A stretch of DNA of 64,000 nt from Thozetella sp. PMI_491 (lineage: Eukaryota; Ascomycota; Sordariomycetes; Chaetosphaeriales; Chaetosphaeriaceae). The stretch covers positions 124,001 through 188,000 of the forward strand of contig MU270053.1 in assembly GCA_021432635.1 (NCBI GenBank), in the 5' to 3' direction. The first letter of the stretch is position 1; every line of letters begins with the position of its first letter. The position numbers and the translations under genes were made by a program. Of this stretch, positions 1 to 64,000 are shown one piece after another. A model generated the notes under the pieces. It made no database searches and was not told the DNA's origin. It saw only the letters and a program-made list of their open reading frames with translations.

Positions 1-1053
1 ACTGATGAGCAAGGATCAAGGCGGCGTCCGCTTCTGTTGGATCCTCAACCCGACCTGGAGGCAGAAGAGAATGGATAGTTGCGACTTAAGCATCTAAAGT
101 AGGAGATTGGAGGTCCCTTGATACGAAATAAAGTAGGACCACAGAAACCTCTTATAGGTCTAACAAGAAGCGATGAATCACGGCAAAGTCGCTGGCAGTG
201 CCCGGATCGTCGAAGCGCCCAGGCTGGCAACTGGCCTTGTACTCCCTGGATCTACGAGAGAGACGCACCTTCCGTTCAGTACATCGGACGGAAGAGAGCT
301 GAATAGGATGATCTAGAGAGTCCTAAGGCTAGGGCGAGGATAGAATACCACAGGCAATATATATATATGTTGGCCGCAAGTAGCCGCGACATGTGGGAGG
401 GAATACATAGAGAGGAAGACCATTCGCGGCTCCTTCGTACAGGTTTGGTCGTGCTGTACTAAGATGAGCGATGAATTGCTACATATTTACGCATACCTCA
501 AGTGAGAAGAAGACTCATAGGCGATTTCGCTGAATAGGCAAGGACCCGCAAGCACTGTGCACCTGTTCGGTCGAAAGCGCCGATGCATCTAGTCCCAATT
601 GGAAAGCAAGAAGCGAGGAGACACATGTCACACATTATTTAGCTTGACAAGTCACAGGCATCTCATTGTCAGGGCGTTGATGGAGATACAATACAAAGGG
701 GACTTCAACCCCAAACCGACGTCCTCTCTACTGTAAGAGTGGTATTATTTAGCAAGTACATTAAGGTTACATGGCAGTGTTTCTTTCAGGCTTTATTCCT
801 GCGATTTTTTCGAGCGGCTTAGGTTTGAGCGGCATCCAACCTGATAGCTGTGCCCTGGCGTGGGCCGACATTGGGCACCGTCTGTTGAGAATTACTTGTT
901 GGGTGTAGCCTCGAAGATCTCTGTGCTCGAATGGGGCTATTTTCTGGAATCTTTACTCCCAAGACCCTCGCAGATGTTGCCCCAAGGCGATGGCAAAAGC
1001 CTTGCTTGCACCGCGTCTAAAGCTGGCAGTCGGCTTCAGGATGTGGCAAGAAC
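1..1053. other. Intergenic, no gene seen
   Basis: There are only short overlapping open frames of no recognisable family, and several A/T-rich patches including a short AT run near 358-368. The longest open frame reaching in (860-1231, plus) is antisense to the last exons of the GEP4-like gene. I see no tRNA or repeat that I can support. Confidence 0.5.
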
Positions 1054-1808
1054 CTACTCGAACGGGGAGGATGGGGTAGAAGCGGCGTACCTACGGGATC
1101 GTAGATACATTTCTAGTCTCCTCTCTACCCTCGAGAACTTGAAACGTTGGTCAGCCCCAGACATCGACGCTTTCTTCGCCAAGGATTGCTTACGACGCTC
1201 TTCTCCCCAAGAGGTACCACTCCATCCTTGACCCAGATGCCCCAGCTGCCCATCATGTTGGCTAGCATCATATCGGTGGAGAGACGATCGCCAATGACGG
1301 CGATCTGACTGGGACTTGTCACCTCCGTCTCCGGGTGGGAGCGGAAGTACGACATGATCTCCTCGCCACACCCCGGTTTCTTCACCCGATGTGGGAGTAC
1401 CGGCACGCCGGTAGCTTTTTCGACCTCGACGGCGAGCTTGCCTTGAGAGTCGTAGCTCTGAGCCCCCGCCGTGTTGGACACAATCAACAGCCGGCGGCCG
1501 GGGTAAGCAGCCTTGAGCGCTTCGAATCGTTCCTGTGACTATGCTTAGTTCGAGGCTCGCAGGGTGGCAAACTCGACGGCACTCACTTTGTAGGCATCGT
1601 AAACCGCATTGCGCTCAGGGTAGGCAAAGCAGTCATCTTTATCGAGCACGACGGCTCTGATGTTTGTTTTGTGGCCCCCCTTCTCGAAAGCTTTGTCTAA
1701 AGGGAGCGGTAGCTCATTGAAGGTGGCGACGGAGGCATGGGGCAGACAGAGAGCCGGGTTCGCCAGTAGCTTGAAAACATTTAAGGAGGCTGATAGATTG
1801 AGATTCAT
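1054..1808 (-). CDS. GEP4: Mitochondrial phosphatidylglycerophosphatase (GEP4 family)
   Basis: This HAD-superfamily phosphatase removes phosphate from phosphatidylglycerophosphate in the mitochondrial matrix, a step towards cardiolipin. Three exons read on the minus strand: 1808-1587, 1532-1194 and 1137-1054, with introns of 54 and 56 nt, giving 214 aa. The start was chosen because the N-terminus MNLNLSASLNVFKLL is typical of the family. The catalytic HAD motif I is seen as VLDKDDCFAYP (Asp56 and Asp58). The late acidic motif is GDRLSTDMMLANMMG, and SNTAG is the likely motif II. Most relatives have DKDN where this one has DKDD, which should not affect the two aspartates. The gene diverges from the CutC-like gene across about 317 bp. 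The family call comes from motif recognition; activity is inferred. Confidence 0.9.
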
Positions 1809-2125
1809 TTCCTTGACAAACGAGCGCCACCCCGGGCGCAAGGTTGTGGTGAATCTGGATTACCACTTGGTTGGTCTCAAATCTGGGATTCGACTGACAA
1901 AATGGCCCCTTGGCGGCTTTTACAGAGATGGTAGCATGGCAGGAAGGAGCTTGTCGCTAGGCAGTGTGGGCGTGCACGGTCCATGTAGAAGCATCTATGC
2001 TTATTTGATTTCAACACCCCCAGTCCGCGTTTAGCACATAACAGCTCCCACAACTATTTGCGCCACCTCTTTCCTGCTATCTTAGGCATACCCCATCCCT
2101 TCCTTTCCATCAGGCCAGCGCAAAG
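1809..2125. promoter_or_regulatory. Shared divergent promoter region, GEP4-like and CutC-like genes
   Basis: The 317 bp between two start codons that point away from each other must hold both 5' leaders. I see no clear TATA box. A pyrimidine-rich run (ctttcctgctatc, then tcccttcctttcc) lies just before the plus-strand ATG, as is common in fungal core promoters. Confidence 0.4.
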
Positions 2126-2944
2126 ATGGCCCCAGCTGGCCTTGAGGTACCCGTGTTTGGGTTCAAGTCCGGGGCCGCGGCGCTGATACAGGGAGCCCGT
2201 CGGCTCGAGCTCAACCAGTCAGGGTCCTATCCACTAGGAGGGACGACTCCTTCCCTGGCCGAGCTCACAATGGCTATGGGCTACGTTGTCTCGGCCTATA
2301 GCCATGTCGCCGTGCGTGCCATGATTCGGCCGCGCGGGCCGCCCCCGAGTCCGGACCCGGACTTCATTTACTCGGACGCCGAGTTTCTCGAGATGCGCAG
2401 TGCCATTGAGGAGTTCAAGCGGTCGGGGTTGCTGAGGGCTGACAAGGGAGACGGCTTCGTTTTCGGCATCCTGAGGATAGCCGATGCTACTGCTGAGGGG
2501 AGCCGTTTGGTCGTCGATACTGAACGCAACGCCGAACTTGTACAGCTTGCACGGCCCTTCCAGTGCGTCTTCCACCGGGCATTTGACGATGCGATCGGTA
2601 GTTCTAGTTCCGCATCGGCATCGGATACGTGGAACCAAGCACTAGATGATATCCATCGTTGTGGATTCCACGGCATACTCACGTCTGGAGGGCCGGGAAA
2701 TGCCCCTAACAATGCGGCGGTCCTCACAGAGCTCGTTGTCAAGGCAGAGGGAAAGCTCGAGATAATTGCTGGAGGAGGGGTGAGGAGTACCAACGTCCGG
2801 GCCCTCGCAGAGAAGGTGACCGGCGGCGCAGAATCCCGTACATCTGTCTGGTTCCATTCCTCATGTCTTACGGCAGCCGACGGTAGCGAAGACGTCGATC
2901 GTGAGGAGGTTAAGAGTATTGTCCATGAGCTTAATTCAAGGTAG
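2126..2944 (+). CDS. CutC-family copper homeostasis protein
   Basis: This is a single-exon gene of 272 aa, the usual length for the CutC TIM-barrel family. The pattern runs in order: an N-terminal GARRLELNQSGSYPLGG segment with the family's (R)xELN..GG.TPS stretch, MIRPRG near residue 70 followed by DFIYSDAEF, VFGIL, FHRAFD, GILTSGG near 187, then IIAGGGVRSTNV. In bacteria and animals CutC has been linked to copper tolerance, but its chemistry is not settled, so the function here is only a family label. The ATG at 2126 follows CAAAG and puts the conserved core at the usual distance from the N-terminus. No signal peptide is seen, so it is probably cytosolic. Confidence 0.88.
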   Translation: MAPAGLEVPVFGFKSGAAALIQGARRLELNQSGSYPLGGTTPSLAELTMAMGYVVSAYSHVAVRAMIRPRGPPPSPDPDFIYSDAEFLEMRSAIEEFKRSGLLRADKGDGFVFGILRIADATAEGSRLVVDTERNAELVQLARPFQCVFHRAFDDAIGSSSSASASDTWNQALDDIHRCGFHGILTSGGPGNAPNNAAVLTELVVKAEGKLEIIAGGGVRSTNVRALAEKVTGGAESRTSVWFHSSCLTAADGSEDVDREEVKSIVHELNSR

Positions 2945-3572
2945 TCCGCAAATGGTTTCGATTCGCAATTTACTACCCGAAATAACCAGCGCCAAGCATT
3001 CGATGCGAACACAGCAGAAGGAGCTTCATAGGGTCGTACTGGCACCCACAACCCTAGGCTCTCTCCCATGGCCTCTTCCTAGCGTATGTCATACCCCTAT
3101 GAACTCTTGGAAAACAGGACGTAGAAAAAAGATACCAGATCCGGTAATTTTTGGCGTCCATTGCGCAACGCTTGTAGCAGAAACTTGGGCCGGAGGGTGG
3201 GACACGAGGGAAATAAGACGATTAAGATGACTAGCGAGCGGCCCAGTGACGGGCTAGAGTATTCTGATCGAGTGCCACCGCCAGGTAACCCTCTAGACTA
3301 TCATATGCTTTCTCTAAAGACCCAGGTTTATTGGGCCGTAAAGGGGCATTTCTCGGGAATCGGATACCAAATGCGGGCTTGCATCGTGACTAAGGCTAGC
3401 CAGTGTAACGGGAGCCCCAGAAGAGCGGAATAGATGAAGGAGGCTCACATCGCATATATCTAGGAATCTTGCCTGTATAGAAGTGAGAGGCAGTTCGTAG
3501 AAGGTTCATCGCTTTGAACTGGTTCGTGTTCAGATTGTTGGCTGTCATCTGGATCCTCTCACCGTACTTAAG
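2945..3572. other. Intergenic between CutC-like and GMC genes
   Basis: The 628 bp hold only short open frames without family resemblance. They contain the 3' flank of the CutC-like gene and the promoter of the GMC gene. No repeat or RNA gene is seen. Confidence 0.5.
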
Positions 3573-5903
3573 ATGGGCGCTTTGAAGCGAGCTTGCAAGG
3601 TTCTTTTCGCCATCTCCAACCTCCAGGTAGCGCTGAGCTACCCTCAGTTGCAGAATCAGTTCCGAAGACGAGAGGTCGGCGCGAATAATCTAGAGAATGA
3701 GTACGACTACATAGTTGTTGGAGGGGGGCAGGCGGGGCTCGTCGTTGCGAATCGACTCTCCGAGGATCCAGGAGGTAAGCCAGCTCGCTACTAAGACTAG
3801 AGAGCAGCAACTGACTACGATATAGCAAGTGTCCTGATCATTGAGCACGGATACTTTGATGACACCGACACCCTCCTGCAGCCCCAAAGTGCAGTCAAAT
3901 ATCCTCCGCAGAATCTGTACAACCTCACGTCAGTACCACAGATTGGGCTCCTAAACCGGACACAGAATGTGTACTCAGCCTATGTCGTTGGAGGGTGAGT
4001 CAACATAGACTAGATTCTCAAGAATTTTATGAAAGGAGCCTCACACTGGCAGTGGTTCGGCCATCAACGGCATGATGTTGAACCGCGGCTCAGCTCGCGA
4101 TTACGACAACTGGGAAAGGCTCGAAAATCCTGGATGGGGTTGGAACGACCTTTTGCCATACTTCGTGAAAGTCAGTTACCGACGAGCTTAAGTCGAAGAC
4201 GGCTTTGCTAACTCAAAATAGAGCACAACCCTGCAGGCGCCATCTCCCCAGCTCCAAGAGGACTTCAATATTACATGGAATGCGAGTTCGTATGGGACGG
4301 GGCCCATTCACGTTAGCTATGCTCCGTTCCAGTGGCCGGGAACCAGTAAGCTCTGGTGAATTTTGCCTTTGGGCTCGAGCTAACAGTGATCAGAGGTTCA
4401 GTACAAGGGGCTGGTGGAAGCCGGGGCAGTTCCACAACTAGATGGCGCCGGTGAGACAACTATTGTGCCCTTTTCCTCATCTTATAGACGACTCATAACG
4501 TGATGGTAGATGGACATGCCTGGGGAGTTTTCTGGTTCACCAGCGCTATTGACAACACCACCATCACTAGGTCCTACGCTAGGAACCGGTACTATGATCC
4601 GGTAATGAACCGCACAAACCTCCACATCATTACGGGCTGGCGGGTGAACGACATTATGTTCAACGAGCATAAGCACGCCACGGGAATTCGCATGCAGGAG
4701 CGAGGCACTGCAAACGGGCAGGACACGACTACAGTGAAATCAAAGAGAGAGATCATCCTGGCTGCGGGTTCTCTGCACAGCCCACAAGTGCTGCAGCGCA
4801 GTGGCATTGGCCCGCAGTGGCTTCTCGACCAGGCCAACATCGATGTCCTCGTGGACCTCCCCGGCGTTGGGAGCAACTTACAGGACCACCCAGCATCGCG
4901 CACCACGTTTAATTGTAAGCGAAAGCAAGCGGTCGGTCCTCTATTCTACGGTAAATGTACTAATATAGAGGGTCTTAGACACAACTAATGTGGAGCCTAA
5001 TTCCAACACAGCATCGTGGAACGCGACGTTCGCCCAATGGGTTCAAGACGAGTGGAATAGCTACCGCCGAGGTATGGACCGTGCTGCTCTAGCAGAAAAG
5101 GAAAATGCATTGGAAAATGCTAACAGCGATTCTAGGACCCATGAGCCAGACTGTAGGGAATGTTGCCGGCCTCCTACCGCTGAAAGTCACCTCGCCTGAT
5201 GCCTGGGAGAAGATTGTAGAAGAATACCGCTCCCAGGAGGCCGGACAGTATCTGCCAAGCCATTACTCGTCCGAGCAGATCGCCGGATACGCAGCGCAAA
5301 GGGAAATCCTCTCAGACGCGATGTCGAGCGACGACAGCGCCGTGCTCGAGTATCCGTTCAACGGCGCAGGAAGCGCTAGCTTGGTCGTCATCAAGGGCGT
5401 GAGCCGCGGCACGGTCTTACTCAACACCACAGACATCTGGGCCGAGCCGGTATTGGATTACAGGACCTTTAGCAACCCGGTAGATATAGAGGTCCAGATA
5501 GAGAGCGTGAAGTGGACGCGTCGGCTGCACCAAACTGCGTCGATGCAGACGCTGGGTCCGGTCGAGTTGGTTCCCGGACCTAACATTACCAGTGAAGAGG
5601 CGCTGATTCAGCTCGAGAGGAACACTTCTAGTTCGACCACGGCGCACTTGTCTGGTACTTGCGCGATGATGCCACAGTATCTGGGTGGCGTAGTAGACAG
5701 CCAGCTGTTGGTCTACGGAGTCACCGGGCTGAGTGTGGCAGACTCATCCATTATGCCATTGATTCCGGGAGCACATCTTTGCGCGACTGTGTATGCTGTG
5801 GCGGAGAAAGTAAGATAAAAAATCACAGATAACCGCAGTAGAAAAGCTAACTTTTCGGTGGCAGGCTGCGGATCTGATCAAAGCTCGCCACGGGTCGAAG
5901 TAA
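3573..5903 (+). CDS. GMC-family FAD oxidoreductase, probably secreted
   Basis: This is a glucose-methanol-choline oxidoreductase (aryl-alcohol oxidase or choline dehydrogenase type). Nine exons: 3573-3774, 3826-3994, 4053-4170, 4222-4345, 4394-4450, 4510-4914, 4979-5071, 5136-5809 and 5865-5903. All introns are 48-64 nt; together they give 626 aa. The FAD-binding dinucleotide motif is at residues 48-56 (VVGGGQAGL). The GMC signature VVGGGSAINGMMLNRGS is split across exons 2 and 3. AGSLHSPQVLQRSGIG is the second signature. The C-terminal active-site region GAHLCATVYAVAEKAADL carries the presumed catalytic His. Residues 1-22 are hydrophobic enough to be a signal peptide. The acceptor before exon 6 (after 4509) was chosen for frame and intron size and is the least certain junction. 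The substrate cannot be told from sequence. Confidence 0.88.
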
Positions 5904-6261
5904 AGGCTGGAGTCGGAGAGTGCAACTCGCACGACGAATGTAATTGTGACCCAAAGGCGCACATAAGAACCATAGAAGTAGACTTACGAAAAATGGATGC
6001 CCTTATTTTATTCTTCAGCTTCTATTTGTAATTTTCTCTATTTCTTCTCTATTGCAGGACAGATGCTTCCTTCAGCGTGCTAAGGCTTCTAAACAAACAT
6101 GCACTCAGGGGTAATGTTCACCTGGCATAACCCTAACCCTAAAGAGCTTGACAGAGTCGCGTCAAGCTGCGCGTGTCCGAGCTCGACGGCCTGCGAGCCC
6201 TTGCAAAAAAGTAATGACGACCTCAACGAATTCGAGACGAAGCTCCGTCTAACAGACCAAA
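5904..6261. promoter_or_regulatory. ORC2 upstream region
   Basis: This 358-bp gap holds the GMC 3' end and the ORC2 promoter and leader. It contains a telomere-type box (listed separately). An upstream ATG at 6099 opens a frame that runs out of phase across the ORC2 start. If transcription starts before it, it would act as an upstream ORF. Confidence 0.5.
6128..6142. promoter_or_regulatory. Telomere-type box (CCCTAA repeats) upstream of ORC2
   Basis: TAACCCTAACCCTAA is two and a half copies of the fungal telomere unit (TTAGGG on the other strand), about 120 bp before the ORC2 ATG. In yeasts such boxes are bound by Myb-type factors (Tbf1, Teb1) and activate genes. A role here is inferred. Confidence 0.6.
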
Positions 6262-8046
6262 ATGGCGCCCCCAACACCACGCGCGTCCCGTTCGGCGTCC
6301 GGAACGCAGAACGGTGGGCGAGCATCCCGACAGACCAAGGCACAGCAAGACGCCGAAGACCCAGTAGCTCCTCGGCTGGCCGACGAGGAAAGCCTCGAAG
6401 CTTCTGCTACCAATGCCTCGGAGGGATCCGAGCCAGAATCGCCGGCTCCGACGCCTAGTAGACGGAAGCGTGGCCGTCCGCCCAAATCCCCTGGCGCCAA
6501 TGGCTCGAAGAGAGCCGCATCGGTTTCAGGCACACCGTCCAACTCGCGGAAGAAGAACGTCGTGGCGACCCCGATACACCTGCGAGGCACCAACGGGGTG
6601 GACACGCCGAGGAGACGGAACATGGCGGATCGCTCTGCGAGGCGAAAGAGTACCAGGGCTATGATCGACCGTGTGGTGGGAGGCGCCTCGAGCGACGAGG
6701 ACGCAGGAGACGAGGTCCTGGCGCGCGAGATGTACGAGTCGAGCGACGAAGAGGAAGACGAAGAGGAGGAGGACGAGGATGAGGACGAAGAGGGCGCGGA
6801 ACAAGATGCAGCAGATCCTGAGGCTACTCCCTCGAGGAGAGGGAGGGGGAGGAAGAGGAAAGCGCCGATACGCAAGCGTGCGCGCCAGAAGTCTCCAACT
6901 CCTCCCCTCGATCTCCCTCCCTACGAGCAATACTTCTACCAGAACAAGCCAGGTGTGGCGAATAAGACCTCCAACAACACGCTCGCCTCGCTCGAGCTCC
7001 TCACACATGAGGAGTACTTCACCCTCCTTCCCCAGTGGGAAAACCGTCATGCGGCAGACGTGCAGTACCTCGAGTCGCTGCACGCCGAGTCGTTCCCGCA
7101 GTGGTGCTTCGAGCTGTCTCAGGGCTTCAGCGTCTGTCTCTACGGCTATGGATCCAAAAAGCCTCTGCTCACGAGCTTCGCCACGCACCTGTTCCGCCAG
7201 ACAGAAGACCATGATGCCGACAAGATCGTCGTGGTGAATGGCTACCTACGCAACACAACCACGCGCGAGATACTCTCTGCTGTGGGCAAGGCGCTCGACC
7301 CGGCTTACAAGCTACCTGCCGGTACGCCCGTTACAATGGTGCAGGACGTGCTAGCGCACCTGTCGGCGCACGGTGGCACGATCACCCTCGTGGTGCACTG
7401 CATCGACGCGCCCCCGCTGCGCAAGCAGGGCACGCAGGCAATTCTGGCACAGCTTGCCGCCCACGACAAGGTCCGGCTGGCGTGCAGCGCCAACACCGCC
7501 GACTTTGCCCTATTGTGGGATGGAGGACTGCGGTCGGGCTTCAATTTTGTCTTCCACGACTGCACGACGTTCGCGCCGTACACGGCTGAGATCGACGTCG
7601 TTGACGAAGTGCACGAGCTAGTGGGCCGCAAGGCGCGGCGGGTCGGCGGCAAGGATGGCGTGGTGTTCGTGCTGCGGTCCCTCCCCGAGAACGCGCGGAG
7701 TCTCTTCCGGCTGCTGGTGGGCGAGGTTCTCGTGGCCATGGAGGAGGAGGGGGGTGATGCTCCTGGCGGCGAAGGGCCAGGCATCGAGTACCGCATGTTG
7801 TACAACAAGGCGGTCGAGGAGTTCATCTGCAGTTCCGAGATGGCATACCGGCTGCTACTGAAAGAGTGAGTGCTACGACCCGACACCCCTTTATGCGTGT
7901 AACTACGTACTAACGAAGACCGCAACGGTAGATTCCACGACCACCAGATCATCGCAACACGGCAAGATGCTATCGGGACGGAGGTCTTGAGTCTGCCCTT
8001 TAGGAAAGAGGAGCTGGAGGCTATCCTGGAAGATTTGATGTCATGA
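6262..8046 (+). CDS. ORC2: Origin recognition complex subunit 2
   Basis: ORC2 is a core subunit of the six-protein complex that marks replication origins and loads the MCM helicase. Two exons, 6262-7865 and 7932-8046, with a 66-nt intron, give 572 aa. The first 215 residues are disordered, with basic SPxx/AT-hook-like patches (GRPPKSPG, GRGRKRKAPIRKRARQKSP) and a long acidic run near residues 155-185. The ORC2 core starts near 225. It shows the family's LYGYGSKKPLL (degenerate nucleotide-binding loop), VVVNGY, CIDAPPLR, LACSANTADFALLWD, and FHDCTTFAPYTAEI. The C-terminal winged-helix region ends in FHDHQIIATR in exon 2. The last helix matches the family's C-terminal FRDHKLI. A short exon carrying the C-terminus is essential for full length. 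Confidence 0.95.
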
Positions 8047-9479
8047 TGATAGGGGGATAAGCCAGCGAGGGCCATTGGCCCGAGTAATCAATATGCCAGC
8101 ACCCCAGCATTGAGGGGCTTAGCAATGCCAACGGGGGAACTAGTATCCCGAAAAGGTACTACATATGGAAGCTATCCCACAACTGCCAATAGACCCATCT
8201 CGTGTGACTGACGGAGCAGACGCGCACTGTCATATAGAACACTAACCTCTGAGCTAAGTGAGATAGATGCATACATATGTACTTCGTACACCACCACGCC
8301 CACTGCCTTACAATGCGAAAGGATGACCTTTCCATCCCGCTGCTGCGTCGATGCCCAATCATCTCGGCTGGCCCGGGTGCCTGACTGGGCTCGAACGGAA
8401 CGGTCCAGAAGGGATTGGATGCATCCTGTTCATCCTGGCGTCGAAACGCGGACAGCACGCAATACGCACTTCACGTACAATCATTAATGGCACACAAGTT
8501 AATAGCAATCCTTTTTTTTCTTCGTGATAGTTCTCAGTAGGCCTGTTGTCTCCGCCACGATGGCATCAGGAACAGCATTCGCTGTCCGTCTTCCCTGTTA
8601 AAGCCAGCCAGATGGGCAAGTCCTTCTGCCCCTGCCCGTCCCTTCTCAAACGCAGAGCGCCTGTTGCTCGTATTCCCTGAGCGATAACGAGAAATCGACC
8701 AGCCGAGTTAAAAAAGGAGGAGCACTTTCCTCCGTCGGCCATGGTGCTATTCTCGTCTCAGGAGAAAAAAGGGGTATCATGCTGTCTCTGTGAAATTTTC
8801 CTCCGCCGTTTTTCACACGTTCAACTGCCGAAAAAAATTACCAGTCTATGTGCAATCTGCCCCCTTCTCTCCCCTCTATGAAGCGTCCTTCGTTCGTGGT
8901 GAGACCGTCGACCCGGGTGATGAGATGCCGACCAGAGAACCGAGAAATCCACTTTTGTCTATGAGATGTTGTAATATGCAGGCAAAAAGCTTGCGGCAAT
9001 GCATGACCCCTTTGCTCTATGTAGAAGCGCAAAATATCCTCGTGGGAAAGGAGGCGGGATGCGTAAACATGACCGTCGTGAAAGGGCGAGCCTGATCTAA
9101 AGCGAATATTAGATCGAACCGTCCGAGACCGCACGCCGGGCGCAGAAGTGCGCGCCCATGCAGTCCAAGTCGTCCATGTCGTCAAGCTCCCCCAAGCTTC
9201 GGTCTATGGGTATCAAGGTCGGGGATCTTTTGTCGTAGGGAACAAACAAATGCAGTCTATCGTTCGGCCACCTGAGTGTGCCTTCGAGAACCCGATCCTG
9301 CCCTTCCCCATTCGAGGGGTCATGCTAGCCGCGATAAGGAATGCCGAATGCGATGTAAAATCGAATGGTCCTGAGATGGAGAAAAAAAAATGTTGCGAAA
9401 ACGCCGGAAAAGAGACAACAATGACGCGGCAGTCGATAGATTCCGAACGCCGGGTTGATGAGTGCAGTGCTCGCGGTGT
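8047..9479. other. Convergent intergenic region, ORC2 / DED1
   Basis: The 1.4 kb between two convergent stop codons hold only small frames of shadow-like composition. The minus frames at 8159-8458 and 8838-9185 show no family features. It probably consists of long 3' UTRs and terminators. No RNA gene is recognised. Confidence 0.45.
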
Positions 9480-11743
<2,264 letters not shown>

Positions 11744-14667
11744 GATTGCGATTTGACAACGATCGCTGAGTTGATCGGAAAGAACGCGTTGATCAAGATG
11801 GAAAGTGATCGTGGGATGTGAAGGGGAGGCAATCGGGTCGTGGCGGGTTGTGGGTGTAGATTTTTTTTTTTTTCAGGGCCCAAGTGCTTTTTTTCTCGGG
11901 CGTGGGACGAATTCTCTAGAACTCTCGAAAAGAACGCGTGGTTCAAATGAGAGTCGGGGGACGAGAGATCGCCGAGTCTTGGAAGTCTAAAGCAAACAAG
12001 TGCACAACCGGGGCAGAGAGAAAAGGAAGAGCTGAAAGACGCCTTCCCCTTTTCCTTGCTTGTATTAGGCTGCAGTGCTCTCTCTCGCGCGGTCGCGGCG
12101 GGAGGTATTAGATGGAGATGTGCCTCCTGCGATCCTCTTGAAGAAGTCGGCTCTTCAAAAGGAAAAAAGGAAAGACAAAATCAAAGGAGAACGGTGCTGC
12201 TGTTCGGAGGGGGGAGATGGATAAAAATCCGTGGTTTGTTGGAGGTGAAATTTTGAATTTCGGGGAAGGGGGAGAAGGAAAGAAGAGTTTGACCTGTGTC
12301 GGATCCACTTGAAATTAAGTTGCCGGACGGCGAGCACCCTGGGAAAATTCGGGGCCTGGCTTGCCTGCCTGGCCCAAGCGCTTCGAAATCTAGGCGATGG
12401 ATTGGCCTGGACACCGACCGCCTGGGGGCCGGCACACGGAAGGACCCTCACTGGATGCCCTGCCAGCGGGCTAGTGGGAAGGAGGCTGACGATCTGCTAG
12501 AGAGGTACTTGGCCACACGCCCTTTTTCGCCCTTTTCGCCCCCCTCCGCCAAGTGAGCTCGCGGTAGACGGATATCTCAGCTGATGGGTCTTCGGGAGCA
12601 CTCACACTCACATGCGCGGAACTACGATCAGATGGGAGGCAAAACACGTCAGGACGCCACACACAACGTTGGTCCTTTGGAATGGTTCTCCCACCCTCCA
12701 AACTTTCCACGGCTTCTTCTAGTAGGTTCTGGTGTATGCTAGGGCTGCTTCTTTTATTTTTTTCACCTCAAATTTCTCTCACCTCATGCTCCGTTGACCC
12801 TAGTCCCCCCCACCACTACGCAGGTTTGGAAGGCAAGGGAGAAGAAAAAAAAAACTAAAACAGGATACCTTAGCTGCATGGACCGTGACCGACCGACTCG
12901 AGTCACCTTTCAAAAGCCTAGTCATCCCTTCCTCCCACCCCCTTCTCCCCCCCTTGCCCCCCCCTTTTCCTCCACGCTGAAGAATCAGCGGACTGTGCGG
13001 TCCGGTCGGCTCACTCGCCAACCCCCGATCCCCAGTGCATCCGGTCACACCACACCAATCAACTGATATGCTGATATGATCGCCCTGGTCTCACCGCCTC
13101 TGCTCCCAAGCACCGATGACGCTCAACTGCCGGCCACTAGTGTTGCTTACCATGGACTGTGATCCCAGTGGAGTTAGTGGGTATGCGCTGGATCCTACTA
13201 GCAGCCCAGCACCATAGGCTGTCCAGGCTGTTCAGACTGTCCGCAGGCCTCTCGGCCTTCGCTGGCTTGGCTGGCGCGGCTGGCCAGGACTGGCCCCGTA
13301 AAAATAAATAGCCCAGCAACCTGGCATGGCAAGCCTGGGTTACGGGTCCATCTCATAACGTTCAGATATTCGCCGCCCGAGGTGGACCCGATCGCCTTCT
13401 CCTTTGCCCAGCCAGCTTTTTAGCCAGCACCAGCCTCATATCGTTAGCAGAGTGGCAGGCGCCCAGACTCTACGGCTTGCCCTATTAGTCCGGCCTGGGT
13501 TGCCCGATACTTTTGGGACCGAGCAGGCCGGAGCTGCAGACGTGGTGCATAATCCGGGCGAGAACACACGTCAACGCCAAATATCGGCGACTCCTCATTC
13601 GTCAGCTATAAATGCAAAGCCCTAGAAAAGGCTCTGGGCACATCCCAACGACCCAACGAGCATCTGCAACCCTCGGAAAAATTGTGCGTGCTCGGGATCC
13701 ATGTTTGGTCTATCCCTAAAGTCCCGAACCCGTGGGGAGTCGCGCCAGGTGGTCGGGCCGGAGCTAGGCGACGCTCTCAACAAAGGGTGCAAGATTCCCA
13801 CCGCAAAAACATCGTAACCCTGCTGGCCACCATGGCAAGGGGCTGGTAGAAGTAAACATAAGCAGCGCCGAGATGCGTTTGCAATTCCCGGCTGTAACAA
13901 AGAGATTGCGCAAGCCAGCAGCACTCGCAACCATCGTCCTAGCCGCTTCTAAATTTGATGTGATTCTAGCGATCAAGATTTGGCCGCCAGCACGGAACTC
14001 GCCCTCCCGAAGACTCCTAGAGGAGCGCGCGAAGCGCCATGAGTGCAACGGAAGCTGCTCCATCAGGTCACTTTGGTCTTGTCGCCCCGTCCGCATGGCC
14101 AGGTGATGTCAGTCAGAGACTGTTTCCAATAACAAGATGCAGTATGATCGACGCCGACACAGGGTGCTGCTGGATAGCCCCTGAAACAAGGCCATGAATG
14201 AGTAGCTCCACCGCTGGGACGACTACGAGGTGGGAGGCACTTCTAAAAATGCACTGTAGTAGCCAGTACACTGCCACGTGCGAGATGGTATATGTCAAAT
14301 GGCCCCTCAAATACGAACTAGACAGGTGCAGTGTGGAATGTAGCCTACGAGGGGCATCTCCCTTGATTGTTCTCGTTGACTTCGGGCCAGGCTCTCTGCT
14401 AGACAAAGGGTTGAGAGCGGCTGTATCAGCCGATAGCCACCAGGGATGTAGTGCATCGATGTTGGAAATAAGGCGACTGGACCTGCGGTTATCCGATCAA
14501 AGTTGCCGTGTCCAGCTGCCATGCTAGCCGTACTGCAGGCCATGGACATAGAAGGAATTGAAGTCCACACGGGTCTCTTTGATTAACGCCAGAGCCTAAC
14601 CATGATCTCGCCCCTTGCCGACGTATAATACACAGCGCTTTCCTAAGCCCAAAGCCCAGGAGCACGC
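11744..14667. other. Gene-poor region upstream of DED1
   Basis: Some 2.9 kb have no supportable gene. The part next to DED1 (11744-12300) has homopolymer T and A runs and is probably its promoter and leader. A pyrimidine-only stretch, mostly C, lies near 12925-12974. GGCTGGC-like motifs cluster around 13200-13290. Open frames at 13622-14096 (minus) look like chance: no family features, no plausible splice partners. No tRNA, 5S gene or transposon end was found by eye. Confidence 0.4.
12925..12974. repeat. C/T-only (polypyrimidine) tract
   Basis: Almost uninterrupted C and T with runs of eight C's (12946-12966 region). Such tracts are common in fungal promoters and can form unusual structures. 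It lies about 1.2 kb upstream of DED1, with no other near gene. No function is assigned. Confidence 0.5.
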
Positions 14668-15450
14668 TCAAGCGGCCTTGACGACCTTGTCGTCGTCAAA
14701 CTCGATGTCCCGGACGCCGTCCTTAGTCACCGCCTTGACAACCATGCCTTTGAAGTCGATCGGTAACCGCCTCTTGAGCTCATCCGTGCACAGATTGAGG
14801 AGCTTGATGCCCTGCCCGAGCGTGATGTCCGGGTGGTGGTGCTTGTCCAGGATCGACAGGCAGTAATATCTACACAACATCGTCAGCGCGAGAGTCATCA
14901 AGGCGACCACAAGGCCGATAGACATACTGCGCGTATCCATGGGCGGCGTAAGGGAGGGGCGCCAGGGCTGCGAGGTAGTCCAGCCAGTACAGCGAGGGCT
15001 TGTGGGTGATAGGGTCCACGCCACCGAGGAGCAGGTTGACATTGTACGGCTTCCGCGACCGTAGACTCGACGCGAGCTCTCCGCGGACAAAGTGCGCCAG
15101 CGCGGAGGGGGAAAGGTCGGCCTCGTTGCGCATCGAGTAGAGCTGGGCGTTCGCTTGGATGTACTCGGCAAACTGGACTGTTGCGGCTCGGTCAGCTTCT
15201 CCCTCTCCTGGAGGGGCCTCAAACCCTTGTCCATACCTGTGTCTCCCGCCTCTCCAGAGAATGCGATCAGAGTGTGCTTATTGAGCTCCCGCGTCTTGTC
15301 ATCGCCGGCCTTGAGGATCGTGGCTCCTCGCATGGCAGCCTTGGAAGCTGCGATCAAGGTGAAGTCCTTGCCGGTGATGCCGAGTAGAACCTCCCTAGAA
15401 AGGCATTAGTGCTGGCATCATCGATCATCAGAATTAGGGCTCCCGTACAT
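14668..15450 (-). CDS. PRE1: 20S proteasome subunit beta-4 (Pre1 type), start codon split by an intron
   Basis: This is a non-catalytic beta ring subunit of the 20S proteasome. It has no propeptide and lacks the N-terminal Thr nucleophile, as expected for beta-4. Four exons: 15450-15449 (the two bases AT), 15394-15237, 15177-14928 and 14869-14668; introns 54, 59 and 58 nt; 203 aa. Matching yeast Pre1 are [58 protein letters not shown] and [20 protein letters not shown]. The conserved Met-Glu-Val start can only be made by joining AT (15450-15449) to the G at 15394: the one ATG closer to the acceptor meets a stop after three codons. The gene diverges from RRP9 over 391 bp. Confidence 0.93.
15395..15448 (-). 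other. First intron of PRE1, interrupting the ATG
   Basis: On the minus strand this 54-nt intron begins GTACGG and ends TTTCTAG, with a branch-like CACTAAT about 10 nt before the acceptor. It splits the start codon after its second base. In unspliced RNA the intron's first G also makes ATG, which reads ten codons and stops. Confidence 0.85.
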
Positions 15451-15841
15451 ATTGGCTTTGTTTCTCGCGGTGTTGTGGTCGGAAGGCGTGCTGGTATGCT
15501 TGCGGTTAGTTGTCGGGGGAGCTTCGTCGGTCTGCTCTCTGGAAGCAGCTCCCGGGAACGCGCAACTGGAGCTTCAGCCTGCCAGAACGCATGGACCCAC
15601 AAGTAGGTAAGCTGTGGGGCTGCCTTGCAGGCGGTGGTGGGAGGCAGAGGAGTGTGTCGGCGCGGGAATACTCCAGCTCCGGCCCTTATCGATTTCTTAT
15701 CGATGCGAGTTGCAAATCGGCGCAGTGCTCCACCGAGACTCTTAGAACTTTTTTTTTTGCGGCCCGCCAAACTTTCGATCCTCTACACACCGGCGAGGCA
15801 CCAGGCAGGCGATCACCGTCCAGTCGGCCGCAACAGCCACC
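15451..15841. promoter_or_regulatory. Divergent promoter region, PRE1 / RRP9
   Basis: The 391 bp separate the split start codon of the proteasome gene (minus) from the RRP9 ATG (plus). A T run lies at 15750-15759. I see no PACE-like (GGTGGCAAA) proteasome element in an exact form. Confidence 0.4.
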
Positions 15842-17852
15842 ATGTCGTCCTTTTTCACCAACCCAGGGGCCCATAAGAAGAGGAAGCGCCTTGCGTCCTC
15901 TGATGCGCCAAAAAAACGGGTTGCTACCTCAGCTTCGACCCCAAAGCCCACCGTCAATGGCGGCCGCCCCACCATGTCTTCGGACAGGAGAGCCAGGGGC
16001 TCGGACAGGAGAACAGAGAGGGACGACGAGTCTATCTCGGGAAGTGACGAGGAATCGGACGAGAACGATTTGGAATTGCCCGACGGGGACGACTCGGGGA
16101 CCGATTCAGACGGTTCAGATCTCGCAGCGGAGACGGCCGCCGAGAAGCGACTGCGGCTCGCCCAGCGATACCTCGATAAGGTGGCCCAGGAAGAAGTCGA
16201 TACCATTGGGTTCGACGCTGCCGACATTGACCGTGACCTCATTGCCGAACGCCTAGAGGAGGACGTGGCCGAATCCAAGGGCAAGGTGTACCGCAAGCTC
16301 GCCTCGAAGCTCGCATTCTCGAAAGCCACACACTCGCACTTTCGTTGGAACACGGACAATGCTACCTCGGTCGCTGTATGCCCGCCGTTTGCCTATACCG
16401 CCGACAAGAAGGGAGAACTGGTCAAATGGAGGATCCAGGACTTGCCCAAGGACCAATGGCCACAGTCAACAAAGAAGAAGCCTAAGAAGCAAGCCCCTCC
16501 CAAGAGAAGACCGGATTGGATATGCTCAACCAGGGCGGATTCGAGAAGAACTAAGGACAAACAATACCAGGGTCACGTCGGACCCATATTGACGGTCAAG
16601 GCCTCTGAGGATGGCAAGTTTGTGGTCACGGGAGGCGCCGACCGCAGGCTAGTCATCTTTGACGCCGAGACGCTGAAGCCGATCCGGATGATGGGACACC
16701 ACCGCGATGCAGTTACCGGCCTGGCATTTCGCCGTGGCACAAACCAGTTATACTCTTGCTCCAAGGATCGGACTGTAAGTTGCCTGCCAGCCAATTGAAA
16801 CGAGATCCCTCGAACCATAGGACTTACACACACAGGTGAAAGTATGGTCTATTGAAGAGCTAGCTTACGTTGAAACCCTCTTTGGACACCAAGACGAGTG
16901 CGTGGACATTGACGCCTTGGCGCAGGAGAGGTGCTTGTCCGTAGGAGGTGTGTGCTCCCCCCCTCGGCAAGAATCAGGCCCGCGTTGCTGACCAGTGCAA
17001 CAGCTCGAGATCGCACCGCCCGTCTCTGGAAGGTTGTCGAAGAGTCTCAGCTGGTGTTTCGTGGCGGATCCTCAGAGAAAAAGACCAAGACGCCTCCCGG
17101 TGTCGATCCCAAATCCCTCGCCCATGAAGGCAGCATGGACAGAGTCGCCATGATTGATAATGAGCTTTTTGTCACGGGCTCCGATTCTGGCTCCCTCTCG
17201 CTCTGGAGCATCCAGAAGAAGAAGTAAGAAACATTGGATGCCTGTTGATACGCTGGCCGGGCTATGGTTGCTAACCAGCTACGTAAACAGGCCTCTCTTC
17301 GTCCTCCCACGGGCACATGGCATTGAGCCCGCATTGAAGCTCTCAGAGACATCGGCTGAACAAAACCCAGATCCAGCTGTGGTACCGCCTCCCCAGCCGA
17401 GATGGATCACAGCGCTGCGTACCGTGCCTTACTCAGACCTTTTCTTCTCAGGGAGCTGGGATGGGTGCGTTCGCGTATGGAGACTTAGCGACGATAAGAA
17501 AAAAATTGAGGCGGTCGGGGTGCTAGGCCCGGGCAATAGTACAGATTCTAAACCCTCTGGCCAGGTCAACGGAGAGGAGACCCACGCTGAAGATGACGAG
17601 GTCAGCGAAGGCCCCAAGCTTATCAAGGGGGTCATCAATGATATTGCTCTGTTTGAGAGGGGGGAACGAGGGAAGGATGGCCTCTCGGTTGTTGTTGCCA
17701 CTGGCAAAGAGATACGGCTCGGACGCTGGAAGGTGGGCAAAGGCGGCAAGTGTGGCGCGACTGTATTTGAGGTACCTCGTGTCGAACAGGCTCGCGCAAA
17801 CGGCGCTTCTCAGTCGTCAGAGGATGAGGATGAAGAAGAGAGCGAGGCCTAG
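15842..17852 (+). CDS. RRP9: U3 snoRNP WD40 protein (Rrp9 / U3-55K)
   Basis: Rrp9 is the U3-specific WD-repeat protein of the small-subunit processome, acting in the nucleolus in 18S rRNA maturation. Four exons, 15842-16774, 16836-16947, 17004-17223 and 17291-17852, give 608 aa with introns of 61, 56 and 67 nt. The N-terminus has a nuclear-localisation-like HKKRKR and an acidic stretch (about 60-90). It is followed by a helical segment (RLAQRYLDKVAQEEVD) and then WD repeats, with typical strand ends such as LYSCSKDRTVKVWS, ARDRTARLW, VTGSDSGSLSLWS and SGSWDGCVRVWR. An acidic tail closes the protein. The blades preceding WIC..RRT match the family order. It diverges from PRE1. Confidence 0.93.
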
Positions 17853-18429
17853 ACTATCCTCTTGAATGAAAATATCGATATGGACATGAACGTTTTGGGT
17901 ACGCACCCGAAGCAGGTTCACGGCTGCCTTCGTTCCCTTAGCCCGACGAGATTGCTTCAAAAGAGGTCTCTTGATGGGTATCCCCATGGCTGCACATTGG
18001 GGAATTCAAGGTAGATTACATGCCCCAACCAGGGGCAGAGCTACACCAAAGGGGTTCTGAGCGATGGAGGCAGTAGAGTGCCTCCTGTCAGTTCGCGGGG
18101 TCCAGAGGCGTTCCGCATTACAGCACGAGTAGAATGATACACCGTCAATAGGTGCATGGCACGAAAGTACCATGTGGCAAAAATAGATAGATATCATCAA
18201 TGCAGGGGTATGTCCGCTATGCATAGTCTCTTGCGCCTAACAGCCCAATGTATGTAGTCCCACTGCAGCACCGGGGGACATGCCAATCCCAGGACTAAAG
18301 GCTCCCTAAACGCCATGGCAACAATGCCATCCTCCACCTCTCAAAAGTATTTGAATTAACTTCTATGTTCATGTGATTAATGCGCCAACCTTCTCACTGC
18401 CACTATATGGGCCGCGATGCAGCCATCAG
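17853..18429. other. Convergent 3' region, RRP9 / ULP2
   Basis: The 577 bp between two stop codons are probably 3' UTRs and terminators. One short minus frame (18006-18224) shows nothing recognisable. Confidence 0.45.
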
Positions 18430-21400
18430 TTAGTCGTCCTCTGTGAGGTCGATGGGCGCCTTGGGGCTGGAGTGTCTCGGAGCTAGAACTGCCGTCGTTT
18501 TCTTGCTGGGTCGGCCTATCGGGCTCTTGTAGGGGTTCCTAGTGGCCGTAGATGGCTGAGACACCTTCGATAGCCCAGCCGGTGGAAAGTTTCGAGAGCC
18601 GGATGACCATGTTGCGTCATTGCCGCCAGTTCGTTGCGTCGAGGTCCTCTTCATTGAAAGTTCGAGCTCGGGCGTTGCTGGGAGCTCAACTAGCTCGTCG
18701 TTGTCGTCCTCCTGCTTGCTCTTGCTATTCCTCTTCGAGCCTCTTCTTGGCGTAGCCGGGGGCTTTGGCTCGCCGGCGTCGTCTAGGACCACAGGGTCGT
18801 CCTCCCCGTCGCCAAGGCGACGAAATCCTCTACGCGATGCTTCCTTGCTGGAGACACTCAGAATGTCGACAATGACCTCCTTTGTCTGCCTAGGAGATCG
18901 GCGGGGAGTCCGAGTAGGAGAGACCTGAGGAAGGCTCATAGGAGAGGAATCTGGTAATTTTTCGAGGAAAACCGGATCCTGAAAGGTCTCTCTGGCCGAA
19001 GAGAGGAGCCGCCGGTTGCCGTTTACTTTCTCGGCCGCTTGTAGAACCTCGACCTTGAGCTGCTCCTCTATCTCTGCTCCTGAGGAAGCGCTGGCTGAGG
19101 ATTGCTTCCTCGAGGCAGAGGTAGGCCCAGGGAGCTGTTTAGAGATCTCCTCTGACGGAGAGGGAGCCGATGGAACCATGGCCAAATCTTGACTCTGCGG
19201 TGCTTTCGTGAGAGTCGCTGGCGATGGTGGTTGTCGGTCCTGTTCCTTCTCTCGCGCACCTCCCGCGATGTCTCGCGTCTGGAAAGTCTCGGAGGATTCG
19301 CCAGACATGCGCTCTCCCACCAGTGCATCGTAGCTTCTCTTTGTCGGACGGCGGTGGTCGAGCTGGATCGCAGACGAGACTTCGTCGCGGTGAGAATGAG
19401 ATCCCATTTCCGCCACGTCTGGGCTGTCTGGCCGAGTCACCGCTTGTGCGCGCCGGCCATCTGGTATAGCCAGATCTGAAGGACTCTTGATCGGAGACCC
19501 GGCCCGTGAGGTGAGCCGAGATGGGGCGGCCGAGGGTACACCTGAAGATGGGGCTGGGGTGTCACATGTCATTTCGCCAGGGCTGTTTGGGAATTCACCG
19601 GTGTTCGGAGTGTGAGGCTTATTCTCCTTCGAGATCCTCGCACGTTTCTCGGCGGCTCGTTTCCTCTTCTCCGCGATTTGGTTTTCCTGGTAGGCTTTCT
19701 GGAGCTGGAGGATCTTGCTCCGTATCGTGGCACGCAGATCTGGCGCATTCAAAGGCCATTCGGCGGGCTTCTTTTCCAGGATGTCATTGATGAACGCGTC
19801 GGGGTTCTTTGCAAACTCCATAATGTACCCGATGAGGTAAACGCCGCAGTCGCAGAAATTGTCTTGCTGGGGAATGTTTGTAGCCGTCATTCCAAATGTT
19901 GTGGGAACATCTGTAATCTCTACCTTGCGTTTGTCTTTGAACTCTGCCACGAGATACTTCTTAAGATGCGTGCAGGCAGCTGAGTGGGCGGAACCGAGCG
20001 AGTCGAGCGTGATGATTCTCGGAACGTCGGGGTCATATCTTCGGCCGGTGCTTCTTCTTTTGACAGACGCACTAGCGCCTAGGTTCTCTTGGGGAGCAAG
20101 AGACTCTCTCGAAAGGTCGATCACAGTTCTTTTGTCTCGAGTTTTGAGGGGCTCGCTAGTTTGTGCCTTATCAGCATCCGCTGGACTGTCTATGGACAGT
20201 GAGCTCATCCCGGCAGTTGTGGCGCCCTCTGGCGAGCTGGACGACCGATGAGGACGAGCATCGACCATCTCTACGTCGATTGTCTGTGCAGAACTCGAGG
20301 CATCTAGTGTCTTGAGCGATGCAGCTTCGCTCAGGAGATTCGATGAGTGCTGATCCTTGTCCTCAGCCAAAGATTGAGGGGCGTCTGGCTCAAGCCGGCC
20401 AGGGTGGCAGATGATGGCCACCCACCAATGATGATGCTCGTTGACCGGGACGATGATATAGTCCTTGGACAGAATGTCAACTTTGGATGTCCAGCTTCTG
20501 ACGCCCTCGTAGTTGATGTTGCTTTTCCCCGGCATTTTGAGTTTCTCGTAGAAGAAGGAGTTGTGAAAGAATACTCGATCCCCCAATGACGTCTTGTACT
20601 TGTCTTGGACATAACTGAGGCAGAAGCTGATGAGGTTGTCGTTGAGAAATTCACCCTCATCCAGTTTTGGGATGTCATCCTTGTCGACCGTTGTTCGCTT
20701 GTACTGGAGCGGCATTTTCCAGTTGTCATCCCACCCCTTGTTTTCTGCTTGCAGACTCCAGCGCGTGTATGCAACGTTTGGAGGAGGGGTGGGTGAGCTC
20801 GGAACGCCGTGCCTCTCCCGAGCTCTAGTCACCATTCTCCGTGTGCTGGGCGGCAGGCTCTTGAGAGCATCAGTCTCTTTTGGGCTATCTCGCAGGTCTT
20901 CGGTCGCTTTGTAGACAATCCTGGAGGTGTCAAATTGAGCATTCGATGTGCTGGTCGCCTCCCGTTTAGCCTTCACCTGGGAGGCGAGGTGGTCCCACAT
21001 CGCGGTCATCTTGTCGGCCCTGGAAGAATTAGTACCCTGTTGGTTTAGATTCCGATCCATAAAGCCCACCTTTCTTCAGTCTCTTTGATCTCCTTTGTCC
21101 TAGGAGCCTTGGCTTGGAGCCAGCTGCGGAGCTTCACGGCTGCTTCCACATCAACACACTCGACCTGGAGGGTAGGACCCACGTTCTGGCTGATGTTGTT
21201 GCTGCGGATGATTCTTAGGAAGCGGCTGGTGGGGGCATAGTGCAAACGGTCGATTCTAGAAGGATCCAACCCCACCCAGTGGTATTCCTGTTCCTTGCCA
21301 TCATTTGCAGACTGGACAACGATACAGGTCTCATTGTCGTTGGGGGCCAGGACACAGTAAAATGTGTTTGCATCTTCCTCTCCCGAAGGGCATATGTGGT

Positions 21401-22265
21401 ACGGCACACAGACCGCCGATTTGATCCGAATCGAGATTGTACTGCTGGTTTTGGGGCGAGTCGTTGGCAGAGCTGGCCGGATGTCGCCGCGGGTCGAGAG
21501 GCTTGATGATATCGGTTTCTGGACAGACTCCGTATTCCTCGTCATGTAAAAGGGATCACTGTGAAGTGGATCAGGGCTGTTGTCAACATCGTGAGCACGG
21601 GCAGTACGGGTAATCGTTCCTGCCGGCTTAGATGGCTTCGTGGTTTGGGGGCGAAACTGGCCGTCAGCCCCATCAAGGATACTGCCCCTTCTACCCTCTC
21701 CTGCGAGCTTGATGTGCTCACGTGCACGTGGCGTGCGCGTGAGCGGCTGGCTTCCGCCTAGGTTAAGTTGATTCGAGGTATTGTCATCTCTCGCAAGCTC
21801 ATCCTGATCCGAATCCACCACCTCCTCCGCGACTTTCAAGGGTGTGGTCTGCACCTTGCCCTTTCTCCGGCCTCTCTTGCGCGTACCCTCGATGTTTTGG
21901 AACTCGGAAAGAGCGCCAAAGTGCAGGTTGGAGGAGCTTCGTGAGGCACCTTCTTGGCTCCCGGCTGGCTCAGTTATCGATTTTCGATCCGATGTAGCGT
22001 CTGAGATGTCGTCGAACTGGGGCTCGAAGCGGGCATTGACGTGCCCGGAAGGGGCCTCTGTCTTCCTCCTCTTGGCGGCATGTGCATCGGTAGCGAGGGA
22101 TGGCCCGGAACGCAGGCTCTTCGGTCGATCAGTATTGGCGGAGAGCTTGTTCAAAGGACTGAAAGCGGATGCACTCCCCGGCTTTTGCTGCTTGGCTTGT
22201 TAGTCGGACCCTAGGGTATACCGCTTAGGCTAGGACGGGCAACGTACAGTCAGAGAAGGAGGCAT
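18430..22265 (-). CDS. ULP2: Ulp2/Smt4-type SUMO protease
   Basis: This C48 cysteine protease removes SUMO, especially chains, from nuclear proteins. Three exons, 22265-22248 (six codons), 22187-21070 and 21019-18430, with introns of 60 and 50 nt, give 1,241 aa. The start in the tiny first exon (MPPSLT) was chosen because the second exon has no in-frame ATG near its beginning and is preceded by a branch and acceptor pair. The catalytic domain is at about 490-840. It shows WKMPLQY, FLNDNLISF, VNEHHHWWVAI (catalytic His about 576), TLDSLGS (Asp about 718), an oxyanion Gln, and DCGVYL (Cys about 770). A long insertion of about 125 residues lies between the His and Asp motifs, as in Ulp2 rather than Ulp1. 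The C-terminal 400 residues are disordered. Two SUMO-interaction-like motifs are seen (VIDLS and, at the very C-terminus, PIDLTEDD). Confidence 0.92.
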
Positions 22266-24094
22266 TTTGACCGCTCCTTTCACAGATCTTTCGGGGTGGT
22301 CAACTCTGCTAGCCTCCAACATGACCGACCAGCACTCACCCATAATCAGGAAGGAGGGTTCTGTTTGAGTAATACCGTTGCAAGGGGCTCCTGCACAGGA
22401 AGCTATCAGCTTTGGTACCCTGTCTGTTAGCTTAGATCCTGTACGGACTGGCTCGCAATCTTGGCATCCTGGCTGCCGGTCGTCGCTTTGTCTTCTGGTT
22501 TGTCGGCCGGCTCTCTCGTCGCGTTCACAGTCCCGGTCGTCGCAGTCGCGGCTACGGTAGCACTCGTGGACGAAGAGGAAGGAGAGTTCGTCTTTGTTCT
22601 ATAGAAGGTTCAGCATCCCATAGCCTAACTACCAGCCGGGGGTGGTCGTTTGAATGGAGCGTGAACGCGCCGGGAAGCCGTACCTAATCTCCGCCAGTTT
22701 GGATCGACGGTGAGAGGCTCGGCCTCTTCGACTTGTCTAGATGACGTTTCCCGGCCTTCGCAATTGGTGGGAGACAGTCTTCTTGTCCTGGGGGATCCGC
22801 TGCTGTCGAAATTATCGGGGAGAGCAGGAACAGGGGCCGGTCGGTCAGCGACGTCGGTGGTGCAGTTTTGGCGCAAAGCTCACAGTGAAGACGCGAAGTG
22901 GTGAAGGTGATCTAAAATGCAGTTTGAGTGGGGTAACATTATTCCAGGTGTGCTTGCAGTGGATAAAAAGTACCCTACCCTGGAAGCTGGCCCGTGCCCA
23001 CGTCTACCCGCCACCTGCACCTGCACTGGGAGGGATCGTTTACAGGGGCTTTGGGGCCCACCATGACTATGCTCCGACAGCCCAGAGCCACCCCCCGCGT
23101 ACCCGTTATGGCTGTGGGGTAGCGCCCCAAGAACTGTTGGTTCAAAGACAACCCCCACGACAGGGGACCGAGCGCATGTGCTATAGGGCATATATTGTCG
23201 ACTTGATCAACTTGATTGAAAATGACCGATCTTGTTGTTGGAGCTATAAATTCATTATTCTAGGAAGAGCAGGTAGTCCATGTCCTGTCCCGGAGTAAGA
23301 CACTTATTTACTAAGGTCAAGTCAGATATCTACCTAGTATTTCCCCACATGTGAGGACTACAGCTCATGTCGCAGTGAAGCATCTAAGCCACCTGAAGAG
23401 CCTCGAGGAGCAGCTCAATAAGATCCCTAGAAGTTCCCTGTAAGGGCTCGCGAAGCAAACTAAAAAGACCATACGACATACTAGAGCTACAACTCCTACG
23501 CCTATAAATTAGGTTTACGCGCTCACCATCGTCTTGAAGCCCTCTTAGAACCTGTTGCTGCCTTTGTTTACTTACAAAAAGGGGCCGAATGCAACTAAAC
23601 AGAGACATGCATTCAAGGACCGCCAAGTCATCCAATCAACAGTGGGAGGGCATATTAGAAATATTCCCTCAGGCTAGGAGACGATGCGGATTGGGAGCTA
23701 AGCCATCCTGCTAGCCACACATATCCGGTTTGTTCAAAATCAAGTCATTAATAAGGCTTGACCATACCCACACCATGGGAATCTCAAAACTTGATATACG
23801 AGAGACTGGCTACATCATCATGTGGCTAGAACTTAAGGGCTCGTCTGCTAGCTTGATGTGAACTGAGGACGATCGTAAATGCAAATAAACCTAACCCAAC
23901 CCGGCTTGGCCTTCATTGATGTGCGGCCATGCCCTCCTCGCCCACCCAGCCATGCCCCTCGAGACGTAATATCTCGGAGTACTTCCCGAGATCTCAGAGC
24001 AAAGTAAGCAAACAGTGTGATTTCTCTTATTTCACGCAATCGCTTCTTCCGCAATCTGTTCATTCCCTGGCAGCGAAGTGTCGGATCAGAGCGC
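22266..24094. other. Gene-poor region upstream of ULP2
   Basis: The 1.8 kb hold an unresolved coding-like patch (22427-22939, listed separately). A stretch at about 23290-23900 is richer in A/T and in TA steps than its surroundings, with no recognisable gene. The A/T-rich part could be an old repeat worn by RIP-type C-to-T change, but I cannot name an element. Confidence 0.4.
22427..22939 (-). CDS. Possible small unresolved gene
   Basis: On the minus strand an ATG at 22939 opens 18 clean codons to a strong GTGAGC donor (22883). An acceptor at 22788 continues in the same frame through a hydrophilic stretch ending in VDPNWRRL, then a GTACGG donor at 22683. Further on, a Ser/Thr/Ala-rich frame ends at a stop at 22427-22429 (SQSVQDLS). 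However, the last junction does not join in phase with any acceptor I can see, and a competing frame is open through the same bases. It might be a real short gene, a 5' extension of the ULP2 transcript, or a decayed gene. No family is recognised. Confidence 0.22.
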
Positions 24095-26054
24095 CTAGAT
24101 CCAGTTTCCCAGCCTGCCTTTCACCTCCATGTCCACCTTCGAAGTGCTGCTACTTCCCACTGTGCTGCCATACGCCCTCATCGGGAAATCGCTTGTAGAT
24201 GCACTGCTAATTTTTTCCCGAGATCTGTTACGGAGCTGGCGGAAAAATGATCGGGCTGACTTTTCTGGAAGATGTGGACTCCAAATGTTGGCTGCTGGAT
24301 TCGATATCAAATTACGGATTGGAGACGGAGTTCGCCGCATCCAGCTGGGTTCTGCGGAATGAACCGCTCCGGGACGATGGATGTCTAGCTCTTCATCGTT
24401 CTCAACCCCAAGGAGCTTTTTGGCTTTAGGGCTGATGTTCCGCCTGTTCATGTGGAGTGCCTCCCGAGAGAGAGAGCACATATGCAGCGGTGGCTTGGCT
24501 TGGGTAGATGATGTCCCGCTTACGGCGGAGACCACATCGGAGCTGGAATCGGCGGTGCTAGATAGTATTGAAACAGCAGCAGCCGCTTCCGAGAGGTCAT
24601 CTCCCTCTGGCAGTGAGGATATGGTACTGCGTTTCTGAGCGCAACGAATGACCTGCAAGGACTTGGCTTCTCCTAGCTCCACTTCATCCTCATCAAGATC
24701 TCCCATATCAACATAGTCCTTTAGGGAAGCTGTGAGCGACCGGGCTCCAGATGAAGCAGAAGCTGCGGAGCAGCGAGATCCCCCGGAAGAGCGTTTCGGG
24801 GAGGGTAGCGGTTCTGTATCATGCCGTTTCCGCACGGATAAGACCTCTTCCAGAGGCAGCTGGGGCAGTGGACGCTGAAGGTAAGAGTTGGTATACCTAT
24901 CTCGGACAACCTTGCTCGGCTGAGGAATACGTGTTGTCATTGACGGTACCGGATGGAGTGCCGGGGGTTGCTTCATGGAGTACTGCGCAGAATCCTAATC
25001 CCGAGCCCCAGAGGCATCCGACCCCTCGAAACAACCATTTACATTAATGGTTGCTTCATCCCGGGGCACGATGGCAAAGTCAACTTCTTTTTTCTCATGT
25101 TCCTCGCTCCTTGCTGGATGGTACTCTGATATTGACTGGGTTTCGAATAGGAATGAAGGTGGCTTTGCGCCCTCCGGGATGAGATTGAGCAGCCTGAGGT
25201 TTGTCCACGAACGATAATGGTACCGGAATGTCGCATATGGCGCATCTTTGGGGTCCATCAACAGCCACTGATAGAAGTAAGCCTGCTCGGGTTGCGCGAG
25301 AAGACCCATGCTGGGTGCACTGCGAAGGGCTACTTAGTATGGTCAAACCAGCCAGGCCCGATGGAGTTAAAAATAGGAATACTCACGCAATACCATATTT
25401 GTCCTGATGACGAAACTGATCCAGTCTAGGTGCACGAGCGCTCTTGTCTCTTGCTCGGAACACCTGTACCTCAATCAGACCACCGTCGTCGGCAACAGAC
25501 TTGTTTTCCTGGCCAGGGAGAAACAAAAAGTTGCGACTCTCGATGCCGACCTGGCCTCCATACGCGTTGCTGGGTGCCCAGAGAGACTTTGCAACACATC
25601 CTACTCGTTGCAATTTAGGGTCGATCCCCCAAGATGCGATCTGTCGCGAGTTCATGTACAACTTGAAGAACAGGAATTTGCAAGGTGCCTGCGGCATCTG
25701 TATGACTTCATAGTTGATGACGAACGTCGAGTCTGCAGCCAGGTCAGAGGCAGAATCTGGAGGAGACGCCACAGCTGTGGAAAGCACATCCTTACCCGAT
25801 ATGGAGGGTATGTAAACTGAAATCGTTGGGTTCGTCTTGCCACTGATGTCGCTCGAATCGGAATGACACGATCGCGAAGTACTTGAGCTTGGACGGGCCT
25901 GCGAGTCTGCGGAGCTCGAGGTCCTCCGGTCCCGATACAGATCTCGCGGACAAGGAAGAGAAATCGAGGAGCCCTCTGGGTGTGGATATTCGGGGATGGT
26001 CGCATTATCGGCCTGCGTCGTGAACGAAACCGAGATGCCCCGAAAGCAAGGCAT
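24095..26054 (-). CDS. Protein of unknown function, likely fungal-specific
   Basis: Three exons, 26054-25387, 25319-25043 and 24982-24095, with introns of 67 and 60 nt, give 610 aa in one continuous frame. I do not recognise the family. The first 310 residues look like a folded, beta-rich domain: ISVSFTTQAD, INYEV, CKFLFFKLYMN, ASWGID, a run with VADDGGLIEVQVFRARD, then APRLDQFRHQDKYGIA, and YFYQWLLMD...FRYHYRSWTNLRLLNLIPEG. The rest is Ser/Pro/Arg-rich and probably disordered, with many possible phosphosites. No signal peptide or membrane segment is seen. The upstream in-frame ATG at 26216 would add 54 residues of low plausibility, so I start at 26054. The stops between the exon frames are removed only by the introns, which supports the model. 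Confidence 0.72.
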
Positions 26055-26717
26055 CTTGGTAACTGGCAGGGAAGGCCTCTCGAGATGGAAGGGAATCAGA
26101 AGGGACGAGCAATTGACTGCAAACTTGCGTGACCGGGGAGCGGGGGGAAGGCACCCCTCGGAAGCTTCCCAGAGTGTACCTAACATGAAATGAGAGTGTT
26201 GGTCGGAGAAAGGCAAGCTGTGGCAGCAACGAGGGAAGGCGCGTGATGGACCCCACTGACCAGTTTGGTGGCGACCGGGTTCTCTAGGCTGAGGCCTTTA
26301 CCTTTCTGTACGAAGACAGTGAAATTTTGGTAGGTGACTTGACAGTCGGATGAAAAGTGAATTAAAAGCATCCTAGAGGTCGTCGTGAACGAAAGCCAGC
26401 ACCGCACTTGGGCTTCAATTACCGTCGAAGCCTACGAAGTCAGCTTTCGCCAATCTAAGCCATAATAGACGCCGAGCCCCCGTAAAATACTGGCATATTG
26501 CATTCAGGTCTTGATTGTCATTTGAAGCAGGCTTCACATCTGCGAACCCGGGATTGGAGTTGGAAAGGGGGGCAGTGCGAGCAGCATCCGTCATGCATGA
26601 AGAACACTCTATGGAACCAGCAAAACCATACCGCTCTATTGAATTTCTGAGCCCAGCCACGGAGATATACACAGGGAGACTCGGAGAACCAGTACCGATG
26701 TTCTGGTCAGTCCCTTT
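26055..26717. other. Intergenic, unknown gene / NDUFS5-like gene
   Basis: The 663 bp hold the promoter of the unknown minus-strand gene and the 3' end of the complex I gene. Short open frames only; nothing recognised. Confidence 0.45.
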
Positions 26718-27177
26718 TTAACTTCCACCCAACACCTTCTTGGTATCGTCCTCCTTGTTCAGTAGCCCCAGATTCCGTATTTGGCTGGCGCTCGGCGCAT
26801 CGTCTCTCGGGTTGGCGGCCTCGGCTTTTCGATATGCCGTCTGCAGCGCGTTCACTCTCGCAACCTAGGATAGAGGGCAGAGGGTTAGCATTGAAGATGG
26901 CGAAAATGTCGCAGGCCGGTAGTGGGATGCTGACCTCCTTCTTGTGGTGCAGGCACTCGTAGTAGTCCTCCAACGCTGGCGCACACTTCTTCTTTCCCGA
27001 ATCATCCTGCGCCGAGGTGTTGACGACGTAGCAAGCAAGAAGTTCCTGCCAGAAGGGGAAGCACCGGGAAGGCCCTAGACACAAACGTCAGATCGATTGA
27101 GCACCGAGTAGGACGGCGGGTTGCCATTGGCTTGAATAACTGTACTCACCTCCGTTGAGACCGTATCCAGACGCCAT
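26718..27177 (-). CDS. Mitochondrial complex I subunit, NDUFS5 / 15-kDa type (twin CX9C)
   Basis: This is a small accessory subunit of NADH:ubiquinone oxidoreductase on the intermembrane-space side. Three exons, 27177-27150, 27074-26935 and 26864-26718, with introns of 75 and 70 nt, give 104 aa. The protein has the twin CX9C signature, with Cys14 and Cys24 (CFPFWQELLAC) and Cys40 and Cys50 (CAPALEDYYEC). That signature suits import and oxidation by the Mia40 pathway and gives a coiled-coil helix-coiled-coil helix fold. The N-terminus MASGYGLNGGPSRCFPFWQ matches the fungal form. It is divergent from SEC39 with 340 bp between start codons. Confidence 0.88.
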
Positions 27178-27517
27178 TTTGAGCTTCGCAGGTACCCGGG
27201 CGAGCGTTTGCGCAGACTTAGTTGCGAGATTAGGATGCGGGAACAAACGTGGTGATGGGAATTGGAGGTTGAGCTGCCGGGAGGATGCCGTGACAGAAGG
27301 ACCCACTCTGGAGCTCGGGCCACATTTATGCATTAGTTGTGCGTTGGCACAATGCTCCCTTAGTATGTGCTGGAGCAAAGCTTCCACAAGGGACAGCTTG
27401 ACACATTGCCCGACAGCTATGAGACTGAGCCCGCGCGACCTCGAGCAGCGCTGTTTCTTTGGCGGTTTGCAGTGACTACCGCCGATTCTGAGCGCGTTTT
27501 TTTGGAGAGCCGCGACA
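27178..27517. promoter_or_regulatory. Divergent promoter region, complex I subunit / SEC39
   Basis: The 340 bp must drive both genes. No exact TATA box or known motif was found by eye. Confidence 0.4.
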
Positions 27518-30410
27518 ATGGCGCTCGTCCTTTCGGCGCCGAAAACCGTCCTTCTTGCCGTCCAGCTCGCGACTGCAGCCGATATCGACAGCCTCGCTTT
27601 CCTCATCGCACGCCACCCCGCCGTTCTACAGAAAGAACTTGTCCTTAGGATCCTCCTTACCTTTCTACCGGAGACTCTGGATCCAAGACAGTACACAGAC
27701 TTTGTCGCTGCGCTCAAGGATGGCAAATGGGATGAGATTGAAACGAGAGACGTGGATTGCTCGGCAGTAGAGGTTCTTACGGAAGAGGAGGCCGCGAAGA
27801 AAGTCCGGAAGCTGCACCTGCTCCCTATTACGCGGCCGGACGCCCTGGAGGATGAGGGAGAGGACCCAACTATCCTATTTCTGCTGCAGCGAGCCTGCAG
27901 GGTAGATGAAGAGGCCGGCCTACTCGATATAATACCGGCGCTCCTTACACCCTTCCTGCACGAGCATACGATTCGAGACCTGCTGGTTTCGGAGGTGCTC
28001 CCACTTCTGAGGAGAAATCTTGAGTACTACCCCAGCGAGCCGCTCCCTTTTACACTCTCGGGGTTCCAGCGGCTGCCGGCCCATCTCGCGGTAGATGCTC
28101 TGCTTTCCCAAACGGGAGCCGGGCAGGAAAATATCTCGCTGGTGGGACGAGATTTGAAGGGACTTATTGGACCATGGCTTCTCAGCGACAAGAGGTGGAC
28201 GACAAGGAAAGGAAGGGGTCGGGCCGAGCGAGACTCCATCTCAAGTCCCACCGATGCTACGTGCCCAGGGTGGGAGCGAGTGCTGGAATGGTTGACGACT
28301 CAGGCCGTCAAGTCGTGGAGAGTAGCCGCCAGCGCAGTTCAGCAATGGGACGGCCCGGTAGAAGACGTGGATCATGGGGGTTGGGCCTCGGCGACATTGA
28401 CCGACGCAGAACAGGCTTATTTGAAGACCTCGTACGCCCGGGCAGCTATTGCGTCGGCCTATTTAGTGCCGGAGGCGTCAAAGGAGGCTCTAGAGGCGTC
28501 CTTCAGCATCGCCGAGAGGGCTGCAGAACTATTGAACCTCGACCCATGTGCAGCGCTTCTTACTACGGCATCGATCCTGCCTCCCTTCTCAGACGAGGGC
28601 GAGAACACGCTCTTGTCTGCTAGAAATGCCACTTATTTGCGCAATGATCTCCTCGCTAACACAAATACGTTGACGACGCCGAATAAAGCATCGATCAATT
28701 TGCTTCGGTCCCTCGTACTGAGCGCATTCTTGCTCACTCGAGACGGAGCGGCCTGCACCGTCAGGAGGGCGGGCGAGCTTGCTCTGCTCCAGGATGAGCG
28801 AGAACAAAAAGCGGAGGCGACTAAACTTATACATGCCATTAGCAGCAAAGGGCACAAGAGCGACGACAAGTATTGGATCAAGGCGCGAAACGAGATATTA
28901 TGGCTTCGAGACTGGGGAGATGACGACGATGAAGCGTCATCTAGCCAGCAGGGCAAGGGAGTCTTTGGACAACTGAAGAAAGAGTTTCTTGAAGTAGAGA
29001 TCCTCAAGGCCCTGCTAGCAAACACACGTAAGTTTCCAGGTACACTAGACCGTCAACTTGCGATGCGCTTACATGTCTATTAGGTTACACACTAGCCAAG
29101 AACCTCTACGAGGATACACCCGATCAGCCCTTGCCAAAGAAGACGCTCCAAGGTACCATATTTACGGCGGCGATGCATGCTTATGATAGCGCTTCCAACC
29201 CCAATCGCACTCGCGGTGGCGTCAAGAAGTGCGATGACATGTGCGTTTTGCCTTGCTCTTACTGCCTCGGCGTTGTGCTAATATCTTTCGCAGAATCCGT
29301 GCCTTCCCCAAGACAATGGAAAAGTCACTGCCGGCAACGAAGAAGACAGAAGCCCTGATACGAGCAACGCATGGCCTCAGCGAGTACCGCTTGGTCCTAA
29401 AACAAGGGGAGCCATTTACACCCGTGGTTCTGCGTGTTCATACAGACCCCATCTCCATCGTCGAGAAGATTCTCAAACAAAATTCTAAAAGCTATACTCG
29501 GATACAGGAGCTGCTGGACTTGGGCGCCAACATGGTCCAGGCCGGACTCACCGTTCGAGACAGAGACGGGCACAGCGTTCTCAAGCCAGAGCAGATTCCA
29601 GAGCAGCTCACCCTGGCGGAGCGTCGCATCACAGCCATGTGCATCGATGCGGCGCTCACGGAGGACGACTTCGAGACGGCCTACTCGTACGTAGTCAACC
29701 GCCTCTCGGCCATCGACACCAAGAACGGGACAGTGTGTGCCGATGACTACTCCTGGAAAGCTGCCCTACAAGCAGGGACGTATCGCCGCACCTCGACCAC
29801 CCTCCGCCCAACTCACCTCGGCACCACGAGCGGCAACCCAGAGATCCGGCACCTCGAGCAGCGTATCGAGTGCCTAGCCACAGCGCTGCGCATCGCCCCG
29901 CCTGTGACGCTACAGCAGATTCTCAACGCGTTCAGGCGCGCCGAAGAGGAGTTAGACTCGGCGGTGAAGGCCGAGGCAGAGCAAGAGAATGCATGGGACG
30001 ACGCAGCAGATACCATACATGACATCCCCGGCGGCTTTGGGCGCCCGGCGCCACGCGCTGCTCCGACCGTGGCTTCTGCAGTACGGTCTGCGGCCATTGG
30101 TTCGTCCGCCTCTTCCCGCCATCAACCGGAGGAGGCCCCAATGTCCCTATTTGACCTTTCGAGGGCGAGCATCATCTCCGCGCAGCGGAACATCACTGCG
30201 CTGTCGAACTTGCAGCGGACTGGGATTGGAAGGGGAGGGGCGGCGCCCTCGAGCCCCTCGAGTATGGCCGAGATAAGTGAGGACGGGCAGCCGAAACGTG
30301 TGAGAAAGAGGGACCAACTCCGCGAGGCCGCAATGGGCACACTGGTCTCTGGCGTTGGATGGTTGATCAACGCCCCTGCACCTTCGGCAGATCGAGATGA
30401 TAGCGAGTAA
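27518..30410 (+). CDS. SEC39: Sec39-domain protein of the Dsl1 tethering complex
   Basis: Sec39 is a helical-repeat subunit of the Dsl1 complex, which captures COPI vesicles returning from the Golgi at the ER. Three exons, 27518-29027, 29084-29240 and 29294-30410, with introns of 56 and 53 nt, give 927 aa. The N-terminal segment with HPAVLQKELVLRILLTFLPETLDPRQY, the LEDEGEDPTILFLLQRACRVDEE stretch, and the C-terminal LRAT..VRD..ITAMCIDAALTEDDFETAYSYVVNRL region are typical of the Sec39 domain. The polypeptide is almost wholly alpha-helical. The last 130 residues are low in complexity and end in DDSE. No signal or membrane segment is seen, in keeping with a peripheral ER protein. Confidence 0.9.
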
Positions 30411-31422
30411 ACCGCATAGGATTGTATGCTAGAGACTAGCGACGGATGCCGCGTGTAGCTAATAGTACACACGCACGCATACGGGCTAATACAGTCCTGA
30501 CCGCCACCTCTCAACAACTCTAGAGACCGTTCGCGACCTGGGAGATTGAAGCCAATATTCTGCAATCTGGGCAGCGAGGCCGCCTCGTGGCGAACCTCTT
30601 CAGCGCGCACGCGTCCGTGGGGGACGTGGTGGGCACGATGCAAGGCCAAGACATACTATTCTAAACAATATGCGAAGTATGCCTGCCGGGACATGCACGG
30701 TAGCCGACACTACCGCGTTTCGTCAGTTGTTGCTATTCTCTTGCCCATTGTAGACCCGCCCTCCTTGGTCCTTATCTGCTAGCGCAACTTGGTCTGGATA
30801 CTCCATAGCCTCGACTAGGCCCTCTGTGGGACGCGGTGCTTGAAGGAGGACCACGTCCGATTAGGCACGCTGCGACTCGCTATTTGCCGACGGGCATAAC
30901 CCGCATGTAGTCGTTAGTGCCTCGCCCCCCAACGAGCGCCTTCACAGACGACTTATTGACGTCCCAAGCCGGCGGACCGCACGCCTCATTAGGTCTCAGC
31001 CTTTGCAGAATGTCAAATGACCATTGCCTAGCGTCCCAGTGGTCAGGATGGCCCTCGTCTAGGTCCCTGGGACAGTCTGGGGAACGCGGGGTATTACGAG
31101 ATGGCAAGCCTTAGGGGTCCACCCCTATCTCTTCGGGACAAGCTATCCGATCCCCAAAAGCTGCCCTTCATATCTCCCAGGCTCGCCGCAACCAGGTTCT
31201 TGTTTTCACAACTTCTCCTCACATCCCTCTTGCCCTCTCATCCGTCGTGCCTCACCGGTCGTGCTTGTCTGCAGTTGCTGGAAGCCCAAGTCGTGTAAGC
31301 GGAGCTCGAACCCAAGAAGAGCATCAACAACACAGTTCCGACGGCTCTGCCGATCTTCGCCGAGGCGACTCCAGGACCCCTCCCCGCGCTCTTGTGCGGA
31401 GCACAGCCTGCTTTCTTTCACA
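30411..31422. other. Intergenic upstream of the Zn2Cys6 gene
   Basis: About 1 kb with no supportable gene. A small frame of 65 codons at 31101-31298 lies in the leader of the regulator and could act as an upstream ORF if transcribed. No repeats or RNA genes were seen. Confidence 0.4.
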
Positions 31423-33134
31423 ATGACGGGGCCCGCGCGACCGTACAGGTCCAAATCTGTCAAGCCGTGAGTCTAGCTGTAGGCAGTCCCGGGAAACGAC
31501 CCGAGCGTGCTGACATGTAGCTCCGCAGCTGTGATGCTTGCCGAAAGAGGAGAGTAGCTTGCATCCGAGAGGAAGGGCTCGATGTCTGCTCATTATGCAG
31601 GCACCGCAAGACCACCTGCACATTCCTCTCTAACCCTCAGGTCAGGAGGAAAACCCACAACTCACCGACCTACCCCAGCTATGCCACCCTAGGCCCACCT
31701 ACCCCGACCCATTCGCCGTCACAGAAGAGCTCCAGCGGCTCGGAGGCCGCCTCAGACCTGTTTGAAGTCGCAAACATCGAGGTTCTCTTTGCGCCCTGCC
31801 TCGAGGAGCTGGTCCGGCTTTACTACCAGTATGCGCATCCCTCATGTCCGATATTAGGGAGCCAAGACGGCTTCCAGCGGAAGCTGCAGCGCCACACGGT
31901 GCCGGGATCGCTACTCGCAGCCGTCTGCCTCCACGGGATGCAGTTTTGGCACACCTCCCCGCTGGCGCAGTTTCAGGAGCTCCCTAACTGTCGCCCCGTC
32001 ACGCAAAACCTATACGCGTTCCTGATGGCCGAGGCACGAAATCCTACGCTGGAGCTGCTGCAGACCTGCCTCTTGTACATGCACCTCCCCGCAGAGCTGA
32101 TCAGCACCTCAACTTACACCAACACCTGGGGTCTCTCGTCCATAATGGTATCAATGGCGCAGGATCTCGGCCTGAATGTAGACCCGGACGGCTGGCAGCT
32201 GCCCTTGGAAGAGCGCAAGGTCCGGCGCCTCCTATGGTGGGCGGTTTACGTCAACGACAAGTGGATGGCGTGCTGGCTGGAGCGGCCGTCGCACATCATG
32301 CAGAACACCTGGGACGTGAAGCCGTCTGCCCTGCTGGATTTCTCGGACGAGACCGGACGTCTGACTCCCGACATGGTGAGCTATGCCACCTCGTTCATCG
32401 CCCTCTGCGGCATCACAGAGCTGCTCTCCGACACGCTCAACACCTTTTACGGAATTCGCTCTAGATTCGACACGATGGAGGTCGGCGACGCGCTGAGCGA
32501 GGCGAGCGTCCAGATCGAGCGCCTTCGCCAGTGGAAGGCAGACAACCCCACGACGGTAACCACGGGCCAGGTGCATCATTTTGCGTCGCAAATGGCCTCA
32601 TATGCCACCTGCATCGCGATCCATCGAGCCCTCCACGGGGCCTATGCCTCCGCCCAGCGGGATGACGCCAGCTCGCTGGTAAACCACATCATCCAGTCCA
32701 TCCGCAATGACTTGTTCAACATGTTCCGGGCCCTCAAGGGAGACCCGCCGTTGGGTATGTGGTTGTGCTACGTGAAGGGCATGACGAGCATGTTTGGTCT
32801 CTCCCTGGCGGCCATTGTGCAGACAAGCCCGGACGAGCTGCCCTACCAGAACCTGCATGAAGTGCTCCTGGAATACAGGACCCAGGTGCAGACACTAAGC
32901 GACGAGGTGCCGCACGGGTTGGGCACCTTTGGCTGGGCGGTGAACCGACTGGACCCCGCCATCGAGGAGCTCTCCTCCAAGGGAGGCTCTCCATCGCCGG
33001 GACTGGGCTCGAGTCCGGACGAGTTTGGGCTGTACGCCCCCGGAGAGCCGGCGTCTTTCCTGGCGACACCCCCCATGACCCAGGACCTGCTGTCAGAAGT
33101 GGACGAGTCGTTGTATGCCACGGCGTGTTCGTGA
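31423..33134 (+). CDS. Zn2Cys6 fungal-specific transcription factor
   Basis: Two exons, 31423-31466 and 31529-33134, with a 62-nt intron just before the zinc cluster, give 549 aa. The DNA-binding cluster has six cysteines at 16, 19, 26, 35, 38 and 45 (spacing 2, 6, 8, 2, 6). The middle homology region (fungal-specific TF domain) starts near residue 130. It includes TWGLSSIMVSMAQDLGLN and the hallmark ERKVRRLLWWAVYVNDKW followed by RPSHI, a pattern shared with TamA/Dal81-like activators. The C-terminus is acidic and Ser/Pro-rich. The target genes cannot be read from sequence. The nearest neighbour is a 2-oxoglutarate oxygenase on the opposite strand, 422 bp away at the 3' ends, which may be coincidence. 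Confidence 0.88.
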
Positions 33135-33556
33135 GGCTGCGCCTGCCTTGTACATGTAATTGTTTGTTTGAATTAGCCAACAGGTGTCGGTACCGAAACG
33201 CAGATAGCATTTTTGGGGGAGCTTCGGAGCCGCCCGCGTCGTGTAAGAGACGCGTACCAGGCTGCTTATCTGCGAGGAGGCGTTGGGTGGGTTCCGGAAG
33301 TGGGTGGCCACTTCCGTCGGATGGTCCCGATCTAGGGGCGCCTCTGCCGAAAGTGGGGCCATCCTTGACTCGGACTTCAGGTCGGCAGCTCTGCTCAGTG
33401 GTGCTAGGCATTGGATGGATGGATGGTCTTGCTCTTGCTCTTGGCCTTCTTTTAGCTACAATGCTTCCTTACACCGCATCACAGTCAAATGCCTGCCTCC
33501 TTCGGCTTGATTGGCCTGCGTGCCCGATTACAACCAGCCTACACAGCCTACGAAGC
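33135..33556. other. Convergent 3' region, Zn2Cys6 factor / oxygenase
   Basis: The 422 bp lie between two stop codons and hold only shadow frames; probably 3' UTRs. Confidence 0.45.
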
Positions 33557-34860
33557 TTATGCATCGTCTTTGTACAGCTGCAAATAGCTTGCCCTTAGTC
33601 TCATTTGGAGGTGCTCATCCGCCGTGATGGTCGTGCGTTCCGCGTAGGGATTTTGCTGCGATACATCCTTGGGGTTGTTGAAGTTCCTCACCCGCTCGCT
33701 CGGGACCGCGTTCAGCAGCATGGTTCCCACCGGATGGCAGAAGAAGGCGATTGAGTACCGCGGCTCCGAGTCCGTTTCGCCGGAGACCGCGCCCTTTCCA
33801 GGCCCAGGGAAGACAACACGGTGCACAGTGCTCCGCAGGAGGCCGTTGGTCCAGTACGACAACAGGTCGCCGATGTTGACGAGAATGGGCGGGGCCGGAT
33901 CGTTCTCGGTGCCCGGCGGGCTTACAGGCACGGGGGCCCAGGTGTTCTCCTGGGTGAGGATCTCAAGGCCGGCCTGGCCCCGGAGGCGGAACAGCATCGT
34001 GATGGACCCGTAGTCCGAGTGCGCCCCCGCCCGGACGTCTTCGGTGCTTGCATCAGTGCTCGAGAGGACAGGGTAATGGAGCAACCTTAGAATCGTGCCG
34101 GAGGCGCCCTTCTCTTTCAGATGGGCGGTCGTGAAAAAGTCGGGAGGGTTGACCTATTATTCCAGCACCATTAGACGCACGCCCGCGCTCTAGACACCCG
34201 ATGGGGTTTGGGAGGAGGAACCGCTTACATCCAGCCCGATGCCTAACAAGGTGTTGATCTTGAGGCACATCTCATAACAGAGGTCTCGGAAAGTCGCGAG
34301 GTTCGCCTCCTGGTCTGCGATCGTGGGAGGAATAGGCTGCTGCGCCTTACCGTTTACGAACTCGCCAAAGTTGAAGGCCCTATAGTTCCGTTAGACCCGG
34401 TGGACATGAGCAGAAGCGGAGAGCTTTCTGCCACCTACTCCTTGTAGTCGCCGACCTGGCTCTGGTTAGCAGATCAATTCAAGCAACGAGAGCAGTGGCT
34501 ATGGCACTCACCCGCTGGTTCTTAGGGTCAAGAGTCTCGACCTGCATCCCCGACCAGCCCTGGTTGTTTTGCTGAATGGCGCATTTCTGCTTCTCCTCTA
34601 GGGGTGCTCTAAAGAGGTTCTTGGACTATGGTAAAAGAGAACGGCATGAGCCAAGCGGCTCGTGGACCAAGGCTCGAAGACGGGGTGCATACTATGTTGA
34701 AGGCACTTTCGACAGCCTCTACAGGGATGTCTTTTCCGGTGTTCTTGACGTAGATAAAGCCATGCTCGACGGCCGCCTCGACGAGCTCTTTGGCAACTTT
34801 GGCCTGCTCGTCGCCCTCGGCGGCGATGTCAATGACAGGGATCTTGGCTGCGCTGACCAT
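33557..34860 (-). CDS. 2-oxoglutarate/Fe(II) dioxygenase, isopenicillin-N-synthase-like
   Basis: Five exons, 34860-34693, 34625-34512, 34455-34439, 34379-34229 and 34153-33557, give 348 aa. The third exon is only 17 nt, coding GDYK with a split codon at its end. The N-terminal segment IPVIDIAAEG and the DIOX_N-type GFIYVKNTG match the family. The iron-binding triad is His195 and Asp197 (HSDYGS) with His261 (STVHRVV). The 2-oxoglutarate-binding Arg282-x-Ser284 is in RYSIAFF. All active residues are intact. Fungal members act on small molecules, for example in secondary metabolism, but the substrate is unknown. It lies convergent to the Zn2Cys6 gene. Confidence 0.9.
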
Positions 34861-35884
34861 CTCTGCCGTTAGATCGTTATCTTGGTTGGGTATAGAGACA
34901 GCGAGCAGAGCTGCCTGGCTTCCGAGAGTTACGGTTATGTTGAACCTAGATGGGAAACTCTATTATGCCACACAAGGCCGAAATACAGCCGTCCCAAAGT
35001 AGAAAGTCCGTGGCAATCTGTTGTGATTTTTTGCCTGACAGGGGAGTGTGAAGGTGCCGCGGGATACTCTTGGAGATTGCCGTTAGGGTTGAACACCAGA
35101 TCTCGTTATCGGCCGGATGCCGCCGCCTGCCAATCAAGTGGGCCAAGAGTTATTCACTACGGGAGGCTGCACCTAGAGGATGCAGGGCCGGATGCTAATT
35201 AATAGACTCAGGACGTCGGAAATAGCGGTCACTTGTTCTTACACATGAACCAGCCCCATCGAGTCACGGTGCAGTGAGGTCATTGACCAGGCTCCAACTA
35301 GTAGTAGTATGTCGAAGATGGGACGAGCGACTGAGGACGAACCAGAGGTAGGCAATAGCCGTAGAAGGTCGTACCGGGAGGAATGGCGCTGTGGCAGCTG
35401 GCACCAAGTGGCAGGTTCGAAGGTACTTGCGCGTTTTCGCCCCATGGCTCCGTTGGCTCTAGCCGCCTCCAGGCCAGGGTCGTCACCCATGTGGGCGCCA
35501 GAGCACGCGGTCCTGGGGTTAAAGTTGGTTGGAGATAGCTCCCTATTCCGGCCACGCGATGGTCTCTGCGCCCAAAGCTGAGGCTTCTCCCGTGGCATCA
35601 GTTTCCCCCCGCCCCTTCGTCTCCCTGCATCCGAAACCGTCCAAAATCCACGCAACATCGTCACCACCGCCCGATTGACATGTTTTTGCATTTTCTCTCG
35701 TCAGCATCGCCTCGCCGCCGCCATTGATTCCACCATCCCTCTCTCCCCATTTCCATCGCCTGCGCGCCCCTGGAATTTCTGGGTCGATGGCTTATGTGCA
35801 GTGAAAAACCAAACTCGTGGAAAAAAAATTCTGAAGCAGTGATTCAACACCCGCCCGGGACGCAATCTCGCCCTTTCCTCAGCC
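34861..35884. promoter_or_regulatory. Divergent region, oxygenase / IES1
   Basis: The 1,024 bp must hold two promoters. A pyrimidine-rich run is close to the IES1 ATG (35690-35760). Small frames only; nothing recognised. Confidence 0.4.
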
Positions 35885-38155
35885 ATGGCCACCTCTCCCG
35901 CATCGGAGGCAATGAGCTCCCCCCCCCCGGTCGACAAGTCCTTCATGACCAACGTCACTGAGGATGAGGACTCGAGCAAGATGATCTCCCGGACGCCCGA
36001 ACCCGCCGAGCGCCAGCCTCGTGGCAAGAAGCGCGCGAGAGGCGACGACGCCAATGCATCGAGCACCATCGGGAAGATCAGGCATCTCAAAAAGGAGGAC
36101 GGCGAGCCTTTGTGGCGCAAGGACATCCAGTACGACTTCCTCAAGGCCGTCTTCTCGGACGAGCAGAATGTCTTCACCAACAGCTACGAATCGGGCAAGC
36201 TTGGCAAGCAGTGCTTCGCCGACCTCTACATCGACACCATGTCTAGGAGCACCAAGACCAGCAAAGTCCTCCGCGACAAGCTGCTTAGTGATCGCGAAGC
36301 CGCGAAGGGCATGGCTATGGTCTGCCTCCTGGTCAATATCGGCCGCATGAACACCACCCTCAACTGTGCGTACCTCCACCCTACACAGACCCTCTAACCC
36401 CCGACGCGTCGGCCCAACTCGCTCGATGCTAATTTCTATGCAGTCTTCCCCGAGATGCGAGCCCAGCTCCGAACATACCACGCGATTCCATCGTTGCAGG
36501 CACACCAAGACCCACATGCCTACAAGCAGCTCCAAGATGCGCCCAGGTTGAAGTCCATCCTCAAGGGAGGCGCCGAGGATCGACGAGAGCCCCAGAGCTT
36601 GGATGATATCAAGGCCCAGAACGTACCTCGGACCAACCCGGTCAACCTGTTGTTCGTCATTTGCCAGTCAGCGACCAAAATCGCCGAGCTGCACTTCCCC
36701 CCGGGCCGCGAGTTCCACGACCTGATCATGAAGACGAATCTATCGAGCCGTAGCCGCGCGCGCGCATTCCTGTGGCTGATGTGGTTCTATCTCGAGTCAG
36801 ACTTCACCGAGGAAGGCTGCGATGAGAACCCTTTCGGTCCCGGCGTCGACTACGGGGTCGATGTCGCCAACCAAGGCGTGCCTCGCCTGGACCCCATGAC
36901 CAAGGAGGAGGAGGCTCTAGAGAACCAGGATCCGCAGGAAGAGGTCGACTTTGGCTTCGCCAAGCAGAAAACACGTGCCAAGATCATCGAGGCGGACCAA
37001 CAATTCATCGCAGATAACCAGACCAAGCGTGGCGGTGGATCTCGCAAGAGCGCGGCTGGCGCTGGCGGCGACGATGGGCCGAGCACCGGTATTCTCCCTC
37101 GCATACGGCCCTCCAAGCATCAGGACAGCGACATCGATAGCGTCAGATCAACCCCGCCGCCGCGGTCTCTAGCTGCGAGACAGAGTGGTGCCGGTAGCGT
37201 AATTCGCCGCGGCGCGGCCGGCCTCAAGTATCAGCTCTTCGAAGGCTCATCGCCTGGCGGCGGTACGGCCGAGGGTATCGTCGCTCGCAAGCCTCGCCCA
37301 CCCACTGCGCACCAGCTCGCGGTCGAGCGGAACCGGACTCAGCATGTTGAGTATATCCTAGACCGCGGTATCCGCAAGAGCCATCATAAGTTCCGCAAAG
37401 CCCGCCGTGCCGAAGGCTCTCTCGTCCGCGCTCTTAACCGCCTCGGGCACATGACGGATCCTTTCGAGGACAGCGACGATGATGACTGCCAGATGCACAA
37501 CAAGCAGCTGGCCCTCATGGGTGGCCCCAACGGCGAGTCCAAGGGCTTTCCCTACCGCGAGAGGGGCTTCGGTGGCCTGTGCCAGCTGCGAGGGGAAGAT
37601 GACGACTTTGGCGAGGAATTCGCCACGTTCTGCGCCTCCATCCGTCGTACTCAACGCCGCCTTGAGCGTTGGGAGGCACACGAAGGACCGGAGCTGGGCG
37701 TCATCCAGCCGATCAAGCGGGCTCGCCAGAACCGGCCCGAACCGCTCGACGACGACCTCGACGGAGAAGGTTCGCCTTCCAAGGATGCGATAGACCCTGC
37801 CGAGACTGAGGACGAGACCGAGTTGGTGATCAAGGCGCCGCCCCGCCGTCGCCCCGCCGCGCGCCGCGCACCGCGCCCCAAGGCCAATGGGCGGCGCTCC
37901 AACGTCAACGGCGACACCCGTGCGGATGACAGCGTGGCCGACATCGATGCCGACGGTGATACACAAATGGAGATCGGCAACGACTTGGATGACGTGGACA
38001 AGGAGCTGCTCGGCCTGGCCGAGGATGATGATGGCCCCACGCAGGGCCCGAAGGAGGACGACAACGAAGGAGAGGAGGATCTGGACGATGCCGATAGGGC
38101 GCTGCTGGGCATGGATACTACCATGATGGATGACGAGACTGACTACTCGGACTAA
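35885..38155 (+). CDS. IES1: INO80 chromatin-remodelling complex subunit Ies1
   Basis: Ies1 is a fungal-specific subunit of the INO80 nucleosome remodeller. Two exons, 35885-36365 and 36444-38155, with a 78-nt intron, give 730 aa. The conserved core at about 55-270 has STIGKIRHLKKEDGEPLWRK, FLKAVF, FADLYIDTM, KTSKVLRDKLL, AAKGMAMVCLLVNIGRMNTTLNF (split by the intron) and FPEMRAQLRTYHAIPSLQ. Next come PRTNPVNLLFVICQSA and RARAFLWLMWFYLES. The remaining 450 residues are disordered. They contain basic patches, including RRRPAARRAPRPKANG, alternating with acidic stretches, and end in TDYSD. The recognition rests on the core; the tail varies widely among relatives. Confidence 0.88.
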
Positions 38156-38575
38156 GAGGCCGTATCTGGCATGACGAGATTAGCCGTTGAGGTTGACCAT
38201 GGCGAGGGGAATGATCTAGGCAGGTGTGTAAGTATACGAAGGGCTCGGTCCACGGGATGCTTTGGTTTTGGTTGGGACGATTCTCAGAATGCCTGTCGGA
38301 TAGGCTGGCTGGCGTTGGAAGGGGGATATAGTACAGCTGGGGCGAATGGGGGTCTGCTGCCCGCTGCCTTACATAGGAACTGCTGAAGCTGGCCCCCTAT
38401 ATTCTCTCTACGTACCACAAAATAGAAGAACGGCGTGGTGGGGATGCGTAATATTCTTGATTATGCGCTATCTCCTTACCCATATTCTAAGGTTCCGACA
38501 AGTAGTTAACTGAAGGATGTTGCACATGATTTACGGCGCAAGAGATGCCTTGTGGCTAGCCGCCCTGCAAGCCTT
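38156..38575. other. Convergent 3' region, IES1 / RWDD-like gene
   Basis: The 420 bp between convergent stops hold no recognisable feature. Confidence 0.45.
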
Positions 38576-39029
38576 TTAGACGAAGGCCATGGCCTTCCTC
38601 CACCATTCCAGAATCCCATTCTGCTCCATGATGGTGGCAAACTCCTTGACCGTAGCGACCTCGTTCAGGCCAGGCTGCCACCTGTCAGATTTGGGGGCGG
38701 GACCGGCGCCTATGGGAAAGGGGCTGGGTCTTGCCATCAGTTGGTAGTCTTTGTATCGAAGCCTCTGCCAGCGGGTCCCCGTCAACACGAGCTGGGGATG
38801 GAGTGGGTGCAGTGTAGGTAAGGTTAGCTCTCACATGGACAGTCGAAACCCATTCCCGGACGCCCTCCTCGCTACCATTACAATACATGATGCCCGGGCA
38901 CCCTCCGCTGCGGAGGAGGGCATAACAAGCATGCTTGTCTGCTGCCTTCTTCAAGTGGGCCACCTTTTTGCGCGAAGTGATGTGGTGGGTGCGTATGAGG
39001 GCATGGTAAAGGACGCCATGTCCAGACAT
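38576..39029 (-). CDS. Small protein with a Prp3/RWDD C-terminal-like (DUF1115) domain
   Basis: Two exons, 39029-38835 and 38764-38576, with a 70-nt intron whose acceptor restores the frame, give 127 aa. The pattern of the domain is seen as YHALIRTHHITSRKKV, an alternating helix, GGCPGIMYCNGSEEGVREW, then RLRYKDYQL, and a C-terminal NGILEWWRKAMAF. In human RWDD2/RWDD3 and Prp3 this fold sits at the C-terminus of a larger protein; here it forms nearly the whole protein. The function of the stand-alone form is unknown. It diverges from the ligase-like gene across 499 bp. The start at 39029 is the first in-frame ATG. Confidence 0.78.
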
Positions 39030-39528
39030 GGAAGGCCAAGAAAGAAGGAGGGATCACATTAACGAGTCACACGATGGGTTGGAAGGCTGAAGGTCTGAAT
39101 GGTAGCCTATAGCTGGCTGCTCCGTGAAAAGACGTGTGCTGCATGAAAGAGGCTGGGTGAGTGGGCTGTGATTCACCCGAACGGCAGCCGCGGCTTCCTC
39201 ACGCAAATCCTTAATGGCAGGTGAGGCGCTAGCTCGATTCACCCAGCCCAATTTAGATACAACCAGCACGTGCTCACGCGGCGCCTGGTCGCCCCGCAAC
39301 GCGCCGGGCGTGTGTCCACATCGCAACAAACTTCAATTCAGGAGGCAGAGCTGGGCCGTGAATCCTCTAGGTAGCCGCCGCCCCGGCCTGAGGTGTGTAA
39401 CAGGCACCAGTCTCGTAACCCGAATTTCCTACAAATACCGCTTGCTTCTTCAGCATTCAGGTTCCTCTCAATGGCGGAGAGCGACCATAAAGGGTTGCCA
39501 GACTCGACCTACTATCGCAACCGTCGCC
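39030..39528. promoter_or_regulatory. Divergent region, RWDD-like / ligase-like genes
   Basis: The 499 bp hold both promoters. A frame continues upstream of the chosen ligase start, but its residues look like chance sequence. No motif recognised. Confidence 0.35.
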
Positions 39529-42500
39529 ATGTCGTTCCGGTTTTCGTACGTGTGCGACCTCCTCGAGGGTCTCGCAGATAACAGGCCGGAGAAGTCGGGC
39601 TACCGCCCCAGCCAATATCTTATTGAGCGATGGTTCGCGCTGCACGACGCCAGGCTTCGTCGCGACGACTTTCCCCTCGCTGCCTTGCTCTCGATCCTGC
39701 TCCCGGAAAAGAGGACGGATCGAGTGTATGGCATCCAGGAAAGCAAGCTTCGCGGGATTTTTGGTCGTGCCCAGGGCCTCGGGCGGCCACGCCTGCAAGA
39801 ACTTGATCAGTGGAATCGGCCGGGGTCTAAGCGTGATTTCGCTGAATGCATCGAAGCTGTCCTGAAAGCCTCCGTGAGTCTCTCATTTACTGACCAAAGA
39901 TATCCTTTGGGCTAGAGTCAACTAACCCTGCATCAGCCATGCTCTATCGATCCATTGGTCACCATCAAGGAGATTGATGACGGCCTCAACGCTGTTGCCT
40001 CGGGATACCGGTATAGCTCGCCTACCATTCGGGCGCTCCCTCATTCTACAAGCAATCCCCACATCCACCTTGGCAGTCTCTACAAGCGGCTCTCGCCGCG
40101 GGATGCCAAGTGGTTCACCCGGCTGATCCTCAAGAACTATGGAACTGCTTGTCCAGATCCCCGGGTTGTGTACAAGTGCTGTCACCCTGCCCTGCCTTCC
40201 CTCCTTCGCGTCCAGGATGACTTTGTCGCTGCCGGTCAGACGATCCAGCTACATCGCCGTCTGGCACGTGTTACCGATGACCCTTTGGACAAAGAGAACC
40301 TGGCAAAGTTTCTGGCGCCAGTGATTGGCATCAAGGTGGGCCGGCAGACCTGGATGAAGGGACGAAGCATCAAGAATTGCTTAGAGATGGGCCACGGGAG
40401 AATGAGCTGCGAAGAGAAGTTAGACGGGGAGTACTGCCAAATCCACATCGACCTGAGCAAAGGAGAGGATTGCATCCAAATATTCTCCAAGAGTGGGAAG
40501 AACAGCACCCAAGACCGGCGTGCTTTGCACGGGTGAGCCATACCCACCGTCAAAGCTCGCAGGCGACTTCTAACCTTGCGATAGTGCTATTCGACGGTCT
40601 TTGCAAATCGGGAAGATGTCTTGTCCCTTCAAAAAACGGTGCATCCTCGAGGGCGAGCTGTTGGTCTACAGCGATAAGGTAGGTGGGATCTTTCGCTTAG
40701 CTGAGTATTTTCTAATGCGAAGCAGGACAAAAAGATACTAGCCTTTGACAAGATCCGTAAGCATGTCTCGCGTTCGGGGGCATTTTTGGGCACAGATGCA
40801 GACTCACAGTATGGACCCTTTTACCGCCTCTCAGGAATGGCCGAGACTGATCTGCATCAGACGACATCATTGGGAGCATCTCATGATCGTCTATTACGAC
40901 ATTCTAGTGGTAGACGACGAATCCTTATTGAACACCTGTCGATCGAGGCGATTCGTGCATCTCGAGCGTCTTGTGACCTGCATCCCCGGCCGATCGGCAT
41001 TAGTCCGCCGCCATACGATCAACTTCGATCGGCCTTCTGCCGGATTGGACTTACAGAGGGCATTGGATAAGTGCACAGAAGGGAAGGGTGAGGGCCTGGT
41101 ACTAAAGGCCGACGACCCGTACTTTAGCTTCGGCTCCTCGAGGAGACGCTTCGAGGGCTGTCCAATCAAATTAAAGAAGCAATATCTTCAAGGGAACGGG
41201 GATGTGGGCGATTTTGCCGTGGTTGCCGCCCGGTACGACGCGGCAAAGGCCAAAATCTATGGCATCCCTCATCTCAAGTATACCCACTTCTACATCGCAT
41301 GCCTGTTGAACAAGGACGAGGTGCTGGGCCGGGGCTGGCCACCTCGCTACAGAGTCACCAATGTTGTCGAACTCAACAAGACACAGATGCGGGAGCTCGT
41401 CTCGTATGCAAACCCAGAGGCTGTTCTCGTATCAGAGGGCGAGGACTTAGGTTTCGAGATTGCGCCCGGCATCGACAATGGCAAACTCCCGTCTATCCTG
41501 TTTCCAGAGCCACCAGTATTCGATATCACCTCTTTCTCCTTCGAGAAGCCGGGAAACACTGGCTTCTGGTGCCCTAGATTTCCAGGCGTCAGCAAGATAC
41601 ATCTTGATCGGACGTGGCGGGACGTGATCTCTTTCGACGAGATGCAAGAATTGGCGAAAGAAGAGACGGGGGTCTCGTTCCCTGTAGGAACTGAAGAGAC
41701 TCGAAGGCTCGCCTTGGCCTCGGCGACCCGGCAGACGGAGCGCTGTCCATCAGAAATTAGCCAAGAGACGAGAGTGACGACCCCTGCGCAATCTTCGCAG
41801 CTGAGTCAAAGTTGCGGTGGCAGTTGCTCTATACCAATAACCCAATCGCCCTCCTTGCCCACAGCCACTTCTGCTATGGCAGCACCACCCCCTCCTTCCA
41901 CACCTTCTGGGCCCGTACCCGGCACGATATTCGCCACATCGCCAACGCATTCTGGCACTAACAGGCGTCCGGCCGCAAGCCTTGGAGAGCCAGTAGAAAT
42001 TTACGGCGGTAGGCGACAAGTATCGCCCCAGAAAGCCAGGGCCAGGAAAAACAAGCAAATGGCGCCCATACCGCCAACTGTCATAATAATATCTGACGAT
42101 TCTCAGAGTCAGCCAAGATCGCAGCGGAAGAGAATACCTCTTGGGGAGGTTACTAGCCCCTCACACTCCCAGAGCAACGAGATGCCTAGGCCTATAGCCA
42201 GCTTTGTTGACGACGATGCTGCCCATGTTATCGCAGCGACCCAGCATTCAGTTACACCAACATCAGGGCAAAAGCCATGCCCATCGGGGTCTCCGTCACG
42301 GACTCCGACTTCATCTGGGGCTACAGAAGGACCCCAGTCATCAGGGGGCAAGCGAAAACGCGCCTTGTCAACGAGCAAGGCGTCTTCTGAGAGAGCAGCG
42401 AAGAGGACTTGTTTGTGTCCAGGCCTCTGTCGACTCGCTCGCTGCCAGCTTCTTTTGGCGCCGTGTGTCTCGCGTATCCCCTGGCTGACCGAGGATCTGC

Positions 42501-42868
42501 TCTCCTTCCATGGTGTTGACGAGCATGTGTCGGATCCTGCGGCGTGGAATGCCGACCCAACTATGGACGCCACCGAGATGAGCATCGCCTCGACAGCAAA
42601 TGGGCCACGTCCGGTTCGGAAGGTAGCCCTTGTCGAGTCTCGTCGAAAAGCGGCGACTGAAGAATTTCTCCGCCGTATCGAGGCGGCGAATCTCGCGCGC
42701 AGCAACGGCAGGAAGGAGTACGTGATGGTGTTTGACTGGAGGGTCATGGAGGCCCTGGCAAAAGAGGAAGAAACATACGCGAAGATATCAGGAGAAGCTA
42801 GGCGCGATGTATTTGACATGAGGAACACGAACAGCATTTGGCGGAAGCATTGGGTGGGTTTGGTTTGA
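39529..42868 (+). CDS. ATP-dependent DNA ligase-like protein without visible BRCT domains
   Basis: Five exons, 39529-39873, 39937-40532, 40585-40678, 40726-40808 and 40861-42868, with introns of 47-63 nt, give 1,041 aa. An N-terminal DNA-binding-like helical region is followed by the nucleotidyltransferase motifs. Motif I is EKLDGEY with adenylation Lys276. Next come EGELLVY, then motif III VYYDILVVDDESLL, motif IV EGLVLKADDPYF and motif V PIKLKKQYL. The motif wording is closest to the DNA ligase IV group. Residues about 610-1041 are mostly Ser/Pro/Thr-rich with a short Cys-rich stretch (TCLCPGLCRLARCQLL) and a helical end. I see no BRCT pair, which ligase IV uses to bind XRCC4/Lif1. Fungi carry such ligase-like paralogues, and their role is unclear. 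Confidence 0.85.
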
Positions 42869-43107
42869 TGGCATCACATAGGCCTGAGGTTGAACAGGCG
42901 CTGCCTGCATCGGCATTTGGCTTGTGACGTGCCCATAGAAACGTGCATGGTAAGGATAGGGATCTGCATGGTACGGCGCGCTATACCAATGGGAGGGTTG
43001 GGTTTTTTATTCTAGCATAGCCGTGGAAGGCTCACGGCGAACTGACAAGGGGTAGTTTGCACAATGCATGGGCACGTCAGCCTCTAATACAACTAAGCAA
43101 CAGATTG

Positions 43108-43154
<47 letters not shown>
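43108..43154. repeat. Compound (CT)n(TG)n microsatellite
   Basis: A CT run (43108-43120) changes directly into 17 TG units (43121-43154). It is noncoding and likely to vary in length between strains. Confidence 0.95.
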
Positions 43155-43155
<1 letters not shown>

Positions 43156-43290
43156 TGGAATGAATGCCTTGGCTTCCAAGAAGTGGCCAATGGGTAGCCT
43201 ATTTCGTCGCATTGTCGCATGGTCATTGCGGCCCTCGGTGCCTGCTAGTGGACTGCCCCTGACTTCGTGTTTACTTCGCCTTACAAGCTC

Positions 43291-43303
43291 GGGTTAGGGT
43301 TAA
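43291..43303. promoter_or_regulatory. Telomere-type box (TTAGGG repeats) upstream of MRX11-like gene
   Basis: GGGTTAGGGTTAA, two telomere units, about 315 bp before the ATG at 43616. It is the same motif in reverse orientation as the one before ORC2. Confidence 0.55.
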
Positions 43304-43615
43304 CTGTGGGGTCGGAAGCGTCAATTGGCATTCTCATTTCTCTGGTCGTTGCCTAGGAGCACGAGCTTACGAAGTAGAGCGAGCTTGCTAACGAAGCGTA
43401 TCCGCGACTAAGAGCACGGAAATGGATGCGAGACGGCGGTTTTAGGTCAGGTGAAGATTTAGAGTCTCAAAAAGAAGTTCTCGCGGTATCTATGAGATAC
43501 GTCTTTACGTGTCCTACTTTCCAGGTCATCTATGGTGAGTTGCCATTGCTTTAGCTTCGCTCGCTAGCTCTTCTGACGCAGCTCTGAGTAGCACTGCCAA
43601 GCCAAACCTCCAGCC

Positions 43616-44230
43616 ATGGCATTTCGCAGCCCATTAGGCGGTCTCAGGTTTCTGAGCTCACGGCTCCCGTTTGTGCGAGCCCCAGGGGTCTCCCGGTTGC
43701 GGCCGCGCGCGGTGAAGCGCCGTGCTTACAGCGGCGCGGGCCGCCAGGACGCCGAAGCTGCCAGCTCGCGCGCGAGCCGCATCCTCTCGCGCCTGCCGCC
43801 GTCCATGCGCAAGTACACGGACCGGCTGCGCAACGCACCCGTGTCGCATGTCGTGGCCTTCCTGGTTCTCCACGAGCTGACGGCCATAGTGCCTCTTGTC
43901 GGGCTGTTCGGATTCTTCCACTACACCGACTACGTGCCAATTGGGTACATGCTGGAGAACTACGGATCCTACGTCCGCGATGGTGCTATCAGATTCGAGA
44001 GGTACTTTAGGAAGAAAGGCTGGCTGGGGGAGGAAGATAGAGGGGCGGAGGATGAGGGAGCCCTTGATCTGTGGCAGGCGAGCGGGCGGTATAAAATGGT
44101 CGTCGAGGTCGCGCTGGCTTATGCCATCACTAAAGTCCTCCTTCCAGTACGCATAATAGGAAGCGTGTGGGCCACACCGTGGTTCGCAGGAGTCCTGATT
44201 CGCATGCGGCGGCTGGTATGGCGTTCGTAG
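43616..44230 (+). CDS. Mitochondrial FLILHELTA-family membrane protein (Mrx11-like)
   Basis: A single exon of 204 aa. It carries FLVLHELTA at residues 82-90, the diagnostic motif of the FLILHELTA family (yeast YPL041C/Mrx11). The N-terminal 50 residues are Arg/Ser-rich without acids, as in a mitochondrial presequence (RPRAVKRRAYSG). A hydrophobic segment follows the motif (IVPLVGLFGFFHYTDYV), and a second lies near the C-terminus (VEVALAYAITKVLLPVRIIGS), so two membrane spans are likely. Yeast Mrx11 associates with the mitochondrial expression network; its exact function is not known. The length and order match the family. Confidence 0.87.
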   Translation: MAFRSPLGGLRFLSSRLPFVRAPGVSRLRPRAVKRRAYSGAGRQDAEAASSRASRILSRLPPSMRKYTDRLRNAPVSHVVAFLVLHELTAIVPLVGLFGFFHYTDYVPIGYMLENYGSYVRDGAIRFERYFRKKGWLGEEDRGAEDEGALDLWQASGRYKMVVEVALAYAITKVLLPVRIIGSVWATPWFAGVLIRMRRLVWRS

Positions 44231-44580
44231 CCGAGTACGAATAGGCATCATCGCTCCAAGACTAGAGAAGTCCTTCAGGGGAATAGAAGCACTTCTATAT
44301 CTCGCTGGGGACAAGTTCGCACCTACCTTCAGGGAAGGGGGCGGTGCGCAGTAGGTTTCCCTAAAGACAGCGTCTTTGGATCTGAGATGACCCAAAAGTC
44401 TCTACTATGCTTGGCGGCTTAGCAGCACGGAGGATATAATCGAGGATGGCTGAGCATGTGCGAGAAAGGGAGCAAGTGGATGGATAGGCCAGAATCGGTA
44501 GCCTCGATTTGCTTGCTCAGATAGAGATAAACTCCAATCTACTCTAGTACTTTCTTATGTGTAGGCATATATAAGGCGCT
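44231..44580. other. Convergent 3' region, MRX11-like / NDK1
   Basis: The 350 bp between two stop codons hold no recognisable feature. Confidence 0.45.
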
Positions 44581-45494
44581 CTACTCCTCGTAGATCCAGG
44601 AGTGCTGGGCAGACTTCCACTGGATGAGGTCCTCCTTCTTGAACCACAGAGCAATCTCCTTCTGGGCGTTCTCGACGCTGTCAGATCCGTGGCAGACGTT
44701 GCGGCCCATGACCAGGGCGTAGTCGCCGCGAATGGTGCCAGGGGCAGAGGCAAGGGGGTTGGTGGCACCGAGGATGGCTGGTGAACAAAGTGTCAGCACC
44801 GGTCAGGCATTAAAGGGATAGGTTGTGGGTAGCATACTACGGCCAGTCTTGACGGCGTCACGGCCCTCCCAGACCATGGCGACGATCGGGCCGCTGTTCA
44901 TGTCTGATGCCATGGTTAGATTTAAGTACAGAAGGAGGGGCTGATGAGCACGTACAGTCAACGAGACTGGCGAAGAAGGGCTTGTCCTTGAGGTCGGCGT
45001 CTGGGAAGACGGTCAGCAAGACTGGCCGAGGGGCAGACTGGGAAGAGGAGTCCACAAACAGTGCTTCTCAAGATGCTCCTTGCCGGGGGTGACAAGCTTG
45101 ATGGCAACGAGCTTGAAGCTGAGTACTGTTAGTTTTGTTGATTCGGGCTCAGGGCGGCTTGGAATCTTGGGCATCGAGGCTGCTTACCCGCGGGACTCGA
45201 AGCGAGAGAGGATGGGGCCGACAAGGCCACGCTTGGGCACTGTCAAAGAGCTGTCCTAAAGCATTAGGAGAGAGAGGAGGCTGCATACCTGGACGCCATC
45301 GGGCTTGATAGCGATGAAGCTGGCGGCGGAATTAGCAGGCCGGTCTTGACAATTTTTTGTGTTGACATCCGGCGATGGCGGGGTTGATGGCGGGGTTGCA
45401 AGCCCCGACCGCACGACCAGGCGAGCTTAGGCGGGCGAAGTACGAAGAGGAATTGAGGGTTAAGGAGGACTCACGTCTGCTCAGTGGACGACAT
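44581..45494 (-). CDS. NDK1: Nucleoside diphosphate kinase
   Basis: NDK moves the terminal phosphate from ATP to other nucleoside diphosphates through a phospho-histidine. Seven exons, 45494-45475, 45319-45289, 45231-45188, 45118-45060, 45000-44956, 44903-44838 and 44777-44581, give 153 aa, the exact usual length. [32 protein letters not shown] and NVCHGSDS are present, with the catalytic His at 118 as in the family. Six introns cut 153 codons, and five of the seven exons are under 60 nt. The first intron is 155 nt; the fourth uses a GTTTGT donor, weaker than its neighbours. It diverges from the glucosidase II gene. Confidence 0.95.
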
Positions 45495-46462
45495 CTTGAG
45501 GTCTGAGGTCTCGGGGACGGCTAGATTGAGAGTTTGTGGTTGTGCAAGTGTGGTGTTGCGGTGTGGAGGAAGGGGACTGGAGCAAACAGAGAGCTTATAG
45601 GCAATTGCGAGGAGGGGGAGAGTCCAGAGAAAAAGTAGTAGTAGTGGGGCCCGCCATGTGGATGGGCCGCCGAAAGCCATTCGTTGACTGGGCGCCCGCT
45701 TTGAGCTCAGCTTGCCATCGTGGTCTTTTTCATGCACGCCGGCGTCTGGCTTGCTTCTGCCGCCAGGATCGCCTGCTTCTGTTTCCATGTTGCACGATAT
45801 GGGCGCTGAAGAAAAGGATGCCGAAAGGCCAAGGCACAGAACAGAGGAGGGAGTAGTCGCTGGTCGGAATGGGTTCTGTTGAAATCTGCCAATGTCTAGA
45901 AGGTCTTGTCTATCAACAGCTTTTTTTTTTTAACGGGCCGTTGGGACCAAGCACCAGCGGCGAGTCGGCTCAGATCCCCCTGGGAGAATTGCGCCCATGA
46001 ATCCAGTGCTGAGTCTTTTTGAAGCTGAGATACCGCTCGCCTTTGTGCGAGCCGAGTTGGTAATTCGCCAGATATCACATTAGCAAGTAGACGCCCCCGT
46101 TATAGACATGGGCGTGTTGTTGTTGGCCTCCGGTTATCTTTGTACTATCTCTGTTGCGGGGGGCCAGAGCTTGGCAAGGTGTGGGTCCCCCCTGCAGCCT
46201 CCAGGAGCAGCTGTCAGAATGTCGCAGGCTAAGCCAATGTGGCCAAAAAGAGACAGCTTTACCCGGCACTCAACAATCGAGCAAACAGGACAGAGAAAGG
46301 TGTCACGTTGGCGAACGACAGACACATCAACGGTTACACAGGGAGGTAATCGCAGGCCGAAGATTCGATGCCAACGGCATTGTAAATCCTTCTTTTCGTT
46401 TTCATTCCTGACTCTATTTATCTATCGCCATTCCGACCCCTCGTTTGGAGGGCCCTCTCACA
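45495..46462. promoter_or_regulatory. Divergent region, NDK1 / glucosidase II alpha
   Basis: The 968 bp hold both promoters. A T run at 45921-45930 is seen; short frames only, with nothing recognisable. Confidence 0.4.
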
Positions 46463-49400
46463 ATGCTCGGCTCGAGCAACCTCTCGGCGAGGTGGACAGC
46501 CCTCCTCTGCCTCTTGGCGACCTTCTGCACTCTATTTACACCGGCAGGTATGCATGGGCCGTCCTTGATCCCTCCGTAGAAGTTCACACTAACGTGAGAA
46601 CTTCCCAGTCACGGTCAAAGAGCACGACTTCAAGAAGTGCGACCAGGCCGGCTTCTGCAAACGGAACCGCGCCTTCGCAGACAGCGTCGCCCAGGACACA
46701 GTCTGGACGTCTCCTTACGATCTCGCCCCCGATTCCATCAAGTTTAACGATGGCCAGCTTCAGGCCACGATCCTCAAGACGACGGCTAACGAGGGCACCG
46801 TCCGCCTGCCCATCACAGTCTCCTTCTACGAGTCTGGGACCGCCCGCGTCACCGTCGACGAGGAGAAGAGGCTGAAAAAAGACATTGAGCTACGTCACGA
46901 CAGCAAGGCGCGCAAGGAGCGCTATAACGAGGCGGAGAGCTGGGTCATCGTCGGCGGGACCACCCTTGACAAGAATGCCAAGGTCGACTATCAGGACAAG
47001 AATCAGATCACGGTCAAGTACGGCCCCACCTCCAACCTGGCGGCCGACATCAAGTTCTCGCCCTTCACTGTCGACTTCAAGCGCGATGGGAACACTCAGA
47101 TCAAGTTCAACGAGCGCGGCCTGCTGAACATGGAGCACTGGCGGCCCAAGGTGGACCCAGTGGAACCCGAGCCGAAGGCGGAGGGAGCCGAGGAGAACAA
47201 GGAGGGTGAGGAAAACAAGGAAAGCCAGGACGATAAGAAGGAGGATGAGAGCACCTGGTGGGACGAGAGCTTTGGAGGCAACACCGACACCAAGCCTCGC
47301 GGCCCCGAGAGCGTCGCTCTGGACATTTCCTTCACTGGCTTCGACAACGTTTTTGGTATCCCCTCGCACGCGGGCCCCTTGGCGCTGAAGGAGACCCGCG
47401 GTGGAGATGGCAACTACGTCGAACCCTACCGCCTCTACAACGCTGATGTCTTCGAGTACATCCTCGACAGCCCCATGACCTTGTACGGCGCCATTCCGTT
47501 CATGCAGGCTCACCGCAAGGACTCGAGCGTCGGCGTTTTCTGGCTCAACGCGGCCGAGACGTGGGTCGACATCACCAAGTCCAAGGGCTCCAAGAACCCC
47601 TTGGCCCTTGGTGTTGGTACGAAGACAACCACTAGCACCCACTGGGTTTCCGAGAGCGGGCTCCTCGACGTCTTCGTGATGCTAGGCTCGACGCCCAAGG
47701 ACGTCATCAAGACGTACGGCGAGCTGACGGGCTTCAGTGCCATGCCGCAGGAGTTTGCGATCGGCTACCACCAGTGCCGGTGGAACTACGTCTCGGATGA
47801 GGATGTCAAGGATGTTGATCGCAAGATGGACAAGTTCCAGATTCCGTACGACGTCATCTGGCTGGACATCGAATACACGAATGAGAAGAAGTACTTCACA
47901 TGGGACCAGAGCAACTTCGTTGACCCCATCTCTATGGGCAAGCAGCTGGATAGCCACGGCAGGAAGCTCGTCACTATCATCGACCCGCATATCAAGAACG
48001 TCGAAAACTACCCCGTTGTCTCGGAACTCAAGTCCAAGGATCTCGGCGTCAAGAACAAGGAAGGTAACCTGTTCGAGGGCTGGTGCTGGCCCGGCTCTTC
48101 ACACTGGATTGACGCCTTCAACCCTGCCGCGAGCAAGTGGTGGGCTACCCTATTCAAGTATGATTCCTTCAAGGGTACCATGGAGAACACGTGGATCTGG
48201 AACGACATGAACGAACCGTCCGTCTTCAACGGCCCCGAGACGACCATGCCCAAGGACAACCTCCACCATGGCGGCTGGGAGCACCGTGACGTGCACAACC
48301 TCAACGGCATGACCTTCCACAAGGCTACCCACGACGCCCTGATGTCCCGCAAGAAGAACGAGGGCCCCCGGCGTCCGTTTGTGCTGACCCGCTCTTTCTT
48401 CGCCGGCTCCCAGCGCTTCGGTGCCATGTGGACCGGTGACAACCAGGCGGCTTGGGACCACCTGGCCGCTGCCATTCCCATGATTCTGAGCCAGGGCATC
48501 TCGGGTTTCCCCTTCTCCGGTGCCGATGTGGGTGGTTTCTTCGGCAACCCCGAGAAGGATCTCCAGACCCGCTGGTATCAGGCCGGTGCCTTCTACCCCT
48601 TCTTCCGGGGCCATGCCCACATCGACGCCCGCCGCCGCGAGCCGTATCTCGCCGGAGAGCCCTACACCTCCATCATCACTGCCGCCCTGCGCCTCCGCTA
48701 CAGCTTGTTGCCCGCTTGGTACACTGCTTTCCACCAGGCACACGTGGACGCCTCACCCATTGTCCGGCCCATGTTCTTCACCCACCCCGGCGAGGAGGCT
48801 GGCCACACTGTCGATGACCAGCTCTTCCTCGGTGGAACGGGTCTGTTGGCTAAGCCGATTGTCGAAAAGGACAAGGAATCGACCGACATCTGGATCCCCG
48901 ATGACGAGGTCTACTACGACTACTTCACCTACGAGATCCTCTCCACCCACAAAGGCAAGAACACAACCATCGCTGCACCCCTGGAGAAGATTCCTCTGCT
49001 CATGAGGGGCGGCCACATCTTCCCGCGCCGCGACCAGCCCCGCCGGTCAAGCCAGCTGATGAAGTTCGACGACTACACCCTCGTCGTCACCGTCCCCAAG
49101 GACGGCAAGCGAGCGGAGGGCGAACTTTACGTCGACGACGGTGACTCGTTCGACTACGAGAAAGGCCAGTACATCCACCGCAAGTTCGTGTACGACGCCG
49201 CCTCGAATAGCATCTCGTCGGTCGATGCCGAGGGCCGCAAGCCGGCCGATGTCAAGCCGGGCGAGTGGCTGAAGCACATGCAGCAGGTCAAGGTTGACAA
49301 GATCATCGTGGTGGGTGCTCCCAGCGCGTGGAAGGGCAAGAAGGCAGCAAAGGTCGAAGGCGCCGAGCAGGCCGGCGGTGCCACGGTCGAGTACTTCCCG

Positions 49401-49487
49401 GCGGAGAAGGGCCGAGCCGCCTTCGCCATCATCCGGAAGATCGACGTGCCCATCAGCGCGGACTGGAAGCTAGACTTGTCCAACTAG
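46463..49487 (+). CDS. Glucosidase II catalytic (alpha) subunit, GH31
   Basis: This ER enzyme trims the two inner glucoses from N-glycans in the glycoprotein quality-control cycle. Two exons, 46463-46547 and 46609-49487, with a 61-nt intron, give 987 aa. Residues 1-28 form a signal peptide (hydrophobic ALLCLLATFCTLF), and the mature start VKEHDFKKCDQAGFCKRNR is diagnostic of the family. The catalytic nucleophile is Asp561 in WNDMNEPSVF, and the acid/base is Asp639 in MWTGDNQAAWDHL. Positions match those of mammalian GANAB closely. GADVGGFFGNPE is the third GH31 block. An acidic Glu/Lys-rich insert sits near 215-240. There is no ER-retention tail, as expected, because retention comes from the beta subunit. 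Confidence 0.96.
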
Positions 49488-50663
49488 GCACAGCGACGAG
49501 GGAGTGCAGAAGACCCATGAGACGGACCAAATGTCCGCTGGTTATTTCACAGCAGCAAAATGCATGAGACGCTCGAATGGGGCGGCAGGTCTAGGGTCAG
49601 GTGGCTGATAGACTTGATTTCCTTGGCCTCTCAGATAGACGAAAAGAGCCTGGCGCCGTTTTGGTGTAGAGAGAGGGCTGTATATACAACGTACAGTGAG
49701 CGAGCTATTGATGTTGCATCATTTTTACTTCTCGGCTGCGATCGGCGGCCCTAGTAGCCTAGACATTGTGACTGTGTCTTGGTGAGCATATGTGAGCTGT
49801 GTACTGTTGGACGCCGTTCAAATTTGTAGGGATGTGCACCATCAATCCTTCAGATCATTGTCACCAGCTACCTAGCTCCGCTCCCCACCTTACTTTGTCA
49901 AGCTTGACAGCCGTTGTCTCAGTGCCACGGAGCTTCAACCTACACCGCTCAGCCATACTTCCAGCTCGCCCAGAAAGAAAAAAAAAATCCAAAAAGGAGA
50001 GGTTGGCAAGCTTGTAGCTGTTCACCGACAACCTATTTCAAGTGCTCTCCGTGTTACTCTTTTTGTTATGAAGAAGAGGAAGGGAAAGGCAAACCGGGCG
50101 TGCATACACGAGGCCGTCACTCACCGGGGCGTGCAGGGCGAGCGGCTCAGCTCGCCTAATGTTTTAGCCCGCTGGCCAACCAGCTCATCCAGCGTGGCTC
50201 CTAAGCTCGTAACCCCGAGTGACGATCTCAATCCCAATTGCTCTAGCGCCGCAGGCCCCCAAAATCGGGCCTCCCCCCTGCCTTAGATCGCTGCAGTGTA
50301 ACTGGGCCGTGAAGGCGGCGCCTAGTAAGAGATCCCACCGCCAACCAACGCCCGTTGGATGGCATGGATCAGGGAAGTGCGACGAGGGACAACAGAAACA
50401 GAAACCTTGCGCCGGAAATTGTTGGTTGGTAGCCTGTATTACTCCGTTGGCTGTCAGCCCTAGCCACCGCCCCTCCTTCCCCCAACACTGAATGCTCGGG
50501 AGGGATATTAAAGGCTATTAGACGGCGCCTTCAGATCTCCTTTGGCGATCATGTAGCCTAGATCTCTTGCGCATCTCGCCATCTTCGAATCGAGACTGTC
50601 GCTGCCAGTCCCGCTCTCCCCGTGCCGCAGCCCTAGCCTCCAAGTGTCACTCGTTCTGCCATT
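49488..50663. other. Intergenic, glucosidase II / G1 peptidase
   Basis: About 1.2 kb with no supportable gene, only short chance frames. An A run at about 49976-49988 is the only simple feature. The last 150 bp are pyrimidine-rich and look like the peptidase promoter. Confidence 0.45.
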
Positions 50664-51548
50664 ATGAAGCCCGTCGCCGTCGTTGTCGCCCTACTTGGGC
50701 CCTCCGCGGCCCTCACTACGCCGCTGCTACGCGATAGGGCATCCAGTTCCCGCCCAGCTTCCCACAGACTGCTGCGGACCCTTCCGGCGGCATCGAAGTC
50801 CCACATCAGCCACGTCGCTTCCTCGGTGGACAAGAGCGCTGCGGAATCGGCCGAGTCCACCATAGGCGGCGCCGTCCTCGCGGGCTCCGGCATCAGCTCC
50901 GTGACCGGCTGCTTCGCTGTTCCGACCCCCGAGATGCCGACCAGCGGACCCACCGGCGGCAACGTGGCCGGCCTGTACGGCGCGTCCTTCTGGCTGGGCA
51001 TAGACGGCGTGTCGTCCTGCACGACGGCCTCCCTGCGCGCCGGCGTTGACATCTTCTGGGACGAGGGCATGCAGACCGCAGTTGCCTGGTGGCAGTGGTA
51101 TCCGTCGCCAGCCACTGACTTCGCCAACTTCACGGTCGCGCCTGGAGAGGTGGTGCGCATTTCTGCGCAGGCCGACGGACCGAACGCCGGCAGCGTGACG
51201 GTACAGAACCTGGGGTCGGGTGCCTCTCACCGGGGCGCCTTCGCAGCGCGGACGGCTACCCAGACCTTCGCGGGCCAGTCTGCAGCGCTGTGCCAGAGCG
51301 AAGCCGCCTGGGTTATCGAGGACTTTCCGCTGGTGGACAGCCCGAGCTTCCCGGTGGCTCTGGTTAATTTCACCTCTGTCACGTACGGCGGCATCAGCGT
51401 GCAGAGTGCCAACGGGGTCACCTCTGCAGGGGCTACGGGCGCGCAGGTTTCGAACATCAATCTGCAGGCGCAGGGCGGGCAGCTCACTGACTGCCGGGTT
51501 GGTCAAAATGGAGAGGTGCAATGTGCGAGAGTCGTGGGCGGTGTCTAA
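50664..51548 (+). CDS. Secreted G1-family acid peptidase (eqolisin)
   Basis: A single exon of 294 aa. It begins with a signal peptide (KPVAVVVALLGPSAALT) and a propeptide to about residue 75. The mature domain has the eqolisin pattern: GGNVAGLYGASFWLGIDG, CTTASLRAGVDIFWD, the catalytic Gln144 in AWWQWYP, and Glu219 in AWVIEDFP. The spacing of the pair and the Trp residues suits scytalidopepsin/aspergillopepsin II relatives, which act at low pH in secreted nutrition or host tissue. The catalytic dyad is intact. There are two Cys in the core that could form a bridge. The family is identified by motifs, while the biological role is inferred. Confidence 0.9.
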   Translation: MKPVAVVVALLGPSAALTTPLLRDRASSSRPASHRLLRTLPAASKSHISHVASSVDKSAAESAESTIGGAVLAGSGISSVTGCFAVPTPEMPTSGPTGGNVAGLYGASFWLGIDGVSSCTTASLRAGVDIFWDEGMQTAVAWWQWYPSPATDFANFTVAPGEVVRISAQADGPNAGSVTVQNLGSGASHRGAFAARTATQTFAGQSAALCQSEAAWVIEDFPLVDSPSFPVALVNFTSVTYGGISVQSANGVTSAGATGAQVSNINLQAQGGQLTDCRVGQNGEVQCARVVGGV

Positions 51549-52404
51549 GAGGCCCCCAGCTGATGCTTTCGTACCTAATATGCGGGAGGCGGCCTCGGAA
51601 GACAAGGAATGGGATTAATATAGATAATTAAAACAGGTGGAGGCCTGGTCAATTTGAAATAAGACCAAAATATCACCAATATTCGCCGCCCTAGTCCGGT
51701 CCCTATTCACTGCGCTTCCTGCGAGCTGCTGGGAGATAGGGTAGCTCCCTCCTCCGGGACGTCTGCTCCTTATACTGAAGCAGATGATGTCAGTAAAGAA
51801 AGGTCATTATGTAGGAGGAGTGAGACTCGTAGCTTTACAGATGTAACCCGGTAGCCTGACCGTTGCTTATGTGAAAGCCATCCCTAAGAGGGCTTGTCGT
51901 AGCAAGACTAAGCAAGATGTTTTCTACCATCAAGTGCCGGAGTGACGACACATTCTTCAGAGAATTCATGTCTATTGTTCATGTAACGCCAGAATACGGC
52001 ATATAGAGGACAGCGTTGCGGTACTTGATATGCAAGAGGCTGATAGTAACCCAACGGAGGTATCGCTCACAGCAGGCTGGCTGTAACCGCTCTAGGTTTC
52101 TCCGTAAAGATCTATTGGCCCCCGAAACCTTGCTCTTCTTTCAGCAATGGTGTGTTAAATTCTAATCCGTTCCAGAAGTGGCCTTGGACGCATGGGCCAT
52201 TAAGAGAAATCTGGGTATCGGAGAAGGCGAGGGCAACCTTTACATCATGGACAGTGATCCTTCGTTCGTGGTATCAGTCCTCTTCCCTGCAAGTTCATCC
52301 TCAAAACTCTCTGCATACCCAAGCAGCACCTGCCGGGCCTAAAACTACCTACATATCAAACTTCTAGCTCCCCACTACTAGATCACCACCCTTCAAACAT
52401 CACA
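51549..52404. other. Intergenic, G1 peptidase / small secreted protein
   Basis: The 856 bp hold the peptidase 3' flank and the promoter of the small secreted protein. No recognisable gene, RNA or repeat. Confidence 0.45.
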
Positions 52405-52761
52405 ATGCATGTCCCTATGCACCTCATCGTCCTCGCCACGGCGGCCTGGTCGACCGTTGTCCTCGCGGCACCAATCACCAACCCCAAGGAGGAACCTAGC
52501 ATGGACTTCATGAACCATATTCTGAACGCACCGGGCCCATTTCTGCCAAAAGAGGGAGATCTCGTTGCCGAGCTAGAGGAACCGAGCCGATATCTCCCAT
52601 CCCATTTGATCTTTCGTCCTATCGACAATTCCAATGGAGAGCTTGCCAGCGCTATCAAAGAGTTGAAGGGTGGTCCTCACATGCCACAGGAGCCTAAGCT
52701 GGAGGCTCCGGAAGCCGATGTGGTAGATGAGGAGCACTATGAGAATCAAGGGCAGCAGTAA
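52405..52761 (+). CDS. Small secreted protein of unknown function
   Basis: A single exon of 118 aa. The first 22 residues form a clear signal peptide (LIVLATAAWSTVVLAA), with cleavage probably before PITNP. The mature part of about 96 residues is acidic, rich in Pro, Glu and Asn, and has no cysteine. That argues against a disulfide-knotted effector or hydrophobin. No homologue comes to mind. It sits 0.86 kb downstream of a secreted acid peptidase on the same strand, and both are secreted. The call rests on the signal sequence, the ATG context (CACAATG) and intact length; it could still be a chance frame. Confidence 0.6.
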   Translation: MHVPMHLIVLATAAWSTVVLAAPITNPKEEPSMDFMNHILNAPGPFLPKEGDLVAELEEPSRYLPSHLIFRPIDNSNGELASAIKELKGGPHMPQEPKLEAPEADVVDEEHYENQGQQ

Positions 52762-54660
52762 TTGCAGTTTTTACTCTAAGTTGGTGACTCTTAAGACCTT
52801 GGTCGCACCGAGACCCAACCTCTATAATGGGGTATAGGCACTTGCTGCCGCACTGCTCCAAGAAACTTGCCTGTAAACTAGACACGCTTTCGCGCACTAA
52901 TAAATCATCACTGTCTCCCCTCTATGCACGCTGTCTGTCGAATGGTCTTGGATGTTCCCGTCTATGACCGCACACGTAGCTGGCGTCCTCCCAGATGCCT
53001 ATGGACGCGTGCTTAGGCCCACCTCCTTGGAAGCTTTGAGATCGTCCTAGTCTCGATCTCCCTCAGTAACCATGTGGCTGCATAGTCGACACAGTTGGCC
53101 ACAGTTGGCTTCATCTTCGTGCATACTGTGCTAGATACGAAGGTTGGCGTCCGCCGGACCCAGGCCGGTTCCCGCACGTTTTCTTGGTTGCCGAATTTTG
53201 GTAGGGCTCATCGGCAACTCCAAACGCCCGTCTTCCCGAACTAGCAGCTCTCTGCATGCCGCAGCATGCGCTCTGTGCGACGATTTGCGGACCAAGGTTG
53301 GTGTCACTATTGGTCGTTGCCCGCGCTGGTCGCGTTGCCGCGTTCGCCTAGATGGCGATCCATGAGATCATCCCCTTGGCGTGCCCCCGATAGCATTTCG
53401 ATAGGTGGGGGTGTGGGGGACTTGGCGTCCCTTCAAACAGCTCGGCCGGAAAGCGGCATGGTCACTTACGCAGTACGTCCGCGTGTAGACCGATCCAAGA
53501 GGCTGGCAATCGTGATTGCGAAAGCCTCTGCGTGGGTCGAGCGTTTCGCATTGCTATAGCCCTCCACCCCCCATCCCGCCATGCAAGAAGGCGGCCGCCG
53601 ACGACGCGAGGATTGTCCACTTCAACAACAGACTAGGCCCGCCAGGTCGGCCTAGGCCGTAGACCAAGGAGAGCTCCGAGTGGGAGTATTAATTATGACG
53701 GAACTGGTCCGGATCTCCCGAGACAGCATACACCCATGTAGCGCGAACTATCATAGATACTCGAAGTCCAGGGTATCCCGATCACGGGGCCGACCGGTAC
53801 AGTAGACCCTTATTGCAAGGAAGATTGCTCCTGCCATCCACTCCTCCGGAGGAGCTGTCCGGTCGCGTTAAGCTCGGCCGTGCCTGGCGTGTTTCTTCTG
53901 CACAGTGATCCACCAATCCTTAGGTCTTAGGTAGGTAGACGGAAGGTAGATAGTCTCGACGGTGGAGAGGCCTACGGCCTCCATGTCTCGAGAGTGGTTA
54001 CAGTTGCAGGTCACGCATGCCAGACGCTGTGCTGTCTCTCCCGCCCGCGAGACACGCATCAAGGCCCGTGGCGTGGCTTGGCTGTGGTTGACGAGAGCCA
54101 AGATCAAGATACCTGGATAGCTGCCCCCTAGGGTTGGCAGATTGACGTCCATGTTTGGTCGGATATTACCAATGACTCTGCCTCCTTCGAGACTTGGTGC
54201 AAGTGGGGAGCCCCCCTTTCCTCCCCTCCTGGGACCTGTGGGTACGGCAAGTGAATTTGGAGGATCCCATCACTGATGGAAGCTCTCCGTTTTGCTTACT
54301 CCCCCCAACCTGGCAATTGGATATTAGCTTCGGCTTCGTTGAGGACCCAGGAGGAGGAGAGTACTCGAGGAGGAAAAAAATAAATAAAAAAAATTGCCAC
54401 AAACACCGTGATGATTTTTTCCTTGAAAATTTTACCTTTCCTTCAATCCAGATCATGTAGAACGGCTTTCAGGTACAAACTTTCGGCCCGTTTCTCCCAC
54501 CCGCCGCGCAAAGCTTGGGGCGCGTCGGACAGATGCAGTTGGCCGTCCTCCCTAGCTGTGACGTCATCGAGATAAGCGCTTCCTGGCGTGTCCATAACCT
54601 GCCTTCCCTGTGCATGGCAACAAAGTGACCTGGCCACCACCAATCCAAGCAGGAAAGGGA

Positions 54661-54708
54661 AAGAATACAAAGAAAGAAAGGAAAAATAAAATAAAAATAA
54701 AAATTAAC
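54661..54708. repeat. A-rich simple sequence (AAAG / AAAAT units)
   Basis: A purine/A-rich run built of AAAG and AAATA units. It could be a nucleosome-free promoter element or a worn poly-A; no element body is seen next to it. Confidence 0.55.
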
Positions 54709-54920
54709 CAGTGTCTCGACGCCACTTGGTCGTACTAGCTTAGCGATTGCGACCAGAAGCAGCCGCCGTCCATCTTCCTCTGCCCTTCGACCTCCTTCAA
54801 ACGCCACCAGGAAGGGAGGGGACTTGGCCACATGCAGGAACACCCGTAGGGGCTCTCTGGCTTTGGGCTGGCTCAGCCGGTCTTTATTCGTGGATGATCC
54901 CGGGGGGGTGGTACCATCCC

Positions 54921-54954
54921 ATCACCTACCTACCCAAGCTACCTTACCTACCTC
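54921..54954. repeat. CTACC short tandem units
   Basis: Repeated CTACC/TACC with a TTACC variant. GGTAGG-type motifs are common in promoters of some Sordariomycetes. It lies about 470 bp before the MscS ATG. Confidence 0.5.
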
Positions 54955-55423
54955 GTCCCGGTGACTAGGAGTTAGGTACTGTACCTTATCGCTCGTACCC
55001 TCGCCCAAATGTGAGCTTCTTGGGGTGGCCACAAAAAATTCTCAAATCTCTCCGCTGGCCTCCCCGCGTGGATCGGAAAGGTCAGTGGAGTGGACTCGAG
55101 AGCCTAGGGTATTCTTTCCGCGTCTCTAGCTGAGATCAGTGGCGATCCTTGTGGGTACAAACAAGACTGGGCGACTCCTCTCCGCGTCGTACTGTGAACC
55201 TGTACAGTGTGTCGATCAATGCTGAACCCACCAGCAAGGAACCTTGAGCTGGCACGCCGGATTTAGATTTCCTTAATGAATTGATACCACCCCCCCGGGA
55301 TAGACTAGAGTCCCGTTTCTTTCCTTCCCTTCACCCCCTCCTCCCCCAGTTGAGCCTCAACCTTCGACACCGGGCATTTTCACCCAGTACCTATTCATCC
55401 AAGCCGCGCAGGCCGCTCACAGG

Positions 55424-58171
55424 ATGGCTTCACCAGCAGAGTCGTCCTCTTCGCGGCCCCACAGCCCGCAGCTACGCGTCGATGTGCCGTCCAGTAGTAA
55501 GCTGCCGGACGACATAGCGTACGCGAACGAGAAGTACGATCCAGCGTTCCTGGCTCCAGATCACGCACCCCTGAGCCCCTCCGAGTCCCGGGAAGCGGCA
55601 AATCGCCTAAATGACGACCTAGAGCTTCTACGGGCGGAACGTATTGTGTCAAACGAGGAGCACTCGCGTCGGTCGCGTTCTAGAAACCGCAGGAACGAGC
55701 CCGTCGAGGATGCCTTCCAGACTAACACCTCGGCCGCTCCCGTGGTCGCTGCAACGCACAAGAAGACATTCTTAACATGGATCTGGGGCAAGCTGAAGAA
55801 GTTCCCACGCTTCCTGCGCTACATCGTCTACGCCATCCCGCCAGCGATCTTGATCCTAGCGCCCATCTTCATATCGGTCTTTGCCTATACCGAGCCGAAG
55901 CCTGTCGGTGGCGATGGCGGCGTGGAGCTTCTCTGGTTCGGCATCTGGCTCGAGGTTGTCTGGCTCACCCTATGGGTGTCCAAAATCCTCACGACTATTA
56001 TGCCGCCCACTTTTTCGGTCGTGGCTAAGGCCGTTGGGTCTAGCAACAACAAGAAGTGGAAGGATATCGGTCGCACCCTCGAGTTCCCCACAGCCCTGTT
56101 CCTCTGGATGCTCGCGGTACTAGTGTCGTACTCGCCCATCCTCAACGATCACCGCGTGTCGTCGGATCCGAATGGCAATATTCCCGACATGTACTGGCTG
56201 GATGTGGTGTACAAGATCGTCATTGCATTTTTCGTCCTCTTCACTCTCAACTTCGTTGAGAAAATCCTAATCCAATGGATCGCAACTTCTTTCCATCTTC
56301 GGACCTATTCACACAGAATCCAGGAGAACAAGGTCCACCAAGACTTTCTCGTCGGTGTGTACACACCTCTCCATACTCGCAACTTCAGCACTGTGCTAAC
56401 ACCTGTCACCAGCGCTCTATTCTTACGCCAGGTCGAATCTCGAAGAGAAGGACCCCGTGTGGGACTCGGCTGGGCAAGGTCTTTCCTCGGGTGCGCGTAC
56501 CCCTTTGAAGGCGTTCCAAAACAACGCCAGACAGGCCTTGGTATGTTTCCTGGTCTCCCAATGTCCCTATCTCTATTCTCATTGTACTAACGACCCTTGT
56601 AGAGTAAGGTCGGCGATGCTGCTGCCCGAATGGCGGGAGATTTCACTGGAAGGAAAATTCTCAAAGGAAACCATCCTCGCAAGGTCGTCAATGAGCTGCT
56701 TCGAAATTCGGCTTCCAGCCAGACTTTGGCGAGAGTCTTGTAAGGACCACTGGCCAGCACCTCCTGGGCGCAGAGTACTGACAATACTGTGGCGGCGTGC
56801 AGCTACCGGTGTTTTGTCAAGGATGGCAGGGACACAATTGTGAATGAAGACGTCCATCCGGCCTTCTCCAGCCCCGAGGAAGCCGAGGTCTGTTTCAGCG
56901 TCTTCGACAAGGACCTAAATGGCGATGTCACCATGGAGGAGCTCGAGCTGGTCTGCAACGAGATCCACCTCGAGAAGAAGGCGATTGCCGCCTCGTTGAA
57001 AGACCTGGACTCGGTGATCGAGAAGCTCGACAAGGTGTTCGTGTTCATCATCTTCGTCATCGTGATTATCGTCTTCGTCAGCATCCTCTCAAACTCGGCT
57101 GCAGCGGCGCTCACGTCCACTGGGACTGTTATTCTGGGCCTGTCTTGGCTCCTTCAGGCGACAGCGCAGGAATTCCTGCAGGTAAGTCTAGCTGCCCTCT
57201 CGGTGCATGGCACCAACTAATCTATGTTCCAGTCCATCATCTTCGTTTTTGTGAAACATCCATTTGATGTCGGCGACCGCGTGACTGTTTACGGAAACGT
57301 AGGGACGTTAATGCGCGGAGATGACTATTACGTCAAAGAGATCTCGTTGCTATACACCGAGTTCAAGAAGATGGAGGGCCATGTTGTTCAGGCACCCAAC
57401 TACCTCCTAAACACCCTCTTCATCCTGAACCAGCGCCGTAGCCAAGGCCTTGCCAACCCTGTTGAGCTGGTGCTGCGGTTTGGCACTTCGGAGATGCAGA
57501 TCGAAGAACTGAGGCAGCGCATGCTTGCCTTTGTGGCTCGCAACAAACGCGATTATGCCGCAGATATCATCACTGAGGTCAGGGCTATCAACGAGGTCTA
57601 CAGCATCACAGTGAACTTTGTCTTCTTCCACAAGAGCAGCTTTCAGAACGAACTCTTGCGACTGCAGCGCCACAACAAGTTTTGCGTGGAGCTCATGCAC
57701 CAGATTAAGGATCTGGGCATTGAAGGACCTCGCATGGGCGCACCAGGTGGTCTCCGCGACATTCCGATCTACCTGTCGAATGTGCAACCGCCTGCGTACG
57801 ATAACCAACCACCGAATTCGGGCCCCATGCCCCCGTCGATGCAGCCGCCTTCTCCTCTAACCTTGGGAGGCGGCGGCAGCCCAGCGCAGCCTAGGCGGCG
57901 CGCCGACAGCCGGGCGGCAGTGACCACCGCACCGGACTTCCAAGACGTCTACAACGGCCGGCGAGGGGATACTCAGAATGCCGTGACACGGCTGGCCTCG
58001 ATTAGACAGGCGTCTAGAGAGCGGTCCAGCTCCCGAAGCAACAAGACGGGTGCTGGACTGGACAGGATACAGAGCATGGAAAGCCGGACGAGCGAGAGCC
58101 GGCGGAGGATATGGAATCGGCCGCGCGGCAGGTCTAACGCGGCGGCGCCGCCTGGCGGCAGTATTGTTTGA
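55424..58171 (+). CDS. MscS-type mechanosensitive channel with EF hand (fungal Msy1/Msy2 type)
   Basis: Five exons, 55424-56354, 56413-56540, 56603-56739, 56803-57181 and 57233-58171, with introns of 51-63 nt, give 837 aa. The N-terminal 115 residues are hydrophilic and disordered. Membrane segments follow at about 130-155, 170-190, 220-240 and 265-285. A single EF hand has loop DKDLNGDVTMEE, with Ca2+ ligands in the usual positions. Two closely spaced membrane spans then precede the pore helix, and the MscS beta domain starts with HPFDVGDRVTVYGNVGTL and includes YTEFKKMEGHVVQAPNYLL. In fission yeast the related Msy1 and Msy2 act in the ER and control Ca2+ on hypo-osmotic shock. The Ser/Arg-rich C-terminus is probably disordered. 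Confidence 0.92.
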
Positions 58172-59558
58172 GAGAATACAATGACGACACGAACTTAGAT
58201 GATCAGATCCGACAGAACTAGACCGGACGAGCAGCATGTTTAGACTGGAGGTCGAGATAGAGCGGATACTAGAATCTAGACTCTAGAAGGGAGGGGAAGA
58301 AAGACCAGCGAATAGACGCTAGCTTCCATGAGCGATGGAAGCGGGTATTGATTAATAGAGAGAGAAACTCTGAATCCATAAACTGTCGTCTATGTTGTAG
58401 GTATCCGACAACGTCCCATTCGGAGTTAGACCAGGTCGTGCCGAGGAAAAATCTAAAGGGGGGTGGCAGGTACCACCTTGGGGACTGCAATCAGGGTCTT
58501 TGTGGACCTGCAACGACCCATGTCCCGGGCTGAGCAGAACCCTGTCGAGCATCATCCGGTCCCTTCCCTTGGGTTCTCGGGATGGGATCGAGATCCTGTC
58601 CTTCGTTTCAGGTACGTACCAGCTGAGATCACGAGGTCCGCAGCGGCGAGCTTCTGCCTCTGGCAATGGTGCGCAAGTCACTGGCCTGGTGGACGGCGCG
58701 GATGGCAGGTCTCAGTAGGCCATTTCTTAAAGTGATGACGTGAGTCCCGCTTCTGCAGGAAAGAGCGTGTAAGTGGTATAGCAGCAAATGGCGTCTAGTT
58801 ACTTAAATTTTTATAGTATAGACTGCCCCGCTTTCCGCTTTCTGGGGAGGCTCCAAGAGCTCTCGTGCCGGAAACCAGAACCACCTTGGCTAAACCACGA
58901 TCCAGCATCCTACATCGCGAACATGTTTATGCTACCCCTGGCGCCTCCCAGGAGCGGCGCGGGGGGGGGTTCTCCATGTGTGGCGTTCTAGACGAGACAC
59001 TATTGGCGATCAGAGCCGGCCACTTGCTTCTAGGCCAAGACAAAGGCTCAAATCCATTGGCGCCTAGCTTCAGCCGCACATGGCCCTTCCAGGCAAGCGT
59101 GGTTTTCCTCAGCGGCGGTAGTCGTGCCGAAAACTGATTTCGAGGCTGGATGCAAATGATTAGGCTTGCTCGGTCTTCCTTCTTTTCGGGTTGCAAATCT
59201 GCCGCTTGGTCGTGAATTCTTCATTGGGCCTCTCGAGCCGTCCAGACCACAGCCCTTTTCACGCGGTGTTGCCACGTACCGCGATGCCTTCGCGGAGCTG
59301 AACGAGTCCTGGCCGAGTCCAGTCGGGGTCATATTCCCCCGTTCTTCTCAAGAGACACTGCAGCATTCTTCCTCTTGGCATCGTTGACGCTAGGCGCTGG
59401 CAAGGCTGCCAGCTCGGATTCATTCCATCTTCTTTTGCGACGCGACCACCTCTCCTCTCTCGGTCTGAACCCTCCCGCTCCCTGTCTGTTCCACCTGGGC
59501 GGTCCCTTCTCGCGCCGCGTGTCCCTCCTCGAGCCCCTCCCGCGGGAGCCGCCGAAAG
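58172..59558. other. Intergenic, MscS / WW-like protein
   Basis: About 1.4 kb with only short frames. A tRNA-like string at 58998-59060 was examined and rejected. The last 150 bp are pyrimidine-rich, probably the promoter and leader of the next gene. Confidence 0.4.
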
Positions 59559-62500
59559 ATGGCCGCCCTGCCGCAGAACTGGGAGTTCGACTACGACGGC
59601 AAGCGTTGGTTCTATCGCTTCAAACCCACAGGCCTTATACAGTACAACTTCCCGAAACCCGGCGACGAGTTCCCCGAGTTCATCGACGCCTTCGCTCCGC
59701 CAGTCGATCTCGCCCCCGAAGAGAAGCTTGAGAGCCAGCAGCAGCTAAAGCGGCGGACCACCACTACCACTGGATCACAGAGCAGCCGCAGCTCGAAGCG
59801 GAATGGATCTACCTCTGCGACACTCGCGGGCCCAGACGAGGGTGGTGGATGGTTCCAGCCGGATAGTTACATGTATCTGGGGCCGGGAGCCTACAACGAC
59901 ATCAGCCCTTTCGACGAGGAGGAGGAAAATGGCGGGGGCAAAGGGGCCAAGAAGGACGGGGATGCTGTGGGCGCATCGCCGGGCGTGAAGAACAAGACGG
60001 TGTCGCCTATCACGAGCGCGGGGACCACACCACAGACGGCTCGTAGCAACCCTGCTACAGGCACTCCAGTCCTAACTGAAGCAGCTGCAGGAGACCGTCA
60101 CCAATCGATCGATGCAGCGAGCGCTGTGGACGCCGGCTACGTGGTAACGCCAGATGTGCCGATGCTGGACAGCCGGCAGCTTCCTGCCAACCCCCTGGGT
60201 GTAGTAGCCGAGCTCGCCAGCGAGATGACAGCCCAGTGCAGGGAAGAGACAAACCCAGCGCCAGTGGAGCTTCCTGTTCAAGAGTATCTCCCTGTGACCG
60301 AGGCCCCATCCGTGCAGGCTGCGTACGACAGTGTGTTCGACATCGCTCCGGTGGAGCTTCCTGCGCCGCACAGCCCGGTCGAGAAGACCAAGCATGGCGC
60401 CTTGGATGATCAGAAAGTCCTCCGCTCCTCCGATGTTGAACAGCACAAATCACAGCGTCCAAAAATGGACTCGTCCAGCATCTATCAACATCCAACGCCG
60501 CCCTATCCCAACCCCGTCTCTCCCACTCCCCAGCAGCCTACCCAGCCGGCAGTACAGAACACAGTCCAGCCACCAGCTCCACTACCTACCCGACCAGCCG
60601 TCCAATCGCCCGCTCAACAAGCACGTCCCCAGCCAAAGCGATCTCAGACGATGGACGGAGAGCCCAAGCCTGAAGCTGGACAGTACCAGCCATACAATCC
60701 CGCCGCTAGGCGGAATCTTCGCGAGCAAGGTTCAAAGAGGAATTCGCTCATCATGAGCGGTCAGTTCAGCCTTGCGGAGCATCAAGACCTAGACCTCGGC
60801 GTTGCGAACAAGCGACACTCGATCGCTGGAGGGTTACCCACACAGGTTGACGTCTCGGATGTACCAACCGCTTTGCAACCTCCTCGGCCTCCACCGAAGC
60901 AACCGATTGAGGGAGGAGCTGGGGGAGCCGCCCCTGGCATATCGCATGTCCCTTCTGTTTTAAAGCCTGCTAGAGGTCGTCCCGTCTCTGGCTTTCCTGT
61001 TACCCCTGCAAACGCCACACAACCTCTTCAGCCTCAGCCGCAACCATGGCGGCCAGCTCAAGCTTCATATATGGCTTATAACCCAAGCCAGCTGAGGCAG
61101 AGTGTTTCAGGACCAAGCCTGCCTTCCGAGACCAGTGCCGCGCAAGTATTTCAAGGTCCAGCAGCCCCGGCAAATCCAGCCTGGCCACCCGCAGAACCCC
61201 AGCCAGGAATTGTCAGAACAAGTACGCTGCCAGTGGACATGCCCTCTCTCCCTTTTATGGGAGGACGGCCGACGATACCAGGCCATACGCACAGCACTCC
61301 TGTGATACCACAAAGCCAACAGACAGCTCAGAGCTCTGTAAATCCGACCCCTCAGCCATTGGCGTTTAGACCCCACCCAGAAAGACATAATACCGACCCG
61401 GCAACTACTCCAATGCCTCAGCAACAGCATACAGCGGGATATCGCCAGAATGAAGGAGCACCCATGACGGCGAACTTCGCGAGCGCTTACCCCCCACGGC
61501 CGCCAAAGCAGGAGAAGGTAGAGAACCCGAAGCGGACATCAGAGGAGTTTCCAAAATATGTGATCGGTTTTGAGCAAGGTGTGAACCATGGAGCACATTC
61601 TGGGCAGAACATAACGGCACCAGTATCACCGCCTGCCGACTCTGCGTCCGTGTCATTCAGTATTGCTTCCCAGGCGACTTTCGTCGTATCCTCAGACCCA
61701 CCTGCTGCCAAGATCGAGACTGCCCCGAATAAGCCGCAAGAGCTTGTTGCTGCTGGACGATTCTCAACTCCAGAAATGCCAGTCAACAAGCCCGCTACCA
61801 CCTCGGGGCAGAACGCGGATGGACAAGCTTCGAAACCAGATCGACCGATGATTCTTAGCCAACAGCAGGGACCATTACAGGAAAGTTGGGCCACGCCGAG
61901 TGGACAGCCTGTCGTCCCCCAGCAACCACAGCCTCCTGCCCATGGTCCTTGGTCGCAAACGCAGGCTCACATGGCCAACCAACAACCCCCGCCGACAGGC
62001 GCAGTTCCACCCGCTGCTGCAGCGCCTGCAGGCACCGGTCCACAGGCTACAGTCCAGCATCGGCCAACGCCTCCTCCCTCCCATGGGCCTACCTCCCCAC
62101 CGCGGCCCACCGCCACCGGTTCTCCTGCCTCGAACAAGACCTCACTTCACAGGGTCTCTATCTCAAACCAGTCAGTGGTAGGGCCGCCCCAAGCGACAGC
62201 GACTCCACCTCCCGGCTCCCAGCCAGGGTCTCGTCCGCAGAGTATTCAGCAGAGCCCAAATGGTTCTGTGGTCGGCTCACCATCTGCGCCTCCACCATCT
62301 ATACCAGGTGTAACTCCTGGCTACCGTCCTCAAGGACACCCAACCCCCCCACCAGGACAAAATTTCGTACCTCCTCATCAGAGTCCACAACATAGACCTA
62401 GTCGGCAGTCGAGCCCTATCTTGCACCGGCCGCCGTCCGGCGTCGCTGCCCCTCCTAAGCCTGTTCCCGGGCCTGCTCCGCCTAAGCCTGTTGTTGCAGC

Positions 62501-64000
62501 TCCGGGATCACCGCCCCCTAATGCTGGCCCATTTGGGGGTCAGCATCCCCAAATCGTTGCCCCCGATGCTATGCCTGCGCCACTAAACGTCCAGCGGCCA
62601 CAATCGGTGATAGCTGTTAACCCTCCACCTCAGGCCCAACTCAGCCAGCCAGCTGCTACCCCCTTTCCGGGCGTGGCGGGATTTCAGCAAGGGGCCTATA
62701 AGCCAAATAACCCACTGCCCACCACATCTTACCCCATACAAGGACAACCGGCGGCAGCTCCGCATCTTTCAAATCAAGCTCAGCCACCTCCGGCAGCAAT
62801 GGGCCCCATACAGGGAAACCCAATGGCTTCTCCTGCCACTCCAGGTCCAGGTAGCCAAGGTATTGTTGGGCAAGGTCCACCAGGCCAATATTCATACGGG
62901 CCTGTCCCACCTAATTCTAGACCTTCAATTCCTTCTCAGCCAGCCCAAATGCCTGGTCCCATGCCATCTGCCGCAGCAGGACAGCCTTTCTACATGCAGG
63001 GCCATCCGCAGCCACAAGCGCCGGCCCGTCCCTCGCAGGGTGGTGGTCCTGCCTCCACGCCGTTCCCCTCAGGTCAACCTCTCGGACCCCAACAGAGTCA
63101 AGGCCCAGTGATGCAGCAGCAATGGAGTAACGCAGGTATGCCCACCGGCTTAACCCAGCAATCACTTGTCCAAGGTCATATGCCTCCTAAGCCGGGCATT
63201 TACAATCCACAAGGCCCTTACTACCAAGCTCCAATTCAACCGGGTAAACCTCCAGTTCAGCAAGGCATGCCGGCTGCAGGGCAAACTCCAGCACCTATGG
63301 GACAGCCTACTGCTCAGTTCCAGCAGCCAGCTCCTCCAATTCATATGCAACAACAGCAACAGCCTGCGGCACAACCGCTGCAACCAAGGCCGCCGGTGCC
63401 ACAATTCCAACACGCTGGGCAACCTCCACCCGCAGCATCCCAAGGTCTAGGTATCATGCAATCTTCGCCGGCAGCTCCTACGTTTCAGCAACAAGCCCCG
63501 TACCAAGCCGGAAGTGTGCCTTTCCCGCAACCTAACGGAACACAGGGGCCGGCCCAGTTCCAACATGTGCCTATCCAGCAGCAACAGCAACAGCTGCCAC
63601 TGAAGCCTCAGCAACAGCAGCCGCCCCAGCAACATCCTCAGCAGCAACATCCTCAGCAGCAGCATCCTCAGCAGCATCCTCAGCAGCAACACCCTCAGCA
63701 GCAGCACCCTCAGCAGCAGCATCCTCAGCAGCAACACCCTCAGCAGCAACACCCTCAGCAGCAACACCCTCAGCAGCATCCTTTCCTCCCATACCAACAA
63801 CACCCGCCGAAATTGCACCACTTTCCGACGCAGCCGCAGGCACAGGCCACAGGGGTGCCTCAATGGCATTACCCTGCAGGTCAGCCGCCCAAAATCAACC
63901 CAGGGCCCCAACAGCCGCAGAACCAAGCGGCAGCTCCAGGTTCGATACAGAACGCGCAGGTGACTTCGTCTGGTCTACCACCTGCTCAACAGCCTGCTAG
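59559..64000 (+). CDS. Giant Pro/Gln-rich protein with a WW-like N-terminus (incomplete at the window end)
   Basis: One uninterrupted frame runs from the ATG at 59559 to the last base, at least 1,480 aa, so the 3' end lies outside the window. Residues 3-38 resemble a WW domain: LPQNWEFDYDGKRWFYRF then TGLIQYNFPKP. The second Trp of a standard WW is replaced by Phe in YNFPKP, so ligand binding may differ. Near residues 90-120 there is a short folded-looking stretch (GGWFQPDSYMYLGPGAYNDISPF). The remainder is extremely rich in Pro, Gln, Ala and Ser. It includes an HP-Q(2-3) tandem near residues 1357-1408. No membrane segments or catalytic motifs are seen. Its composition is prion-like. Function is unknown; a scaffold or regulatory role is inferred only from composition. 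Confidence 0.85.
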   Translation, partial: MAALPQNWEFDYDGKRWFYRFKPTGLIQYNFPKPGDEFPEFIDAFAPPVDLAPEEKLESQQQLKRRTTTTTGSQSSRSSKRNGSTSATLAGPDEGGGWFQPDSYMYLGPGAYNDISPFDEEEENGGGKGAKKDGDAVGASPGVKNKTVSPITSAGTTPQTARSNPATGTPVLTEAAAGDRHQSIDAASAVDAGYVVTPDVPMLDSRQLPANPLGVVAELASEMTAQCREETNPAPVELPVQEYLPVTEAPSVQAAYDSVFDIAPVELPAPHSPVEKTKHGALDDQKVLRSSDVEQHKSQRPKMDSSSIYQHPTPPYPNPVSPTPQQPTQPAVQNTVQPPAPLPTRPAVQSPAQQARPQPKRSQTMDGEPKPEAGQYQPYNPAARRNLREQGSKRNSLIMSGQFSLAEHQDLDLGVANKRHSIAGGLPTQVDVSDVPTALQPPRPPPKQPIEGGAGGAAPGISHVPSVLKPARGRPVSGFPVTPANATQPLQPQPQPWRPAQASYMAYNPSQLRQSVSGPSLPSETSAAQVFQGPAAPANPAWPPAEPQPGIVRTSTLPVDMPSLPFMGGRPTIPGHTHSTPVIPQSQQTAQSSVNPTPQPLAFRPHPERHNTDPATTPMPQQQHTAGYRQNEGAPMTANFASAYPPRPPKQEKVENPKRTSEEFPKYVIGFEQGVNHGAHSGQNITAPVSPPADSASVSFSIASQATFVVSSDPPAAKIETAPNKPQELVAAGRFSTPEMPVNKPATTSGQNADGQASKPDRPMILSQQQGPLQESWATPSGQPVVPQQPQPPAHGPWSQTQAHMANQQPPPTGAVPPAAAAPAGTGPQATVQHRPTPPPSHGPTSPPRPTATGSPASNKTSLHRVSISNQSVVGPPQATATPPPGSQPGSRPQSIQQSPNGSVVGSPSAPPPSIPGVTPGYRPQGHPTPPPGQNFVPPHQSPQHRPSRQSSPILHRPPSGVAAPPKPVPGPAPPKPVVAAPGSPPPNAGPFGGQHPQIVAPDAMPAPLNVQRPQSVIAVNPPPQAQLSQPAATPFPGVAGFQQGAYKPNNPLPTTSYPIQGQPAAAPHLSNQAQPPPAAMGPIQGNPMASPATPGPGSQGIVGQGPPGQYSYGPVPPNSRPSIPSQPAQMPGPMPSAAAGQPFYMQGHPQPQAPARPSQGGGPASTPFPSGQPLGPQQSQGPVMQQQWSNAGMPTGLTQQSLVQGHMPPKPGIYNPQGPYYQAPIQPGKPPVQQGMPAAGQTPAPMGQPTAQFQQPAPPIHMQQQQQPAAQPLQPRPPVPQFQHAGQPPPAASQGLGIMQSSPAAPTFQQQAPYQAGSVPFPQPNGTQGPAQFQHVPIQQQQQQLPLKPQQQQPPQQHPQQQHPQQQHPQQHPQQQHPQQQHPQQQHPQQQHPQQQHPQQQHPQQHPFLPYQQHPPKLHHFPTQPQAQATGVPQWHYPAGQPPKINPGPQQPQNQAAAPGSIQNAQVTSSGLPPAQQPA
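63628..63780 (+). repeat. Coding minisatellite (HP-Q2-3 units)
   Basis: About 11 units of 12 or 15 nt (CATCCTCAGCAG with or without CAA/CAG), each coding His-Pro-Gln-Gln(-Gln). The units stay in frame with the host protein. The number of units probably varies between strains. On the opposite strand the same bases form a Leu-rich shadow frame. Confidence 0.9.

Follow-up and report, generated by a model that had tools for sequence, protein, structure and literature searches.

A short predicted intron within the start codon of the proteasome beta-4 gene of Thozetella sp. PMI_491

The closest described counterparts of a start codon divided by an intron are found in Yarrowia lipolytica, where, according to one paper (PMC2911113), 47 genes begin with a one-base coding exon, the A of ATG. 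The same paper states that up to 93% of Yarrowia introns yield premature stops and that retained introns sit mostly near start codons. A second paper (PMC13309789) treats 42 Yarrowia introns that cut the start codon after its A, its T or its G as a class of their own, and reports that 82.0% of ORF introns (1426/1738) hold premature stops and that 33.6% of the genes with introns are alternatively spliced. Genes with introns in the start region are given there as having the highest expression and the lowest variability, introns near the start codon are associated with high splicing efficiency and stable expression, and ways in which retention can regulate are named. The counts of 47 (PMC2911113) and 42 (PMC13309789) come from different annotations and definitions. 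Introns that cut start codons are already in print, and the proteasome beta-4 gene considered here is one more example. The first-pass annotation of this DNA had described such start codons as rare, which may be true gene by gene, but such starts as a class are published, with the 47 genes divided after A in PMC2911113. A phrase search of the literature gave no title on a split beta-4 start among the matches listed, which does not imply absence from print, and the available parts of PMC2664464, PMC4084796 and PMC7049704 contain nothing on split starts.

The likeness to Yarrowia is close in some respects and limited in others. In the A/TG genes (a slash marks the intron), as in beta-4, the intron cuts the start codon, and their retained introns mostly bring early stops, as intron 1 of beta-4 does (PMC2911113). 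In contrast, unspliced RNA of an A/TG gene has no AUG at that place, whereas the AT/G division of beta-4 necessarily recreates one, and the lineage differs. The 42 introns belong to the same class of position, the definition of which includes AT/G, but they pool three positions (PMC13309789). Yarrowia is also a distant yeast with an intron architecture unlike that of this genome.

The gene is on the minus strand of the window, by which is meant the whole stretch of 64,000 nucleotides that was analyzed and to which the positions in Table 1 refer. When spliced it has four exons with 612 coding nt for 203 residues. Across the start the minus strand reads ...AAAGCCAAT AT/GTACGGGAGCCCTAATTCTGATGATCGATGATGCCAGCACTAATGCCTTTCTAG/G GAG GTT CTA CTC..., with intron 1 (15448-15395, by a scripted coordinate check) reading GTACGG...CACTAATGCCTTTCTAG. 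Joining AT (15450-15449) to G (15394) gives ATG GAG GTT, the conserved Met-Glu-Val, and since GCCAAT is directly 5′ of AT there is an A at -3 of the start. Residues 1-193 of the spliced protein align to residues 1-193 of proteasome beta type-4 chains of solved structures (E ~1e-73), which we take to be those of yeast, and to 1-192 of most beta type-2 chains, presumably mammalian; PF00227 covers residues 4-182. The first of these alignments places beta-4 Met1 on the Met1 of the family, and the earlier identification of the gene as proteasome beta-4 (PRE1/PSMB2) is upheld by this near full-length, Met1-to-Met1 match together with PF00227. No second beta-4 copy was found in the genome: apart from the locus itself, exons 2 to 4 hit just one place, on C51, and poorly (24% identity, E 0.0028). 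Searches for beta-4 relatives in viral records (viral_contigs) and in bacterial and archaeal records (genome_contigs) gave 7 and 55 pattern matches respectively, with 0 confirmed in either.

Table 1. Features of the beta-4 locus in window coordinates, introns of alternative first-exon models, and first coding exons of the proteasome genes of this genome
Feature	Position	Strand	Length or score	Basis or remark
Coding exon 1 (AT of the start codon)	15449..15450	minus		sequence and scripted coordinate check
Intron 1 (phase 2, within the start codon)	15395..15448	minus	54 nt	GTACGG...TTTCTAG
Mini-ORF on unspliced RNA, then TGA	15418..15450	minus		sequence
Probable branch site CTAAT, ~11 nt 5′ of exon 2	15405..15409	minus		sequence
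Coding exon 2 (first base is the G of ATG)	15237..15394	minus		spliced model
Intron 2	15178..15236	minus	59 nt	spliced model
Coding exon 3	14928..15177	minus		spliced model
Intron 3	14870..14927	minus	58 nt	spliced model
Coding exon 4, including stop codon	14668..14869	minus		spliced model; PF00227 match of spliced protein
Alternative introns (two), donor CCG/GTGTGT	donor 15790	minus	scores 19.1 and 16.8	
Alternative intron	donor 15862	minus	score 14.9	
Alternative intron	donor 15816	minus	score 14.7	
Alternative intron	donor 15772	minus	score 14.7	
Alternative intron	donor 15840	minus	450 nt; score 12.1	MVLLG without extension
beta-4, first coding exon			2 nt	hand model
beta-3 (L016), first coding exon			3 nt	hand model
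alpha-7 (L022), first coding exon			3 nt	hand model
alpha-1 (L021), first coding exon			7 nt	hand model
alpha-3, first coding exon			24 nt	hand model
alpha-5, first coding exon			25 nt	hand model
beta-7, first coding exon			28 nt	hand model
alpha-4, first coding exon			31 nt	hand model
beta-1, first coding exon			34 nt	hand model
alpha-6, first coding exon			38 nt	hand model
alpha-2, first coding exon			44 nt	hand model
beta-6, first coding exon			110 nt	hand model
beta-2, first coding exon			126 nt	hand model
beta-5, first coding exon			141 nt	hand model

Upstream of beta-4 a compact stretch of ~390 bp (window 15451-15841) separates it from a divergent plus-strand ORF that begins at 15842, for which only WD40 (PF00400) passes the cut-off among the 14 Pfam families listed and which is probably a Rrp9/U3-55K-like protein. 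The minus strand of this stretch has a 28-codon ORF (15592-15506), which would act as an upstream ORF for beta-4 should transcripts start 5′ of it.

By sequence, the start codon of beta-4 arises only through exon joining. Followed upstream from GAG, the reading frame of GAG GTT meets no ATG before a TAA at 15408, so that the conserved N-terminus requires an upstream exon, models with a longer intron being a minor rival that is taken up below. With its GT-AG ends, its branch motif, and a length and site scores within the range of the genome, intron 1 belongs with the short fungal introns of U2 type. The splice model used for scoring learned from 42 introns in 207.5 kb of the same genome, comprising the window and 20 further stretches, 13 of them picked around proteasome genes; beta-4 introns 2 and 3 were included and intron 1 was left out. 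On this scale the summed score of intron 1 is 14.6, within the trained range of 10.6-23.7 and above 9/42. Its splice sites are middling, 31% of the trained donors (over six intronic bases) and 26% of the trained acceptors being lower. These percentages are rough, as the self-made training set has few introns and a few of them, for instance those that end in GAG or AAG, look doubtful. A T in front of GT, as in intron 1, occurs in only ~10% of trained donors, and its splicing may therefore be incomplete. Among the self-trained introns 5/42 have CTAAT as their best branch motif, and intron 1 has a second CTAAT at ~15437-15433. Introns 2 and 3 resemble it in length (59 and 58 against 54 nt) and have branch and splice sites like its own.

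Chance was gauged at 7,909 other AG/G sites on both strands of the 207.5 kb, stretches with N being skipped. An AT/GT donor as good or better lies 45-110 nt upstream of 130 of them (1.6%), and 0/7,909 reach intron 1 in donor, branch and acceptor together. The earlier description of an AT/G start divided by a 54-nt intron accordingly stands, on its coordinates, on the Met1 alignment, on the lack of an unspliced ATG and on this control. In a looser screen of the 207.5 kb for AT/G, A/TG or ATG/ starts, with a downstream coding exon required, 74 candidate exons gave four hits, among which the beta-4 intron is the only convincing start; six candidates were of phase 2 and two of these have AT, namely beta-4 intron 1 and an internal junction in L023. 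The AT/G hit in L023 was rejected as a split start since its donor is that of the internal junction; a pair of ATG/ hits in L016 fell away likewise, their donor being that of another internal junction. The screen is not exhaustive, as it missed the ATG/ starts of beta-3 and alpha-7 that were found by eye. A search of 72.3 Mb at E <= 1, with very common words skipped, matched intron 1 only at its own place, and an origin as an introner-like (repeated, mobile) intron was discarded for want of similar copies.

Left unspliced, the RNA would encode little. The ATG at 15450 opens 10 codons that close with a TGA ending at 15418, and a scripted reading reproduced the ten-codon peptide that the first-pass annotation had proposed. 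Further AUGs in the retained intron, at 15428, 15421, 15418 and 15406, have 24, 8, 7 and 3 codons; the one at 15428 is in a different frame, with an ORF that crosses the acceptor, and the one closest to the acceptor reads ATG CCT TTC TAG, ending after CCT TTC as previously noted. The first AUG of the beta-4 frame in such RNA is codon 22, at 15333. With the early stops and no AUG of that frame before codon 22, a retained intron gives no intact beta-4. The earlier remark that an ATG is read in unspliced RNA as well is correct but nothing special, since a GT donor brings the G and AT/GT rebuilds AUG in any unspliced RNA.

The most likely reading is that intron 1 is a constitutive start-codon intron. 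Very probably this is an ordinary beta-4 gene in which a short U2-type intron happens to split the ATG and is removed constitutively, with no dedicated switch. By analogy with Yarrowia introns near start codons, removal would be efficient as well as constitutive. Any unspliced RNA at ribosomes would initiate at the same AUG, stop after ten codons and be discarded, probably by nonsense-mediated decay given the spliced junctions downstream in beta-4 RNA. RNAs that stop early and have spliced junctions downstream are targets of that decay. The position of the intron would be one point among the first introns that crowd the start codons of the proteasome genes in this genome.

Regulated retention, where leaving intron 1 in tunes the supply of beta-4 through a ten-residue decoy, is very unlikely to be right. 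The use of the same AUG, the TGA after 10 codons and the absence of a beta-4-frame AUG before codon 22 would suit it, as would the middling donor and acceptor and the position of Yarrowia retained introns, mostly near start codons in PMC2911113. The first-pass claim that splicing chooses between protein and mini-peptide is logically true, but the same logic applies to any intron with a stop, and these are most Yarrowia introns in PMC2911113 and PMC13309789. In addition, a literature search on retention in proteasome genes gave no such title among the matches listed. The published data on start-codon introns are mixed and mostly against regulatory retention. Retention of intron 1 itself is possible; that it is regulated, or of consequence for the supply of proteasomes, is possible but unsupported.

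A different first exon, with a longer 5′ intron from an upstream donor to the acceptor of intron 1 or one close by, giving an intact ATG and an N-terminal extension on beta-4, has a similarly small chance of being correct. GT or GC donors up to 500 nt upstream give 83 combinations of intron and start, and when these are ranked purely on their splice signals (donor, branch and acceptor), with no length penalty, the 54-nt model comes 13th, behind five longer introns that together fill 12 rows. But these five introns measure 378-468 nt and the trained ones 46-107 nt, though the trained lengths cannot exclude long introns as the training search spanned only ~45-112 nt. Among the best 40 of the 83 rows, all other than the 54-nt model have introns of at least 169 nt. 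The start codons of the five higher-scoring introns are at or inside the coding start (15842) of the divergent WD40 gene, and they would put at least 7 extra residues before a protein that starts at the conserved Met1 in solved relatives.

Less probable still is a trap in which splicing capacity sets the supply of beta-4, unspliced RNA being committed to the decoy ORF and to decay. As AT/GT always rebuilds AUG, retention keeps the initiation site and the 5′ leader and swaps only the downstream message. If true, this would set the gene apart from A/TG splits, where ribosomes would scan onward. Chance or an assembly artefact, with no intron and a sequencing error masking a normal beta-4 start, is scarcely credible in view of the TAA and zero ATG in the frame before GAG, intron signals that fall among those of other introns in this genome and a control in which no site matched.

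The setting of the constitutive start-codon intron is provided by the other proteasome genes, 14 PF00227 places in this genome whose first coding exons were modelled by hand. In these hand models the first coding exon has 7 nt or fewer in 4/14 genes, and an intron directly follows ATG in 2/14, beta-3 and alpha-7. Against solved chains the alpha-7 model aligns 1-75 to 1-75 and that of beta-3 1-58 to 1-57; the eleven genes other than these two and beta-4 have presumptive names from yeast sequences. As in beta-4, beta-3 and alpha-7 have a short intron at the start codon and an exon 1 that codes for Met alone, with the difference that their ATG is whole, the intron being one base later. In beta-3 (L016, minus strand, oriented position 2091 on) a 76-nt intron separates the modelled ATG-only exon from a second exon of 19 nt, behind which lies another intron, so that a conserved gene has both a start-codon exon and a micro-exon. 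In alpha-7 (L022, minus strand, oriented position 2397 on) a 95-nt intron follows the ATG-only exon of the hand model and exon 2 opens with Thr2 of the conserved N-terminus. The gene in L021 (plus strand, position 1955 on), which we take to be the alpha-1 subunit, has in its hand model a 7-nt exon, ATGTCGG, and then a 101-nt intron. With first introns packed near starts in this way, an intron inside the beta-4 ATG would need no special cause.

For annotation this is a caution, since gene-finding programs that require an uninterrupted ATG, or a first exon of some minimum length, would truncate beta-4 to Met22 or miss its start. For the proteasome genes of this genome, first introns crowd onto the start codon, and a split ATG is one outcome.
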